Positions 1 through 64,000 of a stretch of 64,000 bases of DNA are shown in pieces. The first letter of the stretch is position 1. Each line of letters opens with the position of its first letter. Under the pieces are notes generated by a model, which was not told the origin of the DNA, made no database searches, and was given only the letters and a program-made list of their open reading frames with translations. The stretch comes from Bacteroidota bacterium (GTDB taxonomy: Bacteria > Bacteroidota > Ignavibacteria > Ignavibacteriales > Melioribacteraceae), in contig JAHJUE010000006.1 in the NCBI GenBank assembly GCA_018829205.1, positions 1 through 64,000 on the forward strand, in the 5' to 3' direction. The translations under genes and the position numbers were made by a program.

Positions 1-342
1 CTAATATTAAATCATTGTCAAAAACGGAGATGAAAATTGAATAAAATATTAAAGAGAAAAGGTTAATGGTTAATATATGTTTAACAGTTTTAAGGTTTGG
101 CGATTTTATTAAATTCATCATTATTCTTCAATTAAGAATTGTTCAATTTATAACATGAAATTATGGTATGCAATTTCAAATAACCTCTTCATTAATTATT
201 AACAGTAGTTTAACTTCTAATTTTTTTATTTAAATTATTTTCTAATTCTAATACAACTTTTTCATTCCTCATTAGTCTAATAAAATAATTCAAATGAATT
301 TAGCACCAAAAGCTAATTTATTATCAAATTTATGGGTTTTTT
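1..342. other. AT-rich leader region without a gene
   Basis: No open frame, RNA gene or clear terminator is visible in these 342 bases. They precede the PadR gene and presumably hold its promoter, but I cannot point to a convincing box. Confidence 0.5.
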
Positions 343-660
343 ATGAAAATGCTTTCAAGAGTTGAAGAAATAATTTTACTGGCAATCTGGAAATTAAGAG
401 GAAACGCTTACGGAGTTACAATCCGCGAATTTGTATCCGAAGCAACAAATCAGGAATGGACTTTCGGCGCAATTTATGTCCCGCTTGATAAACTTACACG
501 CAAAGAATTTATACATAAATATATGAGTGAACCTACTACTACAAGGGGAGGCAGAAGTAAATGCTTATACGAATTGACCCCTGAAGGAAAACAAGCTCTA
601 AGAGAAATTAAAGAAATGCAGACAGCTTTATGGCGCGGCATTTCGGATGCAGCTATATAG
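343..660 (+). CDS. PadR family transcriptional regulator
   Basis: A 105-residue winged-helix protein of PadR type. The N-terminal part (EEIILLAIWKLRGNAYGVTIRE) and the wing ending in GGRSKCLYELTPEGKQAL match the PadR fold. PadR proteins of this size are repressors that sense small molecules. The permease gene starts 9 bases downstream, and such pairs of a PadR protein with a prefix-domain FtsX permease are common in Bacteroidota-like genomes, so this protein probably controls that permease. The start lacks a clear Shine-Dalgarno sequence; a second ATG two codons further in is equally possible. Confidence 0.9.
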   Translation: MKMLSRVEEIILLAIWKLRGNAYGVTIREFVSEATNQEWTFGAIYVPLDKLTRKEFIHKYMSEPTTTRGGRSKCLYELTPEGKQALREIKEMQTALWRGISDAAI

Positions 661-669
661 GTAATTAAA

Positions 670-3270
670 ATGAAGAAGAAAAAAAATCCGCCGAAGTTCG
701 CCGGATTATTATTTAAAGCTTTTTTAAGATGGGATGATGCCGAACACCGTTTGGGTGATCTAGACGAGGTTTTCCATTACAAATTATCATCATCAAGTTA
801 TTTAACCGCTTCATTGTGGTACTGGATTCAGGTACTAAAATCAATTCCGAGTTTAATTATAAATGAATTCTATTGGGGAGGATCAATGATACAAAATTAT
901 ATAAAAATTGCCTTTAGAAATTTGTACAAAACGAAACTTTATTCTGTATTAAACATCTTCGGGCTAGGGGTTGCAATTGCTTTGGCAATTGTTGGATATA
1001 TAAATTATGAATTCAGTCAGAGCTTTGACAATTTTCATAAAAATAAAGATGAGATTTATTCAATCAACAGTTATCAAATTACTGATGAAGACGGAAGAAG
1101 GGACTGGTCTCTGATTCCATACCCTATGGCAGTTGAGGTTGCAAATAATATCCCCGGAATTGATAAGTTTTCAAGATATTCTACCGGAGGCGGATCTGTT
1201 AAATATGGAGATAATGTATTTAATGAACGATATGTTTTTGTTGATGATGATTTTTTTGAAATTTTTACTTTCCCTGTTGTTAAAGGGAATAAAAATGCAT
1301 TAGAAGATAAAAGCAGCGTTATAATCACCGATGAGATAGCCAATAAATATTTCGGAAGTGAAAATCCAATTGGTAAACAGATTACTCTAAGTTCAAACGG
1401 GAAGGATTTCTTTTTATTTAAAGTTCAGGCTGTAATTCAAAAACCGCCAAAGAATTCAATTATAACTCTAGGCATAATTTTACCAATGGAAAGTATTGAA
1501 GAAGTAAGAGGTTTTAAACCTTATTCTTGGGAATCATGGGCAAGAGCAACCTTTATTTTAGTGAACAAAAAGGCCTCAACAGAAAAAATTGAGAAAGATC
1601 TTCAAGTATATTTGGATCAGACCAATCAATCAAACCCTGATTTTATGAAAGATGGATTTTTCATTACACCAATGAAACAATTAGCTTTTACCGCTCATGA
1701 TTTAAATGGTGACCCGTTCCATAACGGTCTGCATCCAGCTGCTATTTTAGCGCCTTCAATTATAGTATTATTTGTTCTCCTTTTAGCATGCTTTAATTTC
1801 ATTAATACTGCTATTTCATTTGCATCAAGAAGATTGAAAGAAATTGGCATAAGAAAAGTTATGGGAGGATATAGAAGTCAATTAGTTGCACAATTCTTAA
1901 TAGAAAATATTATTCTATGCTTTGCAGGATTAATAGTCGGCATTTTACTTTCATTATATTTTGTACCTGCATATAATGAATTGTGGCCTGAGTTAGATTT
2001 AAGTTTAAATTTTGTTAAGGATATTGGACTAGTAATATTTTTAGCTGGGCTTCTATTATTAACAGGAATAACTGCCGGCGGATACCCTGCTTTTTATGTA
2101 AGCAAATTTAATCCTGTAAGCATATTTAGAGGCAAACAAAAATTCGGCGGAACAAATCCCCTTATTCGTTTTCTGCTAGTGCTGCAATTCGCTATTTCTA
2201 TGACTTCATTAATATGTGCTATTGTACTATACCAGAACGGCAATTATATAGAAAATTTGAATTTAGGTTTCGCAAAAGATCAGATATTAATCCTAAATAC
2301 CGAAGGAAAAGAAGAATACAATCTGATGAAAAATGCTCTTACAGATAATCCTATATTCTCTGAAATTGGAGGATCAAACAGTTTAGTTGGAAGATATTGG
2401 TATGAAAATGATATCCAGTTCGGAGAAATAAAAAAAAGAGTTCCATCATTTGATATAGGGGAAAATTATTTTGAAACCTTAGATTTCAAATTGGCAGAAG
2501 GACGAGCTTTTGATAAGAATCTTTCCACAGATACTTTAAATTCGGTTATTGTTAATGAGACTTTTGTTAAAGATATGGGATGGGAAAAAGGAACCGGAAA
2601 GTATTTCAAAATTATAAATTCGGAAATCGAAAAAGAATACATGATTATCGGAGTAGCAAAAGATTTTTATTATAACAGTGTATGGCAAAAAATAAAACCA
2701 ACAGCATTCTTTTACGTGAATGAAGAAAATTACAGAAATTTATCTGTTAAATTTGATATAAATAAAATTGAAGAAGCCTCTGCATTTGCTGAAGAAAAAT
2801 GGAAAGAGCTTTTTCCAAATAAACCGTATAAAGGTTTTTTCCAAAGTGAGCTTCTATCAGAGGCAAAAGAAGTTATTACAAGTATAAAAAAGATTTTTCT
2901 TTACATAGCTATTATGGTAATTATAACAACCTCACTGGGATTATTCGCTTTGGTATCGCTTAACATAGCAAAAAGACGTAAGGAAATAAGTATAAGAAAA
3001 GTTTTAGGGGCATCAATTTCTAATATCAGCGGATTAATTTCAAAAGAATTTATAATTCTTTTATTGATTTCGAGTGTCTTAGCAAGTGTATCGGGCTATT
3101 ATTTAGTAAGCATGCTGCTGTCAAGCGTTTGGGCTTATTATGTTAATATTACATATTTACCGTTCTTATTATCTGGTCTTTTTATGATTAGCCTTGCATT
3201 TCTGTCGGTCAGTTCCCAATTATTTTCTGTTTCAAAATCTAATCCAATTGATAATATTCGCGACGAGTAA
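670..3270 (+). CDS. FtsX-type ABC transporter permease with N-terminal prefix domain
   Basis: An 866-residue inner-membrane permease. Residues 1-75 form the short soluble 'permease prefix' found in PadR-linked permeases. A first transmembrane helix follows (about 90-110), then a large periplasmic MacB-like domain, three helices, a second periplasmic domain and three C-terminal helices, which is the double MacB_PCD/FtsX layout. KEIGIRKVMGG and KEISIRKVLGA are the usual conserved cytoplasmic loops after the helices. No ATPase gene is adjacent, so it must use an ATPase encoded elsewhere. Its substrate is not evident. It is probably cotranscribed with the PadR gene and ends before a strong hairpin at 3312-3348. 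Confidence 0.9.
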   Translation: MKKKKNPPKFAGLLFKAFLRWDDAEHRLGDLDEVFHYKLSSSSYLTASLWYWIQVLKSIPSLIINEFYWGGSMIQNYIKIAFRNLYKTKLYSVLNIFGLGVAIALAIVGYINYEFSQSFDNFHKNKDEIYSINSYQITDEDGRRDWSLIPYPMAVEVANNIPGIDKFSRYSTGGGSVKYGDNVFNERYVFVDDDFFEIFTFPVVKGNKNALEDKSSVIITDEIANKYFGSENPIGKQITLSSNGKDFFLFKVQAVIQKPPKNSIITLGIILPMESIEEVRGFKPYSWESWARATFILVNKKASTEKIEKDLQVYLDQTNQSNPDFMKDGFFITPMKQLAFTAHDLNGDPFHNGLHPAAILAPSIIVLFVLLLACFNFINTAISFASRRLKEIGIRKVMGGYRSQLVAQFLIENIILCFAGLIVGILLSLYFVPAYNELWPELDLSLNFVKDIGLVIFLAGLLLLTGITAGGYPAFYVSKFNPVSIFRGKQKFGGTNPLIRFLLVLQFAISMTSLICAIVLYQNGNYIENLNLGFAKDQILILNTEGKEEYNLMKNALTDNPIFSEIGGSNSLVGRYWYENDIQFGEIKKRVPSFDIGENYFETLDFKLAEGRAFDKNLSTDTLNSVIVNETFVKDMGWEKGTGKYFKIINSEIEKEYMIIGVAKDFYYNSVWQKIKPTAFFYVNEENYRNLSVKFDINKIEEASAFAEEKWKELFPNKPYKGFFQSELLSEAKEVITSIKKIFLYIAIMVIITTSLGLFALVSLNIAKRRKEISIRKVLGASISNISGLISKEFIILLLISSVLASVSGYYLVSMLLSSVWAYYVNITYLPFLLSGLFMISLAFLSVSSQLFSVSKSNPIDNIRDE

Positions 3271-3311
3271 AAAATTGTCGATAGTTTCTTATTTAAAAAT
3301 TATTATCTAGT

Positions 3312-3348
3312 AAAAACAACCCCTGCATTTTTGCAGGGGATTGTTTTT
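3312..3348. terminator. bidirectional terminator
   Basis: The 8-bp perfect stem CCCCTGCA/TGCAGGGG with a 4-base loop is flanked by complementary A and T runs, so it can terminate both the permease gene on the plus strand and the converging FadL-like gene on the minus strand. Confidence 0.85.
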
Positions 3349-3374
3349 ATAAAACATAAAATGTAGTGCAAATA

Positions 3375-4634
3375 CTAAAAACCGAAAGCGTATCCAACTT
3401 CGAATTGAATTTGGCTCATTTGTAGTTCTATCGTCTGCTGGTTTGGAGCTTCAAGAGGATTTGCGCCTGAAACTGCGTTTGATAAAGCATAAGTGAAAGA
3501 AGCATTAATTTCTTTTCCGCCTTCAAGAAGTTTTGATAACCCGATTGAGATATGATCCTGCACAACACCCGGAGCTAAAATATTAAATAATACTTCGCTA
3601 CTTGCAACCGGATTATCACTGTGTGAATAACCAGCCATTAAAATCATATCAGAAGTTAAGTTATACATAACGCCGAATTTATAAACCATAATATCTTCCC
3701 ATCCGAAACCTGCTCCGTTTGCATTCCCTAAAAACGCTGTTTGAATATTTGGTATTATCGGGTTTGAAATTGAGTTAACTCCGCTGTACTGAATTTGCTG
3801 AACATCAAGTGCAAAAGTTAAATCATCATTTGCGTTTGCAGCAACGCCGATATTCCAAGTTGCGGGAACATCAAAATCACCTTTTTCAGCAAATAAGCCT
3901 GCGTATCTTTCAAATTCACTCATTCCAACCTTTGTTTGATATGAAGCACCGAATGTTAAAAACGGAAGAACTTTTCCTTGATAACCAAATCTAGCACCGA
4001 AGCCTGTTGCAGTGCTGTTGCTGTTTCCGCTGATGTTTGCCGGGTCGCTTGAAAAACCCGCGAATGACAATGTCCCTTTCGCAGCAAATTTTTGATACCC
4101 CATTAACGCAGTAACGCCGAATGAATGATTCTCAGCAAATTCAATTGCGTAAGTAGCGCCGAAAAACATTTGTTCTAAATTAACGCCTGTTTCATTTGAA
4201 GTTGGATCATAGAATATAGCAGTTTCATAATCTGTGTTCATTCCGCCGTTTGCAATAAACATTAATCCAATCGACATCGTTTCATTTAAATTATAATTTA
4301 AACCAATAGTTGGAATCGGAAAAAAATTTGATTCGCTTTCTACTATTCCGGGTGTTAAACCGAATGTGCCGGGATATCCGCTTGGGTTTCCTGTTATTGT
4401 AAATTCTCTGCTCGGACTGAAAGCCGCTAAACTTACATCGAATCTTGAATTTAAAAATGATAATGATGCAGGGTTTGTTGCCGCGCCTATTGAACTTAAT
4501 GATAATGCTGTTCCCGCTCCCGCGAGCGCAGAATATTTTACACCGTAACCGTGTCTGAAATATCCATTAGTGGCATGAATACTTGATCCGATCATAAATA
4601 ACATCACAAGAATAACTGAAATTCTCTTCAACAT
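3375..4634 (-). CDS. OmpP1/FadL family outer membrane transport protein
   Basis: A 419-residue outer-membrane beta-barrel. A signal peptide (about residues 1-21, ending near SIHA) is followed by the N-terminal hatch-like NGYFRHGYGVKYSALAGAGTAL, whose GxGxxxxALAGAGTA pattern is typical of FadL/TodX proteins. Alternating barrel strands then run to a C-terminal phenylalanine. FadL proteins admit hydrophobic substrates such as fatty acids or aromatics; this one's substrate is unknown. GGAG lies 8 bases before the ATG. A terminator at 4668-4695 separates it from the sulfur operon upstream, so the adjacency need not mean shared function. Confidence 0.9.
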   Translation of the reverse strand: MLKRISVILVMLFMIGSSIHATNGYFRHGYGVKYSALAGAGTALSLSSIGAATNPASLSFLNSRFDVSLAAFSPSREFTITGNPSGYPGTFGLTPGIVESESNFFPIPTIGLNYNLNETMSIGLMFIANGGMNTDYETAIFYDPTSNETGVNLEQMFFGATYAIEFAENHSFGVTALMGYQKFAAKGTLSFAGFSSDPANISGNSNSTATGFGARFGYQGKVLPFLTFGASYQTKVGMSEFERYAGLFAEKGDFDVPATWNIGVAANANDDLTFALDVQQIQYSGVNSISNPIIPNIQTAFLGNANGAGFGWEDIMVYKFGVMYNLTSDMILMAGYSHSDNPVASSEVLFNILAPGVVQDHISIGLSKLLEGGKEINASFTYALSNAVSGANPLEAPNQQTIELQMSQIQFEVGYAFGF

Positions 4635-4667
4635 TTTGATACTCCGTTTTGCTTTTAATTATAAAAT

Positions 4668-4695
4668 AAAAGTGAGTCCGAATGAACTCACTTTT
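4668..4695 (-). terminator. terminator of the octaheme cytochrome/YeeE operon
   Basis: A 10-bp perfect stem (AAAAGTGAGT with ACTCACTTTT) and 8-base loop is followed on the minus strand by a T-rich run. It lies between the YeeE-rhodanese stop and the FadL-like gene. Confidence 0.8.
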
Positions 4696-4712
4696 TAAGG
4701 AAAGTTTATTGA

Positions 4713-5903
4713 TTAGCTGCATCCGCCTTTTGCGACCATTACTTTCTTTTTAACAGTCGTAGAAAATTTGCTTAAGAATTTTTCCTTTGCAATTAATTTT
4801 TGATTTGTGTCTTCTCTCCATCTATGCGGACTAACATTATCGGGAGGAACCGGGCTATGCCCTTCCATAATTAAATTTTTATATCCTTCCATAGTTTCGG
4901 TAAGAATACATTTCTCGGACTCGCCCAAATAGTTTGATATTAAATATGCCCGTTTTGCATTTTCAACATTATCGGAATAAAAAACATTTGTTTTAAAAGT
5001 CTGTTTAAAATATTCCAGCCATTCATAATTTCTTAAATCTTTTAAAGGAATATTAATTGCGAGAGGAATATGTTCTTTCTTAAATTCTTCGGGCGAACGC
5101 AAATCTATTAAATTAATTTTATTATGATTCGCAGATAATTCAGATAAAAGTTTATCCGACGAACATTTATTATAAATATAATTTCCGTCTGCGAGATTAT
5201 TTTCAATTTCATTATCAATTAATTCCTTGCTGCTTGGAGTAAAAGCTGTAATAAATAATATCAAAACAGGAATAGCGGCAAAAGCAAATTTGTTTTTTGC
5301 TTTTCCGAATGAAAATTTGAATTCAACTTTATTTACTTTGCTTTCTACAAACCTTACAGCAACAAAGGCCCCCACAGCGATTACTGTAATAATCACAGCA
5401 AAAAGCTCAGGTGAAATTCCTAAAAATTTATCGAAACGGATCGCGCCCCAATTTTCTGCTAAATATAAATCTTTAACAAGAGGATAAGTTTCAGAAAATG
5501 CCAATACTCCTAATACGGAACCGATTATAAAAACCATCGCGTCAAGTTTTCCCGCCGCGGCGGCGCATACGCTTGTACCCGGGCAAAATCCGCCGATCAC
5601 AAAACCGAGTCCCATAATTCCACCTCCGAATAGAGCCGACCATAGAAATGTAGGATTAACATATATCAAATCTATATTCAATAAATTAAAATGCGATAGA
5701 AAAAGCACGCCGATCATAGCTGTCACTCCGGCTGTGAAAAATACACGAAGTACAGTAAAATCGTATCCGTAAAAAAGTCCCACTAATTTTTTTGTTGATG
5801 AAAATCCCGCCTGTTCGAGAACATATCCGAATCCGATTCCAACTATAAAAGCCACAATAAGATTCAGTTCATTGCTAATAATTTCAGGTACTAATGGTCC
5901 CAT
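4713..5903 (-). CDS. YeeE/YedE thiosulfate transporter domain fused to a cysteine-less rhodanese-like domain
   Basis: I place the start at 5903, where AAGGA lies 8 bases before the ATG and only 4 bases separate it from the previous stop; a longer reading would overlap that gene. The product is then 396 residues. Residues 1-155 are a YeeE/YedE (DUF395) membrane domain with GFCPGTSVC (Cys107, Cys113), the family's sulfur-handling cysteine region. Two further helices (about 163-184 and 206-222) lead to a rhodanese-like domain (about 250-348) with the typical IDLRSPEEFKKEHIPLAINIP. Where rhodaneses carry the catalytic Cys the sequence reads VFYSDNVENAKRAY, so Ser310 replaces it. The protein ends KVMVAKGGCS. 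The likely role is moving thiosulfate or a related sulfur compound; the soluble domain probably binds rather than transfers sulfur, unless the tail cysteine does that. Confidence 0.85.
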   Translation of the reverse strand: MGPLVPEIISNELNLIVAFIVGIGFGYVLEQAGFSSTKKLVGLFYGYDFTVLRVFFTAGVTAMIGVLFLSHFNLLNIDLIYVNPTFLWSALFGGGIMGLGFVIGGFCPGTSVCAAAAGKLDAMVFIIGSVLGVLAFSETYPLVKDLYLAENWGAIRFDKFLGISPELFAVIITVIAVGAFVAVRFVESKVNKVEFKFSFGKAKNKFAFAAIPVLILFITAFTPSSKELIDNEIENNLADGNYIYNKCSSDKLLSELSANHNKINLIDLRSPEEFKKEHIPLAINIPLKDLRNYEWLEYFKQTFKTNVFYSDNVENAKRAYLISNYLGESEKCILTETMEGYKNLIMEGHSPVPPDNVSPHRWREDTNQKLIAKEKFLSKFSTTVKKKVMVAKGGCS

Positions 5904-5907
5904 TGTA

Positions 5908-6429
5908 TTATCCTTTGATCCATAATTTTCTAAAAAAATACGCAAACATATAAGCGCCGCCAAAGATAGCCAGCATGGTTATAATTCCCCCGAACGACAT
6001 AACAGCCATTCCGCTTAAAGCCGATCCGCTTGTGCACCCTCGTCCGAGCTGCGAGCCGTATCCGAATAATGCACCTCCGATTAATGCCGCAGTAAATCGC
6101 ATTCGTTTTCTTACTCCGGGTCCGCGTTCCATTCGTAATTTTATTCTGTCTGAAAGAAGTGCCGAAATAAACGCTCCGAAAAACACACCTATAACTTCCC
6201 AGACCAGCCATGATTTTAAAAATCCGCCTTCGCTCGTTGATTCATAATTTTTATAGAATTCAGAAGTACTGTAATGTTCGGGAGCGGAGACTTTTACTGT
6301 TTCGGCAACAGCTGATTTAAAAGCGCCGCTTGCTCCTAATCCCCTGCCGGTAACATAAATTGTTGCTAATAATACAAGCCCTAATAAAAAGCCTGCTAAA
6401 TACGGATTCATATAAGGTTTACTATTCAT
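5908..6429 (-). CDS. YeeE/YedE family sulfur transporter, single-domain
   Basis: A 173-residue membrane protein with four or five helices and the family signature GSQLGRGCTSGSALSG (Cys132). E. coli YeeE (TsuA) contains two such halves in one chain and imports thiosulfate; here the halves are separate genes, this one and the rhodanese fusion 4 bases downstream, which suggests a heteromeric transporter. It starts 1 base after the cytochrome b stop, so translation is probably coupled. The 35-residue loop after the first helix (about 38-72) is hydrophilic. Confidence 0.88.
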   Translation of the reverse strand: MNSKPYMNPYLAGFLLGLVLLATIYVTGRGLGASGAFKSAVAETVKVSAPEHYSTSEFYKNYESTSEGGFLKSWLVWEVIGVFFGAFISALLSDRIKLRMERGPGVRKRMRFTAALIGGALFGYGSQLGRGCTSGSALSGMAVMSFGGIITMLAIFGGAYMFAYFFRKLWIKG

Positions 6430-6430
6430 T

Positions 6431-7072
6431 TTATTTTTCTTTTTGGTTATCGATTTTATGATCTGTTTCGTGTTCTATTTCTTCATAACCTGTAATCATT
6501 GCTTTTATATTTGATGTAGGCGTAGTTCCCGTTGTTGTCATATATACATGAACAACTAAAAAAGATATTAATAAAAATGCGCCAAGTGTATGCAGCACAG
6601 CTATTGTATTTAAAGGAATTTCACTAATAACAATGATATCGTTCTGATCAATTGTTTTATAGTTCATGTATAAAATGCCCGATATAACAACTACGGGAAT
6701 AAGTACAACTTTAAAACCGAGATAAACTAATTTCTGCAGCGGATTTAATTTACTGAGTTCAGATTTATGCGTAGGATGTTTTTCGCCTTTAAATATTCCC
6801 GAAATATAATAATGAAGTTGTGACTTCAGTTTTTTTGTACTTGGAATATACTGCTTCCATTCGCCTGTTGTGAAATGCCAAAATATTGAAAACGTTATTA
6901 ATATTAATAGCGCGTATGATGAAAAACGGTGAAATCTTACAGCCTGATCAAACCCGAAAATTTCAATTGTTCCGTGAACTTCAAATCCAGTTAATGCCAA
7001 AAAAATTATAAGTGATGCCTGGCTCCAATGCCAGAATCTTTCAAACATTTTATAGATATATACTCTTTTCAT
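6431..7072 (-). CDS. cytochrome b/b6 domain protein, thiosulfate reductase/hydrogenase cytochrome b type
   Basis: A 213-residue four-helix di-heme cytochrome b. Candidate heme-ligand histidines are in FERFWHWSQA, AVRFHRFSSY, FWHFTTGEWK and VVHVYMTTTGTTP. The C-terminal TTTGTTPTSNIKAMITGYEE matches quinol-oxidising cytochrome b subunits of thiosulfate reductases. It lies 1 base after the octaheme cytochrome, so it is the natural membrane partner passing electrons between the quinone pool and that cytochrome. Confidence 0.9.
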   Translation of the reverse strand: MKRVYIYKMFERFWHWSQASLIIFLALTGFEVHGTIEIFGFDQAVRFHRFSSYALLILITFSIFWHFTTGEWKQYIPSTKKLKSQLHYYISGIFKGEKHPTHKSELSKLNPLQKLVYLGFKVVLIPVVVISGILYMNYKTIDQNDIIVISEIPLNTIAVLHTLGAFLLISFLVVHVYMTTTGTTPTSNIKAMITGYEEIEHETDHKIDNQKEK

Positions 7073-7073
7073 T

Positions 7074-8666
7074 TTATTCTTCGTTATTTATTATTTGAAC
7101 TTCGTATTTATTTCTTTTGATTACTAAAAAAGCTCTTACAAAACCATGAATTAATACACCGAATAAAGAAATTATAAACAGCAAGCCGCCAATATAATCA
7201 AGCGTAAAGTTTCTATCTCTGCCAGGTAAATAGAATCCTGTTAATTTTGCCAGGCGTCCGTCATCTTCTCTTGTATGGCATTCATTGCATTGAACTGAGT
7301 TTTCTTTTGTACTTACCATATGATTTAACGGCCAGTACATTTTGGTTTTTACAAATCCGTATTCACCGCTATAGGGCTGACCGATTCTTTTCATTCCTGC
7401 TTCTGCCGCTAGATTCCAATCAAAATCCTGCCAGTAAGCGCTGTCCCCTTTCTCGGGTGAGAAAAGTTTAGGCTGAATTAAGGTGTTATATTTTTTATCA
7501 TAAATCTGATCACCCACATGAATTTTTACAGGTATTATTTTTGAATTATCGTCATCATGCGAACCGTATAATTTATTCATTTCTACAGGGATAGTTTTAA
7601 TTGTGTCGCCGACAATATAATGGTCCGCTGTACCGTTAAACCATATATAATCAGGTTTAACATTTTTTTCCCAAACAAATCTTCCTTTAATTGACATATA
7701 ATCGTGATTGCCTTCTTTATCCTCTTCCTGATAAGGTTTCCCGTCTTTTAGCTTACCGGCTTCCGACCAGTACCAAGCCATTTTTGTTGAATTCACTTTT
7801 GCATAAATTGGAATATGACACGTTTGGCACGCGACCTTGCTGGTGTGCCTGTTAAGCATATCATCAAAATGCGGAAGATTTGTGTGACAATCTTCACAAT
7901 ATGCCCTGTTATTATTTTCAGAAGAAACAGAATAAAGTCTTCCTTTAATTTGGTGATTTTCGGCAGTATGGCAATCAACACAGCTCATATCCATTCCGTT
8001 AACGCCCATGTGAACGTCAACTTCTTTATCCGTTTCACTTATTGCCTGTTCAAGGTCACCGTGTTTTACGTTGTTGCCGCCGCCGCCGTTAAAGTGACAA
8101 TAACCGCATGTTCCTCTGTTTGGGTTTCCTACACTCTGAGCTACCTTTGTTAAGTTCACGTTTCTATCCGGATATCCCGCAAGCGATGAACCTTTTTGAT
8201 ATTCTTCGCTGTTATCGTGACAAACCATACAGTCAACATTTTTCGCATTGTTAAAATCAAAATGATCATCAGTCATTCCAAAACCTATATGACATTTAGC
8301 GCACGATTGTTCGTTGCTGCTCGCTCCAATGCAAAAGTTGTTTAATAAATTTTTCTTTCCTAATTCTGTTATGCCTCTTCCTTCTATATAGGCTACTCTT
8401 TCCCAGTTCCAGTGAGAGGACTGCATTATTTCTTTATGACTTTCCGTATGACAGGTTAAGCATGCCTCGGTTACTTCTTGAGGAGAATTAAACTTTTTTT
8501 GAAGCGGCAATAATTTGCTGTGATCGACAGAAGGAACAGATTTTGTCAAGAATTTTTGCTTAAGTTCAATTAGCTGCAGGTTTTCAGTTTTTTCTTCATG
8601 CAAAACATTAACCAAAACCAGGACAGTAATTACCAATGTAATTACAATTAATATTTTCTTATTCAT
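7074..8666 (-). CDS. octaheme c-type cytochrome, tetrathionate reductase (OTR) family
   Basis: A 530-residue protein with exactly eight CxxCH heme motifs, at residues 69, 122, 146, 187, 229, 257, 280 and 460. The long interval between the seventh and eighth motif is characteristic of the OTR family first described from Shewanella. That protein reduces tetrathionate in vitro and also nitrite and hydroxylamine, so the physiological substrate is uncertain. An N-terminal helix (5-22) and a C-terminal helix (about 489-510) would anchor it with the hemes in the periplasm; Shewanella OTR is soluble. It is the first gene of the operon with cytochrome b and two YeeE proteins, which favours a sulfur substrate. 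No Shine-Dalgarno sequence is obvious. Confidence 0.9.
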   Translation of the reverse strand: MNKKILIVITLVITVLVLVNVLHEEKTENLQLIELKQKFLTKSVPSVDHSKLLPLQKKFNSPQEVTEACLTCHTESHKEIMQSSHWNWERVAYIEGRGITELGKKNLLNNFCIGASSNEQSCAKCHIGFGMTDDHFDFNNAKNVDCMVCHDNSEEYQKGSSLAGYPDRNVNLTKVAQSVGNPNRGTCGYCHFNGGGGNNVKHGDLEQAISETDKEVDVHMGVNGMDMSCVDCHTAENHQIKGRLYSVSSENNNRAYCEDCHTNLPHFDDMLNRHTSKVACQTCHIPIYAKVNSTKMAWYWSEAGKLKDGKPYQEEDKEGNHDYMSIKGRFVWEKNVKPDYIWFNGTADHYIVGDTIKTIPVEMNKLYGSHDDDNSKIIPVKIHVGDQIYDKKYNTLIQPKLFSPEKGDSAYWQDFDWNLAAEAGMKRIGQPYSGEYGFVKTKMYWPLNHMVSTKENSVQCNECHTREDDGRLAKLTGFYLPGRDRNFTLDYIGGLLFIISLFGVLIHGFVRAFLVIKRNKYEVQIINNEE

Positions 8667-8889
8667 TATGTGATTCTTTTAGTTCATAAAATTTCATTTT
8701 CTTAATTGATTGGATGCTACAGAGTAGAATAAGATTCTAATATCTTTATAAAAATATTCTCGCTTTTAGCCCAATTTCCTCACTTTTTATCTATTTAAGA
8801 TTGTGAAGTATTTTTTACTTACAAAATATAAAGGCACAATAGAATATAGTCAAGGATATTATTTTATAGCATAAAGCAATTATGAATAA

Positions 8890-8913
8890 AAGGCAACTTT
8901 TTAGGGTCGCCTT
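8890..8913 (-). terminator. terminator after the small membrane protein gene
   Basis: AAGGCGAC pairs with GTTGCCTT (one G-U pair) around an 8-base loop, and the minus strand continues CCTTTTATT. It lies 10 bases beyond the stop of the gene at 8923-9351. Confidence 0.7.
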
Positions 8914-8922
8914 AAAATTTAA

Positions 8923-9351
8923 TTACTCAGATGATGCAGGGGAAGGTTTATATATAATTGAAACAAGTACGCCTAAAATTATGCTTTCAATAAAAACGTA
9001 AATAAACCATTGAATGGTAAGACCGTATGTAATTGGATAAACCGCGTAAGCCTGATAAGCATATACGAAACTCATAAAAAAACCGATGTAAATTCCGTAT
9101 CGGATTCCTTCTAAAATTCCTTTGTTTTCATATCCTTTAATAAAAAAGAAAACAAAGAAAAAAGCCCAGACCAAATCAGTGATCCATACAACCCACATCA
9201 GGCTTTCCATTTCGGCTTGAGTGCGGAATACTCCCGAAAGTGTATCACTTAAATAAGTAGAATTGAGTAAGACTCCGTGTATTAAAAAATTTAATATTTC
9301 GAATACTATATACACGAACACAACCGAAATAATGAATTTCTTTTTATCCAT
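8923..9351 (-). CDS. four-helix integral membrane protein of unknown function
   Basis: The frame is open further upstream, but the ATG at 9351 has GGAGG 10 bases before it, giving 142 residues. Four hydrophobic segments are visible (about 6-24, 47-68, 78-100 and 108-132). Small polar motifs (NFLIHG in helix 1, GIRYGIYIGFFMSF in helix 3) resemble small DUF1761-like membrane proteins, but I do not recognise it firmly. It is monocistronic and divergent from the DUF5916 gene, with which it shares the 195-base region 9352-9546. Confidence 0.75.
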   Translation of the reverse strand: MDKKKFIISVVFVYIVFEILNFLIHGVLLNSTYLSDTLSGVFRTQAEMESLMWVVWITDLVWAFFFVFFFIKGYENKGILEGIRYGIYIGFFMSFVYAYQAYAVYPITYGLTIQWFIYVFIESIILGVLVSIIYKPSPASSE

Positions 9352-9546
9352 AATTAAAGTCCTCCAATTATTTTGAAATTGTTTGGGAGAGTAGGAAAAG
9401 TGAAATAAGCTACAAATAGAATAATGAAAAGGCAATCGATTTATCGGTCTTTATATTAATATTTTAAATTCATAATCATAAAAAGATTTACAACTAATTG
9501 AATTATATTTACGTCTAAAATCTAAAAAAATATTCCCGGAGTGTTG

Positions 9547-11724
9547 GTGAAAAAACTTTTGTTTCTGCTTCTTGTTTGCTCAGGGCTTGCTTTCGCCTCA
9601 AATACAGAAAAAATATTAAAGCTGAATAAAATATCGGAGCCTGTAATTATTGACGGAATAATTGATCAACTCTGGTCAAAGGCAGATTCTGTATATGACT
9701 TTGTTCAATCACAGCCGTATCACAATGAAAAACCATCCAAACTTTCAATCGCAAAAGTTCTTACTACTGAAAAATCTTTGTTCTGTTTGATAGTTTGTTA
9801 TGATGATTATGAAAATATCCAGCAAACAACCGGCAAACTTGATGATTTTGGTGGTGATTTCGTATCTATAATGCTTGATACTTTCGGGGATAAAAGAACG
9901 GCTTATAAATTGGGTGTTTCGGCTTCGGGAGTTAGAATAGATGCACGCTTGCTTGACGACGCGCGCAACCGGGATTATAACTGGGACGGCATATGGTTTG
10001 CGGAATCAAAAATTTATAATTGGGGATTTGTAATTGAAATGGAAATCCCTTATAAATCAATTCAGTATGATGAAAATTTAACCGAATGGGGATTGGATTT
10101 CGACAGGTGGATACCCACAAAAAACGAAGATATATATTGGTGCGCTTATGAACAGAATGAAGGACAAAGAATTTCAAAATTCGGGAAATTGGTTTTTGAT
10201 GATTTTAAACCTTCTACAAAAGGATTAAATTTAGAAATTTATCCGGTGGGAATTACAAAAGCTGTTTTAAATGATAACGGGAAATATGATTTTGATCCGG
10301 ACGCCGGGCTTGATATATTTTACAATCCTTCACCAAAATTAACATTTCAGTTTACCGCTAATCCGGATTTTGCTCAGATTGAAGCGGACCCTTTTGATTT
10401 TAACATTTCGAGATTTGAATCTTATTTTGATGAACGCCGTCCTTTTTTTACTGAAGGCGCTGAAGTTTTTACTGCATCGGGAAGAGAAAAAAACAGCGGG
10501 TTTTACAGACCGTTAGAATTATTTTACCCAAGGCGAATAGGCAAAAAATTGCCCGACGGACAGGAAGTGCCGCTAAACTTCGGCGCAAAAGTGTTTGGGA
10601 GACTAGATGATTTGGAATACGGCGGTTTTATTGCAAGAACCGGGGAAATAAATTATGTTGACGATGACACACTTTCATTAATAGAAAAAGATGCTTACTT
10701 CGCATCAGCGAGAGTCAAAAAACAAATTTATGGAAACTCATCAATCGGCGCTTTATACGTTGGCAAATATTCTGCAGGCAACTCATACGGAGTAATTGAT
10801 ATTGACGGAGCTTTCAGAGAATCTGATTGGCAGTTGGCTTATCAGCTTGCGCGCTCATTTAAAAACAACGAAGGCGGTTACGCTATGTCGGCAGGATACC
10901 GTTTAACAAAAGAAAACTGGGTTGCGTTTATTCGCGGAAGATATATCGGTAATGATTTTGATATTGAACAAATAGGGTATGTACCGTGGATTGGAACTAC
11001 ACAAATAACAGCATTAACCGGTCCGCGCTGGTTTTATAAAGAAGGCGCTATCAGTTCAATGATGCTGTACTTTGGCGGTTCAACATATTACGAAAAAGAA
11101 GATAAGTACACGGATTACAACGGTATACTGGGATGGAACATGCAGTTTAGAAATAACTGGGGATTTGAAATAAACTTATCCGGCGGTAAAGCAAAAGATG
11201 ATGATGTTGAATACACTTCATATGAAGCAAATTTCAGTTCGTGGTATAATATTTCCGCAAAGTGGGATGCGAATCTTTACGGCGGTTATTCCAAAACTTA
11301 TAACTTCGACCGTGAGTATCTATCATTCTATTCATGGCTCGGCGGATCTATAGATTGGAAAGCATTTGATATTCTTAATCTCGGAACATCCTACGATATG
11401 TATGTTGAGGGAGATCCGGATAATAATATTGAAGACATTACATACAACGCGCGCCCGTATTTTTCATTAACTCCAATAAACGATTTAAACATAAAAGTGT
11501 ATGTCGATAATGTTTTTATAAAATCTGTTGATAGGCTTGACCAAGTTGTATTCGGATTATTCTTCGCATATAATTTCTCACCAAAGAGCTGGATATATTT
11601 TGCCTTAAATGAAATTAGAGACAGAAGCGAAGAATATGATCAATTCAAAAATGTACTGCCTAGAAAAATGCACGTAACCGACAGAGCAGCGGTTATGAAA
11701 TTAAAATACCTTTATTATTTTTAG
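9547..11724 (+). CDS. DUF5916 outer-membrane protein with CBM9-like N-terminal domain
   Basis: Three possible starts lie in tandem (GTG 9541, TTG 9544, GTG 9547). I choose GTG 9547 because GGAG (9538-9541) then sits 5 bases upstream and the product begins with a clean signal peptide (KKLLFLLLVCSGLAFA). After it comes a family-9 carbohydrate-binding-like domain (about 22-210: EPVIIDGIIDQLWSKAD, then the Trp-rich core) and a long beta-rich region with aromatic strands that looks like an outer-membrane barrel (about 230-725). FESYFDERRPFFTEGAEVF is the conserved DUF5916 motif. Function in the family is not established. Confidence 0.88.
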   Translation: MKKLLFLLLVCSGLAFASNTEKILKLNKISEPVIIDGIIDQLWSKADSVYDFVQSQPYHNEKPSKLSIAKVLTTEKSLFCLIVCYDDYENIQQTTGKLDDFGGDFVSIMLDTFGDKRTAYKLGVSASGVRIDARLLDDARNRDYNWDGIWFAESKIYNWGFVIEMEIPYKSIQYDENLTEWGLDFDRWIPTKNEDIYWCAYEQNEGQRISKFGKLVFDDFKPSTKGLNLEIYPVGITKAVLNDNGKYDFDPDAGLDIFYNPSPKLTFQFTANPDFAQIEADPFDFNISRFESYFDERRPFFTEGAEVFTASGREKNSGFYRPLELFYPRRIGKKLPDGQEVPLNFGAKVFGRLDDLEYGGFIARTGEINYVDDDTLSLIEKDAYFASARVKKQIYGNSSIGALYVGKYSAGNSYGVIDIDGAFRESDWQLAYQLARSFKNNEGGYAMSAGYRLTKENWVAFIRGRYIGNDFDIEQIGYVPWIGTTQITALTGPRWFYKEGAISSMMLYFGGSTYYEKEDKYTDYNGILGWNMQFRNNWGFEINLSGGKAKDDDVEYTSYEANFSSWYNISAKWDANLYGGYSKTYNFDREYLSFYSWLGGSIDWKAFDILNLGTSYDMYVEGDPDNNIEDITYNARPYFSLTPINDLNIKVYVDNVFIKSVDRLDQVVFGLFFAYNFSPKSWIYFALNEIRDRSEEYDQFKNVLPRKMHVTDRAAVMKLKYLYYF

Positions 11725-11792
11725 CGGTTGGCTGTTGGCATTTAGCTTTCAGAATTTAACTCTAAAAGCTGAATGACGATGATTTAGTTTTT

Positions 11793-12110
11793 CTATTCAT
11801 ACTTCATACTATCTACCGGAATTACAAACGCAGCTTTAATTGCCTGGAAACTTACTGTTACAAGCACAATCAATAAATCTATTCCTCCGGAAACTATAAT
11901 TACTCACTGAGTTAAATTAATTCTGTACGCAAAATCTTCGGGCCAGTTGTTCGAAAAATAATATACGATCGGTCATGTCATATGTATTAGCAAAAAAACG
12001 AATTAAATATCTATTGAAGGTAAAGCCAGAATATTAAATACATAAATTTACTGAGTTTTTATAAAACCTTTTTTCTGTACTAAATTCGACTAATCCTAAC
12101 AATCCAGCTT
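11793..12110 (-). pseudogene. decayed C-terminus of an FtsX-type ABC permease
   Basis: Reading the minus strand towards 11793 gives PIVYYFSNNWPEDFAYRIN, an in-frame TGA (11904-11906), then VIIVSGGIDLLIVLVTVSFQ and AIKAAFVIPVDSMKYE followed by a stop. This is the last soluble turn and final helix of MacB/FtsX permeases, including the xxFAYRI and SFQAIKAA..PVxSLKYE consensus. Another TGA precedes PIVYY. Further upstream (about 12067-12096) GLVEFSTEKR resembles the earlier GLxGFxTEKR loop but in a shifted frame. The remnant has several stops and at least one frameshift and no 5' half. The part above 12000 is less certain. Confidence 0.7.
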
Positions 12111-12270
12111 AGCAATAATAATTAAAGAGAGTCAAATTGTTCAGAATAGAGATTGCGCCAATTCACTATTTTCATTTTTCAGAAAATTGGGTAAAATATA
12201 TTCCTACTGAAAAGAACCGTTAAAATAAATTATAAAAAAGTGTTTTTATTTTTGAATAAGAATATAATTA

Positions 12271-12302
12271 AGTATCCCGCATAAATATTTATGAAGGATA
12301 CC
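12271..12302 (-). terminator. hairpin after cysK, possible terminator
   Basis: GTATCC and GGATAC flank a second palindrome, CATAAATATTTATG, forming a long stem just beyond the cysK stop. The T-run after it is weak, so it may stabilise the mRNA end rather than terminate on its own. Confidence 0.5.
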
Positions 12303-12313
12303 TAATATCATAA

Positions 12314-13225
12314 TTAATTAAACAATCCTTCAATAGATAAATACCTTTCTCCGGTATCGTAAGAAAAAGTAACGACGGTGCTTCCTTTCGGAATTTCGGG
12401 AAGTTTTTTTGCAACTGCCGCGAGCGACGCGCCTGAAGATATACCTACTAACAACCCTTCTTCTTTGGCTGCTTTGGCGGCATACTCAAACGCTTCTTCT
12501 TTTGTTATTTGAATTGTACCGTCCAGCACTTCTGTATGAAGATTCTTTGGAATAAATCCCGCGCCTATTCCTTGAATCGGGTGCGGACCTGGTTCTCCGC
12601 CGCTGATAACTGGAGAAGCTGCCGGTTCAACCGCAAACACTTTTAAATCCGGAAATTTTTGTTTTAATATTTCCGCAACCCCTGTAATATGTCCGCCGGT
12701 TCCGACGCCGGTTATTAAATAATCTATTTTTTCAAAATCTTCAAGCAGTTCTTGTGCAGTTGTAAATTTATGAATATCAATATTCGCCGGATTTTCAAAC
12801 TGCTGAGGCATCCATGAGTTTTTAATTTCTTTCAGAAGTTCTTCTGCTTTTGCGATTGCGCCTTTCATTCCCAACTCTCTTGGAGTTAATTCAAGCTGCG
12901 CGCCGTAAGCTTTCATTAAATTTCTTCTTTCAACAGACATTGATTCCGGCATAACAAGAATTAATTTATAACCTTTTACTGCCGCAACCATTGCAAGACC
13001 AATACCAGTATTACCGGAAGTCGGTTCAATTATTACGCCTCCCGATTTAAGAATTCCATTTTTCTCCGCGTCTTCAATCATAGAAAGCGCGATTCTGTCT
13101 TTTATGCTTCCGCCGGGATTAGCTCTTTCTAGTTTTATCCAAATATCCTGATCATTCCCGTACAATCTATTAATTTTAAGATGAGGTGTTCTGCCAATTG
13201 TTTCCAATATATTGTTAACTTTCAT
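12314..13225 (-). CDS. cysK: cysteine synthase A (O-acetylserine sulfhydrylase)
   Basis: A 303-residue PLP enzyme that makes L-cysteine from O-acetylserine and sulfide. The PLP lysine is Lys42 in NPGGSIKDR; the substrate loop TSGNTG (about 69-74) and the phosphate loop [10 protein letters not shown] (about 173-182) are intact, as is GISSGAS near the C-terminus. Length is normal for CysK. It lies 23 bases downstream of cysE, so the two final steps of cysteine synthesis form one operon. The C-terminus of CysE usually docks in the CysK active site. Confidence 0.96.
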
Positions 13226-13248
13226 ACTGTGTCTCCTTATGTTATAAA

Positions 13249-14085
13249 CTAAATTACAAAATCAATTGCTTCGTCAAATTTTCCGTTCTTTCGTACCTTT
13301 ACTTCGCTAGTGTGATAAACAACCGAATGAGGCGGCACACTTTGAGTAAGCCAAACGTTTCCGCCGATTACACTATCGTGCCCTATTCTTGTATCGCCGC
13401 CGAGTATTACTGCTTGCGAGTAAATTATAACATTATCTCCAATGGTGGGATGTCTTTTCTTTTTCGCGAGTTCTTTTTCAACGCTCATAGCGCCCAAGGT
13501 TACTCCCTGGTAAATTTTCACATTGTTACCAATCTCGGCAGTTTCGCCTATTACTATTCCCGTTCCGTGATCAATAAAAAAAGATTCGCCTATTTTCGCA
13601 CCGGGATTTATATCAATTCCGGTTACTTGATGCGCGTATTCGGATAATAATCTGGGCAGCAGCGGTACTTTTAATAAATATAATTGATGCGCGAAACGGT
13701 AAATTGAAATTGCAAGAAATCCCGGGTATGCTAATATAACTTCGTCAATACTTTCTGCGGCGGGATCACCGTCATAAATTGCTTCTGCGTCTTTCCATAA
13801 ACCGTCATTTATTTCGGGAATTTTTTCAACAAATTTTTCAGTTACATTATCAATATTGATATCCATATTATTTAATGAACGCAGAATATTTTTAAGATTC
13901 CTGCTCAGCAAAATAATTTTGCTTTCAATTTCTTCCGGTGTATAATAGACTTGTTCGGTAAAATGAGGAAAAAGTAATTGAAGCAAATCATTAATAAACT
14001 TATGCGCTTCTGTTTTAACGGCAAAAGGTGAAGAATGCCCTTTACGTATTTCAATCAGTTTTTTAGAAAATTCATTTAAAATCAT
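13249..14085 (-). CDS. cysE: serine O-acetyltransferase
   Basis: Makes O-acetylserine from serine and acetyl-CoA. I start at the ATG at 14085, which has GGGGA 8 bases upstream; an in-frame TTG at 14100 is less likely. The 278-residue product has an alpha-helical N-terminal domain and a left-handed beta-helix of hexapeptide repeats (about 180-265: [31 protein letters not shown]). The catalytic DHGTG and the KRHPTIGD loop are present. The N-terminal domain is longer than in short EpsC-type enzymes. It ends DEAIDFVI, with the C-terminal isoleucine that CysE inserts into CysK. Confidence 0.95.
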
Positions 14086-14444
14086 TTTATCAATCCCCAA
14101 TAATGGAACGACTATTTTTAGTTTTAAAAAGTTAATTATTTATGAAAAGAATAAAAGGGAACTTATAAGGCAAGGGTCAACATATGCAGGTAGAAATATA
14201 CCCGAAATTTATTTGCAGATTTTTAAGCTCTGAGTTTTGTGCGATATTTTGTCTTAATTTATTCACAACATAAATAACGTGAAATTAATTTAATTCATCA
14301 AGGGGAAAATTTGGGAAGTAGTAAGAATACAGAATTCAGAATTCAGAAATCAGAATTAGGAAATTAAAAGATTATAATATTATTTCAGAATCAGTTTAAT
14401 TCCAATTTCTAACTACTGACTACTGAATTCTGACTTCTGGCTTC
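14086..14444. other. 359-base intergenic region with an inverted repeat
   Basis: No gene seen. The right third is a large imperfect inverted repeat listed separately. The left part presumably carries the cysE promoter, which I cannot define. Confidence 0.5.
14323..14444. repeat. imperfect inverted repeat of CAGAATTCAGA-like units
   Basis: The left arm (14323-14366) has tandem CAGAATTCAGAATTCAG units. The right arm (14401-14444) is its approximate reverse complement (about three quarters identical), with a spacer of about 34 bases. The right arm abuts the stop of the FecR/TPR gene, so the folded RNA could end that transcript. It resembles dispersed palindromic intergenic repeats; other copies would lie outside this window. 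Confidence 0.7.
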
Positions 14445-15116
14445 TTAATTTTCAATTTCAATTTTCAGTTTTTCTATCTTATTTGAAATAACTTCATTAT
14501 TAGGAGCTGCTTTTCTAATTTCATTAAATTCTTCAAATGCTTCAGAATAAAGTGTTAAATCAACAAGTATATCCGCGAAATAAATTCTTTCATCAATTTT
14601 ATTTTTAGTGGAAGGATATTTTCTGTAAGTTTCTTTTGCGACAAGAACAGCTGATTCTTTATATCCGTTTTCAGCAAGCTGTTTTGCCCCGTTTAGTTTT
14701 TTAATTCCCATTTTATCGTCAATTTTACTGTTTGGAGAATCTTTTCTAATTTCTTCACCGTAAACCGCTGTGTTCCTTGAGTTACCGTTTCCTTCATTTT
14801 TTGGTACTCTTCTAATTTCTTCCCTTGCAAGAGCAAGCAACAGATCATTTATTGAAATTTGCTTTAAATAATTTAGTCCTAATGCAGAGTTGCCCTGAAG
14901 AATAAATTTATTCCCAGCTTTGTTTAATTGTATAAATGACTTTTCATCTGTTACAATTAAATCATTCCCGTTTAGTTTATCACCTTGATTTACATTTTCA
15001 TATTTTTCAGAAGTACTTTTAAGAACTTGAACATTCCCGGATATTTTTTCAACTGTAAAATCCTGCGCCGACAAATTTAGTCCTAAAAACAATATTGCGA
15101 TAAATAACTTTTTCAT
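14445..15116 (-). CDS. secreted FecR-like domain protein with TPR-like tail
   Basis: A 223-residue protein with an 18-residue signal peptide (ends LSAQ). Residues 19-85 form a FecR-like beta domain (EKISGNVQVLKS, QGDKLNGNDLIVTDEKSFIQL), as seen in stand-alone periplasmic FecR proteins. A low-complexity hydrophilic linker follows (100-135), then two TPR-like helical pairs (about 140-215, with AKQLAENGYKESAVLVAKETY and LYSEAFEEFNEIRKAAPNN). CGGAG precedes the ATG by 7 bases. It is the last gene of the three-gene minus-strand unit and has no sigma partner of its own. FecR domains often co-occur with CHASE2 sensors, one of which is encoded upstream. Exact role unknown. Confidence 0.8.
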   Translation of the reverse strand: MKKLFIAILFLGLNLSAQDFTVEKISGNVQVLKSTSEKYENVNQGDKLNGNDLIVTDEKSFIQLNKAGNKFILQGNSALGLNYLKQISINDLLLALAREEIRRVPKNEGNGNSRNTAVYGEEIRKDSPNSKIDDKMGIKKLNGAKQLAENGYKESAVLVAKETYRKYPSTKNKIDERIYFADILVDLTLYSEAFEEFNEIRKAAPNNEVISNKIEKLKIEIEN

Positions 15117-15135
15117 TTTAAACTCCGTGTTTCCG

Positions 15136-17178
15136 CTAATTTACGTCTATAATTTCAACTTCGTTTTTCGCTAAGCCGAAATTTTCGACTGCTTCTTTAT
15201 AAAATTTTTCGGAACCCAATGACCAGCCGGTTTCAAAATCAGTTAGTGAAGTCATTTCAACAGGAATCCAAACTTGATCATTTCCGTTTTTATCTTCTCG
15301 GACAAAATATTTTTTATCATTAATCGTTATTAAATGAGCTTCCATAGGAGCCAGTCCGGTATTAATTAATAAATTTACATGACTTATTCCAGCTTTGGAT
15401 TTATAATCAACAAAGGCAGTCTCAATACCAATACTTTCCAAAAGTGAAGCAAAGCCAACGCTTAAATCGTCGCAGTCGCCCCCTTTAACATTAATTGTTT
15501 CACTTGGGAATTGGACATACTCAACAGACGATCTTGGGTCGGACACATAAATCATTTCTTTTACAAAATGATTAAATAGGACTTCTATTTTTTTAAAGAT
15601 TGAGAGACTGCTTTGCACAGACAAAATATTTTCTTTCTGCCGGGTTAAAATATTTTTTGCATATCCCGCGGCAAAACTTAGGTCCTTATAAACAAAATAC
15701 CTCAGGTTGATTACTTTGCCGTCCCAGCTGTTATAATTATTAATTAAAACCGGTTTCTGAATTTCATCATCCGGTTCGCCGTTTATAACAGTAACATAAA
15801 AATTAGCTTGAGAAATTTCCCTTCTGCCTGAAGATAAATTATTATTTATGATTGTATAAAATGGAACCAATACCGTATCGCCCGCTGATATTGTTACATC
15901 AGGCGAAAATATAATTTCATCGCTTAAATTTGAAATTAAACTGGAAGGTTTAACAATAACCGGTTTATCAGTAATGTTTGTGACCTTACCAACGGCAAAA
16001 GGTTCGTTTAAATAAATATCTCCCATTGTAGGAAATATTTCTTTTTTTATTTCCACTTCTATTAGATCAGCAGATTTTTTTTTCTTAAACGAAAGCGCAA
16101 AATTAATTCCCAGGAAAATCTTGTCTTCACTGTACTTATTATTGATTATACTTTTAAACCTTTTATCCAGGAAACTTGATAAAAGATTTTGCGAATCCGA
16201 AGTAAAATACTTTATGCCTGACAATGTTAAACTGAATAAACCTGTTGAGTAATTTAGTACAGGAATTATTCCCGCAATTGTATTATCAATATCTTTATCA
16301 TGAATTAATGAGATACCGGCAGTTAGACTTCCATCAAACATTTCTGTTGCTAAATTAAACCCGCCAGTAATCCCGCCGGTAGTTTCATATGAAGAATGGA
16401 AATTCAAATATTTATATGGAGAATAAGACAATCCGATTAACGCGCCTTTTTCAACATTCATTTCATAAATATTCTCGGAACCAGTATTTTCTTTTAATGT
16501 AAATAAATTTATTGATGACAAATTCAGCAGTAAATTAGCGGCTGGGTTATAATTAATACCTATATCACCCCGCCAATAATTTTTTGATTCAACTTCTGTT
16601 TGCGTAATTATTGAATTTAAAGAATCTGTAAATACAGGCACAGCGGTTTCTTCGGTAAATTTTTGATCGAAATAACGGACGGAGAAACCTGCCGAAAAAT
16701 TTGAGCTAAATTTGTATGAATACCCGAAACCAAATTTTTCTTTGTACTGAAGAGTTGTTTTTAAAGTTGTTTCTATCTCTTCGGTATCGGACAATAAAAT
16801 TGTTGTGCCTGTATTAAAAACAAAGTTCTTTTCAAATCCGGGCGTATATCTCGAATATAAATTATGACGGCTTATGGTTTTTGCGAGCGATAAAGTATAA
16901 ATATTGCTTGACGATTTACCCGAAACGGTGCCACCAAATAAAACATTTAATTCCCAGTCATTAGTATTTGAATAGTTGCCGGGATTTGTTTCCAAGCTGT
17001 TCAACCTGAAAGCGGAATTATAATTATTACCGGCATAACCCAATATATTAATTGAAGACTGCGCGTATGTATTGTTTAAAAATTGCATAGCAATCCAGCT
17101 ATAAAATATAATTGCTGTTGTTTTATTGAATAACAACTTTAATATTATGAATGCTTTGCGCAATAACGTTAGGATCAT
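15136..17178 (-). CDS. beta-barrel-like protein with C-terminal transglutaminase-like domain
   Basis: A 680-residue exported protein. A long hydrophobic leader (residues 1-39, ending NNTYAQ) is followed by about 320 residues of alternating barrel-like strands (PorV/OMP-like, including FGFGYSYKFSSNFSAGFSVR), a beta-sandwich (about 380-470) and a transglutaminase/cysteine-protease-like domain (about 540-660). That domain has the Cys in GGDCDDLSVGFASLLESIGI and the His in GISHVNLLINT. Its fold could cleave or cross-link cell-envelope proteins, but the activity is unproven. The ATG overlaps the previous gene by 56 bases; a TTG at 17136 would shorten the overlap, so the start is uncertain. Confidence 0.75.
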   Translation of the reverse strand: MILTLLRKAFIILKLLFNKTTAIIFYSWIAMQFLNNTYAQSSINILGYAGNNYNSAFRLNSLETNPGNYSNTNDWELNVLFGGTVSGKSSSNIYTLSLAKTISRHNLYSRYTPGFEKNFVFNTGTTILLSDTEEIETTLKTTLQYKEKFGFGYSYKFSSNFSAGFSVRYFDQKFTEETAVPVFTDSLNSIITQTEVESKNYWRGDIGINYNPAANLLLNLSSINLFTLKENTGSENIYEMNVEKGALIGLSYSPYKYLNFHSSYETTGGITGGFNLATEMFDGSLTAGISLIHDKDIDNTIAGIIPVLNYSTGLFSLTLSGIKYFTSDSQNLLSSFLDKRFKSIINNKYSEDKIFLGINFALSFKKKKSADLIEVEIKKEIFPTMGDIYLNEPFAVGKVTNITDKPVIVKPSSLISNLSDEIIFSPDVTISAGDTVLVPFYTIINNNLSSGRREISQANFYVTVINGEPDDEIQKPVLINNYNSWDGKVINLRYFVYKDLSFAAGYAKNILTRQKENILSVQSSLSIFKKIEVLFNHFVKEMIYVSDPRSSVEYVQFPSETINVKGGDCDDLSVGFASLLESIGIETAFVDYKSKAGISHVNLLINTGLAPMEAHLITINDKKYFVREDKNGNDQVWIPVEMTSLTDFETGWSLGSEKFYKEAVENFGLAKNEVEIIDVN

Positions 17179-18034
17179 TTAACCCGCTGAGAGATGAATC
17201 ATTTTTTATTGTTTGCCTTATAAACGAAAAGACTATTTCATTGTAATTTTGAAATGGAATTGATTTTGTAATAGAAGCAGGAATTACTAATTCACCGTCA
17301 TCCGATGTTTTTATTCTTATCAAAGGGAAAGGATCATTTCGTCCCTTTGCTATTCCGCCAATAATTACCTCAATATTTCCATCACCTTTATTGTCCCATT
17401 TTAACAAAAGTTTCAAATCACCGATTACTCTTGAGCCGCTTCTTATTACTTGTCCAGTAATTTCTTTCGGAGTCTGAATTTCAAATTCAATTTTTCTGTC
17501 TCTCATCTGAACCGGCATTAAAGTAAAAAGAATCCCCGAATTAAAAGGAAATTGATTTGGTGAATTTCTTTGATAATATTCGTATTTAATACCCGCAATT
17601 TCATCTCTAACCCTGCCGGGCTCAATTATATGAACAATATGCGATACTTCTTTTGCGGCAATATTATTAAAAAATACTTTTCCCATATTATTCGTTTTAA
17701 AACCAAGTTTTCTTCCGTGAGGATTATATATTGGCTGACTTCCATCAAAAAATACAGCCGAATAATAATTAATACGTTCAGTATTATTGCCTGAGGAATT
17801 TTTTATTCCGCTCACATAAATATTTGAAAGGTGCTGCGGAATAGGACGAACGATTCCGGTTGAATCATAGCCGGTAGAGTAAACAACTTCATCCGGATTT
17901 GATGAAATTATTTCTACATCGATATTCTCCGAAACAGGAGTATTATCAAAAATTAATTCTGTTGGAGATGGATCGCTGCATGCAGATACCAAAAAGAGTA
18001 CAATTACCGAACAATATTTTATTAGTCTTTTCAT
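17123..18034 (-). CDS. lipoprotein of unknown function
   Basis: A 303-residue protein with a lipoprotein signal ending LVSAC (Cys19). The mature part is beta-rich with no motif I recognise. Its stop lies inside the next gene (56-base overlap), which indicates translational coupling with the barrel/transglutaminase protein. The gene starts 47 bases after a terminator hairpin, so its promoter must sit in that short space or within read-through RNA. It is the first gene of a three-gene unit ending at 14445. Confidence 0.75.
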   Translation of the reverse strand: MKRLIKYCSVIVLFLVSACSDPSPTELIFDNTPVSENIDVEIISSNPDEVVYSTGYDSTGIVRPIPQHLSNIYVSGIKNSSGNNTERINYYSAVFFDGSQPIYNPHGRKLGFKTNNMGKVFFNNIAAKEVSHIVHIIEPGRVRDEIAGIKYEYYQRNSPNQFPFNSGILFTLMPVQMRDRKIEFEIQTPKEITGQVIRSGSRVIGDLKLLLKWDNKGDGNIEVIIGGIAKGRNDPFPLIRIKTSDDGELVIPASITKSIPFQNYNEIVFSFIRQTIKNDSSLSGLNDPNVIAQSIHNIKVVIQ

Positions 18035-18081
18035 TTGAACAAAAATAAATAAAATTATTTCATTTTTAGCAAGTTAATTAA

Positions 18082-18106
18082 AAGGAAGGCCGAATCGGCC
18101 TTCCTT
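18082..18106 (-). terminator. terminator after the collagen-like lipoprotein gene
   Basis: An 11-bp perfect stem (AAGGAAGGCCG with CGGCCTTCCTT) around a 3-base loop. The minus strand continues TTAATTAAC rather than a long T-run; the symmetrical stem may work in both directions. Confidence 0.75.
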
Positions 18107-18118
18107 ATTAAATCTATT

Positions 18119-19207
18119 TTATTGCACCAAATATGGAACACCCCAAGATACTTTTTCAACCGGGGCTGCATCATCATGAATTACCTGATAAGGCGCCGCA
18201 TGAACTATTGCATGGAAAAATCCGTGCAAAGCTCTCGGTTCAAAACTGCCTTCGTAAATCTTGGTGAAGGTAACACCATTTGAAACCGACGAAATTAATT
18301 CAAATTTTCTTTTAGCTCTATTCTTTCCAAATTTATCGGCTCCGAATGATAATGAAACATAATCTGTATCTGAATATGCTGATTCTAACTCAATTGTAAA
18401 GTGAACCTGATCACCTGCTTTTAACTTAGGGAATTGTCCCATGAAGTTGTTATTAAATCCGCCTGTTGATCTGCCCATATTACTATTATGTCCCCCTTTA
18501 CCATTGTTGCCTTTAGGTCCTTTTGGTCCGCCGGGACCATCATTCCCTTTATTTCCCATTCTATCATTTGTATTTCTTGAAATATAATAATCATTAGGAG
18601 AAGTAACTTCCAGAATCTCACCGCTAGGCAGGGTAACAATTAATTTCGTTATGTATATATTTGCCGATCCGGTTCCGCCTTCAGGAAGTGAGATTGAAAT
18701 AATTTTCCAATCCCTTTTTTGATCTCCTGTTTCGGCAACTTTTACAAATACAATATTTCTTGTAACAACTGTAGTAAAATACTTTTCAATTACAGTATCG
18801 ACAACTGCCGTATCGCCCGGAGCAAATTCATCATACGACGCAGCGATAAATAATGTTCCGGTAAAAGTTTTTGTAGAAACACCGTAAGCAGTGTCCCCCT
18901 GAACATCTAATTCCAGATTAAAATCTCTTGAATCAATTTTTTGCCATACGCGTGCCGGATAAACTGTTGTATTCGTTTTCGCGAGAAAATCCATTGATTC
19001 GGATTCGTTAAAATTAGATTCGAAAGATTGCAGTACCTCATCTTCCTCGGCGATCTTTCTTAAAGCATCGTATTGAGATATTTCTGAAGTAGATTCTACA
19101 ACCGAATCATTTTGACTGCAGGCACTTGTAAGTAGAATTAGCGTAAAAGTGAATACCACTAAAACTATCACGTTTATAAATTTCGTTTTTGATTTTTTGT
19201 TAACCAT
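18119..19207 (-). CDS. lipoprotein with collagen-like glycine-triplet insert
   Basis: The start at 19207 is fixed by GGAGG 5 bases upstream. The 362-residue product has a lipoprotein signal ending LTSAC, a beta-rich middle and, at about residues 220-250, a run of Gly-X-X triplets (GNK GND GPG GPK GPK GNN GKG GHN), followed by Asn/Gly-rich sequence and a second beta domain (about 265-362). It is immediately downstream of the CHASE2 sigma54 activator gene and ends in a strong terminator, so it is probably its own transcript and a plausible target of that activator. I do not recognise a family. Confidence 0.75.
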   Translation of the reverse strand: MVNKKSKTKFINVIVLVVFTFTLILLTSACSQNDSVVESTSEISQYDALRKIAEEDEVLQSFESNFNESESMDFLAKTNTTVYPARVWQKIDSRDFNLELDVQGDTAYGVSTKTFTGTLFIAASYDEFAPGDTAVVDTVIEKYFTTVVTRNIVFVKVAETGDQKRDWKIISISLPEGGTGSANIYITKLIVTLPSGEILEVTSPNDYYISRNTNDRMGNKGNDGPGGPKGPKGNNGKGGHNSNMGRSTGGFNNNFMGQFPKLKAGDQVHFTIELESAYSDTDYVSLSFGADKFGKNRAKRKFELISSVSNGVTFTKIYEGSFEPRALHGFFHAIVHAAPYQVIHDDAAPVEKVSWGVPYLVQ

Positions 19208-19376
19208 ACTGCCCTCCAATTTGTTTTTGGTGAATTGATTTGCCTTTTAGGTTACATATCCTATGCCATTAACAAATCAAGAGCTAAGTAATTATGAATT
19301 AAGCATTTAGCTTAACAAGACTAAATTCCAAATGCCTGAAAAACCTATTAAATTGCCTGGAATTTAATTTACCAGG

Positions 19377-21842
19377 TTATTTTAACAGCATGTTCTTAAT
19401 TATTTCGTCAAGATAGAAATGATATTTCTGAGGCAGGTTCTTATATTTTGAAATGAATGCCTTTTTTATTTCTTCGAAATCAGTGCTATTTATTCTTTGG
19501 AGATCTTTATCTATATTTTTTAAGTATGTATTAAGTTTTGACTCCACTTTATCCATCATTTCCGGTTTTACCGAAGCTGAGATTTTTCTAACCGCGGCGT
19601 CTATTTCAAAATTTGAATCAAAATAATTTTTAAAAACAATTCCCCTAAAATTTTCTGATACGATTGTACGGCTAATATTTCCCAATTCTTTTGCGGTTTC
19701 ATTTATTGATGTATGAGAAAACTCTTTTTCACGAAGCGATTCTAAAATTAAGCCCTCCAAATTTGATTTTACATTTTTAATCATTTCGGAAGGAAGATCA
19801 CTTAATTTTATAATATCTCTATTTTCGGCCGATGCGAAAATACACGCGCGTTTAACAACAGATTCAAGTTCACGCACATTTCCTTTCCATTCATTTTCAA
19901 TAAGCTGTTCCATTGCCGCTTTTGAAATTGAAAGATTTTTGTTTTCTCTTTTCAAAAAGAAGTTTACAATCGGTTCAATATCTTCTTTTCTTTCACGCAG
20001 CGGAGGAAGATAAATATTTATTACATTTAATCTATAAAATAAATCCTCCCTAAATTTTTTCTCTTTAACCATTTCTTCAAGGTTTTTATTTGTCGCCGCA
20101 ACAATTCTTACATCGGAATAAGATGTTTCAGATGAACCAACTTTTTGATACTCTCCCGACTGAATTATCCGCAGAAGTTTCAGCTGAAAATTTTCATTTG
20201 TTTCGCCGATCTCATCCAGAAAAATTGTTCCTTTATCGGCGGCTTCAAATAGACCTTTCTTATTCGCCACTGCGTTTGTAAAAGCGCCTTTTACGTGGCC
20301 GAACAATTCGCTTTCCAAAAGTGTTTCGGATAAGGCCGCGCAATTAACAGCTATAAAATTATTATTCCGTCTTTCGCTTAATTGATGAACGGCATTCGCA
20401 ATTAATTCTTTTCCGCTTCCGCTTTCACCTGTAATAAGAATCGTTGCGTTATTCGGAGCTGTTTTTTTAACTATCGAAATAGTATCATGAATAATTTTAC
20501 TTCTATATATAATGCCGTAAAAATCTTTAACATCTTCTTCATTATAATTTATATTTTCTGCTTCATCCTGTTCATTCATTTTTAATTGCTCAATTTCATT
20601 TTTGAGCAAAGAAACCTGATTTATTAATTCATTCGGCGGGTTTTTCTTTAATACCAGTTCTTTCTGCATTTTTTCAAGAATTGCCTCTTTAGTTTTCAGC
20701 GCTGCTTTTAAAATATCTGTTTCTGATATGCTTAAGGTTAATTGCCGTTTTTTCATGAACAAATAATTAATTAATTCCGCAGGCAAAATCAAAATTACAG
20801 GTATAATAAACGCAGAATAGTTTAGTTCCATTTCGTGATTAACAAACAAATAGAAAGAAATTATATTAAATAGTCCCGCCGTAAAATATAAACCGGAACC
20901 GTTCTTTGCGAAAAAATAAATTAAAGCAAGTCCAAATAATAAAAATAGGAAGGTCGATAATTGAAAATATTTATAAATAATAAATTCATCATTTATCTTA
21001 TTGTTTAAAGCTGTTGCGTGAAGACCCACTCCCGGTATAACTTCGTCAAAAGATGTCGTTAATATTTTAGCTCTGGCCGGATCACTTACGCCTATTAATA
21101 CAATTTTATCTTTAAAAAGATTTTGTAATTTCTCTTCGTTTTCAGAAATTTGAAAAAATTCAAGCAGAGAGTATTTATTAAATGAGTTCCATGAAATATT
21201 AAAATTTACTTTTACCAACTCCTGATTCAATTCTTTTCTGTTATCAAATATTGCGTTTGAAAATGACTGTTCAATTTCATCATTAATTATTAGCAACTCC
21301 GGAATAAAAATTCCTTCGGAACTTCCCGCCGGTATACGGCTTCTTAAATAGTTTAAATGACCCGTCTTACTTTTTTCACTTTGAATTTTCGGAGACGGAT
21401 AAATAAGAGAGTCGGCGCTGAATTTTTCATTTTCGTATTTTAATCCTCCAACAAGAGAACCTAAAACAACATTGCCCGCATCTTCGATCTGCTGAGTTAA
21501 CAATTCGTTATATATGGATTGAAATACATTCCCTTCGGAAAGAAATATTTCTAATCCTATTTTTTTTGCATGCGCTTTTCTTAAATTGTTAATGGCCAAG
21601 GCATAATAACTCCTTTTTAAAGGCCAAACACCCAGTTTTTCAATATCATTTTCTGTTATACAAATTATTACTATTGAAGAATCGGGAACTGAAGTTCCTG
21701 ATATTTTATAAAAATACTTTTCAGTAAAGCTGTTTATTCCCGACGAAAAAGATTGCCAAAACAAAACAATAAAGACAGCTGCAACAAATGCTGCTAAACG
21801 AATAAAAAGAGTAATATTTTTAATTTTTTGAAAGTACGCCAT
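19377..21842 (-). CDS. CHASE2-sensor sigma54-interacting AAA+ transcriptional activator
   Basis: An 821-residue membrane-bound regulator. A first helix (about 15-32) is followed by an extracytoplasmic CHASE2 domain (about 45-285: VPDSSIVIICITENDIEKLG, KDKIVLIGVSDPA), three helices (about 293-360) and a coiled-coil linker (370-425). The sigma54 AAA+ domain (about 440-690) has Walker A GESGSGKE (472-479), the sigma54 loop at 519-524 reading GAFTNA rather than GAFTGA, and Walker B TIFLDE (539-544). WKGNVRELESVVKRA ends the domain. The C-terminus is longer than a Fis-type helix-turn-helix: ETAKELGNISRTIVSENFRGI could be the DNA-binding element, followed by about 90 helical residues. It heads a minus-strand cluster with FecR-like and envelope genes, suggesting control of envelope functions by an outside signal. 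Confidence 0.9.
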   Translation of the reverse strand: MAYFQKIKNITLFIRLAAFVAAVFIVLFWQSFSSGINSFTEKYFYKISGTSVPDSSIVIICITENDIEKLGVWPLKRSYYALAINNLRKAHAKKIGLEIFLSEGNVFQSIYNELLTQQIEDAGNVVLGSLVGGLKYENEKFSADSLIYPSPKIQSEKSKTGHLNYLRSRIPAGSSEGIFIPELLIINDEIEQSFSNAIFDNRKELNQELVKVNFNISWNSFNKYSLLEFFQISENEEKLQNLFKDKIVLIGVSDPARAKILTTSFDEVIPGVGLHATALNNKINDEFIIYKYFQLSTFLFLLFGLALIYFFAKNGSGLYFTAGLFNIISFYLFVNHEMELNYSAFIIPVILILPAELINYLFMKKRQLTLSISETDILKAALKTKEAILEKMQKELVLKKNPPNELINQVSLLKNEIEQLKMNEQDEAENINYNEEDVKDFYGIIYRSKIIHDTISIVKKTAPNNATILITGESGSGKELIANAVHQLSERRNNNFIAVNCAALSETLLESELFGHVKGAFTNAVANKKGLFEAADKGTIFLDEIGETNENFQLKLLRIIQSGEYQKVGSSETSYSDVRIVAATNKNLEEMVKEKKFREDLFYRLNVINIYLPPLRERKEDIEPIVNFFLKRENKNLSISKAAMEQLIENEWKGNVRELESVVKRACIFASAENRDIIKLSDLPSEMIKNVKSNLEGLILESLREKEFSHTSINETAKELGNISRTIVSENFRGIVFKNYFDSNFEIDAAVRKISASVKPEMMDKVESKLNTYLKNIDKDLQRINSTDFEEIKKAFISKYKNLPQKYHFYLDEIIKNMLLK

Positions 21843-21922
21843 AATAGATTAAATTAACATATAAAATTGATTTTTGAATTTACGAAATAAAGAATTATAA
21901 ATCCCCTATTAAGGAGAAGGTT

Positions 21923-22717
21923 ATGAGGAAGGTAATTAATAGTCTTGTTGTAAATGATGAAGGAAAAGAAAACGCCCAGTCTATAATATTTGTTCATGGT
22001 TTTCCGTTTGGCAAATGGATGTGGGAAAAACAGGTAAAAGTTCTGCAGAAAAGATACAGATGCATTACATACGATATGCGCGGACTCGGTGAAAGTTATG
22101 TCGGCGACGGGCAATATACAATGGAAGCATATGTTTATGATCTTTATTCAATAATTGATAAGTTAAAATTAGAGAAGCCGGTGTTATGCGGATTATCGAT
22201 GGGCGGATATGTTTCATTACGCGCTGTTGAAAAAGAACATGATAAATTCGGCGGTTTGATTCTTTGCGATACAAAAGCAGACGGTGATGACGATAATGGT
22301 AAACTTGTCCGCGCCGCTAAAATTAATCAAATAAACACCGAAGGATTGGATCAATTTATTGACGGTTTTGTTGTTCCATTATTTTCTGAAGATGCACCTA
22401 AGCAAAAGAAAAAATTAGTTAGTGATGTTTTACTGAAAGCTAAGAAAAATAATCCGGTTGGAGTTAAAGGCGCTTTAATTGCAATGCTGAGCAGAACCGA
22501 TACGAATAAAATGTTAAAGAAAATAAAAATCCCGACCTTGGTAATTGCGGGTTCCTTTGACAAACTTACTCCTCCTGTAAAAATGAGGGATATGGCGGCA
22601 AAAATTCCAAACAGTGATTTTGCTATTGTACCAAGGGCCGGACATTTAACTCCGCTTGAAAATCCGGGCGGGTTTAATGATTTACTTATCGGGTATATGA
22701 AGAAGTATTTCGATTAA
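21923..22717 (+). CDS. alpha/beta-fold hydrolase
   Basis: A 264-residue cytoplasmic hydrolase with the full triad pattern: oxyanion-hole HGFPFG (25-30), nucleophile Ser92 in GLSMGG, Asp in GSFDKLTP near 215 and His in GRAGHLTPLENP near 240. AAGGAGAAGG precedes the ATG. The substrate cannot be deduced; 3-oxoadipate enol-lactonase-like and esterase members look similar. It is divergent from the CHASE2 regulator, about 80 bases away. Confidence 0.9.
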   Translation: MRKVINSLVVNDEGKENAQSIIFVHGFPFGKWMWEKQVKVLQKRYRCITYDMRGLGESYVGDGQYTMEAYVYDLYSIIDKLKLEKPVLCGLSMGGYVSLRAVEKEHDKFGGLILCDTKADGDDDNGKLVRAAKINQINTEGLDQFIDGFVVPLFSEDAPKQKKKLVSDVLLKAKKNNPVGVKGALIAMLSRTDTNKMLKKIKIPTLVIAGSFDKLTPPVKMRDMAAKIPNSDFAIVPRAGHLTPLENPGGFNDLLIGYMKKYFD

Positions 22718-22735
22718 TTTGAAAGGTTATTAATG

Positions 22736-22805
22736 GAACACTGATTTTTATGATCTACGCTGATTAAATCTTAATAAAACATTAAGATCATAAAAATCTG
22801 CGTTC
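22736..22805. repeat. palindromic intergenic repeat between convergent genes
   Basis: Two 21-base arms (22736-22756 and 22785-22805) are inverted repeats with two mismatches, sharing CTGATTTTTATGATCT-like sequence, around a 28-base loop. It resembles the GAACACNGATTTT...AAAATCTGNGTTC intergenic elements dispersed in Bacteroidota-like genomes. It lies exactly between converging stops and may terminate both transcripts. Confidence 0.75.
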
Positions 22806-22811
22806 TGTTTA

Positions 22812-23270
22812 TTAGTGAAAAATTACTTCATGATCAATAAACTTCCCGTTTTCATAATTAAATTTTGCGCTGAAGAATTTTTCCTGGAAAAGCCATGGGA
22901 TAAATATCTTATCACCCTCCCATAAATTTAATTCGATAAGTTTATCGTTATCAATCCACTCAAGATGTCCTTCTGGAGATTCAATTAAATCTCCCTCAAA
23001 GTCATGAAAAACAAAAACAAATACGTACCAGTCATCAACACCGTCAAAATTAGGGAAAGTAATAAACCCTTTCATAATTGGATTCTTAACATCAAGACCC
23101 GTTTCTTCCTTCATTTCCCTAATAGCGCAATCCTCGGGGGATTCCCCCGCTTCAAATTTACCGCCGAGTCCGTTCCATTTACCTTCATGGTAGTCATTCT
23201 CTTTTTTATTGCGGTAAATCATTAATGTTTTGCCGTCTTTTATTATATAACAGAGTGTCGCTAACTTCAT
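22812..23270 (-). CDS. NUDIX hydrolase, MutT/8-oxo-dGTP diphosphatase-like
   Basis: About 152 residues with an intact Nudix box (GKFEAGESPEDCAIREMKEETGL; consensus Gx5Ex7REUxEExGU). The flanking WNGLGG and EGHLEWIDNDKL are typical of small MutT-like 8-oxo-dGTP or 2-hydroxy-dATP hydrolases. The true substrate could be another nucleoside diphosphate derivative. I use the ATG at 23270; a TTG two codons earlier is possible. No Shine-Dalgarno sequence is evident. Confidence 0.9.
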   Translation of the reverse strand: MKLATLCYIIKDGKTLMIYRNKKENDYHEGKWNGLGGKFEAGESPEDCAIREMKEETGLDVKNPIMKGFITFPNFDGVDDWYVFVFVFHDFEGDLIESPEGHLEWIDNDKLIELNLWEGDKIFIPWLFQEKFFSAKFNYENGKFIDHEVIFH

Positions 23271-23346
23271 GCTCAATTAAATATTATGAATAAAATTCAG
23301 TTTAAGTAATTTTACGAATTCATAAATGCAATTATCACTTTTGAAT

Positions 23347-24321
23347 TTAATATGCTATGTATCGATCTTTTAATAGATAAGTCTTCACATAGTCTTCAAC
23401 ACCTTTTTCAAGAGAAAATAATTCATTATTATATCCGGCACTATTAATTTTAGTCAAAGACGCTTCCGTAAAATACTGGTATTTACCTCTTAAGTTCTCA
23501 GGCATTTCAATATGTTCAATATTTACGGGTTTGCCGACAGCATTAAACAAAGCCGTTACAAGATCATTCCATGTTCTTGCCTTTGCGGTTCCGACATTAA
23601 AAAGACCGTTTTTATTTCTATTCTCAAAAAAATGAACAGACATATCAACGGCATCTTTTACATAAATAAAATCACGTTTCTGTTCGCCGTCCTTATATTC
23701 ATGGTTGTATGATTTAAAAAGTTTTACTTTCCCTGTTTCTAAAACCTGTTCAAATGCTTTGTGAACAACGCTGCGCATATCCCCTTTATGATATTCATTA
23801 GGTCCGTATACGTTAAAATATTTCAGTCCGACAACCTTATCGCCAATTCCCATTTTTTTAATCCACATGTCAAACATATGTTTTGAGTATCCATACATAT
23901 TTAGCGGACGAAGATTTTCAGGATGATTCATATTATCGTCGTAACCATTGGAGCCGTCTCCGTATGTAGCGGCGGATGAAGCATAAATAAATCTTGTTTT
24001 TCTCGGAAGACAATATTTAGCCAGTTCAACGGAATATCTGAAATTATTCTGTAGCAGATAATCGGCGTCATTTTCGGTAGTTGACGAACATGCGCCAAGA
24101 TGAAAACAACAATCGATGTTAAATGGCAGTCTTTCTTCAACTATTAAATTATAAAATTCTTCTTTGTTGTAAATATCGGAAAATTTTAATCCGTTTAAGT
24201 TTTTCCACTTTTCGCCTGACTTCAAATTATCAACAATTACAATATTATCCTTTCCCAGCTGGTTAAGTTTCCAAATTAACACACTGCCAATAAACCCCGC
24301 GCCGCCTGTTACAACAATCAT
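23347..24321 (-). CDS. hldD: ADP-L-glycero-D-manno-heptose 6-epimerase
   Basis: A 324-residue short-chain dehydrogenase-fold epimerase for the last step of ADP-heptose synthesis for lipopolysaccharide core. The NAD(P) loop is GGAGFIGS (6-13). LGACSSTTENDADYL corresponds to the HldD hallmark GA.SSTTE, ASSAATYGDG supplies the catalytic serine region and MYGYSK the Tyr-Lys pair; FNVYGPNEYHKGDMRSVVHK is also HldD-specific. AGAGGA lies before the ATG. It agrees with a heptosyltransferase-like GT9 gene at 46300. Confidence 0.93.
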   Translation of the reverse strand: MIVVTGGAGFIGSVLIWKLNQLGKDNIVIVDNLKSGEKWKNLNGLKFSDIYNKEEFYNLIVEERLPFNIDCCFHLGACSSTTENDADYLLQNNFRYSVELAKYCLPRKTRFIYASSAATYGDGSNGYDDNMNHPENLRPLNMYGYSKHMFDMWIKKMGIGDKVVGLKYFNVYGPNEYHKGDMRSVVHKAFEQVLETGKVKLFKSYNHEYKDGEQKRDFIYVKDAVDMSVHFFENRNKNGLFNVGTAKARTWNDLVTALFNAVGKPVNIEHIEMPENLRGKYQYFTEASLTKINSAGYNNELFSLEKGVEDYVKTYLLKDRYIAY

Positions 24322-24427
24322 AAATTCCTCTTCTATAAAATTTTATATTGTTTGACAATTTAATTATATTGTTGCTCTTCTACAATCAATGTTTCATAAT
24401 TAATTACATTATCGGAAAGAATGATAG

Positions 24428-27400
24428 ATGATTACACATAAACTAAAAGAAATATTAAGCAGCAGAATCATGGTGCTTGACGGCGCGATGGGAACCATGA
24501 TTCAAAGATATAAATTAAGCGAAGAAGATTTCAGAGGGGAAAGATTTAAAGAGCATCCGAGTGATTTAAAGGGTAATAATGATATCCTTTCAATTACAAG
24601 ACCGGATATCATTAAACAAATTCATCTGGATTACTTAATCGCCGGCTCTGATATTATTGAAACAAACACATTCAGTGCTACATCAATTGCTCAGGCTGAT
24701 TATAAAGCCGAACATTTGGCTTATGAAATAAATTTTCAGTCTGCTAAAATTGCTAAAGAAGCCGCTGATGAAATCACTGAATTAAATCCCGGTAAACCGA
24801 GATTTGTTGCAGGGGCATTCGGTCCAACTAATAAGTCACTTTCTCTTTCACCTGATGTAAATGATCCCGGCTACCGCGCAGTTACTTTTGATGAAGTCGC
24901 TGCCACATATAAGGAACAGGCAAAAGGATTAATCGACGGCGGAGTCGACATATTATTAATTGAAACTATTTTCGATACGCTTAATGCCAAAGCCGCAATT
25001 TACGCAGTTGGGCAGGCACTTGAAGAATCAGGAAAAAACCTGCCAGTTATGATTTCCGGTACTATTGTTGATTTAAGCGGACGAACACTTTCTGGTCAGA
25101 CTACCGAAGCATTTTTAATTTCAATAATGCATACCAAAAATTTATTTAGCGTGGGTTTAAACTGCGCTCTGGGTCCAAAACAAATGCGCTCGTTTATTGA
25201 AGAACTTGCAGAGAAAGCTCCTTGTTTTGTAAGTCTTTATCCCAATGCCGGTCTGCCCAACGAGTTCGGCGGTTACGATGAATCACCGGATTCAATGGCT
25301 GAAGTATTAAAAGATTTTGCCGAAAGAGGTTTTTTTAATATTGTCGGCGGATGCTGCGGAACTACACCCGACCATATAAAAAAATTCTCTGAAATTGTAA
25401 AAGATTTAAAACCTAGGGAATTACCAGTCGTTGATCCGTATTTAAGATTAAGCGGACTTGAGCCGCTTGTGCTTCGTCCGGAAACAAATTTTATAAATAT
25501 TGGAGAAAGAACAAACGTTACCGGTTCCAAAAAGTTTGCCCGTTTAATAAAAGAAAATAATTATGAAGAAGCATTATCTATTGCAAGACAGCAGGTTGAA
25601 AACGGTGCACAGATAATTGATATAAATATGGATGAAGGAATGATTGATTCCGAAGCGGCAATGGTAAAGTTTTTAAATCTGCTTGCCGCTGAACCGGAAA
25701 TATCAAAAGTTCCTATTATGCTTGATTCTTCTAAGTGGTCCGTTATTGAAGCCGGATTAAAATGTATTCAAGGTAAAGGCATTGTAAACTCAATCAGTAT
25801 GAAAGAAGGCGAAGCCGCTTTCATTGAACATGCTAAAAAAGTTCAAGCATACGGAGCAGCGGTAATTGTAATGGCATTTGACGAAGAAGGTCAGGCTGAT
25901 ACGTATGAAAGAAAAATTAAAATTTGCGAAAGAGCTTATAAAATTCTTACCGAGCAGGTGGGTTTTGCCCCGCACGATATTATATTTGACCCCAATATAT
26001 TTGCAATCGCAACCGGAATACAGGAGCATAACGAATACGCGATTAATTATATAAATGCTGCAAAATGGATTAAAGAAAATCTTCCCTACGCAAAAATTTC
26101 TGGGGGTGTAAGTAATCTTTCATTTTCATTCCGCGGTAATGATAGAATACGCGAAGCAATGCATTCGGCCTTCCTGTTTGAAGCCATAAAAGCAGGAATG
26201 GATATGGGTATTGTAAACGCCGGTCAATTAGAAGTGTATGAAGAAATCCCAAAAGATTTGTTGGAAAAAGTTGAAGATGTAATATTTAACCGGAGGGAAG
26301 ATGCCACAGAAAGACTTGTTGAATTCGCCGAAACAATAAAACAAAAAGACAAATCGGAAGTTAAAGCTCTTGAATGGCGATCAGCCCCGGTTCAGGAAAG
26401 ATTAAAACACGCTCTGGTAAAAGGTATTGTCGAATTTATTGACGAGGATACGGAAGAAGCAAGGCTGCAGTATTCATCGGCGCTTGAAGTTATTGAAGGA
26501 CCTTTGATGGACGGGATGAATTTTGTTGGAGATCTTTTCGGCGCCGGTAAAATGTTTCTTCCTCAAGTTGTTAAAAGCGCGCGCGTTATGAAAAAATCAG
26601 TGGCTTATCTAATTCCTTTTATCGAAAAGGAAAAAGAAAAAAGCGGCGCTAAAAAAAGCAACGGTACTGTTTTAATGGCCACGGTTAAGGGGGATGTTCA
26701 TGATATCGGCAAAAATATTGTAGGCGTAGTTTTAGGATGCAACAATTATGATATTATTGATTTAGGCGTAATGGTACCTTCAGATAAAATTTTATCTACC
26801 GCGGTTGAAAAAAATGTCGACATTATCGGATTAAGCGGATTAATTACTCCTTCGCTCGACGAAATGGTTCATGTAGCCAAAGAAATGCAAAGACAGGGAT
26901 TAAGCTTCCCGTTGTTAATAGGCGGCGCAACAACTTCTAGAATTCATACCGCTGTAAAAGTCGCGCCTAACTACAGCGGGCCTACAGTTCATGTGCTTGA
27001 CGCTTCACGCAGCGTTTCAGTTGTGGGAAATCTTTTAAGTAATGACAATAAAGATTCTTTCGCTAAATCAATAAATGATGAATATATAAAATTAAAAAAA
27101 GACCACGACGCAAAACAGTCGGATAAAAATTACCTTTCGATCAAAGATTCTAGAATGAATAAACTTAAAATTAATTGGAAGAACGAAATTATTCATAAAC
27201 CCAAGGAATTGGGAATAATGGTATTGAATAATTTTAATCTGGATGTATTAAAAGAATTAATCGATTGGACTCCTTTCTTTTTAACATGGGAATTAAAAGG
27301 ACGTTACCCTGATATTTTCGAGAATAAGAATTACGGAATTGAAGCTAAAAAATTATTTGAAGATGCAAACATATTACTTGACAAAATAATCTGCGAAAAG

Positions 27401-28105
27401 CTTTTAAGCGCGAACGCGGTGTACGGATTGTTCCCAGCAAATTCTGTTGAAGATGATATTGAAATTTATGAAAACGGGAACAGAGAAAATGTAATTTATA
27501 AACTGCATACTTTAAGACAGCAGACAATTAAGGATAAAAACATTCCCAACATTGCTTTGGCTGATTTTATTGCGCCCAAAGAAAGCGGGATTGAAGATTA
27601 TATAGGCGCTTTCGCAGTTACGACCGGAATTGGAATTGATAAAATAGTTAAAGAGTTTGAAGATCAGCATGATGATTATAATTCAATATTAACAAAAGCG
27701 CTTGCAGACAGACTTGCAGAGGCATTTGCTGAATATCTTCATAAAAAAGTAAGAACCGAAATCTGGGGTTATTCAAAAAATGAAAAATTATCTAATGAAG
27801 AAATTATAAAAGAAAAATATATTGGAATTCGTCCCGCACCCGGTTATCCAGCTCAGCCGGATCATACTGAAAAAATTACAATTTTTAATATGCTGAATGT
27901 GCAGGAAAATACTACAATTAATTTGACTGAAAGCCTCGCAATGTTTCCTGCTGCATCAGTTTGCGGTTTGTATTTTGCAAACCCGAAAGCAAAATATTTT
28001 ACGACCGGGAAATTAGGCAAAGACCAAATTACGGATTACGCTAAACGTAAAAATATTAGTGTTGAAGAGGCTGAACGCTGGCTTTCTCCGGTGCTGAATT
28101 ATTAA
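24428..28105 (+). CDS. metH: cobalamin-dependent methionine synthase
   Basis: A 1225-residue enzyme, the size of E. coli MetH (1227), that transfers the methyl group of 5-methyltetrahydrofolate to homocysteine through cobalamin. Domains in order: homocysteine-binding (1-320, zinc cysteines in GLNCALG and [11 protein letters not shown]), pterin-binding (about 355-620, [15 protein letters not shown]), cobalamin cap and B12-binding (about 650-890, with His758 in [11 protein letters not shown] as the cobalt ligand), and the reactivation domain (about 900-1225, [15 protein letters not shown]). All key residues seen are present. No cobalamin or SAM riboswitch is visible in the 106 bases upstream. 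Its 3' end overlaps the converging lipoprotein gene by 4 bases. Confidence 0.97.
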
Positions 28106-28833
28106 TTAGTTAAAATCGGTTCTCCCCAGCTAACAATTATCGGCTCGGCTTGGAAACCGTTAAAAACTAATTTATATCCTTTTGTAATATTATCGCCGTA
28201 GAAAATAGGTTTGCCATTATCATTATAAATAGAAAAAGTAATTACAGCTTTTAATTTATCTATTACTACAAAATAATCTTCCACATAATATCCAGACATT
28301 TCAATAACTCTGGAAAATTCTCCTTCGAAGTTTTCCAGAAAGAATGCCTCCGAAGCAAATTCAATTGGTTCTCTCGGTTGTGATATGTTTTCAAATATTA
28401 TTTCAAAACTAAGTTTGTCAAACTGGAATCTATCAATCCCGCTTTTTAATAAAATCCTTCCATCATTAATATTGAGAGTTTTATTGGTATAGAACTCGAG
28501 CTCATTTTTTAATCTTAATTTGTAATCTTCATCGCCATATCTTCTAATAATTGATTCTTTTCTTATTTTTGCACGAATTACATTTTCATTTAACGGCACC
28601 GCTTTTATGAATACAGTAGTACCACCGTAATTTACATTAGTATATTTTTCTTCATACCCGTTTTTATTGTATGACATATATTTCGATATAATATTCTCAC
28701 AATCTTTGTAAGTCCATTCGCTTTCAGGCTTGGATAATATTTCGTAGAATTTTTCGGTAGTTACTATTTTTGATGAAGTGCATGAAATTAAAAAATAAGT
28801 TGCAAACGCAACAAATAATATTTTTAGTTTCAT
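28102..28833 (-). CDS. lipoprotein of unknown function
   Basis: A 243-residue protein with a lipoprotein signal ending LISC (Cys18). The rest is mixed alpha/beta with no recognised motif; the first part ([29 protein letters not shown]) is helical, the rest beta-rich. It converges on metH with a 4-base overlap of stop codons, and diverges from the aminopeptidase gene. No Shine-Dalgarno sequence is obvious. Confidence 0.75.
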
Positions 28834-28937
28834 TGAACAGGCTCATATTTTTTATATTACATATGAAAATATAGAATAATATTATCCTAGAAACATAAAT
28901 TTTTGAATCATTCACAATATTAAATACGGGAGGAATT

Positions 28938-30131
28938 ATGCAGCCGGTAATAGCTAAACACGATATGGAAAAATGGGCGGACTATCTATTGGATTATAGT
29001 CTTGGAGGCGTTAAAGCAGACGATATTATTATGATAAAAGGTGAAAACATATGCTGGCCATTAATGAACATGCTGCAGGACAAAATATTTGCGGCAGGCG
29101 GTTTAGCGGATATCAACATTGTTGCACCCGACAATGACCGAGGGAAAGTATGGGGCGCTTCAATGGCTAAGCACGGCAGCAAAGAACAGATAAGCAAGGT
29201 TCCTTCATGGCAAAGTGAGCGATATAAATCGATGACAAAATTTATTGAAATTTTGGGTGTCGCAGACCCAGAACTATTTAGAGGAACAAAGGAAGATTTA
29301 GCACAGGAAATAATGAAAGCCGATGCGCCCATAAAAAATATTCGTTTGGCAAAACCTTGGGTTCTTACTCTTTATCCTACAAAAGGATTTGCTGATATGG
29401 AAGGTATGTCTCTTGAAGAATACTCCGACTTTATTGTAAAAGCATCAACTGTAGATCCGCGTCTGCTTGAAGAAGTTGAAGAAAATATTTATCAGCTTTT
29501 GAAGAAGAGTTCTGAAATAAAGGTTTTAACCGTACACCCTAAAACAAAAAAGGAACTGGAACTTAATCTTAATATTAAGGGAAGAAATATTGTTAAATGC
29601 ACAGGAAAAAGAAATTTCCCTGACGGTGAAGTTTTTACTAGTCCCGATGCAAACTCTGTAGAGGGTGAAATATTCGTTGATCTTCCTGTATTCCAGGGAG
29701 GAATGGATATAAAGGGAATATATCTGAAATTTGAAGGCGGAGTAATTAAGGAATACACGGCCGAACAGGGTTTTGAAGCTTTAAAGAAAATTATTGAAAC
29801 AGATGAAGGCTCGCACAGATTAGGGGAAGTTGCTTTAGGTATGAATAACGGAATGGATAAAGTATTAAAGCACCCTTTGTTTGTTGAAAAAGTCGGCGGA
29901 ACAATGCACATTGCAATAGGGCAAAGCTACCCGGAAGCTTACGTTGATTCTGCTAATTCGGAAGAAGGGAAGAAAATAATTTCTGAATTGCAGTCAAAAG
30001 GAATTTATAACCAGTCGGCGCAGCATGTTGATATTGTTACTGATTTCCGCCCGGGCGGAAGCGGCAAAGCAATATATATTGACGGATTAAAACTGAAGTT
30101 AGAAAATAATATATGGGTGGTTCCAGAATAA
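28938..30131 (+). CDS. M29 family aminopeptidase
   Basis: A 397-residue metallo-aminopeptidase of the thermophilic M29 type (AmpS/AmpII/PepS), cytoplasmic, removing N-terminal residues from peptides. The family's metal-binding region is visible: GEVFTSPDANSVEG, LGEVALGMNNGMD (metal-binding Glu), GGTMHIAIGQSYPEA and QHVDIVTD. Length fits the family. GGGAGGAATT precedes the ATG. Confidence 0.9.
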   Translation: MQPVIAKHDMEKWADYLLDYSLGGVKADDIIMIKGENICWPLMNMLQDKIFAAGGLADINIVAPDNDRGKVWGASMAKHGSKEQISKVPSWQSERYKSMTKFIEILGVADPELFRGTKEDLAQEIMKADAPIKNIRLAKPWVLTLYPTKGFADMEGMSLEEYSDFIVKASTVDPRLLEEVEENIYQLLKKSSEIKVLTVHPKTKKELELNLNIKGRNIVKCTGKRNFPDGEVFTSPDANSVEGEIFVDLPVFQGGMDIKGIYLKFEGGVIKEYTAEQGFEALKKIIETDEGSHRLGEVALGMNNGMDKVLKHPLFVEKVGGTMHIAIGQSYPEAYVDSANSEEGKKIISELQSKGIYNQSAQHVDIVTDFRPGGSGKAIYIDGLKLKLENNIWVVPE

Positions 30132-30199
30132 TTTCCAAATGATAATTATGAATATAATAATTGTCCGCACTTATATAATTTCAATGAGATAGGTAAAAT

Positions 30200-31363
30200 A
30201 TGAACATCGATAAAAACAAATTCCCGCTAATGGCCAAAACAATATTCGGATTGGAAAATGTCCTTGCCGAGGAGTTGAAAAGTTTAAACGCCGAAAAAAT
30301 TGAAATCGGAAACCGAGCTGTATTTTTTGAAGGCGATAAAGAATTAATGTATAAGGCAAATATTTATCTTCGCACCGCCCTTCGTATTATTAAACCGATT
30401 AACAAATTTAATATCCGCTCGGAGAATGACCTTTATAAAAACATAAAAAAAATTAAGTGGGACAAATACTTCGGAATCAGCGATACCTTTTCAATTGACA
30501 GTGTAGTTCATTCAAAATACTTCAATCACTCAAAATATATTTCATTAAAGACGAAAGATGCTATTGCCGATCAATTCAGAGAACAAACCGGCAAGCGTCC
30601 TAATGTTGATATTGATGATCCAACAATTAAGATAAATATTCATATATATGAAGATGAATGTACTGTTTCGCTTGACAGCTCAGGTGATTCGCTGCATAAA
30701 AGAGGCTACAGAAAAAATGCTAATCTTGCTCCTTTAAGCGAGGTGCTTGCCGCCGGTTTGATTTATTTATCGGGCTGGGATCAATGTTCAACTTTTACCG
30801 ACGCTATGTGCGGATCGGGAACAATATTAATTGAAGCGGGATTAATTGCGGCAAATAAAGCTCCTGGTATTTTAAGAAAAAAGTTCGGATTTATGAAATG
30901 GAAGGATTATGAACCTTCACTTTTTAACCAATTATTAATTGAGGCAGAACAAAAAATAAAACCTATCGATTTTAAAATTACAGGATCGGACATTAATCCT
31001 GGCACCGTTGCTATTGCAAATGAAAATCTAAAAAACGCCGGGTTGGAAAAAGAAATCTTTATTGAAACAAGATCATTCGAGGAATCAAAACCGCCGGAAG
31101 GTGAAGGTACATTAATTATTAATCCTCCTTACGGAGAAAGATTGAAGGAAGAAGACATAATTTCATTTTATAAAATGATCGGGGATTCTCTAAAAAAAAA
31201 TTACTCCGGGTATGATGCGTGGATAATCAGTTCGAATAAAGAAGCTCTGAAATATTTGGGGCTTCGTACTTCAAAAAAACTGGCTTTGCAAAACGGTCCG
31301 CTCGAAGTTAAATTTCATAAATATGAAATGTACCAGGGAAGTAAAAAAGCAAAATATAAATAA
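30200..31363 (+). CDS. THUMP-domain class I RNA methyltransferase, RlmL/YpsC-like
   Basis: A 387-residue SAM-dependent methyltransferase. An N-terminal ferredoxin-like/THUMP domain (about 1-155) is followed by the UPF0020 catalytic domain, with FTDAMCGSGTILIEAGL as the SAM loop and NPPYGERL as the N-P-P-Y catalytic motif. This corresponds to the N-terminal half of E. coli RlmL, which makes m2G2445 in 23S rRNA; the target here is inferred. AGGT lies 7 bases before the ATG. Confidence 0.9.
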   Translation: MNIDKNKFPLMAKTIFGLENVLAEELKSLNAEKIEIGNRAVFFEGDKELMYKANIYLRTALRIIKPINKFNIRSENDLYKNIKKIKWDKYFGISDTFSIDSVVHSKYFNHSKYISLKTKDAIADQFREQTGKRPNVDIDDPTIKINIHIYEDECTVSLDSSGDSLHKRGYRKNANLAPLSEVLAAGLIYLSGWDQCSTFTDAMCGSGTILIEAGLIAANKAPGILRKKFGFMKWKDYEPSLFNQLLIEAEQKIKPIDFKITGSDINPGTVAIANENLKNAGLEKEIFIETRSFEESKPPEGEGTLIINPPYGERLKEEDIISFYKMIGDSLKKNYSGYDAWIISSNKEALKYLGLRTSKKLALQNGPLEVKFHKYEMYQGSKKAKYK

Positions 31364-31454
31364 AGATTAATAAGGCTGGCGGAAAATTTTCCAAAATAAT
31401 AAGACTATTTTAATTTCTACAGTAACCATAATAAAATATTAGGTGCATTTTAAA

Positions 31455-32012
31455 TTGAAAATACATTTCATAATATTCTTGCTAATAATATTTGGCAAAA
31501 ACATTGAGGCTCAATTATTAAAAATAGGTTTTCGAATTGAGCCGGCTCTTTTGTTAACAGAAAAGAATAATAATTCTGATTTCGGTTTAAGCCCATATAG
31601 TTTGTATCTAACATCTATAATTACTCCAATAGAAAATATTGGTTTAGAAGTTAGACCAGGTTATTTTATTGGAGGTGAATATTATGGTGGTTTTGAATTT
31701 GGAGCCTTTCTGAGATATTCAATTTTAGGATCAAAATATTATATTGTTGGCGGAATCAATAATCATATAAATAGTATGACTGGCGCACATAACGGGGGTT
31801 CCGGAATATCAAAAGCAATGTTGTATAAAGCTATAGGTATTGGATACCAAAAAGATTCCAAGCTTGGATTTGATCTGACATATTACTGGACAAATGATAA
31901 AGTATTTGCTTATTCAAATTCTTATGAAACGGGTTTTATTACGATAAAAACTTTTACCAAAATGAACGGAATTATTAAAGCAGCATTTGTTCTTTCGTTT
32001 GATATTTTATAA
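31455..32012 (+). CDS. secreted protein, probable small outer-membrane beta-barrel
   Basis: I place the start at TTG 31455: the AGG at 31441-31443 then acts as a Shine-Dalgarno sequence and the protein begins with a clean signal peptide (KIHFIIFLLIIFGKNIEAQ). A GTG at 31443 is the alternative. About 185 residues, with short amphipathic strands rich in Gly, Tyr and Phe, consistent with an eight-strand barrel. No family recognised. Confidence 0.65.
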   Translation: MKIHFIIFLLIIFGKNIEAQLLKIGFRIEPALLLTEKNNNSDFGLSPYSLYLTSIITPIENIGLEVRPGYFIGGEYYGGFEFGAFLRYSILGSKYYIVGGINNHINSMTGAHNGGSGISKAMLYKAIGIGYQKDSKLGFDLTYYWTNDKVFAYSNSYETGFITIKTFTKMNGIIKAAFVLSFDIL

Positions 32013-32225
32013 TTATTTAAAAGCTGCCAAACACGCAAATCAAACCTACAGCCCCGCAAAGAGCTCAGGTTAAATTTCGGAAGCCGCAAAAGCCTTTGCG
32101 CAGGTAAATTACTTAAATAATGGTTTGTGTTATAATATTTAAACTTTTTGGTAAGAATAATATACAAATTAAATACAGCGACACTTTTAGGCACAAATTT
32201 TTTTTTAATTTAGTTAACAAATATT

Positions 32226-32993
32226 ATGGATCCAAGAAAAAATACAGCACGGTTTTATGATACCGTTATTCACCCCATTAATGACTTGCCGTTTTACATC
32301 AAAAGGATAAAATCGTTAAAATCAAAAAATGTTTTGGAACTCGGTTGCGGAACCGGACGTGTACTTGTGCCTTTGGCAAAGTATTGCAAAAAAATTGTTG
32401 GCATAGATTACTCGCAAGAAATGCTCGAAATCTGTAAAGAAAAAATTAAAAATGAAGGTCTCACAAATGCCACTACCATTCAAGGAGATATAAGCAATCT
32501 TAATCTTGGTGAATTATTTGATCTTGTAATTGCTCCATATAGAGTCTTGCAGGCATTAGAAACAGAAAATGAAGTTCAGGCTTTTTTTGAAACGATCTCT
32601 CTACACTTAAAGTCCTCAGGCAGGGGAATTCTAAATATCTTTAAACCAAAAAAATCTGCAGAAGAGTTGAGATCGAGTTGGCATCAACCTGATGAAATTA
32701 TAAATCAAGAAATCAACATGAAAGACGGTAGTCGCCTGGTTTATGCTTTCAGACAACACAAAATCAACAAAGAAAAGTTAATACTCTACCCTGATATGAT
32801 TTACCGAAGATATTTTAATAATGTTTTAGTTGAAGAAGTGATTCATCCCATCATCATGCGTTGTTATTATCCGGATGAATTTAAGAGACTCATAACTAAT
32901 ATGGGATTTTCTATTACAGGATCATGGGGCGGTTATAACAATGAAGAATACGGAGTTGGACCGGAACTTGTAATTGAATTCAAAAAGAAATAG
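32226..32993 (+). CDS. class I SAM-dependent methyltransferase
   Basis: A 255-residue Rossmann-fold methyltransferase. NVLELGCGTGRVLVPLAKY is motif I (SAM binding), IVGIDYSQEMLEICKEK supplies the acidic motif II residue, and GDISNLNLGELFDLVIAPYRVLQ motifs III-IV. The substrate is unknown; it resembles small-molecule methyltransferases of the ubiE/arsM-like superfamily. It stands alone, about 213 bases after the previous gene, with no Shine-Dalgarno sequence. Confidence 0.85.
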   Translation: MDPRKNTARFYDTVIHPINDLPFYIKRIKSLKSKNVLELGCGTGRVLVPLAKYCKKIVGIDYSQEMLEICKEKIKNEGLTNATTIQGDISNLNLGELFDLVIAPYRVLQALETENEVQAFFETISLHLKSSGRGILNIFKPKKSAEELRSSWHQPDEIINQEINMKDGSRLVYAFRQHKINKEKLILYPDMIYRRYFNNVLVEEVIHPIIMRCYYPDEFKRLITNMGFSITGSWGGYNNEEYGVGPELVIEFKKK

Positions 32994-33057
32994 TAACAAA
33001 AAATAAATCAATATGCCGCGTCAGACTGTTCCGTACGGATGGTAAATTGCGAAACTG

Positions 33058-35640
33058 TTAAAACTCGAACTCTGCGCCGAATAAAATAATCCTATTAATT
33101 TGATTGTAATCTACAGCTACACCTTGTGTTTCGGCCCATCCGCTTCTTGATATGTTTTTTTTGTTAAACAAATTCCAAACACTTATATAAAGTATTAAGT
33201 TGGAATTCTCAAAATAAAATCTCCTGTCGATGCGAATACTCATATTCTGATAGGCCGGGTAACGCTCGCTCATTAAATTATCCTTATCCAATATTCCTTT
33301 TTTTCTTACAGTTGACTCTGCTAAGTTAAATTTTGTAAACGGCTTTCCTCCAGCATAATTCCACCGTAGGCTTAATTCCCAATCTTCGTTTGGTTTGTAA
33401 CCGCCTTCAACGGCGGCGAGTACTTTACTGTCGACTGTCCTATTTCTCCATCTTCCTTCTAAGTCTCGGTATTTGGCTCTAAAATATGTTCCGCTTATAA
33501 TACAATGAAACTTATCGGAAATTTTTTTTTGAATCATCGCTTCTATACCTAATGAGTTTGCCACTCCTTCCATTACTAAATTGTTATGGCTCAGGTACAA
33601 TAAATTGTTTATTGGTTCATCAAGCAAAAAGAGAGAAGACATATCCGGATCGACAGGAAGCTGCTGATATTCCTTAATATAAAATTCTATGTTTAGTTTT
33701 GTATTCTCAAATAATAAATAATTGTAACCAAAAATCATGTGATAAGAGAAAGGATCTTCCAAGTTTTCAAACTTTTCGTTATTTGATAAAAAATACATTG
33801 GAAGATTTTGAAAGAATAATCCCGCTGAACCGTTAAACGCGCTTTTCTCATTAATTTGATACGAGAATGAAAATCGCGGGGAGATATTCAACTTTTTATT
33901 GAAACTGAAATAATCGATTCTTATGCCGGGTACAAATTTTAGTCCGGTTGAAGGAATCCATTCATAGTTGAAAAATCCGCCTATCTTTGAAGTGGTAATT
34001 TTTCTATCAACAATTAAATCCGGGAATGATACACCCAAAGGATTTATTCCGCCAGCAAAATAATTGTTAAAATTCGCAGAATGAATTTTTCCTTCTACGC
34101 CGAATTCAAATTTGGCAAAAGGACTAAAACTGAAATAATTTATATTCCTTAACCTGTATTCATTATCAATCGAATTAATCCGCATGAACGGCTGATCATC
34201 AATTGAAGTAAATAGCGGAATGTCATTTTTTTTATAAAAGTGCGAAGCAGTTGTTATTGAATAACCTTTTTTACCCCACAAATATTTCCAATTAATTCCG
34301 AACAAGTTTTGTGTAAAATTAAAATTTCCATACCAGTTGGAATAATCTGAAATTGAAACTTTTTTTGAAACAGTCCATTTATCATCTGAAAAAATACTTA
34401 GCAAACTTATTTGATGGTTCGGACTAATATCATAAACAATCTTGCCTTGTAATTCATTGAATGTAATCGGATCCGTTTCATCTTTGGAGAGTTTTAACAC
34501 AAGATCGGTAAAACTATGCCTGGCAAAAAACATATATGAACCATTGCCTTTAGTTAATGGTCCTTCCACTTGTCCGGAGACACCTGCTAAATTTACGTCA
34601 ACCTGCATATCAACTTCTTCTCTGTTTCCTTCTCTGTATTTGATATCAAGTATTGATGATAATTTATCTCCGTATTTTGCGGAAAATCCTCCGGTGGAAA
34701 CATTGATGTCGCTTACAAAATCAAGATTTAATATTGAAAAAAGCCCGCCGGTTGTTCCTGGAAAAGGAAGATGGTTAATATTAGGGATTTCAATATTATC
34801 AATATAAAATCCGTTTTCAATACTGCTCCCTCCCCTCGCAATAATATTATTAGTTTCATTATCATTTGATAAACTTGGAAGCCCGTTTATTATTCTGCTT
34901 ATATCACCTCCTAAAGTTGCCGCACGACGAATTTCTTCCGATGAAAAGTGCGTATGACTTGTCTGGTGAATTTCATTACTTTGAAAATAGTTATCTTCAA
35001 CAACAACTTGATGTCCTTGAACCGGAGTTTCAGTAAGTTCAACCGTCATAAAAGTTATGCGGTCGGATCTAACAAGAACATCGGGGATAAAGATAGTCTG
35101 GAAACCTACATAGCTGATTTTTATAGTATAGTTTCCAACCGGTAAGTTAGAGATTTCAAACCTGCCTTCAACATCGCTTGCGGCGCCTAAAAGATTTTCT
35201 TCAATTAATATATTTGCGCCAATCAAGTTTCTTTGACTCCCCTTATTTATTACCTTACCAATAATTTTGCCTTTTAGCTTTTCATAATTTTTTGCTGGTA
35301 AAATTAATATTTGTCCATTCGATATAACTCTCAATTTTGTTCCCGTTAATTCAAGGATGTAATTAAGTATATCTATTAATTTTTTGTTAAACATTTTTAC
35401 TGAAATTTTCTGATCGGCGGGAATACGGCTGGCATTATAGTTTAGTTTAAATTTTCCTTTTTCAGAAATAATATTTAAAACATTTTCAAATGTAACGTCT
35501 TTGAGATCAATTGTGACTTTTTTATAGAAAGTCTGAGGTAAATCCAAAGTATCCGGCACAGTTTGTGCATTAATTTTTACTTGCGAAAAGCTAAAAAAAA
35601 TAAAAAAGACTAAGGGTGATATGAAGAATCTGAACACCAT
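33058..35640 (-). CDS. TonB-dependent outer-membrane receptor with STN signalling domain
   Basis: An 860-residue receptor by my start. The ATG at 35640 has GGAA 6 bases upstream, gives a clean signal peptide and leaves room for a candidate ECF promoter; an in-frame ATG pair at 35673-35676 would add 12 residues. Domains: STN (about 35-110: VTFENVLNIISEKGKFKLNY), the N-terminal extension that talks to FecR; a carboxypeptidase-like regulatory beta-sandwich (about 120-205: GKVINKGSQRNLIGANILIEE); plug (about 225-335, IARGGSSIENGFYIDNIEIP); and barrel (340-860) ending in FEF. It takes up a TonB-dependent substrate (iron chelate, vitamin or oligosaccharide, undetermined) and should signal through the FecR and sigma proteins encoded upstream on the same strand. 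Confidence 0.9.
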   Translation of the reverse strand: MVFRFFISPLVFFIFFSFSQVKINAQTVPDTLDLPQTFYKKVTIDLKDVTFENVLNIISEKGKFKLNYNASRIPADQKISVKMFNKKLIDILNYILELTGTKLRVISNGQILILPAKNYEKLKGKIIGKVINKGSQRNLIGANILIEENLLGAASDVEGRFEISNLPVGNYTIKISYVGFQTIFIPDVLVRSDRITFMTVELTETPVQGHQVVVEDNYFQSNEIHQTSHTHFSSEEIRRAATLGGDISRIINGLPSLSNDNETNNIIARGGSSIENGFYIDNIEIPNINHLPFPGTTGGLFSILNLDFVSDINVSTGGFSAKYGDKLSSILDIKYREGNREEVDMQVDVNLAGVSGQVEGPLTKGNGSYMFFARHSFTDLVLKLSKDETDPITFNELQGKIVYDISPNHQISLLSIFSDDKWTVSKKVSISDYSNWYGNFNFTQNLFGINWKYLWGKKGYSITTASHFYKKNDIPLFTSIDDQPFMRINSIDNEYRLRNINYFSFSPFAKFEFGVEGKIHSANFNNYFAGGINPLGVSFPDLIVDRKITTSKIGGFFNYEWIPSTGLKFVPGIRIDYFSFNKKLNISPRFSFSYQINEKSAFNGSAGLFFQNLPMYFLSNNEKFENLEDPFSYHMIFGYNYLLFENTKLNIEFYIKEYQQLPVDPDMSSLFLLDEPINNLLYLSHNNLVMEGVANSLGIEAMIQKKISDKFHCIISGTYFRAKYRDLEGRWRNRTVDSKVLAAVEGGYKPNEDWELSLRWNYAGGKPFTKFNLAESTVRKKGILDKDNLMSERYPAYQNMSIRIDRRFYFENSNLILYISVWNLFNKKNISRSGWAETQGVAVDYNQINRIILFGAEFEF

Positions 35641-35693
35641 ACTGTTTCCGGAAAGTAAATTCAATTTAATCATCATAAAGATTATTTGCTATT

Positions 35694-35722
35694 CATTATA
35701 ATTTATAATGCATTACCCTTCT
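35694..35722 (-). promoter_or_regulatory. weak third copy of the ECF promoter motif before the TonB receptor
   Basis: AGAAGGGTAA (8 of 10 bases of the motif GTARGGGTAA) is followed after 12 bases by TATAATG in place of GGATATT. Position and spacing agree with the two stronger copies before fecR and the barrel gene; the -10 part does not match well. Confidence 0.35.
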
Positions 35723-35736
35723 AAAATTACAAAGTA

Positions 35737-36558
35737 TTATAATCCAGCAGCACTAATACTGCCGTTAACAAGGCTTAAATTAATTTTACCTTCTCCCGCG
35801 TTTAATATACCTTTTATAGAAGTGGCGGTTACTACCTGATTTTTAATAATAAGATTAGAGACGGAGATATTTCCGTTTATTGTGCCGGCAGAAAATTCGG
35901 CTGAAGTATTGGAAGGAATGTCAAGTTTTATACTCCCGTTAACCGATGCAAAGTTAATAATACCGTTTTGAGGAAGCGACTGCTTACTTTTAATCTGCCC
36001 GTTTACCAAATTTATAAAAGTGCTTCCAAATATATCATCGAGCGAAACTTCACCGTTTATATTGTTTACTGAAACAGCATTATTAATTGAGGAGATTAAA
36101 ACATTTCCGTTTGCCAATTCAACGGAGATTTCATAATTGTTGGGAATGGAAATTATATAGTTTATTGTATAACTTCTGCCGTTAGACTCATTAGGCTGTT
36201 TAGTTTTTATTAATATCCCGTTTGTTATATTTTGCGTGTCAACATTAAGCTGCGTTAAATGCGTTTGCGCGTCGGAAATACTTTCTGAAGCTACAATTTT
36301 TTCACCTTTGATAATAATTGAGTCGGAAGTTGAGTTGCCTGTAATAGTTACATTCCCGTTAATTGCTTCAAGTCTAAATTTGAAATTATTTAACGCCACC
36401 GCACTGAATGAGAAAGATTCTTTCGCAATAAAAGATGCATTATTAAAATTATCATTCGGTCCAATAGAATATTCATCGCATCCGAAAACAATAAAAAAGA
36501 TATAAGCGGCAAATAGCTTAAATAAACAATTTTTGAAAACCCTAGTCTCCATTTTCAT
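35737..36558 (-). CDS. DUF4097-like beta-strand-repeat lipoprotein
   Basis: A 273-residue protein with a lipoprotein-type signal (FIVFGC, Cys27). The mature part is a parallel beta-helix-like series of short repeats with the recurring words ANGNV, NINGEV, LVNGQI, SVNGSI, TINGNI and LVNGSI, as in DUF4097/head-GIN adhesin-like proteins. It lies between the FecR/barrel genes and the TonB receptor with 36- and 60-base gaps, so it belongs to that island. Its role is unknown; a surface or periplasmic accessory to the receptor is an inference. Confidence 0.82.
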   Translation of the reverse strand: MKMETRVFKNCLFKLFAAYIFFIVFGCDEYSIGPNDNFNNASFIAKESFSFSAVALNNFKFRLEAINGNVTITGNSTSDSIIIKGEKIVASESISDAQTHLTQLNVDTQNITNGILIKTKQPNESNGRSYTINYIISIPNNYEISVELANGNVLISSINNAVSVNNINGEVSLDDIFGSTFINLVNGQIKSKQSLPQNGIINFASVNGSIKLDIPSNTSAEFSAGTINGNISVSNLIIKNQVVTATSIKGILNAGEGKINLSLVNGSISAAGL

Positions 36559-36594
36559 TTTCCCGTGATTTTATTAATTATTGTTTCTATATTC

Positions 36595-37245
36595 TTAAAA
36601 CATAAAATCTGCGCCGAATGAAAACTCAAAACCGCTGTAATTTTTTTGGCTTCCTATTTCCTCAACAAAATCAGTTACTAAATTATATCCCATCTCAGCG
36701 GCAAATTTTATTCTGCTGCTTAAAAGAAGTTCGGTGCCAAATCCCGCGAAAACTCCGATTGAAGATTCGGTATGTGTTCCAATATTGAGAATTTCAACTT
36801 CACTTTCGGTTCCAATAAGCATTTGCATTCCGCCTGTTACATAAGGTCTTAAAAAATTTTCACCGGGGTATTGCAGAATAAAATATTTTACTCCCATCAT
36901 TGCGGTAACAATTGTGCTTGAATAATTTGAAAAAGTATTAACCGTAACTTCGGGGGATGAACCGCTAATACTTAAGTAAAACGAGAAATTGTAGTTCGGG
37001 TAATAATTGTATACAATTTTACCTCCTAGTCCTCCAATCCCGGCATCTACATTAAACGGACCTGTTCTTACAGTAACTCCGCGGTGTTTTTGATTTAGAT
37101 ATGCAATTCGTAAGCCAATACTGTGTTTTCTAAAAACTATTTCATTTGAATCACTTGACGAACCCGGGGTAAAACCATAGGTATCATTAAACTGTAAGAC
37201 TAAAAGACCTAAAATAATAGTGATTAATAACCGTGTCTTTTTCAT
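36595..37245 (-). CDS. outer-membrane beta-barrel protein
   Basis: The start at 37245 has GGAG 8 bases upstream. About 216 residues: signal peptide (KKTRLLITIILGLLVLQF), then eight or so amphipathic strands (HSIGLRIAYLN, FSFYLSISGSS, LRPYVTGGMQMLIG, RIKFAAEMGYNLVTD) ending GFEFSFGADFMF with the terminal aromatic of barrels (OmpW/OmpA-like fold). It sits behind a copy of the GTARGGGTAA-N12-GGATATT element. Confidence 0.8.
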   Translation of the reverse strand: MKKTRLLITIILGLLVLQFNDTYGFTPGSSSDSNEIVFRKHSIGLRIAYLNQKHRGVTVRTGPFNVDAGIGGLGGKIVYNYYPNYNFSFYLSISGSSPEVTVNTFSNYSSTIVTAMMGVKYFILQYPGENFLRPYVTGGMQMLIGTESEVEILNIGTHTESSIGVFAGFGTELLLSSRIKFAAEMGYNLVTDFVEEIGSQKNYSGFEFSFGADFMF

Positions 37246-37288
37246 TTTTAACAACTCCAGAATAATTAGAAATTTGTTTTCTATATTT

Positions 37289-37317
37289 AATATCCCTTAG
37301 AATTAATTTACCCCTAC
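37289..37317 (-). promoter_or_regulatory. candidate ECF sigma promoter before the barrel gene
   Basis: GTAGGGGTAA (37317-37308), 12 bases, then GGATATT (37295-37289), 44 bases before the ATG. It is nearly identical in sequence, spacing and distance to the element before fecR at 38547-38575. Confidence 0.7.
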
Positions 37318-37440
37318 AGTCAGAAAATTATTTTTTATTTTATAGAAAAAAAGTTGAATTGATGAATAATTTACGACTACCTCGTTCAATAACTTCTAAA
37401 ACGAAAATTTGGGAATATCAATTATAGAAAAACGAATAAG

Positions 37441-38505
37441 TTATCTTATAATTGTTGAGTTTATAGATTTTATTATAATTTTATTCCCGGTCTGTTCATA
37501 TTGGGAATCTGTAAGCTCGGTTATTATTTCAAGCGCATCTGTTATGGATTTTTTTTGAATAAATACAGACACTCTTTCATTTAGAATTGTTGAATCGGAT
37601 AATGTAATTGAGACATCGAACCAGCGTTCCACTTGTAATAATACTTCGGATAAATTGCTATCTTCAAAATATATTTCACCGTTTAACCACGACAAAGATT
37701 TTGCCACATCTATCGGTTTTGGCGGCATAAGAGAACCATCTGACAGCAGCTCGCCGGTAAATCCTTTTGAAATAAGAATTGTGTCTGATTTTTCACTAAC
37801 TTTTCCAAGAGAGACCTTTCCTTCTGTAACTGCTACTTTAACATTTTTGTTATTTTCCCACGCGCGTACGTTAAATTTTGTGCCTAAAACTTTTACAATC
37901 GCATTAATTGTATTTACAACAAATGGTTTTTTTAGATTATGAGTAACTTCAAAATAAGCCTCTCCGTTAAGTTTTACCTTCCGATCTGTTTCCGAAAAAT
38001 TTTCCGGATATTGAAAGCTGCTTCCGGCATCAAGAATTACTTTTGTTCCGTCGCTTAATATAAATTGTGATTGTTTACCTTCTTCAACTATTATTGATTT
38101 CCAGTTTAAAATTATTTCATCGTCGTGAGGCAAGGATACTATATAAATCAATGAAGGGATAAGAATTATAAATATTATTACTGCGGCATACCGCAAGAGT
38201 TTTGGTGTATTTAATAATATATCCGACCATGATTTTTTATTTTTTTGCGGCACAATATTGAATATTTTGTATTTACTAAATTCATTAATTATTCCGGCTT
38301 TTTCCGAAAGATTGCGCCACATTGCATTAATATCCGACGGTTCAAATTCTTCTTCGGACGTTTCCCAGATTTTTCTCATTTTATCAATTACTTGCGAATT
38401 TTCAGGATTGGATAAAAGCCAGTTTTCAACTTTTTCTATTTCCGAAACGGAACATTCACCTGAAAGGTATTTTGCCAATAATTCCCATTCTGTATTATTA
38501 TTCAT
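37441..38505 (-). CDS. FecR family anti-sigma/signal-transducing protein
   Basis: The start at 38505 has GGAG 10 bases upstream, giving 354 residues. An N-terminal cytoplasmic DUF4880-like domain (NTEWELLAKYLSGECSVSEIEKVENWL) binds the sigma factor; a helix follows (about 105-123), then the periplasmic FecR domain (about 135-240: SQFILSDGTKVILDAGSSFQYPE, LGTKFNVRAWENNKNVKVAVTEG) and the C-terminal DUF4974 domain (about 275-350) that contacts the receptor's STN domain. This is the standard Bacteroidota anti-sigma that transduces receptor occupancy. It has its own candidate promoter upstream. Confidence 0.93.
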   Translation of the reverse strand: MNNNTEWELLAKYLSGECSVSEIEKVENWLLSNPENSQVIDKMRKIWETSEEEFEPSDINAMWRNLSEKAGIINEFSKYKIFNIVPQKNKKSWSDILLNTPKLLRYAAVIIFIILIPSLIYIVSLPHDDEIILNWKSIIVEEGKQSQFILSDGTKVILDAGSSFQYPENFSETDRKVKLNGEAYFEVTHNLKKPFVVNTINAIVKVLGTKFNVRAWENNKNVKVAVTEGKVSLGKVSEKSDTILISKGFTGELLSDGSLMPPKPIDVAKSLSWLNGEIYFEDSNLSEVLLQVERWFDVSITLSDSTILNERVSVFIQKKSITDALEIITELTDSQYEQTGNKIIIKSINSTIIR

Positions 38506-38546
38506 ACTAAATTTCTCCGGCAAAACGAAAACACTTTACTATAGGT

Positions 38547-38575
38547 AATATCCATTAAAATCCAATTACCCTTAC
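38547..38575 (-). promoter_or_regulatory. candidate ECF sigma promoter before fecR-like gene
   Basis: GTAAGGGTAA (38575-38566), 12 bases, then GGATATT (38553-38547), 42 bases before the FecR ATG. The same arrangement recurs at 37289-37317, implying that the adjacent ECF sigma factor recognises it. Confidence 0.7.
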
Positions 38576-38600
38576 AAGAATTTAAATATGTTTTCATTTC

Positions 38601-39203
38601 TTAATTAAAAAATATTAATAAACTCAGAATTAGAATAAACATATACAGGTGGTTAAGCTTTTCGCGCAATTTTTTAAGAGCTCTGCCCATCTGGGTTTCA
38701 ACAGTTTTAATTGAAATACCTAGAATAACGGCGATTTCGGCATATTTTTGTTTATCAAATCTGTTCATTCGGAATATCTCCCGGCACTTATCCGGAAGTT
38801 CGTCTATCGCTTTGTAAACTTCGATTTCTATTTCTTTTCCGTCAATTTGTTCATCAGGAGTCTGCTCTATATCGTTTAAATTTAATACACGTTCTTTACT
38901 TTTTTTCTCAACATCAAGATGCCGCAGATATTTTAAAGATTCATTTTTTACGGATGTGAACAAGTAAGAATGTATCATTTGCGAAGGGTCTAATTTAGAT
39001 CTGTTCTGCCATATTTTTAAGAAAACATCCTGAACTATATTTTCTGCCATTTCTTTTTCATAAACATATCTTCTTGAAAAATTTATTAAACGCTGACAAT
39101 AAATTTTAAACAATTTTTCAAATGAAGAAGCATCGCCGTTTTTAATTTCATTGACTAATATTGAATTTGAATTTAGTTCATTATTTCTGTCAATATTATT
39201 AAT
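38601..39203 (-). CDS. ECF sigma factor, Bacteroidota expansion (FecI-like) family
   Basis: The conserved protein has sigma region 2 (FSRRYVYEKEMAENIVQDVFLKIWQNR) and region 4 (ELPDKCREIFRMNRFDKQKYAEIAVILGISIKTVETQMGRALKKLREKL) plus a hydrophobic tail. The first ordinary start codon is a TTG at 39113, but that would cut off the first helix. The frame stays open upstream and encodes good sigma sequence (LVNEIKNGDASSFEKLFKIY). The best Shine-Dalgarno sequence, GGAAGG (39214-39209), is 5 bases before an ATT codon at 39203, giving 200 residues, the usual family length. So either ATT is the start or a frameshift is present. The target is probably the GTARGGGTAA promoters downstream. Confidence 0.88.
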   Translation of the reverse strand: MNNIDRNNELNSNSILVNEIKNGDASSFEKLFKIYCQRLINFSRRYVYEKEMAENIVQDVFLKIWQNRSKLDPSQMIHSYLFTSVKNESLKYLRHLDVEKKSKERVLNLNDIEQTPDEQIDGKEIEIEVYKAIDELPDKCREIFRMNRFDKQKYAEIAVILGISIKTVETQMGRALKKLREKLNHLYMFILILSLLIFFN

Positions 39204-39525
39204 ATCAACCTTCCGGTTTAGATTATATTTTTAGATGAGATAGAAATTTAAGTATTAAAAAATATGAACATGTTTTACCATATTCAATTCCTAAAATAGC
39301 TTTGGATTTAATTCCATTGCTCATCTGAGATAGGAAAATAAATTAATCTTTAATTTTAAACGCAGCAAACCAAACAAGGATAGAATTTTTGTTAGATAGT
39401 TGAAAAACCGGTAAGAGATATCAATTATTAGTAAAATTAGTCAAAATTAAAATTACGTATTCAAAAGGGCATTAAACGAACAGCTCCCAAATGAGGAAGC
39501 TGTTCTTTTTATTAGGGGGCAATAA
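39204..39525. other. 322-base intergenic region
   Basis: Apart from the GGAAGG ribosome-binding sequence of the sigma gene at its left end and the hairpin at 39478-39505, I see nothing definite in it. Confidence 0.5.
39478..39510. terminator. hairpin downstream of the FKBP gene
   Basis: GAACAGCT pairs with AGCTGTTC around a 12-base loop with extra partial pairing. The T-run is on the plus strand (CTTTTT), while the gene to be ended (39526-40230) is on the minus strand, so terminator function is only likely. Confidence 0.5.
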
Positions 39526-40230
39526 TTACTTTCCAGTTTCTATATTCAGCAATTCTACTTCAAAAACCAGTACGGAATTTGGTGTAATCAATTCGCTTCT
39601 TTGCTGGTTACCGTAAGCTAATTCGGAAGGAATATATAATTCCCATTTACTGCCTACCGGCATTAATTGCAGCGCTTCTGTCCATCCCGGAATAACCTGA
39701 TCTACTCCGAATGTTGCAGGCTGACCTCTTTTAATTGAACTGTCGAATTCGGTCCCGTCAATTAATTTACCAACATACTGAACGGTAACTTTATCAGTTT
39801 TTTTAGGTTTTGGTCCGCTGCCTGATTTTAAGATTTTATACTGCAGACCTGACGCGGTAGAAATAACACCTTCTTTAGATTTATTTTCATCTAAAAAATT
39901 CTGACCGTCTTTAATATTTTTTTCGCCGGCTGCTTTGGCTTCCGATTCTTTTTTACTAGCAAGCTGCTGCTGAAAATTATTTATCTGCATAGCAATTTGT
40001 TCGTCGCTTAGCAATGAAGAATCCCCTTTAACAGCTTGATTTAATCCTTTCAGAAAAACATCATCATTAATATCGGTAATCTGAGATTTAATATTCCGGC
40101 CGACATTAAAACCAAGCGCATAACTGGCCGAATCCTGTGCGTTTTCCATTTTAACTGATTTTTGTTCATCTTGATTGCACGCAATAAGCGCCGCGGCCAA
40201 AATAAAAACAGACAAACTTCTTAATATCAT
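39526..40230 (-). CDS. FKBP-type peptidyl-prolyl cis-trans isomerase lipoprotein
   Basis: A 234-residue FkpA/Mip-like isomerase. The lipoprotein signal ends LIAC. Residues about 25-125 are the helical dimerisation domain, including a long charged helix, and about 130-232 the FKBP catalytic domain (VTVQYVGKLIDGTEFDSS, IPGWTEALQLMPVGSKWELYIPSELAYG). It acts in the periplasm on envelope protein folding. GAGAGGG precedes the ATG. The next gene upstream is a close paralog. Confidence 0.93.
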   Translation of the reverse strand: MILRSLSVFILAAALIACNQDEQKSVKMENAQDSASYALGFNVGRNIKSQITDINDDVFLKGLNQAVKGDSSLLSDEQIAMQINNFQQQLASKKESEAKAAGEKNIKDGQNFLDENKSKEGVISTASGLQYKILKSGSGPKPKKTDKVTVQYVGKLIDGTEFDSSIKRGQPATFGVDQVIPGWTEALQLMPVGSKWELYIPSELAYGNQQRSELITPNSVLVFEVELLNIETGK

Positions 40231-40283
40231 TTTTCCCTCTCGTAGTTCTATAATGTGATTTTATTGTTATCTATTAAAAATCT

Positions 40284-40985
40284 TTAATTAGCTTTTATTA
40301 TTTCTAAAAGTTCTACTGTAAAAATTAATGTTGTATTTGGTCCAATCAATTCGCTTCTCTGCATTTCACCATAAGCCAAATTTGACGGAATATATAATTC
40401 CCATTTATCTCCTACGTGCATTAATTGCAAAGCTTCCGTCCAGCCCGGAATTACTCCCTGTAAACCGAATTCAATCGGCTCGCCTCTTTTATATGAACTG
40501 TCAAATTCTCTTCCGTCAATCAAGGTTCCTTGATAATGTACTTTAACCTTATCTTCCAATTTGGGCGAATCTCCTTTTCCGTATTCAATAACCTTGTATT
40601 GAAGTCCGCTTGCTGTTGTAACAACACCGGGCATTTTTTTATTTTTTTCTAAAAACGCTTCGCCTTCTTTTTTGTTTTTTGTCCCGACGGTTTTAAGGTT
40701 ATTATCTCTTTCCTTCATTTTTTTCTGCTGGAAAGATACAATAATCTGCGTCATTTGATCATCAGATAAAACGGGAGCTGTTTTATTAAGTGCGTTTAAT
40801 ACGGCTTTTGCAAATGTATCGCGATTAATTTCTAATCCCTGAGCCATAATATTCTGACCAATACTGTATCCGATTGAATAACTTAAAGAATCAATCTCGC
40901 TTTTTAGTTGAATATTATTTTCATCTTGTGAATAAATATTTGAATAAACTGCAAATGTTAAGATAAATAGAACAATGTGTTTCAT
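40284..40985 (-). CDS. FKBP-type peptidyl-prolyl isomerase, secreted paralog
   Basis: A 233-residue paralog of the isomerase 53 bases downstream, with the same domain order. Its signal peptide has no lipobox cysteine (KHIVLFILTFAVYSNIYSQ), so this copy should be soluble in the periplasm while the other is membrane-anchored. The catalytic domain has VKVHYQGTLIDGREFDSSYKRGEP and IPGWTEALQLMHVGDKWELYIP. GAGGACTTT precedes the ATG. Tandem duplication is the simplest origin. Confidence 0.93.
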   Translation of the reverse strand: MKHIVLFILTFAVYSNIYSQDENNIQLKSEIDSLSYSIGYSIGQNIMAQGLEINRDTFAKAVLNALNKTAPVLSDDQMTQIIVSFQQKKMKERDNNLKTVGTKNKKEGEAFLEKNKKMPGVVTTASGLQYKVIEYGKGDSPKLEDKVKVHYQGTLIDGREFDSSYKRGEPIEFGLQGVIPGWTEALQLMHVGDKWELYIPSNLAYGEMQRSELIGPNTTLIFTVELLEIIKAN

Positions 40986-41102
40986 AAAGTCCTCATATTA
41001 AAAAAATTAAAGGTTGAAAATAGGTTTTAGCTGTTTGAATAGCAATTCAATAAACTTTTACAATTATTTGTTATTTTAGTTCTGTAAAAACCGGGAGTTT
41101 AT

Positions 41103-41906
41103 TTGAAAAGAGACAATTTTTATTTTGAGGCGAATAAAAACGCATGGAATTCCAAAACGCCGGTTCATATCGGATCGGAATTCTACGATGTAAAAAATTT
41201 TAAAAAGGGCCAAACTTCGCTGAAATTTATTGAACTGGAAGAATTAGGCGATGTTAAAGGTAAATCTATTCTTCATCTTCAATGTCATTTTGGAATGGAT
41301 TCTCTTTCGCTTGCAAGAATGGGAGCTAAAGTAACAGGGATTGATATTTCGGATAAAGCAATTGAAGAGGCGAAAAAGCTGAACGATGAATTAAACTTAG
41401 ACGCGGAGTTCGTTTGCTGCAATATTTTTGATCTTCCAAAAATTATTAATAAAAAGTTTGATATCGTTTTTACATCATATGGAGTAATAGGCTGGCTGCC
41501 TGAGTTAAATGAATGGGGAAAAATTATTTCGCATTTCTTAAATCCAAACGGAATCTTTTATATGGTAGAATTTCATCCTTTTATATGGATGTTTGACGAT
41601 GAGTTTAAATTTTTTCAATATTCATATTTTATGACTGAGCCTATTAAAGAAACCTATTCGGGCACATACGCCGACAAAAACGCCGATATTCAAAATACAA
41701 GCTACGGGTGGAATCATACATTCAGCGAAATATTAAATTCATTAATAAAGCAGGGACTTGAAATTAAATTTCTAAATGAATTCCCCTTTTCAACGTATAA
41801 CTGCTTCTCAAATATGGAAAAAATTGGTGTAGATAAATACGTTTTCGAAAATCACAAAGATATAATTCCTTATCTTTATTCAATTAAAGCGATAAAAAAG
41901 ACCTAA
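41103..41906 (+). CDS. class I SAM-dependent methyltransferase
   Basis: A 267-residue protein starting with TTG, well supported by GGGAG 6 bases upstream. SILHLQCHFGMDSLSLARMGA is a motif I variant with Cys-His in place of Gly-Cys-Gly (the LDLQCGxGxDSL type), VTGIDISDKAIEEAKKL is motif II. Small-molecule methyltransferases of this subgroup are common in Bacteroidota and have unknown substrates. It is 9 bases upstream of the thioesterase gene, so the two may form an operon. Confidence 0.85.
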   Translation: MKRDNFYFEANKNAWNSKTPVHIGSEFYDVKNFKKGQTSLKFIELEELGDVKGKSILHLQCHFGMDSLSLARMGAKVTGIDISDKAIEEAKKLNDELNLDAEFVCCNIFDLPKIINKKFDIVFTSYGVIGWLPELNEWGKIISHFLNPNGIFYMVEFHPFIWMFDDEFKFFQYSYFMTEPIKETYSGTYADKNADIQNTSYGWNHTFSEILNSLIKQGLEIKFLNEFPFSTYNCFSNMEKIGVDKYVFENHKDIIPYLYSIKAIKKT

Positions 41907-41915
41907 AGAGGCCAA

Positions 41916-42323
41916 ATGTATTCAAAGTTTAAATCTGAAATTACAATCCGACCAGATGATATAGATATGAATAACCATGTCCATTATTCTAAATATCTTG
42001 ATTACTTATTAGCTGCAAGATTTGAACAAATGGAAAGAGACTATAAAGTAGCTATGAGCGAATTTATTAAATTGGGTTATTCGTGGGTTGCCTCCAAAGC
42101 CGAAATAGAATTTAAACGCGCTCTTGTATTAAAAGATACAGCTGTTGTTGAAACTCAAATTGAATCATATAACGGCGCGCAGGTTTATGTTAATTTCTGG
42201 ATTTATAAAAAAGATTCAATGAAAATTGCAGCCGAAGGAAAAGTTATTTATACAATGGTTTCAATTAAAACCGGTCGACCCGTAAGAATTCCGGAAGAAA
42301 TTATAGAAAAATACTCAGTTTAA
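41916..42323 (+). CDS. hotdog-fold acyl-CoA thioesterase, YbgC/4-hydroxybenzoyl-CoA type
   Basis: A 135-residue cytoplasmic thioesterase. ITIRPDDIDMNNHVHYSKYLDYL is the family signature, containing the catalytic Asp region (D..MNNHVHYSKYL); FKRALVLKDTAVVETQI and the terminal strand are also typical. It hydrolyses an acyl-CoA, substrate unspecified. AGAGGCC precedes the ATG. Confidence 0.88.
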   Translation: MYSKFKSEITIRPDDIDMNNHVHYSKYLDYLLAARFEQMERDYKVAMSEFIKLGYSWVASKAEIEFKRALVLKDTAVVETQIESYNGAQVYVNFWIYKKDSMKIAAEGKVIYTMVSIKTGRPVRIPEEIIEKYSV

Positions 42324-42347
42324 TATTTTACTATATAATTTATTATA

Positions 42348-42989
42348 TCAAATAGAATTACAAATGCTGTCGGGGGTATCGCGGTAATATATATATGTGG
42401 GGAAATTTACTTTTACTGTATTGAATTTTTTGCGCGCCCTTTCAAAAAATTCGGAATCCTCGCTGTATTCTATATTATTGAATCCGCCGATTTCATCAAA
42501 TATTTTTCTTCTGCAGAAAAATGTTCCTCCTATAAAACACTCGGATAAATGTACCGTTTTAGTTAAATCGTTTTTATCTTTTACAAAAGGATCACCGACT
42601 ATTTTAATTCCCCCGTGCAGCATATCTATATCGGTGTTCTGATTTAAATAATTGTACCGTAATAAAATATGTTCCGGTTTGTATTCATCGTCGCTGCCGA
42701 TAAAAGTAATAAATTCTCCGCAAGAAGCTTGAATCCCTGTATTTAAGGCGAGCGGAAGTTTTTTGTTCGCATGTCTTAAATACCTGATATTTTCATTCTT
42801 TTTCTGATAATTATTAACAACCGCAAATGTACCGTCATCGCTTCCGTCATCAACAATTATTAATTCCCATAATAAAAATTTTTGGTTTAATATTGACTTA
42901 ATTGCCCTTTCCAACAATTTTTCCCGGTTAAATGTCGGAAGAATAATTGAAACAGCCGGACTAAACTGTTTGTATAAGTTCAGTTTCAT
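42348..42989 (-). CDS. family 2 glycosyltransferase
   Basis: A 213-residue GT-A fold transferase. SIILPTFNREKLLERAIKSILNQ is the start of the GT2 domain, IIVDDGSDDGT the nucleotide-sugar loop and FIGSDDEYKPEHI the DxD-like metal site. It lacks membrane helices and is short, so it has only the catalytic domain. It probably decorates a surface polysaccharide or lipid; the sugar is unknown. Confidence 0.9.
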   Translation of the reverse strand: MKLNLYKQFSPAVSIILPTFNREKLLERAIKSILNQKFLLWELIIVDDGSDDGTFAVVNNYQKKNENIRYLRHANKKLPLALNTGIQASCGEFITFIGSDDEYKPEHILLRYNYLNQNTDIDMLHGGIKIVGDPFVKDKNDLTKTVHLSECFIGGTFFCRRKIFDEIGGFNNIEYSEDSEFFERARKKFNTVKVNFPTYIYYRDTPDSICNSI

Positions 42990-43074
42990 TACTTAATATC
43001 CTACGATTTTCTAAATGTTAATCTAATTTTTTATATATTTGGACTTTATTTTACGAATAATTTAAACTAATTCC

Positions 43075-43326
43075 ATGAGTCAAAGAGAACAGAATAAATT
43101 TTTCGAAACGCTTAAAAGATACGAAAGAAAATTTGAATCTAAAGAGCTTGAAGATTATAAAATGCTGCTTAAACGGCATAAAGACGACGAGGATTTGGAC
43201 AAACTTTCTATGGAGCGGCTTAAAAAACTTTATTATAAATATTATATGAACAGAGAAAAGAAAAATTACGACAATCTCTTCAATTTACCTTCTGAGAATA
43301 AGGAAAATTCTGAGAATGACATATAA
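43075..43326 (+). CDS. small highly charged protein of unknown function
   Basis: An 83-residue, Lys/Glu/Asp-rich, largely helical protein with two similar helices (KLKRYERKFES..., MERLKKLYYKYYMNREKK). No known domain. It is 26 bases upstream of the DUF2723 gene and on the same strand, so it is probably the first gene of that operon. The lack of a Shine-Dalgarno sequence leaves some doubt, but the reading frame is free of overlap. Confidence 0.6.
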   Translation: MSQREQNKFFETLKRYERKFESKELEDYKMLLKRHKDDEDLDKLSMERLKKLYYKYYMNREKKNYDNLFNLPSENKENSENDI

Positions 43327-43352
43327 ATTATTTTTTACTTTAAGAGGACTTA

Positions 43353-46241
43353 ATGAATAAAAAATTACTTCACAGGATTATTGGTTTTTCAGTATTTCTA
43401 ATGGCCGCATTTACATACTTTTTAACTGTACAGCCTTCGGTTTCATTCTGGGATTGCGGTGAATTCATCGCATCTTCTTATTTAATGCAGGTGCCTCATC
43501 CTCCCGGAACACCATTATTTTTGATTCTGGGCAGGCTGTTTGCTATGATCCCTTTTGCTGAAAATATTGCATTAAGAGTTAACGCTGTTTCCGTTATTTC
43601 AAGTGCTTTTACTGTTTTATTTGTTTATTTAATAATTGTTAAACTGATTGAAAATTTCAGAAAAAATGAAGACGAATCAATTCTTGAAAGTTTAGGAACA
43701 TACATTGCCGCCGCAATCGGCGCTCTTTCACTTGCATTCAGCGATACATTCTGGTTTAACGCTGTTGAAGCCGAAGTTTATGCATTGGCAACTTTTTTTA
43801 TCGGAATTGTTGTATGGCTTATTATGGTTTGGAATGAAAAAGCCGACGAACCAGATAGCGAAAAATACCTGCTATTAATTGCGTATTTAATTGGATTATC
43901 AACAGGCGTGCATTTAATGGCCGTGCTTGCCATAGTGCCAATTGTAATGGTAATTATGTTCAGAAAATATTTAAGTGATGAAACTATATTAAAGAAAACA
44001 ATAACTATATTTTTAATCCACGCCGGCATCGTGCTGCTTATACTTGTCGGTTTGTGGTCCACTCAAACACAATCCTCACCTCCGGGAAATGATTTATATA
44101 AAGCATTTGATATGCGCGCATTAATGATTGTAGCAGTCGCCAGTATAATATTTATGGCAGTAATGTGGAAAAAAATATTTCAGAAAAACTCGTTTTACCT
44201 GCCTATAATTTTCGGCGGAATTGTTTTAGTTGCCACATATCCCGGAATAGTTAAATATTTTCCAAACATGGTTTCAACAATTGGCAAGAATAATATTGTA
44301 TTCGATGTGCTTATAATAATTGCATTCTTCGCGGGTTTAGGTTACCTGATATATTGGAGCAAGAAAAATGATAGAATGACATTAAATCTTGTATTAAAGA
44401 GCCTGCTCTTTGCTTTGATAGGATTTTCGTCATATGCCATGATTATCATACGTTCAAACCAGGATACTCCAATAAATCTTAACAGCCCGAAAACATTTAG
44501 TGAATTAGTATCTTACTTAAATCGCGAACAGTACGGAGAGTTTCCTACCTTGCAGAGAAGATATTCTCAAGAACCGCATCAGGTTGGAATATATAAGGAA
44601 TACACAAGCGACCTCGATTTTCTGGTAAGATATCAAATGAATCATATGTTCAACAGATACTTGTTGTGGAATTATGTCGGCAGAAACTCTACGGTTCAGG
44701 ACTCAGGGGTTGATTGGACAGAGTTTTTCGGTATTCCGTTTTTCATTGGTCTATTCGGAATCTATTATTTATTCAAACGTGATTGGAAAATGGCCGCGGT
44801 TTTTTTAACAATGTTTATTTTCCTAGGATGGCTAACAGCTTTTTATCAGAATCAGCAGCAGCCTCAGCCTAGGGAACGCGATTATTTTTATACCGGCGCG
44901 TTCTTTGTTTTTTCTATTTGGATTGGACTTGGAGTTAAAGGATTATTGGATTTAACAAAGCAGCAGTTCAGCAAATCTTCACTTTTAAATCCTGCTCTTA
45001 GTTTTATAATGGTTGTCGCTTTTGTAATTGTCCCCGTAAATATGCTTAAAGGCAATTATTTTTCACATGACCGTTCACGCAATTATGTACCATGGGATTA
45101 TTCTTATAACCTGCTTCAAAGTGTTGCCACCAACGCTGTTATTTTTACAAACGGCGATAACGATACCTTCCCTCTTTGGTATTTACAGGATGTTGAAGGC
45201 GTAAGAAGAGATGTTAGAATTGCAAATTTAAGTCTTTTAAATACCGACTGGTATATTAAACAATTAAAAAATACAGCTCCGCACGGAGCGGCAAAAGTAA
45301 AAATGAGTATATCGGACGAAGAAATTGCGACTATCGGACCTTCAAGATGGGAAACCAGGGAGATGAAACTTGAAGTTCCGGAAAGTGTATTTGAAGAATT
45401 CGGAGTTACTGATACTGCCGTAATTAATAGCGGCTCAATATCTTGGTCAATGCCCTTTACTATGCAGTTCGGAAATGTTAAGGCTGTAAGAACACAGGAT
45501 ATAGCGGCGCTTGATATTATTAAAACGAATAATTGGGAAAGACCGATTTATTTCGCTGCTACTACTTCCGAACAAAGTCAGCTCGGACTTGATGATTACT
45601 TGCAAATGGAAGGACTTGCGTTCAGACTTGTGCCTAAAAAAGTAGGTTCAACTTACAATGTAAATGAAGAAATTCTTTCAAAACAATTATTTAATGAGCC
45701 GGAAGGATTCAGCAAAGATTACCAGCCAGGATTTAAATTCAGAGGATTAAATGATCCTACCGTTTATATGGATGATAATCATCAGCGGCTTTCAAGAAAC
45801 TATAGATTCTCGTTCTTAAGACTCGCGTATTTTTACGCTTTTGAAAAAAAGGACAAAGCTAAAACACTTGCGCTTCTTGATACAATGGAAGCTAAACTTC
45901 CAAGAAGATTAATTCCTATTGAATACCCATTGCTTAATGATATAGCGGGTCTTTACAAGTCTTCCGGAGACTACGAAAAATATATTCAGCTAATAAGAGA
46001 AGTTGAAAAAGAGGCTCTTGAAGAAATTGCTGAAAATCCTAAAAACTTCACTTCAAGATATAATCCTTACATTATATTGCTTGGAATTTATGAAGACCTA
46101 AAGGAATTCGAGAAAGCTATTGATTTATTAAGCGGATTACAAAAATTTATGCCGGATGATCAAAGTGTTCAGCAAAGGATTGATACCTATAGAAGAATGA
46201 TTAAACAAGACTCAACAGAGGTCAATAAACCGGCCCTGTAA
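43353..46241 (+). CDS. DUF2723 (GT117) membrane protein with TPR-like tail
   Basis: A 962-residue multi-pass membrane protein. The N-terminal FLTVQPSVSFWDCGEFIASSYLMQVPHPPGTPLF is the DUF2723 signature, with the Asp-Glu pair of lipid-linked-sugar transferases (PMT-like) on the outer face. About 13 helices run to residue 580, followed by a soluble region with SHDRSRNYVPWDYSYN and NGDNDTFPLWYLQ, then a TPR-like end (about 840-960). These proteins are believed to transfer sugars from polyprenyl carriers to proteins or glycans; experimental proof is limited. AAGAGGAC precedes the ATG and a strong terminator follows. Confidence 0.9.
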   Translation: MNKKLLHRIIGFSVFLMAAFTYFLTVQPSVSFWDCGEFIASSYLMQVPHPPGTPLFLILGRLFAMIPFAENIALRVNAVSVISSAFTVLFVYLIIVKLIENFRKNEDESILESLGTYIAAAIGALSLAFSDTFWFNAVEAEVYALATFFIGIVVWLIMVWNEKADEPDSEKYLLLIAYLIGLSTGVHLMAVLAIVPIVMVIMFRKYLSDETILKKTITIFLIHAGIVLLILVGLWSTQTQSSPPGNDLYKAFDMRALMIVAVASIIFMAVMWKKIFQKNSFYLPIIFGGIVLVATYPGIVKYFPNMVSTIGKNNIVFDVLIIIAFFAGLGYLIYWSKKNDRMTLNLVLKSLLFALIGFSSYAMIIIRSNQDTPINLNSPKTFSELVSYLNREQYGEFPTLQRRYSQEPHQVGIYKEYTSDLDFLVRYQMNHMFNRYLLWNYVGRNSTVQDSGVDWTEFFGIPFFIGLFGIYYLFKRDWKMAAVFLTMFIFLGWLTAFYQNQQQPQPRERDYFYTGAFFVFSIWIGLGVKGLLDLTKQQFSKSSLLNPALSFIMVVAFVIVPVNMLKGNYFSHDRSRNYVPWDYSYNLLQSVATNAVIFTNGDNDTFPLWYLQDVEGVRRDVRIANLSLLNTDWYIKQLKNTAPHGAAKVKMSISDEEIATIGPSRWETREMKLEVPESVFEEFGVTDTAVINSGSISWSMPFTMQFGNVKAVRTQDIAALDIIKTNNWERPIYFAATTSEQSQLGLDDYLQMEGLAFRLVPKKVGSTYNVNEEILSKQLFNEPEGFSKDYQPGFKFRGLNDPTVYMDDNHQRLSRNYRFSFLRLAYFYAFEKKDKAKTLALLDTMEAKLPRRLIPIEYPLLNDIAGLYKSSGDYEKYIQLIREVEKEALEEIAENPKNFTSRYNPYIILLGIYEDLKEFEKAIDLLSGLQKFMPDDQSVQQRIDTYRRMIKQDSTEVNKPAL

Positions 46242-46261
46242 CAGAATAACTAAATTTTAAG

Positions 46262-46289
46262 GGGCGCTTTTTTTAAGCGCCCTTTTTTT
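46262..46289 (+). terminator. Rho-independent terminator after the DUF2723 gene
   Basis: Perfect 8-bp stem GGGCGCTT/AAGCGCCC with a 5-base T loop, then seven T residues. Confidence 0.92.
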
Positions 46290-46299
46290 AACTTATCAA

Positions 46300-47376
46300 A
46301 TGAAGATTAAAAAAATATTAATCATCGCGCTATCAGGTATTGGCGACGCTTTAATGTTCACCCCGGCATTAATTAAATTGAAAGAAATTTTACCGGAAGC
46401 TGAAATTGACGCGCTAGTTATGTTTAAAGGAGCTGAGGACATTTACAGCAGACTTCCATATCTGTCCAATGTTTACCGTTTTGATTTCATTAATTCTTCC
46501 AAAATTGACTCCCTTAAATTTGTAAACAGATTTAGAAAAAAGTACGACGCTTCCATTAATGTTTATCCTTCAAACAGAAGAGAATATAATTTAATAAGTT
46601 TATTGATAGGCGCGTCAAAAAGAACTGGTGTAAATTATTTGAGACATGATTTATCAAATCTAGGCTGGACCAATAATATTACCGTAAAAGAAAACGACAA
46701 CATGCATAACGTTGAAGAAAATATAATGCTTGTTGAGAATTTGACGGGCAAAAAAATTTCTAGTATCCCTTCACTCGAATTTCCGTTAACCGACGAAGAT
46801 AATAAAGCCTCGCTTGAATTTTTCAAAAATCATGAAATTACTGAAAGTGATTTGGTGATTGGACTTCATCCAGGCTGTGCTACATTAAAAAATCATATAA
46901 AAAGAAGATGGGAACCTGATAAATTTGCAGTGCTTTCAAAAATGCTGATTAAAAACAAGGGAGCCAAAATACTAATTTTCGGCGGTCCTGAAGAAGACGA
47001 TCTTAAATCTTTGGTAAAAAATAAAATTGATTCGGAAAATTCATTTATTGTAAAAACCAATAGCCTTGCCGAATCAGCAGCGGTTATGAAAAGATGTAAT
47101 ATATTTGTAACAAATGATTCCAGTTTAATGCATGTTGCTTCTGCATTGCAGCTTAATACGGTTGCAGTAATAGGCCCGACAAATACAAACTATATTAGAC
47201 CGTGGCAGACAAACCACAAAATTGTTTCATTAAATTTGGATTGCGCTCCCTGTTTTATTTATTCGCCGCGGCATTTAAAATGCTCGCGTTCAGATGTTCA
47301 ATATAAATGCATAAAAGAATTAACTGCCGATATGGTTTACCAAACGGTTGCTAAATTTATTTCAGAGCTGCAATAA
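46300..47376 (+). CDS. family 9 glycosyltransferase, heptosyltransferase-like
   Basis: A 358-residue GT-B enzyme with the ADP-heptose:LPS heptosyltransferase fold. IALSGIGDALMFTPALIKLK is the conserved start, VIGLHPGCATLKNHIKRRWEPDKFAVL and FVTNDSSLMHVASALQLNTVAVIGPTN the two nucleotide-sugar regions. The C-terminal cysteine cluster (LDCAPCFIYSPRHLKCSRSD...YKCIKEL) is typical of Bacteroidota GT9 members. It fits with hldD in the window. The gene begins within 11 bases of a terminator, so its promoter must overlap it or lie inside the previous gene. Confidence 0.88.
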   Translation: MKIKKILIIALSGIGDALMFTPALIKLKEILPEAEIDALVMFKGAEDIYSRLPYLSNVYRFDFINSSKIDSLKFVNRFRKKYDASINVYPSNRREYNLISLLIGASKRTGVNYLRHDLSNLGWTNNITVKENDNMHNVEENIMLVENLTGKKISSIPSLEFPLTDEDNKASLEFFKNHEITESDLVIGLHPGCATLKNHIKRRWEPDKFAVLSKMLIKNKGAKILIFGGPEEDDLKSLVKNKIDSENSFIVKTNSLAESAAVMKRCNIFVTNDSSLMHVASALQLNTVAVIGPTNTNYIRPWQTNHKIVSLNLDCAPCFIYSPRHLKCSRSDVQYKCIKELTADMVYQTVAKFISELQ

Positions 47377-47884
47377 TATATTCCGAGCATTCCTCAATAT
47401 TCATAAAACTTTTTACAAGTCCGGTTTCTCTTTTTTCAAAATCCATTCTTTCATCAATAACTTTTGAAATACTATTCCACATATTACCGACGCAAACACA
47501 CGGTTTTATTTGAGTAATGCCTTTATTAAAATATTCCCAAACAAGTGAAAGTTCAAGCAGGGTTCCGGTTCCTCCCGGTAGAATAATATAAGCGTCCCCC
47601 TTGTCAACAAGCTTTTCAAGTCTGCTGAATAGAGTATCGCATTTAATTTCTTCGGATAAATATTTGCTTGGAACTGCATTGTATAGATTTACGGTAATAC
47701 CTATGGCTTTAGAACCTGAATCATATGCGCCTTTAGAAACAGCGTCCATTATTCCCTGAAATCCGCCGCTGCAAATATTTAATCCAGCTTCACCTAAAAT
47801 TTTGCCCAGTTTATAAGCGCTTAAATATTCTGTTTCTCCGGGTAAAGGTTTTGAACTTCCGAAAATGGTAACTGTTTTATTCAA
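47357..47884 (-). CDS. LOG family nucleotide phosphoribohydrolase-like protein
   Basis: A 175-residue Rossmann-fold protein of the LOG/TIGR00730 type. CSGGFQGIMDAVSKGA and ILPGGTGTLLELSLVWEYF correspond to the PGGxGTxxE catalytic motif, so hydrolysis of a nucleoside 5'-monophosphate base-ribose bond is likely. It starts with TTG (AGAGAAATAAATTG). Its end overlaps the converging glycosyltransferase gene by 20 bases. Confidence 0.85.
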   Translation of the reverse strand: MNKTVTIFGSSKPLPGETEYLSAYKLGKILGEAGLNICSGGFQGIMDAVSKGAYDSGSKAIGITVNLYNAVPSKYLSEEIKCDTLFSRLEKLVDKGDAYIILPGGTGTLLELSLVWEYFNKGITQIKPCVCVGNMWNSISKVIDERMDFEKRETGLVKSFMNIEECSEYIIAALK

Positions 47885-47923
47885 TTTATTTCTCTTTAAT
47901 GATTTAATAAAAATGTTAAGAAA

Positions 47924-48343
47924 CTAAATTCCCGTAAACTGCAGAACGACATTTCTATTTCGTGACCGGTTATCGAAATCTATTAATACTATCTGCTGCC
48001 AGGTGCCAAGCAATAATTTGCCTTCATAAAAAGGGACGGTAAGCGACGCTCCTTGCAATGCAGCCCGAATATGAGAATACCCGTTTGCGTCATGCCATGT
48101 TTCATCGTGATGATAAACCATTTGTGAAGGAATAATTTTTTCAAAAAACTCAGGATAATCCTGAATTAGTCCCGGTTCATATTCAATTGTTGTTACCCCG
48201 GCCGTTGAGCCGGGGGCGAATATTAAAACATTCCCTTCCTGCATGCCGGTTTCATTTAAGTATTTAACGATTTCGGATGTGATGTCTGTTAAATCATTGT
48301 GTCCTTTAGTGGCAATAGGCAGTCTTTTCGTTTCTATTTTCAT
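47924..48343 (-). CDS. YjbQ family protein, secondary thiamine-phosphate synthase type
   Basis: I start at ATG 48343, giving 139 residues, the family's usual size; a longer frame upstream is AT-rich and unlike the family. Conserved residues include the His in YHHDETWHDANGYSHIRAALQGAS and the strand KLLLGTWQQIVLIDFDNRSRNR. YjbQ/UPF0047 members have weak thiamine phosphate synthase activity in E. coli; the native role is not settled. Confidence 0.88.
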   Translation of the reverse strand: MKIETKRLPIATKGHNDLTDITSEIVKYLNETGMQEGNVLIFAPGSTAGVTTIEYEPGLIQDYPEFFEKIIPSQMVYHHDETWHDANGYSHIRAALQGASLTVPFYEGKLLLGTWQQIVLIDFDNRSRNRNVVLQFTGI

Positions 48344-48508
48344 TTTAACACCAAGTATAAATATATATTTGAAATTCAAAATGTAATGTAAAAAATTAAA
48401 AGTCAAAATTTTCTGCTTTCTTATGGCAAATTTGTTCGGAAGTCTGCATAAAATATTATAAATTTCGCATGAATATTTTATGAATTATCCAATAAAAATG
48501 GGGTTTAT

Positions 48509-49744
48509 ATGGTTGTTGATGAATTAACAAAATCCAAAGAATTTATGGCAATGGAAGATAAATACGGTGCGCATAATTATCATCCTCTACCGGTAGTTTT
48601 AGCCAAAGGCGAAGGCGTATTTTTGTGGGATGTTGAAGGTAAAAAGTATTTTGATTTTTTATCCGCGTACTCTGCCGTTAACCAGGGGCATTGTCATCCT
48701 AAAATAATTAACACACTTACAGAACAGGCAAAAACACTTACTCTTACATCAAGAGCGTTTTACAATGACGCACTTGGTCCCTACGAAAAATATATAACAG
48801 AGTTTTTCGGTTATGATAAAGTTCTTCCAATGAACTCGGGCGCTGAAGCAGATGAAACAGCTTTAAAGCTTTGCAGAAAATGGGCGTATAATAAAAAAGG
48901 TATTGCCGAGAACGAAGCTAAAATAATTGTATGCGACGGCAACTTTCATGGAAGAACTATTACAATTGTTTCAATGTCCACCGATCCTGATTCGTATAAA
49001 GGATTCGGACCCTTCACACCCGGATTTATTCAAATCCCATACAACGATTTAGCCGCATTGGAAAAAGCGTTGGAAGATCCGACAGTTGCCGGATTTCTTG
49101 TCGAGCCTATTCAAGGTGAAGCAGGAGTATTTGTCCCGGATGAAGGTTATCTTGCGAAAGCTTATAATATGTGCAAAGCTAAAAATGTTTTGTTTATAGC
49201 CGACGAAGTTCAAACAGGAATCGCAAGAACAGGAAAACTTTTAGCGTGCGATCACGAAAACGTAAGACCTGACGTATTAATTTTAGGCAAAGCCCTTTCG
49301 GGCGGAGTTATGCCTATCTCAGCAGTTTTAGCCGATAATGATATTATGCTTGTTATCAAACCCGGCGAACATGGTTCTACATTCGGCGGCAACCCGCTCG
49401 CTTGTAAAGTTGCTATCTCCGCACTTGAAGTTGTTAAAGAAGAGAAACTGGCGGAAAGAGCTGAAAATCTCGGCGAGATATTCAGAACCGAATTAAGAAA
49501 AATTGAAAGTGATATGATTGAATTAGTTCGCGGAAAAGGTTTGCTGAACGCTATTGTTATTAAACCTAAAAACGGAAAAGAAGCTTGGGATGTTTGTTTG
49601 AAGATGAGAGACAACGGTCTTTTGGCAAAACCTACTCACGGACATATAATCCGTTTCGCGCCGCCTCTTGTAATAACAGAAGATCAAATTCACGAAGCGG
49701 TAGCTATTATTAAGAAATCTATTGATGAAATCAGTAACGGTTAG
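48509..49744 (+). CDS. rocD: ornithine aminotransferase
   Basis: A 411-residue class III PLP aminotransferase that turns ornithine into glutamate semialdehyde. [18 protein letters not shown] (cofactor cup), [26 protein letters not shown] and the PLP lysine in [10 protein letters not shown] are intact, and the N-terminus ([26 protein letters not shown]) is that of ornithine rather than acetylornithine aminotransferases. GGGG precedes the ATG, and a terminator follows. Confidence 0.93.
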
Positions 49745-49766
49745 TTTAATTTTAATATTTGTTATG

Positions 49767-49799
49767 ACCCCGGTTTATAAAATAGATCGGGGTTTTTTA
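49767..49799 (+). terminator. Rho-independent terminator after rocD
   Basis: ACCCCG pairs with CGGGGT around a 15-base loop and is followed by TTTTTATTTTA. It also lies 12 bases from the converging histidine kinase stop and may serve both. Confidence 0.8.
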
Positions 49800-49810
49800 T
49801 TTTATAGCAG

Positions 49811-51979
49811 CTAATGGCTTCTTCCCAGCCACTGGTCAATTGTCATTTTTAGAAAGTTAATATTAATGGGTTTGGCTATATAATCGTCCATTCCGGCGTT
49901 GAGGCACATTTCTCTGTCTTTCATACTTGAATGAGCTGTTACGGCAATTATTGGAATATTGCTTTCTTTGCCATCCAGATTTCTAATCTCCTGTGTGGCT
50001 TTCATTCCGTCCATGTCATCCATTTCAATATCCATCAGCACAAGATCAAATGAATTTGTTTTAATAGCCTCAATAGCTTCCTGTCCGCTAGAAACTGCGT
50101 CAACCGAATAACCTATTTCTCTTAAGATTTTAAGTTCAATTTTTTGACTAATAGGGTTATCTTCAACCAGAAGAAGTCTTTTCCCGTTCTTCTGCTGCGG
50201 TATAAGTTTATTTATCTGCAGATTCTCGTCCGTATTTTCAAAGTCCATTTGTTTATCTTGAGAAACAGAAATATTTCCGATTCTAAGACGGACTGTAAAT
50301 TCAATTTCTGTTCCTTCATTTATTATTGATTTTACCTCAATCTTGCCACCCATCATAGTAACAAGCTCTTTAGCAATTACAAGACCGAATCCGGCTCCCT
50401 GTTTAGCTCTTGCTACTTTTTTTCTTTCAACGGGTTTGAAAATATTTGCGAGCACATCTTCTTCAATGCCTTTTCCAGTGTCTTTTATTTTTGTAGATAT
50501 AAGAACGTATTCATCATCAAATTTTTGAGGAGCCGCTTCAATTGATATTTTACCTTCTTCTGTATATTTAACCGCGTTTCTTAATATATAAAGTAAAATC
50601 TGACGATACCGTGTCGGGTCGCCGACAATTGTATTGGGAATTCTTTCATCCAAAGCGATAACAAGACTTAATCCTTTTTCCTTAATTCCGGGAGTAACTA
50701 TAGAAACTGATTTTTCAATTTCCTCTTTTATCGAAAATTCTTCTGATTCAAGGTCAATACTTCCCGATTCAAGCTTAGAAATATCAAGTATATTATTAAT
50801 AATTTCGAGAATTGAATCGGCTGAAGATTTTGCGTTTCCGGCGAATTCTTTAATTTCTTCGTCGCTTTCCCAAAGTCCGTTTTCCATTAATGTTAAAAAT
50901 CCCATTATTGAATTCATAGGAGTTTTAATATCGTGACTCATATTAGCGATAAAATGCGTTTTAATTGAACTGTTGTCGGTACCGCTATCAGGAATGGAAG
51001 GCAGTTGTTTAAGTCTTTGTTTTAATTTTAGAATTATTTGTTTTTTATCTTCTTCATTTTTTATTTGCTGGGTTATATCCTGAATGCTTCCTTCATAATA
51101 TAAGGGTTCTTCAAGTTCATCAAGTTCCAGTCTTAAATTGAGCCGTAAGTATATTTGTTCATCTGTTTTTTGTTTAGCTTTTATCCTATAGTTTTTAATT
51201 TTCCCGTGTCCTTCAAGTAATCTGTCAAGCAGTTCTTTATCTTTCGGATTGGCGAAAATATCATAAAACATATTTGATTCGGTTAATTCATCGGTACTAT
51301 CATAACCCAGTATTTTCGCGAACTCATTATTTATGTATAAAATTTTCCCTTCGAGATCTGCCTGAAAAAATCCTTCAACCCCATTTTCGAAAAAGTTTTT
51401 AAATTTCTGAATTGCCTGATCTTCGGATAAATTAGCTGAACCGAAGCCACTTTTTTTCTTTTTAATAAATTTAAAATTAATTACAGCAATTATTATTACC
51501 GCGGCTCCCAGTAAAATTATAAAAGAAGCAGATTCAATTCTTAGAGTATTTAAATAAATCAATTCGTTGTTAAGTAGCAGCGAAGCGCTGAACAAAACAA
51601 CATAATAGACCGGGATTATTATTTGATTTTTAAGTAGGCTTCCGAAAAGAAAGGCTGAAATAAAGGTAATTAATGCTGCAATCGAATAATTTAAAAGCCA
51701 CGTCTGCGGTATTAAATAACTTACTACTGAAGTTGATAAAATTTGCGTGACCAAAAGCGTATGAATTAAAACAGGAAGATACTTTCTTCCGAATTTGAAA
51801 TCTGAAACTATTGAAAGAATAAATGCTATCAATGCTGCGGAAATTCTCGCAATGTATATATACTTCATTTGTGCCGGGAATGAGTAAACTTCAAATATTA
51901 ATGAAGTTAAAGCAGCAAATGCGGCTAGAAATGCCGTAAGTCTGAATAGTACAATAATATTTTTCTTAACGTTATTCAT
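49811..51979 (-). CDS. membrane hybrid histidine kinase with PAS and receiver domains
   Basis: A 722-residue sensor kinase. Six or so helices (about 8-170) form an integral membrane sensor of no named type, followed by a PAS domain (about 185-305: GVEGFFQADLEGKILYINNEFAKILGY), HisKA with the phosphorylated His349 in ANMSHDIKTPMNSIMGFL, and HATPase_c (about 430-560: LRNAVKYTEEG, DTGKGI, GAGFGLVIAKELVTMMGG). A C-terminal receiver (about 600-715) has LLLVEDNPISQ and the phospho-Asp in FDLVLMDIEMDDMDGM. No separate response regulator is adjacent, so it probably feeds a phosphorelay encoded elsewhere. Confidence 0.93.
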   Translation of the reverse strand: MNNVKKNIIVLFRLTAFLAAFAALTSLIFEVYSFPAQMKYIYIARISAALIAFILSIVSDFKFGRKYLPVLIHTLLVTQILSTSVVSYLIPQTWLLNYSIAALITFISAFLFGSLLKNQIIIPVYYVVLFSASLLLNNELIYLNTLRIESASFIILLGAAVIIIAVINFKFIKKKKSGFGSANLSEDQAIQKFKNFFENGVEGFFQADLEGKILYINNEFAKILGYDSTDELTESNMFYDIFANPKDKELLDRLLEGHGKIKNYRIKAKQKTDEQIYLRLNLRLELDELEEPLYYEGSIQDITQQIKNEEDKKQIILKLKQRLKQLPSIPDSGTDNSSIKTHFIANMSHDIKTPMNSIMGFLTLMENGLWESDEEIKEFAGNAKSSADSILEIINNILDISKLESGSIDLESEEFSIKEEIEKSVSIVTPGIKEKGLSLVIALDERIPNTIVGDPTRYRQILLYILRNAVKYTEEGKISIEAAPQKFDDEYVLISTKIKDTGKGIEEDVLANIFKPVERKKVARAKQGAGFGLVIAKELVTMMGGKIEVKSIINEGTEIEFTVRLRIGNISVSQDKQMDFENTDENLQINKLIPQQKNGKRLLLVEDNPISQKIELKILREIGYSVDAVSSGQEAIEAIKTNSFDLVLMDIEMDDMDGMKATQEIRNLDGKESNIPIIAVTAHSSMKDREMCLNAGMDDYIAKPININFLKMTIDQWLGRSH

Positions 51980-52164
51980 CAAAAACTAATTCTGAAATTC
52001 CTTTTATTTGATATGTAAATATAATAGACTTATTATCGAAAAATGACAGATACTATTTAATAACCTGTTAAACATTTTTGTTTCAGAATATTATTTGTTA
52101 ATAAAGTCTAATTTGATAAATTTAGTTGTCAGAATAAACATAAATAAATATAAAAGTCTAATTA

Positions 52165-52746
52165 ATGGCAGATTTTTTTTATTCAATCGATCTAACAATC
52201 TTTTATTTTATTAATCACACCATTGCTAATCCGGTATTTGATAAATTTTTCGGTTTTATTACCGATGTTAAACATTGGTATCTGCTTTATATTGTTCTTC
52301 TTTGTATCGCCTTTTTTAAAGGCGGAAGAATTGGCAAAATTGCCGTTATAGGATCTATTTTTTTAATTGTATTTTCGGATCAGTTCAGCAGCAATCTTGT
52401 TAAAAATCTTGTAGAAAGAATACGGCCGTGCAATGCGCTTCCGGACGCACGTACAATTCTCGGATGCACCGGTTCATATTCTTTTCCATCATCTCATTCT
52501 TTGAATAATTTTGCGATTGCGGTATTCTTTTACAGGTTATTTCCAAAACTAAAATGGACGCTCTTAATTACAGCCGGACTTGTAGCTTTTTCACGTCCTT
52601 ATTTGGGACTTCATTATCCTTCCGATATAATTTTTGGAGGAATTATTGGAGCCGCTATCGGATATATATTTTCATTGGGTGCAATTAAAATGAATGAATT
52701 TTTGGATAATCGGAAATCTTCCTTAATTAATAATTCGGAAAATTGA
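52165..52746 (+). CDS. PAP2 family phosphatase
   Basis: A 193-residue membrane phosphatase with all three PAP2 motifs: KNLVERIRPCNALP (KxxxxxxRP), SFPSSHSLN (PSGH-type) and SRPYLGLHYPSDIIFG (SRxxxxxHxxxD). Five or six helices. Substrates are probably undecaprenyl pyrophosphate or lipid phosphates. Its stop overlaps the next start (TGATG), which couples its translation to the AMP nucleosidase gene. Confidence 0.92.
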   Translation: MADFFYSIDLTIFYFINHTIANPVFDKFFGFITDVKHWYLLYIVLLCIAFFKGGRIGKIAVIGSIFLIVFSDQFSSNLVKNLVERIRPCNALPDARTILGCTGSYSFPSSHSLNNFAIAVFFYRLFPKLKWTLLITAGLVAFSRPYLGLHYPSDIIFGGIIGAAIGYIFSLGAIKMNEFLDNRKSSLINNSEN

Positions 52747-53519
52747 TGAAAACAAAATTAGACATCGCCAAAAACTGGCTGCCCCGTTATACGGGAACGC
52801 AAATCGACGAATTCGGTGATTACCTGCTTTTAACTAACTTCAGCAACTATGTAACAAAATTTGCCGATAAGTTTAATTGTGAAGTAAAAGGATTGGACCG
52901 GACAATGCAGACGGCAACAAACAGCGCGGGATTAACTATTGTGAATTTTGGAATGGGTTCGGCTAATGCAGCAACGGTCATGGATTTGTTAACCGCAAGG
53001 CATCCTAAAGGAGTTTTATTCCTTGGTAAATGCGGAGGATTAAAACAGTCAACCGAACTTGGACATTTTATTTTACCAACCGCCGCAATTAGAGGAGAAG
53101 GTACAAGCAATGATTATTATCCTCCTGAAGTTCCTGCTCTCCCGTCTTTTAAAGTACATAAATTTGTATCAGATAAAATTTTAAAACACAATGTTGAATA
53201 TAGAACCGGCGTGGTTTATACAACAAACCGTAGAGTTTGGGAATGGGACACCGATTTTAAAAGATATTTGAAGAAAATAGGCGTCATAGGAATTGATATG
53301 GAAACGGCAACTTTATTTATTGTCGGTTATGCAAACCAGATTTCGCACGGCGCCTTGCTTCTTGTTTCAGATCTTCCTATGATTCAGTCGGGAATTAAAA
53401 CCGAAGAATCTGATAAATTAGTAACAAAAAAGTTTGTCGATCTTCATCTTGAAATTGGGATAGAAGCAATGACAGAAATAGGAGTTAAAGGAGAGCAAAT
53501 AAAACATTTTACGTATTAA
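52746..53519 (+). CDS. amn: AMP nucleosidase, short Bacteroidota type
   Basis: A 257-residue phosphorylase/nucleosidase-fold enzyme of the PNP-UDP family that cleaves AMP to adenine and ribose 5-phosphate. FLGKCGGLKQSTELGHFILPTAAIRGEG and GIDMETATLFIVGYA (the catalytic ME region) are characteristic, as is ASDLPMIQSG-like LLLVSDLPMI. It lacks the extra N-terminal domain of the E. coli enzyme. The start is the ATG overlapping the PAP2 stop; a TTG one codon earlier is also in frame. Confidence 0.85.
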   Translation: MKTKLDIAKNWLPRYTGTQIDEFGDYLLLTNFSNYVTKFADKFNCEVKGLDRTMQTATNSAGLTIVNFGMGSANAATVMDLLTARHPKGVLFLGKCGGLKQSTELGHFILPTAAIRGEGTSNDYYPPEVPALPSFKVHKFVSDKILKHNVEYRTGVVYTTNRRVWEWDTDFKRYLKKIGVIGIDMETATLFIVGYANQISHGALLLVSDLPMIQSGIKTEESDKLVTKKFVDLHLEIGIEAMTEIGVKGEQIKHFTY

Positions 53520-53621
53520 TGTTTAAAAAGTAAAATTATAGTATATGCGAATTTTTTTCGTATTTAGTGTACATTAATTTTTACCACCAATGATTTTGAG
53601 CTTATTTTAAGTATATTTTTC

Positions 53622-53637
53622 TGGCACTCTTATTGCC
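53622..53637 (+). promoter_or_regulatory. sigma54 (-24/-12) promoter
   Basis: TGGCAC, five bases, TTGCC: the -24/-12 consensus with the exact GG-N10-GC spacing. The start of transcription would be about 53649, 100 bases before the gene at 53750. It is the only near-perfect sigma54 promoter I found in intergenic DNA here. Confidence 0.8.
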
Positions 53638-53749
53638 TATTTAGTTGTATATATGAAGTTAAAATGATTTAAAATACATTTTTAATTATAATGTAAAACA
53701 ATAATAGAACACGGTTGTATACATTAAAGTACAAGCAGAGGGATGAAAA

Positions 53750-54169
53750 ATGAAAAAGTTAAGTATTATTATCGGATTGTTCTTATTCGCAGCAATTTCG
53801 ATGAATATTAATGCGCAATCAAGTCAGGAAACTTTATCGCAAATACTTGAATTAAGCAAAGCTAAGAAATTTTCTGAAGCGGCGGCTTTAATCGCGTATG
53901 ACGGTCCAAATGAATCAAAAAAGTTACAGGCTGCGTATAACCCTAATGATGAAAATGAGTTAAATAGTGTTAAAAGAATATGCAAAAAAATAAAAGCGTT
54001 GATTGATATCAGCGATTCTTATGAAATAGGTAATCCTAACGAAACAAAAGAAGATGGAGTAGATTGGACGGTTATTGAAGTCAGCTTTAAAAGCGGGAAT
54101 CAAAATCTAAAAACTATATTCAGTTTCGTTAAAGTAGATGATAAATTCCTGTTAGGAGATATTGACTAG
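53750..54169 (+). CDS. small secreted protein behind a sigma54 promoter
   Basis: A 139-residue exported protein with signal peptide (KKLSIIIGLFLFAAISMNINAQ). The mature 117 residues have an N-terminal helical part (SQETLSQILELSKAKKFSEAAALIAYDG) and a beta-rich C-terminal half (WTVIEVSFKSGNQNLKTIFSFVKVDDKFLLGDID), an overall shape like NTF2/DUF4878-type proteins. AGAGGG precedes the ATG. The upstream sigma54 promoter makes it a regulated gene, and a hairpin after it suggests a single-gene transcript. Confidence 0.75.
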   Translation: MKKLSIIIGLFLFAAISMNINAQSSQETLSQILELSKAKKFSEAAALIAYDGPNESKKLQAAYNPNDENELNSVKRICKKIKALIDISDSYEIGNPNETKEDGVDWTVIEVSFKSGNQNLKTIFSFVKVDDKFLLGDID

Positions 54170-54184
54170 AATTTTTAGTAAATG

Positions 54185-54226
54185 AATTATCGGGAGAGTA
54201 GATGAATATTAAATCTTCCGATAATT
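54185..54226 (+). terminator. hairpin after the sigma54-controlled gene
   Basis: AATTATCGGGAGA (54185-54197) pairs with TCTTCCGATAATT (54214-54226) with one G-U pair and a 16-base loop. No strong T-run follows, so it may be a terminator or an RNA-stabilising end. Confidence 0.6.
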
Positions 54227-54263
54227 ATTATTTCAATCCAATTAATAATCGTTTTCTCCCACT

Positions 54264-54743
54264 ATGAACAAAAATATAAAATCGGGTTTTAAATCGTTAG
54301 ATTTTATCTTTATCGCATTTTTGTCCTCGCAAATGATGGCAGTTATTACATTTTATTTCATTAAATCAAATAACTATCTACCTGAATTTGAGATTAATGA
54401 AATGATTGTAAAAATAGTTGTTATGATTTTTAACTTCTCATCTTTTTTTATAGGCAAGTTTTTTTACAACATGCTTATTAAAAAAATTCAAATTAATGAA
54501 CCTCTTGAAAAAAAGATAAATTCTTTCCGAACTGTTTCATTGTTCAGATTGGCTTTAATCGAATCGGTAAATTTACTGAACTGTATAGCTTACTTATTTA
54601 CAGGCGACAATTCGATTTTATTAATCTTTGCAATTATGCTAATATTATTTTTTACTCAAAGACCGACAATTAGTTTATTTATTCGCGATTTTAATCTATC
54701 AGAGGAAGAAAAAATTTTAATTGTTGCTGAATCTTCTTCTTAA
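54264..54743 (+). CDS. integral membrane protein of unknown function
   Basis: A 159-residue protein with four predicted helices (about 10-30, 48-70, 92-112 and 116-132) and a charged C-terminal tail. No recognised family. It is separated from its neighbours by 94 and 65 bases and has a weak start context. Confidence 0.65.
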   Translation: MNKNIKSGFKSLDFIFIAFLSSQMMAVITFYFIKSNNYLPEFEINEMIVKIVVMIFNFSSFFIGKFFYNMLIKKIQINEPLEKKINSFRTVSLFRLALIESVNLLNCIAYLFTGDNSILLIFAIMLILFFTQRPTISLFIRDFNLSEEEKILIVAESSS

Positions 54744-54808
54744 TAGATTTTTAAATTATTTTTGTAAATCTTCATCTTAGTTATTTCAAATCTTACCTGG
54801 GTATACAT

Positions 54809-55531
54809 ATGAAACTTTTTAAGTCATGTTTCTATTTCATTATAATTTCATTTTTTGTTTCATGCTCAAATAATAAAGTTGAAACCGGAACTCTTGAAAA
54901 TAATGACAATATATTTCAATACGGTACAATGAAAAAATTTTTAGATAGTGATTATGAAGGATCTCTTTCGATAAAAGAATTAAAAAGAAAAGGCGATTTC
55001 GGACTCGGCACATATAACGGAGTAAACGGTGAAATGGTAGTTATTGATGGAAAAGTTTATAGAATACTTCCGGACGGTGAAGTTTTTGAAGTCCCGGATC
55101 ATGATCTGTCGCCATTTACAGTCGTGAAATTTTTTGAGCCGGATACTTCTATTAAACTGGATACAAATATTAATTTCCAGGAATTAACAAAATACTTATC
55201 CGAGCTAATAGCTGATGCATCTAAACCTATAGCAATAAAGATCAGCGGAGAATTTGAAAGCGTAAAAACCAGAACCGTAAAAGAACAGAAAAAACCTTAT
55301 CCTTCTTTAAATGATATTGTTGCGGAACAAATTGTATTTGATTTCGAGAACATTAGAGGCAGTGCTGTTGGATTCTGGTTCCCTCCTTATTTTGAACCTG
55401 TAAACTTTCCTAATTATCATTTTCATTTTATGAAGGAAGGAATTTCTGGAGGCGGGCATTTACTTAATTGCCGGATTTCTTCTGTTACAATAGAATTTGA
55501 TTACCCGGAAGAATTGGTTATAGGACTTTAA
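54809..55531 (+). CDS. budA: alpha-acetolactate decarboxylase, lipoprotein form
   Basis: A 240-residue protein whose catalytic part matches acetolactate decarboxylase: GDFGLGTYNGVNGEMVVIDGKVYRI, the arginine in SVKTRTV, and the zinc ligands in YHFHFMKEGISGGGHLLNC plus EELVIG near the end. The enzyme makes acetoin from acetolactate. Unlike the usual cytoplasmic enzyme it starts with a lipoprotein signal (FYFIIISFFVSC), which places it in the cell envelope. No acetolactate synthase gene is nearby. It overlaps the converging TetR gene by 14 bases. Confidence 0.88.
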   Translation: MKLFKSCFYFIIISFFVSCSNNKVETGTLENNDNIFQYGTMKKFLDSDYEGSLSIKELKRKGDFGLGTYNGVNGEMVVIDGKVYRILPDGEVFEVPDHDLSPFTVVKFFEPDTSIKLDTNINFQELTKYLSELIADASKPIAIKISGEFESVKTRTVKEQKKPYPSLNDIVAEQIVFDFENIRGSAVGFWFPPYFEPVNFPNYHFHFMKEGISGGGHLLNCRISSVTIEFDYPEELVIGL

Positions 55532-56120
55532 TTTTCTCCAACTCTTCCCTGCTGTATTTTTTTAGCAGTTTATTTTTTACTTTTTTTATCGGGTATTTAT
55601 CCTTAAAAAATAAATAATGCAGGATTATCCCGTCAAGTACACCGTCAAGTATTAAAGCCTCGGTCTCCGGATTTCTAATTCCGATTTTTTTAAATATTTT
55701 TATTGTTTCATTCATCGCGTTTGTACCGAATTCATTAACCATTTTTTCAGTAATATTCGATAATTTTGGCTGAAGCATTAATGTTGAAAACATCCGCCAA
55801 TAATTATCGTTTTTCTGAATATGGTCGAATGTTTTTACAATAAGTAATTCCAGCTGTTTGTAAGGATCGTCGGATAATTTTGAAACATTCATTACTTCCA
55901 AACCTGCCGTTAATGCTGTATCTATTATTGCTTGCAGAATCGCATCCTTGCTTTCAAAATAATTATAAGCAAGTCCTTTTGAGATACCGGCTTCATTTGC
56001 AATATCGTTAATTGATGTCCCGTGAAAACCTTTATTTGCAAATAGCAGAAGAGCTTTTTCAAGTATAATCGATCGTGTTTTTTCACGCATTTCTTTAAAT
56101 TGTTCTTTACTTCTAGGCAT
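55518..56120 (-). CDS. TetR family transcriptional regulator
   Basis: A 200-residue regulator with the TetR N-terminal helix-turn-helix (ILEKALLLFANKGFHGTSINDIANEAGISKGLAYNYFESKDAIL, residues about 18-62) and an unclassified all-helical ligand domain. It lies convergent to budA and divergent from the DUF3095 gene, with AACGTT-centred palindromes before DUF3095 and before the export operon at 57549. Those are its most likely operators, so it probably represses both; this is inferred from position and symmetry. Confidence 0.92.
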   Translation of the reverse strand: MPRSKEQFKEMREKTRSIILEKALLLFANKGFHGTSINDIANEAGISKGLAYNYFESKDAILQAIIDTALTAGLEVMNVSKLSDDPYKQLELLIVKTFDHIQKNDNYWRMFSTLMLQPKLSNITEKMVNEFGTNAMNETIKIFKKIGIRNPETEALILDGVLDGIILHYLFFKDKYPIKKVKNKLLKKYSREELEKIKVL

Positions 56121-56238
56121 TTTTTAACTGAATTATTGGTCAATCAATATTAATATTTTTTTATTCTATTTACAATTATTAATAGTCTCAATTAAACATT
56201 ACCTATATTTTATAAATTTTACTCAGAATAAACTATTG

Positions 56239-56252
56239 CTTAAACGTTCAAG
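56239..56252 (+). promoter_or_regulatory. candidate TetR operator before the DUF3095 gene
   Basis: CTTAAACGTTCAAG is a palindrome with one asymmetric pair, centred on AACGTT, 19 bases before the ATG. It shares the TTGNNTRAACGTTYA pattern with the operator at 57510. Confidence 0.5.
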
Positions 56253-56270
56253 ACTATCTAAATTAAATTT

Positions 56271-57410
56271 ATGAGTTCGGCAGATTTTTATAAAAATATA
56301 GAACCGATGAACGATATGTACAAACTTATCGGTTCCAATAATTTTAAGTCGGTACCAAACGATTGGGACATTGTAGTTACAGATATTTATAAATCTACAG
56401 AAGCAATTGAGCAAGGCAGGTATAAAGATGTAAATTTTGTAGCCGCTTCAACAATTATTGCCGTATTAAACGCACTCCCGAATATTGAAATCCCTTTTGT
56501 ATTCGGTGGCGACGGCGCCACATTACTTATTCCCTCTTCATCCCGGATTAAAATTTCAGATGTCCTTGCCGATGTTAAAAGCACAGTAATAAATCAATTC
56601 AATTTGTATTTAAGAGCAGGAATTGTACCTGTATCCGAATTATCAGCTAACGGCGTTAGTATTTTTGTGGGTAAACATTCAATTTCAGACAACTACATAC
56701 AGGCTGTTTTTAAAGGCGGCGGATTGTCATATGCTGAGAATCTCGTAAAAAACGGCAACGGAAAATTTGAAATCAATTCCGCCGTAAAATTAGGATGCGC
56801 AAATTTTACGGGGCTGGAATGCCGCTGGCAGGATATATATAGCTTTAAAGGCGAATCCATGAGTCTCATTGTAAAAGTAAATGAAAATCATAACGATAAC
56901 CAAATTTATGATATGGTGTTAAAAGAAATAGATTTTCTTTATGGACCGGCCGCTAAAAGAAATCCGATTGGTGAAAAAGATATTAAGCTAACCTTTAAAA
57001 AGAAAGGCCCATTATTTGAATCAAAAATTATGGGCAAAACCAAAATATTTTATACTATTAAAATTTGGCTCGAAAACTTATATGCTGTTTATTCTTTCAA
57101 GTTTGGGAACGAAGAATGGAAAAGATACAAACAACTTGTTAAAAGTACATGCGATTATGAAAAATTTGACGACACATTAAAAGTAGTGCTTTCCGGTTCA
57201 AAGTATCAGCGGGAAATTTTGATCTCGATTCTTGATAAATTTGAAAAAGAAGAAAAAATATTATACGGTGTTTTAATTTCCGACCGCGCGCTTATTACAT
57301 GTCTCATATTCGAAAGACACGGCAGACAGGTTCATTTTATTGACGCTGCCGACGGAGGTTATGCGCTTGCCTCAAAACAATTAAAAGATAAATTGGAAAA
57401 ACTGAAGTAA
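56271..57410 (+). CDS. DUF3095 protein
   Basis: A 379-residue cytoplasmic protein. The N-terminal half (about 30-170) has VVTDIYKSTEAIEQGRYKDVNFVAASTI and FVFGGDGATLLIPSSSR, which resemble the ST-A and GGD-type motifs of class III nucleotide cyclases and GGDEF palm domains. The C-terminal half (about 260-375) looks like a winged-helix or effector region. DUF3095 proteins have no established function; a nucleotide-binding role is an inference from the FGGDGA motif. It is flanked by a TetR gene and the TetR-like operators. Confidence 0.85.
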   Translation: MSSADFYKNIEPMNDMYKLIGSNNFKSVPNDWDIVVTDIYKSTEAIEQGRYKDVNFVAASTIIAVLNALPNIEIPFVFGGDGATLLIPSSSRIKISDVLADVKSTVINQFNLYLRAGIVPVSELSANGVSIFVGKHSISDNYIQAVFKGGGLSYAENLVKNGNGKFEINSAVKLGCANFTGLECRWQDIYSFKGESMSLIVKVNENHNDNQIYDMVLKEIDFLYGPAAKRNPIGEKDIKLTFKKKGPLFESKIMGKTKIFYTIKIWLENLYAVYSFKFGNEEWKRYKQLVKSTCDYEKFDDTLKVVLSGSKYQREILISILDKFEKEEKILYGVLISDRALITCLIFERHGRQVHFIDAADGGYALASKQLKDKLEKLK

Positions 57411-57479
57411 TATTTTTCAAATAGAATTCTTATTTAATTTATTTTTTATGCCCTTTTAAGAATCACATATTTTTATGTC

Positions 57480-57485
57480 TTGACA
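57480..57485 (+). promoter_or_regulatory. possible -35 element of the export operon
   Basis: TTGACA at 57480-57485, with TAGTTT as a weak -10 at 17-base spacing (57503-57508), immediately upstream of the palindrome at 57510-57527. Confidence 0.35.
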
Positions 57486-57509
57486 AAATATACTAATATT
57501 GTTAGTTTT

Positions 57510-57527
57510 TGACTGAACGTTTAGTCA
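57510..57527 (+). promoter_or_regulatory. candidate TetR operator of the LolA-like/FtsX export operon
   Basis: TGACTGAACGTTTAGTCA is an 18-bp palindrome with one asymmetric pair. It sits just after a possible promoter and 21 bases before the first gene, the usual place for repressor binding. Size and symmetry are typical for TetR proteins. Confidence 0.65.
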
Positions 57528-57548
57528 TTTATTAAAATCAGGAATACA

Positions 57549-58289
57549 ATGAAACGATATTTGTTTTTTTTGATCCTTATTCTCTTCTCAAATTTATTCG
57601 CGCAAACGGCAAATGAAATTATTGATAAAGCTGAAAATCTTATAAAAGGAAAATCAGCTCACGGAATTATTGAAATGAAAATTACGACTCCTGATTATGA
57701 ACGAACATTAAAAATGGAAAGCTGGTGGGAAGGGAATGAAAAGGCATTAATTGTTGTGCTTTCCCCGCGAAAGGAGGCAGGTAATAAAACATTAAAAATT
57801 AAAAATGAAATGTGGAATTACCTTAAGAACACCGAAACTACAATTAAAATACCTCCTTCAATGATGCTGCAGTCCTGGAACGGCTCGGATTTTACAAATG
57901 ACGATCTGGTAAGAGAATCCAATTACAGCGATGATTACAACACAAAAATTGTAAGCGAAGAGAAATATAACGATGAAGATTGCTGGAAAATTGAAATGAC
58001 TCCAAAACCTCAAGCCCCGGTAGTATGGGGCAAACTATATTACTGGGTTCAAAAAGATGGTTTTCTCCCCTCACAAATAAAATATTTTGACGAAAAAGGA
58101 AAATTAATTAGAACTCTTTCTTTTTCCGAAATTAAGATATTCGGCAGTAGAAAAATGCCCTCTGTTTGGAAAATGACAAATAACATTAAGGAAGGACATA
58201 TAACAGAATTCAGAACACTTGAAATGGAGTTCGATATAAATATTAACCCGAGAAAATTTTCATTCCAGGAATTAGAGAGAGGTAATTAA
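57549..58289 (+). CDS. LolA-like outer membrane lipoprotein-sorting family protein
   Basis: A 246-residue periplasmic protein with signal peptide (KRYLFFLILILFSNLFA). The mature part is the COG2834-type LolA/LolB-like half-barrel (AHGIIEMKITTPDYERTLKMESWWEG, LSPRKEAGNKTLKIKNEMWNYL, PSMMLQSWNGSDFTNDDL). Such proteins accompany lipid or hydrophobe export systems and are distinct from the true chaperone LolA. AGGAATACA precedes the ATG. It begins a five-gene operon with two FtsX permeases, an ATPase and a barrel protein. Confidence 0.9.
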   Translation: MKRYLFFLILILFSNLFAQTANEIIDKAENLIKGKSAHGIIEMKITTPDYERTLKMESWWEGNEKALIVVLSPRKEAGNKTLKIKNEMWNYLKNTETTIKIPPSMMLQSWNGSDFTNDDLVRESNYSDDYNTKIVSEEKYNDEDCWKIEMTPKPQAPVVWGKLYYWVQKDGFLPSQIKYFDEKGKLIRTLSFSEIKIFGSRKMPSVWKMTNNIKEGHITEFRTLEMEFDININPRKFSFQELERGN

Positions 58290-58291
58290 AA

Positions 58292-59521
58292 GTGAGGCTT
58301 TTAATTAAACTTGCGTGGAGAAATATTTGGCGTAATAAAAGAAGATCCTTACTAACCTTATGCGCAATTGTATTCGCCACATTTGCCTCCGTTGCTATGC
58401 GAGGTATGCAGATTGGTACATACGAATTAAATATAAGCAACGCTGTTAATATGTTTTCAGGATATTTGCAGCTTCAGAAAAAAGGATATCAGCAGAATCC
58501 TTCCTTGAATAAAAATTTTAAGTACACCAACAATATAAAAGAAAAATTAGAGTCTGATGAAAATGTAATCAGTTTTGCTCCCCGCGTTTATGCCGACGGA
58601 CTAATCAGTTATAAAGACAATTCATTAGGCGCAGCTATATTTGGTATCGATCCCCAAAAGGAAAAAACTACAGCAACATTTATAAATAGAATTAATGACG
58701 GACGTTTCTTCACAACAACAGATAGTTATGAAATTGTTTTAGGGACTAAATTGATGCAAAATCTTAAAGCCGGTATCGGGGATGATATTGTTATTTTAGC
58801 ACAGGGATTTGACGGTTCTCTCGGTAATCTAAAATTTAAAATTGTCGGCACTGTTAAAATGGGTATGCAGGAGTTCGATGCTTCAACCGCATTTATTGGA
58901 TTGGAAACTGCGCAGGAACTTGTAGCAATGTATGGCAGAATTCATGCTTTGGCTATTAAGGTCAATGATATTTCTCTAGTTGAACCAGTTAAAACAGAAC
59001 TTGTAGAAAAAATTGATGATCCGGATCTAGTACTGCTTTCGTGGGACGAAATCATGTCGGATTTTAAACAGTCAATTGAGCTTGATAATGTAAGCGGTAT
59101 ATTTATGCTTCTAATTCTTATTGTTATTGTTGCGTTCGGAATATTAAACACTGTTTTAATGTCGGTCACCGAACGGTTTAACGAATTCGGAATAATCCTT
59201 TCCATCGGAATGCCTCAAATAAAACTTGTATCGCTTGTTTTTATAGAAACATTATTTTTAACTATGATCGGTGTAATAATTGGAGATGTTATCGGGTGGT
59301 TTATAAATTATATGTTAATATTAAATCCCATAGAATTTGGCGGGGAATTGGGAAGGATATATGAAGAATACGGATTTCTACCTCGTATGGAATCAACAAA
59401 TACTATTTCGATTTTTATTAATACGACATTAACAATTGTAATTGTTTCATTGTTGTCAAGTTTATACCCCGCTTATAGAACATATAAATTAGAACCGTTA
59501 AAAGGAATACGATACACATAA
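58292..59521 (+). CDS. FtsX/LolCE-type ABC transporter permease
   Basis: A 409-residue permease starting with GTG (GAGAGG upstream), only 2 bases after the LolA-like gene. LIKLAWRNIWRNKRRSLLTL is the typical cytoplasmic start. One helix, a periplasmic MacB-like domain (about 45-260) and three C-terminal helices follow, ending SLYPAYRTYKLEPLKGIRYT. It is the single-domain LolC/E layout, and it pairs with the homologous permease at 59580 and the ATPase at 60886. Confidence 0.92.
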   Translation: MRLLIKLAWRNIWRNKRRSLLTLCAIVFATFASVAMRGMQIGTYELNISNAVNMFSGYLQLQKKGYQQNPSLNKNFKYTNNIKEKLESDENVISFAPRVYADGLISYKDNSLGAAIFGIDPQKEKTTATFINRINDGRFFTTTDSYEIVLGTKLMQNLKAGIGDDIVILAQGFDGSLGNLKFKIVGTVKMGMQEFDASTAFIGLETAQELVAMYGRIHALAIKVNDISLVEPVKTELVEKIDDPDLVLLSWDEIMSDFKQSIELDNVSGIFMLLILIVIVAFGILNTVLMSVTERFNEFGIILSIGMPQIKLVSLVFIETLFLTMIGVIIGDVIGWFINYMLILNPIEFGGELGRIYEEYGFLPRMESTNTISIFINTTLTIVIVSLLSSLYPAYRTYKLEPLKGIRYT

Positions 59522-59547
59522 TAAATCATAAATATCTAATTGTATTT

Positions 59548-59565
59548 AGCTTGCTGCTGCAAGCT
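59548..59565 (+). other. intercistronic hairpin between the two permease genes
   Basis: Perfect 7-bp stem AGCTTGC/GCAAGCT with a TGCT loop, directly before the Shine-Dalgarno sequence (GGAG) of the second permease. It may modulate translation or RNA stability; no T-run follows. Confidence 0.4.
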
Positions 59566-59579
59566 TCCGGAGATTATTA

Positions 59580-60794
59580 ATGCTTTTTAAACTTGCGTGG
59601 AGAAATATCTGGAGAAATAAAAGACGCTCGCTCGTTGTGCTGGGTTCTGTTATTATCGGGATTATTGCCGTTCTGTTTATGAACGGTTTTATGAACGGTA
59701 TGTTAAACCAAATGCTATCAAATCAAATAAGCACAAACATTTCTCATATTCAAATTCATAAAAAAGGATTTAATGATAATAAAGTTATTCAGAATCATAT
59801 TCCGGATGCCGATGCCGTAGAAAAGAAATTATCCGATAATCCCGATATAAAAGCTTTCAGTAAAAGAGTTATTACTTTCGGATTAATTAGCAGCGCGACA
59901 AATTCTTCAGGTGTTTATATAAACGGAATTATTCCGGATAAAGAAAAAGAAGTTTCCATAATATTCAGACAGATTGTTGAAGGGCATTATTTTACGGGAG
60001 ATAAAAGAGAAATTGTTATCGGCGGAAAACTCGCAGATAAATTGGAAGTAGGTTTAGGCGACAAAGTAGTCATCATGTCTAATACGCCTGACGGAACAAT
60101 AGGGTCTGAAGTATTCAGAGTTGCGGGAATATATAAATCATTCAGTTCAGAGTTTGATAAATCATTCATTTATATCCCGCTGGAAACAGCTCAAAGCATG
60201 TTGAATATCAACAATAGGATATTTGAGTTCGCGGTTGTTGCTAATGATTATAAAAAAATAGAGCTTGTAAAATCATCAATAAAATCGGGACTAAACGATA
60301 ACTACGAAGTAATGTCTTATAAAGATCTTCTTCCCTTTCTTGTTTATCAAATTGACCTAAGCAAAGAATCAATGTGGATATTTAACCTGATAATTGAACT
60401 TGCGTTGATTTTCGGTATTATAAATTCAATGCTGATGGCCGTATTTGAAAGAATAAATGAAATTGGAGTTTTAATGTCGATTGGTATGAAAAACATAAAA
60501 ATATTTTTTATGATTTTGTTGGAAGGGTTAGTAATAGGAATTATAGGTACCGTTGTCGGTTTAATAAGCGGGTTTTTAATTATGCTTCCGCTGGAAAGTT
60601 CAGGGATAAATTTTGCGATATACACTGAAAGCCTGGAATCCTACGGAATTGGAGCGGTTATTTATCCCACGCTTTCAATGGATGATGTTTTAGGTGTTTT
60701 AATTATGATTCCTTTAATTTCAATTATAGGAGCAGTTTACCCGGCATATAAAGCAATTAAACTGGAGCCTGTTAACGCTATTAGATATGTTTAA
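59580..60794 (+). CDS. FtsX/LolCE-type ABC transporter permease
   Basis: A 404-residue paralog of the preceding permease with the same layout: LFKLAWRNIWRNKRRSLVVL, helix 1, periplasmic domain (about 40-265), three helices, ending SIIGAVYPAYKAIKLEPVNAIRYV. GGAG lies 7 bases before the ATG. Two distinct FtsX permeases with one ATPase suggest a LolCDE-like heterodimer. Confidence 0.92.
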   Translation: MLFKLAWRNIWRNKRRSLVVLGSVIIGIIAVLFMNGFMNGMLNQMLSNQISTNISHIQIHKKGFNDNKVIQNHIPDADAVEKKLSDNPDIKAFSKRVITFGLISSATNSSGVYINGIIPDKEKEVSIIFRQIVEGHYFTGDKREIVIGGKLADKLEVGLGDKVVIMSNTPDGTIGSEVFRVAGIYKSFSSEFDKSFIYIPLETAQSMLNINNRIFEFAVVANDYKKIELVKSSIKSGLNDNYEVMSYKDLLPFLVYQIDLSKESMWIFNLIIELALIFGIINSMLMAVFERINEIGVLMSIGMKNIKIFFMILLEGLVIGIIGTVVGLISGFLIMLPLESSGINFAIYTESLESYGIGAVIYPTLSMDDVLGVLIMIPLISIIGAVYPAYKAIKLEPVNAIRYV

Positions 60795-60885
60795 TCCCGA
60801 TTTAATTTTTACAGTAATTTTGAACTTAGATTTTGTATTAATTAAAAATACACAAAGAGTAATCAAAAATAATAACTGAAATAAA

Positions 60886-61554
60886 ATGGAAATACTAAGA
60901 ACAGAAAACCTTGATAAAATTTATCAAGATAACGGTGTGCCGGTTCACGCCCTTAAAGCAATAAACCTAACAATAAATATGGGCGACCACATTGTTATTG
61001 CAGGTCCCTCGGGCTCAGGTAAAACAACTCTTTTAAATTTACTTGGAGCCCTTGATAAACCAACCATGGGTAAAATATATATTAACAATGAAGATATATC
61101 TGAAAAAACCAAGAAAGAATTATCGGATTTCAGACTGCATAAACTTGGATTTATTTTCCAGGCATATAATTTAATCCCTGTTTTAACTGCGCTTGAAAAT
61201 ATTGAATTCAGTATGATGTTATTAGGGTTCACTGAAAAAGAAAGACATAAAAAAGCATTGGATTTGATGGAGGAACTTGGAATTAGAGAATTGGCAGATA
61301 AAAGACCAAACGAAATGAGCGGTGGGCAACAGCAGCGGGTTGCGGTTGCAAGAGCAATTGTAAATGACCCCACCATCGTATTGGCCGACGAACCAACCGC
61401 AAACCTGGATTCCGATACCGGTTCGCACCTTCTGGATTTGATGGAAAGAATGAACAGAGAAAAAAATATTACTTTTATTTTTTCCTCTCATGACAAACAG
61501 GTAATTGACAGAGCTGGAAGATTAATTATTCTAAAAGACGGCAGGATTGTTTAG
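60886..61554 (+). CDS. LolD/MacB-type ABC transporter ATP-binding protein
   Basis: A 222-residue ATPase with Walker A GPSGSGKTT, signature MSGGQQQRVAVARAI and Walker B VLADEPTANLDS, all intact, plus the Q-loop FIFQAYNLIPVLTALEN. The size is that of LolD and the FtsE/MacB group. It energises the two upstream permeases. Confidence 0.95.
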   Translation: MEILRTENLDKIYQDNGVPVHALKAINLTINMGDHIVIAGPSGSGKTTLLNLLGALDKPTMGKIYINNEDISEKTKKELSDFRLHKLGFIFQAYNLIPVLTALENIEFSMMLLGFTEKERHKKALDLMEELGIRELADKRPNEMSGGQQQRVAVARAIVNDPTIVLADEPTANLDSDTGSHLLDLMERMNREKNITFIFSSHDKQVIDRAGRLIILKDGRIV

Positions 61555-61564
61555 GGAATTACAA

Positions 61565-62737
61565 ATGCGGATTCATTTTACAATAATTTTATTAATCTTC
61601 TCTGCATTGAATCATTTTGCTCAATCGAGTTCCTCATTACATTCATTTAATATGGATTTCTCAGGGTACGTTGTGAATTTACCTGTTTATCAGGTAAATA
61701 ATAAATCCTTGGTAAATACATTCAATCTTGAAAATTCTCAATTTCTAAATCTTACTAGAACCAGATTACGACCTACATTAAATATTGGGAGTAAAACAAG
61801 AATTAATTTTGAATATGAAATTGCGGCTCTTTATATAAACACCGGAAATTCCATTTTCATTAGTACGCCCCAAAAATCTTCTCATCAGATAATTGATTTA
61901 ACATGGACACCGGTTAATGAAAGAAATTTATCTGTAACTCATTTTATTGACCGTTTATCGCTACGGCAAAGTTTTGAATGGGGCAATATTGAAGTAGGAA
62001 GACAAAGAATTCAATGGGGATCAGGAAGAATTTGGAACCCTACCGATTTATTTAATCCAATTAATCCCGCGCTTTTTTATAAAATTGAAAAAGACGGCGC
62101 AGACATAATTTCACTAAAATATATTTTCGGAAATTTTACCGATATCGATCTTGTATTTAACGCCGCGGAAAATTTTAGCGAGAGTAATTATGGTTTCCGG
62201 TTCAGAACAAATTTTAATGAATACGATATTTCATTAATGGGGGGAAGATTTGACAAAAGAATTGTCGCCGGATTAGATATTGCCGGTAATTTTTTTGACG
62301 CAGGTTTAAGGGGCGAAGGAATATTTTCCGCCGATGAAAATTTACTCAACAATAACTTTATTAAGTTTATTGTAGGAGCAGATTACCAGTTTACCTCAAA
62401 ACTATATGGAGTTATTGAGTACCATTTTAATGGTGAAGGGAAAAAGGACAAATCAGAATACGAACTTTTAAAATTAGTGAACAATAAAATAATAAATCTT
62501 AGTAAAAATTATTTGTACGAAGGTCTAATTTTTCAATACCATCCCTTAATTACATTTACATTATCCAACAACACCAACTTAAATGACGGCAGCGGTTATT
62601 TGAGTATACTGGCAAATTATTCATTAACAGAAAACATATATATTAATGTCGGCACTCAAATTCTGTACGGAAATGACTTCACGGAATATTGGTATTATTC
62701 AAAATCATTTTACGCACAGGGTGAATATTATTTTTAA
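61565..62737 (+). CDS. outer-membrane beta-barrel protein of the export operon
   Basis: I start at ATG 61565 (AGGGAA upstream), giving 390 residues; an in-frame TTG at 61547 overlaps the ATPase. Signal peptide (RIHFTIILLIFSALNHFAQ), then about 16-18 antiparallel strands rich in Asn, Tyr and Phe, with FEWGNIEVGRQRIQWGSGRIWNPTDLFNPINPAL resembling DUF1302/porin-like proteins, and a terminal QGEYYF. It ends the operon and probably provides the outer-membrane step for the substrate moved by the LolA-like protein and ABC transporter. The 3' end overlaps mgsA by 4 bases. Confidence 0.8.
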   Translation: MRIHFTIILLIFSALNHFAQSSSSLHSFNMDFSGYVVNLPVYQVNNKSLVNTFNLENSQFLNLTRTRLRPTLNIGSKTRINFEYEIAALYINTGNSIFISTPQKSSHQIIDLTWTPVNERNLSVTHFIDRLSLRQSFEWGNIEVGRQRIQWGSGRIWNPTDLFNPINPALFYKIEKDGADIISLKYIFGNFTDIDLVFNAAENFSESNYGFRFRTNFNEYDISLMGGRFDKRIVAGLDIAGNFFDAGLRGEGIFSADENLLNNNFIKFIVGADYQFTSKLYGVIEYHFNGEGKKDKSEYELLKLVNNKIINLSKNYLYEGLIFQYHPLITFTLSNNTNLNDGSGYLSILANYSLTENIYINVGTQILYGNDFTEYWYYSKSFYAQGEYYF

Positions 62738-63219
62738 ACTATTTTCTTCACAACATCTCTTTTCAGATAGCCCGAATAATCTTTCAAAACAGGGGTATAC
62801 TCGCTATTAAAAAGCGACGATGATATTATAAAATCCGCGGTTGATCTATTCGATGCTATCGGAATATTATACAAGGCCGCTATTCTAAGTAATGCCTTAA
62901 CATCTACATCGTGAGGCTGAGGTTCCATAGGATCCCATAAAAATATTAGAATGTCAATTTTACCTTCGCTGATCAAAGCGCCCAACTGTTGATCTCCACC
63001 GAGAGGGCCGGATTTTAGTTTTTTAATTGAACTTATTTTTTCTTTGGAATTATCCTTAGTAATTTTTTTTATAAGAGCTTTCTCAATTAACATTCCCGTA
63101 GTACCTGTACATACAATTTTATGAGTCAGAATTAGTTTATAATTCCATTCAACCCATTCAATCATGTCCTGCTTCCTATTATCATGCGCAACCAAAGCAA
63201 GTGTTTTAACTTTTTTCAT
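62734..63219 (-). CDS. mgsA: methylglyoxal synthase
   Basis: A 161-residue enzyme that converts dihydroxyacetone phosphate to methylglyoxal, bypassing lower glycolysis. ALVAHDNRKQDMIEWVEW, CTGTTGMLIEKAL, LKSGPLGGDQQLGALISEG (catalytic Asp) and FLWDPMEPQPHDVDVKALLRIAALYNIP are the family hallmarks. The family protein is about 150 residues; here there is a short extra C-terminal tail (DYSGYLKRDVVKKIV). Confidence 0.95.
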   Translation of the reverse strand: MKKVKTLALVAHDNRKQDMIEWVEWNYKLILTHKIVCTGTTGMLIEKALIKKITKDNSKEKISSIKKLKSGPLGGDQQLGALISEGKIDILIFLWDPMEPQPHDVDVKALLRIAALYNIPIASNRSTADFIISSSLFNSEYTPVLKDYSGYLKRDVVKKIV

Positions 63220-63618
63220 AATTTATACCGTTTTTAATATATTCGAATTATTAGTTAATGAAATTAAGTAATTCATATAAATAATAATATTAATTTTATG
63301 TAATTAATTAGAATCATTTAAGTAAGATCATCTTTTTTTGTAACTGTATATGAACCAGCGGCTAAAGTATAAAAATAAATTCCGCTGCCTAAATTACCGG
63401 CGTCATAGATTATACTATAATTACCATGTGATTTTTTTTATTTACTTGTGTTTTAATGCATTTGCCCAATAGATCAAATACCTTAACGGTAACGTTATGT
63501 TCGACGCCGGATGGAAAATGTAATTTCATTTATTTCAGAATATATTAATTCATTTGAACCGAAATCCATAGGCTGAAGTTGGTTTATTATAAACGGAAGT
63601 TAAAATTTGAGCAGCGGA
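63220..63618. other. 399-base region between mgsA and alr
   Basis: No intact gene. Most of the right three quarters is the remnant of a type IX secretion C-terminal domain on the minus strand, described separately. The left end is AT-rich and should carry the mgsA promoter. Confidence 0.6.
63314..63610 (-). pseudogene. remnant of a type IX secretion (Por) C-terminal sorting domain
   Basis: On the minus strand the translation runs NEITFSI, then after a shift VEHNVTVKVFDLLGKCIK, then after a shift GNYSIIYDAGNLGSGIYFYT followed by LAAGSYTVTKK. This is the T9SS C-terminal sorting-domain pattern (VxLxVYDxLGK ... G.Y...YDA.NL.SGIYFY.L.AG....KKM). Dropping one A from the seven-A run gives the canonical ending KKMILLK and a stop (63314-63316). 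The shifts fall largely at A/T runs, so sequencing error could contribute, but the fragment has no cargo protein in front; the alr stop at 63619 abuts it. Confidence 0.8.
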
Positions 63619-64000
63619 TTAATCGGTTACAATTCTAGGAATATTTCCCGGTAAACGCGATAGCAATTCATAATTAAGCTGATTGCTCATCTGCATAAAT
63701 GACTGCACAGTGATTTCATTTTTTCCCTGTTTACCAATTATAACAACCGAATCTCCCTTACGTACTCCCGGTATGCTGGACACATCAACAATTATTAAAT
63801 TCATATTTACAGTCCCCACTATTCCAACCCTCTGCCCTCTTATAAGTACCCTGCCTGTATTGCTTAAAGACCTGCTGAAACCGTGCGAATAACCAATTGG
63901 AATTAATGCTACTTTCATATTTCTTTCGGCTAAGAAATAATTACCGTAACCAATAAATTCACCCATTTTAACATTCTTCGTACTCATTACCTTACTTTTC
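63619..64000 (-). CDS. alr: alanine racemase, C-terminal part (cut by the window edge)
   Basis: The C-terminal beta domain of a PLP alanine racemase: FIGYGNYFLAERNMKVALIPIGYSHGFSR, RVLIRGQRVGIVGTVNMNLIIVDVS, GDSVVIIGKQG and YELLSRLPGNIPRIV. The gene supplies D-alanine for peptidoglycan. The frame is open to the window's last base, so the N-terminal PLP-binding barrel lies outside; an internal ATG at 63987 is not the true start. The active-site loop that usually reads GYxDGF reads GYSHGF. The Met-Asn region (VNMN) replaces the usual CMD(R/Q)-like sequence of the family. Confidence 0.85.
   Translation of the reverse strand, partial: KSKVMSTKNVKMGEFIGYGNYFLAERNMKVALIPIGYSHGFSRSLSNTGRVLIRGQRVGIVGTVNMNLIIVDVSSIPGVRKGDSVVIIGKQGKNEITVQSFMQMSNQLNYELLSRLPGNIPRIVTD

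Follow-up and report, generated by a model that had tools for sequence, protein, structure and literature searches.

A YeeE half fused to a cysteine-less rhodanese-like domain with a conserved Gly-Cys tail, a putative sulfur-carrier arm beside respiratory enzymes in Bacteroidota

The gene at positions 4713–5903 of the window (the whole stretch of 64,000 nucleotides analyzed here, from a bacterium of the Melioribacteraceae) encodes P0001, in which one half of a YeeE-type transporter is followed by a rhodanese-like domain that has lost its catalytic cysteine and by a C-terminal tail that ends in Gly-Gly-Cys-Ser. More than a hundred relatives were found, and most of those with readable surroundings adjoined respiration genes. 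We propose that P0001 is a YeeE half with a tethered periplasmic sulfur-carrier arm, in which the rhodanese-like domain would be a scaffold or docking domain and the tail cysteine would take over the holding role; we put the chances for and against this proposal at about equal. A tethered sulfur carrier was the best reading because the tail thiol was strictly kept, the rhodanese fold was Cys-less, and its neighbors were a sulfur transporter and an enzyme from a family that respires sulfur compounds.

Gene Organization in the Window

The P0001 reading frame ran on the minus strand from 5903 to 4713, including the stop codon. Four genes on this strand were tightly packed, one to four bases apart, in the order of octaheme cytochrome (OTR, 8666–7074), cytochrome b561-type subunit (7072–6431), P0002 (6429–5908) and, at the end, P0001. 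The features are as follows.

4713..5903, minus strand: P0001, 396 aa; YeeE half 1, membrane helix, Cys-less rhodanese-like domain and GGCS tail
4719..4727, minus strand: Gly393-Gly394-Cys395, C-terminal tail of P0001 (from sequence and conservation)
4878..5141, minus strand: rhodanese-like domain, P0001 residues 255–342 (PF00581, 37.1 bits, cut-off 22.2)
4974–4976, minus strand: codon of Ser310, the catalytic position of P0001 (site column of the alignment)
5238..5804, minus strand: Sulf_transp (YeeE), P0001 residues 34–222 (PF04143, 53.3 bits, cut-off 27)
5583–5585, minus strand: codon of Cys107, within the Sulf_transp match of P0001 (invariant among the fused proteins)
5908..6429, minus strand: P0002, YeeE half 2, 173 aa (PF04143, 81 bits, cut-off 27)
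6034–6036, minus strand: codon of P0002 Cys132, in RGCTSG
6431..7072, minus strand: cytochrome b561-type membrane subunit (PF01292; nearest NCBIfam model, thiosulfate reductase cytochrome b)
7074..8666, minus strand: OTR octaheme cytochrome, tetrathionate reductase family (TIGR04315, 576.4 bits against a cut-off of 375; eight CxxCH)

P0001 corresponded to the N-terminal part and P0002 to the C-terminal part of the Sulf_transp model, which indicated that the transporter was split into two proteins. The two halves were encoded in reversed order, with the P0002 gene before the P0001 gene, and P0002 was related to the YeeE structures 8j4c and 6leo. The cytochrome b subunit belonged to PF01292 and scored 114.2 bits with the PhsC model NF011582, below its cut-off of 204. 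The OTR had a C-terminal hydrophobic segment. Genes like cysK and cysE, for making cysteine from sulfide, were located on the same strand at 12314–14100, ~3.6 kb from the octaheme gene. The best clue to the function of P0001 came from its operon partners, which lie outside the interval 4713–5903; the neighbors were genes for the respiration of sulfur compounds.

The preliminary description of this DNA had pointed to a serine at the catalytic position, to a missing CxxGxR loop and to a GGCS end. Reading of the ORF confirmed all three, and the observation could be generalized to the relatives. Residue 310 was Ser, within VFYSDN, no CxxGxR loop was present, and the C-terminus was KVMVAKGGCS, with Cys395 as its cysteine. 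Two further cysteines (247 and 332) were found in the rhodanese part.

Relatives and Datasets

The phylum search comprised 296 genomes, 83 of which had a match, many of them to the YeeE part alone. The scan of a species-level genome collection gave 561 confirmed relatives, and the best 80 of the 561 were kept, which biased this set toward close relatives. Mariniphaga and Carboxylicivirga are examples of cultivated bacteria with the operon. The search of a plasmid collection gave two weak partial matches. In total, 94 fused forms including that of the window were read, and 90 remained once near-copies were removed. The gene of L030, which is the same as that in L176, was frame-broken, with a second part ending in GGC, and it was excluded from all tallies; in L104 and L111 the contig ended before the tail. 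Of the YeeE matches not beside an OTR (27), 20 were fetched, and G014 C17 and G251 C36 were unread among the remaining seven.

The separate rhodaneses described below comprised 38 distinct proteins; L034, which repeats L198, was left out, and L023 and L024 (98.6% alike) were both counted. The double-rhodanese lipoprotein of L100 was placed outside these 38, and a fused relative in genome G267, which ends in SGGLCS, outside the 90.

Loss of the Site Cysteine and Conservation of the Tail

The rhodanese site column of the 94 fused proteins, window included, contained Ala in 55, Gly in 23, Ser in 12, Asp in 4 and Cys in none; the site cysteine was likewise found in 0/90 of the non-redundant set. 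A Gly-Cys end was present in 88 of these 90 proteins: 86 ended in GGC plus 0–2 residues, one in EGC and one in VGC. The two tailless cases were L040, with a stop before the tail, and L113, with an N in the record before the tail. After the removal of these two, the alignment of 88 rows showed that G394 and C395 were the only invariant columns after residue 153. The tail was basic in the 88 proteins, with on average 4.0 Lys and Arg versus 0.65 Asp and Glu in the 13 residues before Gly-Cys.

No other conserved Cys column was found in the rhodanese part of the 90 fused proteins (maximum 16/90, at position 320), and an alternative conserved active-site cysteine inside the domain was rejected on this column survey. 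Homologs were searched for the two patterns that speak against a cysteine moved to the tail, a variable Cys-free end and an active-site cysteine elsewhere in the domain, and neither was found as a rule.

In the YeeE part, Cys107 was present in 90/90 fused proteins and Cys113 in 74/90. The preliminary description had named these two as possible targets of the tail; Cys107 proved conserved and Cys113 did not. The YeeE/YedE family has three conserved cysteines along its transport path; two conserved cysteines were seen here, namely Cys107 and that of the RGC motif of YeeE2 (71/71 ORFs), and no third conserved one was found. The stretch 6813–11951 of L173 encodes YeeE halves, a fused rhodanese whose end is SGGLCS, a protein with nine heme motifs and an OTR-type protein that may have a lipobox.

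A tail of the form [GE]GC plus 0–2 residues was found in 0/870 non-homologous closed ORFs from the same 80 loci, which rejected a chance origin. The Gly-Cys end might be read as a sorting or modification signal, for example for lipid attachment, and not as a working thiol, as it is very short, C-terminal and preceded by lysines, and occurs on proteins that are already held in the membrane. However, anchored proteins need no second anchor, the lipoprotein of L100 carries the tail in addition to a probable lipobox at its N-terminus, and the count of 0/870 among unrelated ORFs shows that the tail is not a general sorting signal. We regard this explanation as highly improbable.

The genome of the window had 16 rhodanese matches, and the tail was present on P0001 only. 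In eight related genomes, 26 rhodanese loci were read, and one of them (L216), beside YeeE halves, had a Gly-Cys tail; these were the best 26 of 66 matches, 16 of the 66 being the window's own, and the unread ones included at least G263 C25 and G132 C1, which are the tailed fused relatives L015 and L017. The tail as a general feature of rhodaneses was rejected by these counts (1/16 in the window's genome and 1/26 of the best-scoring loci elsewhere). Five tandem rhodanese-domain genes with lipoprotein-like starts and frames of 350–382 aa were located at G000:C15:253518–259154 (L228 3519–9155). They had no Cys at the sites shown and no Gly-Cys tail, and on these lipoproteins of contig C15 we rejected the view that Cys-less rhodaneses generally have the tail.

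Separate Rhodaneses beside YeeE

A second gene layout had separate proteins for the YeeE half and the rhodanese, and the latter started with a hydrophobic segment. The Gly-Cys end was in frame in 35 of the 38 distinct proteins (GGC in 16, EGC in 14, MGC in 4 and DGC in 1), and in 31 of these 35 the tail cysteine was the sole Cys of the protein as trimmed by the analyst. A 36th tail was found in L188 after a frame break, in the next frame; the replacement of its tail cysteine by selenocysteine was rejected, the apparent loss of the tail being due to this break. The separate tails were also basic, with means of 4.7 Lys and Arg versus 0.67 Asp and Glu in 36 rows, one gene being counted twice.

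The site cysteine was gone in 36/38 and kept in two (L190 and L193), where the tail was present too; L185 had a Cys just ahead of the site. The claim that loss of the site cysteine goes with presence of the tail cysteine was thus upheld in both arrangements with few exceptions (fused, 0 sites and 88 tails of 90; separate, 2 and 35 of 38). The lipoprotein with two rhodanese domains at L100 6213–7340, inside an OTR-YeeE operon, keeps a Cys at one of its sites and also ends in a GGC tail. The site cysteine kept beside the tail in L190, L193 and this L100 protein counts against the carrier reading.

Two second-copy rhodaneses, L093_4771 and L110_5396, had no Cys and no tail; the domain can thus have some use in the absence of a thiol, which counts against the carrier reading. 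The separate rhodaneses of L182, L183, L187 and L194 formed a subgroup that ends in MGC; they adjoined YeeE halves, and neither OTR nor Phs was found in the vicinity.

Predicted Structure and Membrane Side

The structure model built from 88 sequences had a mean pLDDT of 82.6, with 91–97 over most of the rhodanese part, and was used instead of an earlier model from 23 sequences (mean pLDDT 65.8). The predicted model had the rhodanese fold in a DALI-like comparison (Z 12.9, rmsd 1.8, 102 aligned to 3tp9), and the 50 fold-search matches listed were filled by the rhodanese part, with no YeeE structure among them. Residues 391–396 had pLDDT values under 50 (mean 39), so the end of the tail is predicted to be disordered, in agreement with the flexible tail assumed earlier.

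The loop ahead of the extra helix was basic (4.46 Lys and Arg versus 1.93 Asp and Glu on average), and the stretch past this helix was not (3.73 Lys and Arg, 4.10 Asp and Glu). The separate rhodaneses started like N-terminal anchors, with a short stretch and then the hydrophobic segment. Under the positive-inside rule, these charge counts and anchor-like starts suggest that the tail lies in the periplasm.

Operon Partners and Evolutionary History

Among the best 80 of the 561 relatives' loci, OTR was recognized in 69/80, YeeE half 2 in 69/80 and cytochrome b in 65/80. The 11 loci without OTR comprised eight of the split form, two at contig ends (L036 and L062), and L105, where the picking of ORFs failed. 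The split module of YeeE and tail followed PhsA-PhsB-NrfD (a PhsA-like molybdoenzyme, an FeS subunit and NrfD) in 16 of the 20 second-clade loci fetched, the Phs-type identities being assigned by Pfam/NCBIfam in L112 only and by BLAST to L112 in the remaining loci. The other four of the 20 had a tailed rhodanese and YeeE with no OTR or Phs nearby, and they count against the carrier reading. In the split-form loci of the scan, PhsA preceded the module in 6/8, and the other two were at contig ends. Modules of both the OTR-YeeE and the PhsABC type were present and adjacent in L041, L043 and L045. The module shares an operon with either of two unrelated respiratory enzymes, the OTR octaheme cytochrome or the PhsABC-like molybdoenzyme. 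In L090, the run continued with sulfide:quinone reductase (SQR) type III, DUF1641, DsrC and a DsrE2-like protein.

The stretch 2363–8373 of L177 had the order of a MerR-like gene, PhsA, PhsB, NrfD and a YeeE-rhodanese fusion ending in KKREGC. In the tree described below, this fusion did not group with the OTR-linked ones and fell within the Phs branch. The MerR-psrABC operon of Melioribacter roseus appears to resemble L177. According to the parts of the reports available to us, M. roseus was not stimulated by thiosulfate or sulfur, and its psrA transcripts increased on arsenate (PMC3534657, PMC5492636). Given the likeness of the operons, this behavior counts against the sulfur-carrier reading.

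The same two reports (PMC5492636, PMC3534657; available parts), with psr/phsA induced by arsenate and growth unstimulated by thiosulfate, speak for a system that handles arsenic or thioarsenate, in which the molybdoenzyme would be an arsenate reductase and the tail thiol would bind or pass arsenic-sulfur species. We consider this very unlikely, as the locus of the window and other fused loci use the octaheme cytochrome (69/80, best 80 of 561), YeeE is a family of sulfur (or selenium) transporters, and SQR, DsrC and DsrE2-like genes adjoin the module of L090.

A quick tree was built from 78 YeeE halves, with several long branches and an assumed midpoint root. Most of the fused OTR-linked forms grouped together (42 of 44 rows; support, 90), and this group lay among the Phs-linked split forms, with four changes of fusion state and three changes of partner; the partner labels were set by hand, and fused rows counted as OTR by default, even where a contig end hides the partner. 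If the midpoint root holds, the tree suggests that the tail predates the main fusion and the swap of enzyme. The idea of a one-off fusion was abandoned, as separate rhodaneses next to YeeE have the tail too and, on the same rooting, the tree suggests that fusion came later.

OTR and Its Non-heme Cysteine

The OTR of the window contained 17 cysteines, 16 in heme motifs plus Cys112; the latter belongs to an NNFCI motif and precedes the second heme motif by ten residues. Cys112 was invariant in 68/68 aligned OTRs of the YeeE-arm loci (L035–L178 among the OTRs with the motif). It was also kept in 16/17 OTRs of a wider fetched set, most of them without an arm nearby, and the lone OTR without it was a divergent match below the family cut-off. 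L161–L166, small-genome relatives of family code f24 that may be green sulfur bacteria, had an OTR and no P0001-family match nearby; in four of these six, the cytochrome b picked adjoined the OTR.

In the phylum sample, 43 OTR matches were over the cut-off, and a P0001-family match was present within 6 kb in 25 and absent in 18. That OTR always needs the arm was rejected by these 18/43. Since the armless OTRs also keep Cys112, neither OTR nor Cys112 depends on the arm, which counts against the carrier reading.

Heme II is the catalytic heme in the OTR of Shewanella (PMC4484225, in the part at hand). Together with the wide occurrence of Cys112, this makes a thiol near the probable active heme, in sequence, a general feature of OTR. 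The same part describes the reduction of nitrite, hydroxylamine and tetrathionate by the Shewanella enzyme (PMC4484225), so that more than one candidate exists for the natural substrate of OTR.

By its position in the sequence, Cys112 could be where the tail makes contact, and a plain disulfide would fit it just as well. The tail cysteine could be a redox or tethering thiol without sulfur cargo; through a mixed disulfide to either YeeE or the respiratory enzyme, it would keep the complex together or gate it. A lone C-terminal cysteine on a flexible basic tail would suit this role too, and the invariant Cys112 (68/68 aligned) offers a candidate partner; the finding of Cys112 made this role slightly likelier, and the carrier arm slightly less so. 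However, Cys112 is general to OTRs, being kept in 16/17 of the mostly armless wider set, and no OTR was seen in the Phs-linked split loci. We judge such a role to be unlikely.

The Proposed Carrier Arm

In the proposed sulfur-carrier arm, the rhodanese-like domain would have given up rhodanese chemistry and would now serve as a scaffold or docking domain, and the flexible, lysine-rich tail, with its cysteine at the end, would have taken over the holding of sulfur. The basic tail may attract polysulfide, thiosulfate or tetrathionate, and its thiol would take up a sulfane sulfur or thiosulfonate group from one of them. The tail would then move the sulfur between the periplasmic respiratory enzyme (OTR here, PhsABC-like elsewhere) and the cysteines of YeeE. 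For the Hyphomicrobium system, transfer from the SoxY cysteine to cysteines of the YeeE-like SoxT was called conceivable (PMC11582611, available part).

The direction from the enzyme side through YeeE to the cytoplasm is held to be likelier than the reverse. The arm might instead work outward, with YeeE exporting sulfur species, or the arm scavenging them, and substrate being presented to the respiratory enzyme. In Wolinella, Sud feeds polysulfide sulfur to Psr in this manner, and this protein is a periplasmic rhodanese from a polysulfide-respiring bacterium. A sulfur chain was described on Sud (PMC3397948, section consulted), and there was a weak profile match to Sud 1qxn (E 0.0022). However, YeeE together with YeeD takes up thiosulfate (PMC11073785, section consulted), and DsrC and the DsrE2-like protein beside L090 fit an inward path, in one locus. 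An outward arm seems rather improbable.

The sulfur-carrier arm may also be extended to a general periplasmic relay that is convergent with SoxYZ-SoxT, although we hold this to be doubtful. Here the tail cysteine on its Cys-less rhodanese scaffold would be the bound-substrate carrier for OTR, perhaps via the invariant Cys112, and for PhsA-like enzymes, both of which would act on carrier-bound and not on free sulfur, with transfer across the membrane via the tethered split YeeE. If true, this relay would give at least this branch of OTR a defined role in sulfur respiration. The operon partners provide a concrete hypothesis for one OTR branch in bacteria of the Bacteroidota/Ignavibacteria type. 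Taken as a whole, the earlier interpretation of a tethered arm that hands over sulfur is partly supported.

Comparison with Known Systems

In the open-licence PMC literature, as far as its texts were available, we found no account of a YeeE-linked rhodanese with a C-terminal Cys. The nearest transporter system is YeeE/TsuA with YeeD/TsuB, which shares the Sulf_transp family and the partnership of the transporter with a sulfur-handling Cys protein; in Corynebacterium pollutisoli, YeeE and YeeD are one fused protein (PMC11073785, available part for both). YeeD/TsuB is a cytoplasmic, TusA-like partner, whereas the transporter of P0001/P0002 is split and its partner is a rhodanese fold, probably periplasmic, with a tail cysteine. 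P0001 gave no match to the TusA domain (PF01206), and the one TusA match of the genome was on contig C22.

Sud of Wolinella succinogenes resembles the proposed arm in its rhodanese fold, its periplasmic location, its part in polysulfide respiration and its one working Cys (PMC3397948, available part). P0001 differs from Sud in lacking the active-site Cys, in having the only conserved Cys of domain and tail at the end, and in its link to YeeE. Sud holds its sulfur at the rhodanese active-site Cys. Active rhodaneses also have a catalytic Cys, and P0001 has Ser310 there.

The cytochrome of the window is like the OTR of Shewanella in scoring over the TIGR04315 cut-off and in its eight CxxCH motifs; unlike the latter, it is followed by cytochrome b, the YeeE halves and the putative carrier arm. 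In lucinid symbionts, a divergent soxY with soxZ adjoins otr (PMC11237559, available part), so an enzyme of this family also neighbors a carrier with a different fold.

SoxYZ/SoxT has the layout proposed for P0001, with a periplasmic carrier thiol on a swinging arm, but the arm of P0001 is a rhodanese fold and is fused to YeeE or in one operon with it. SoxY ends in GGCGG, whereas the P0001-type tail ends at the Cys or one or two residues later. The SoxY domain PF13501 had no match in P0001 at E up to 0.1, and a SoxY search of the window's genome gave no match, with the control genomes equally silent. The likeness to SoxY drawn in the preliminary description therefore stands for the layout and fails for family membership. 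P0001 may work like a swinging-arm carrier, and it is a member neither of SoxY, nor of Sud, nor of the active rhodaneses. In SoxYZ-SoxT, carrier and transporter are separate and the transfer between them is conjectural; in each of the 90 non-redundant fused sequences, a single protein combines the two. With carrier and transporter in one polypeptide and the thiol apparently moved to the arm, the step from carrier to transporter becomes testable there.
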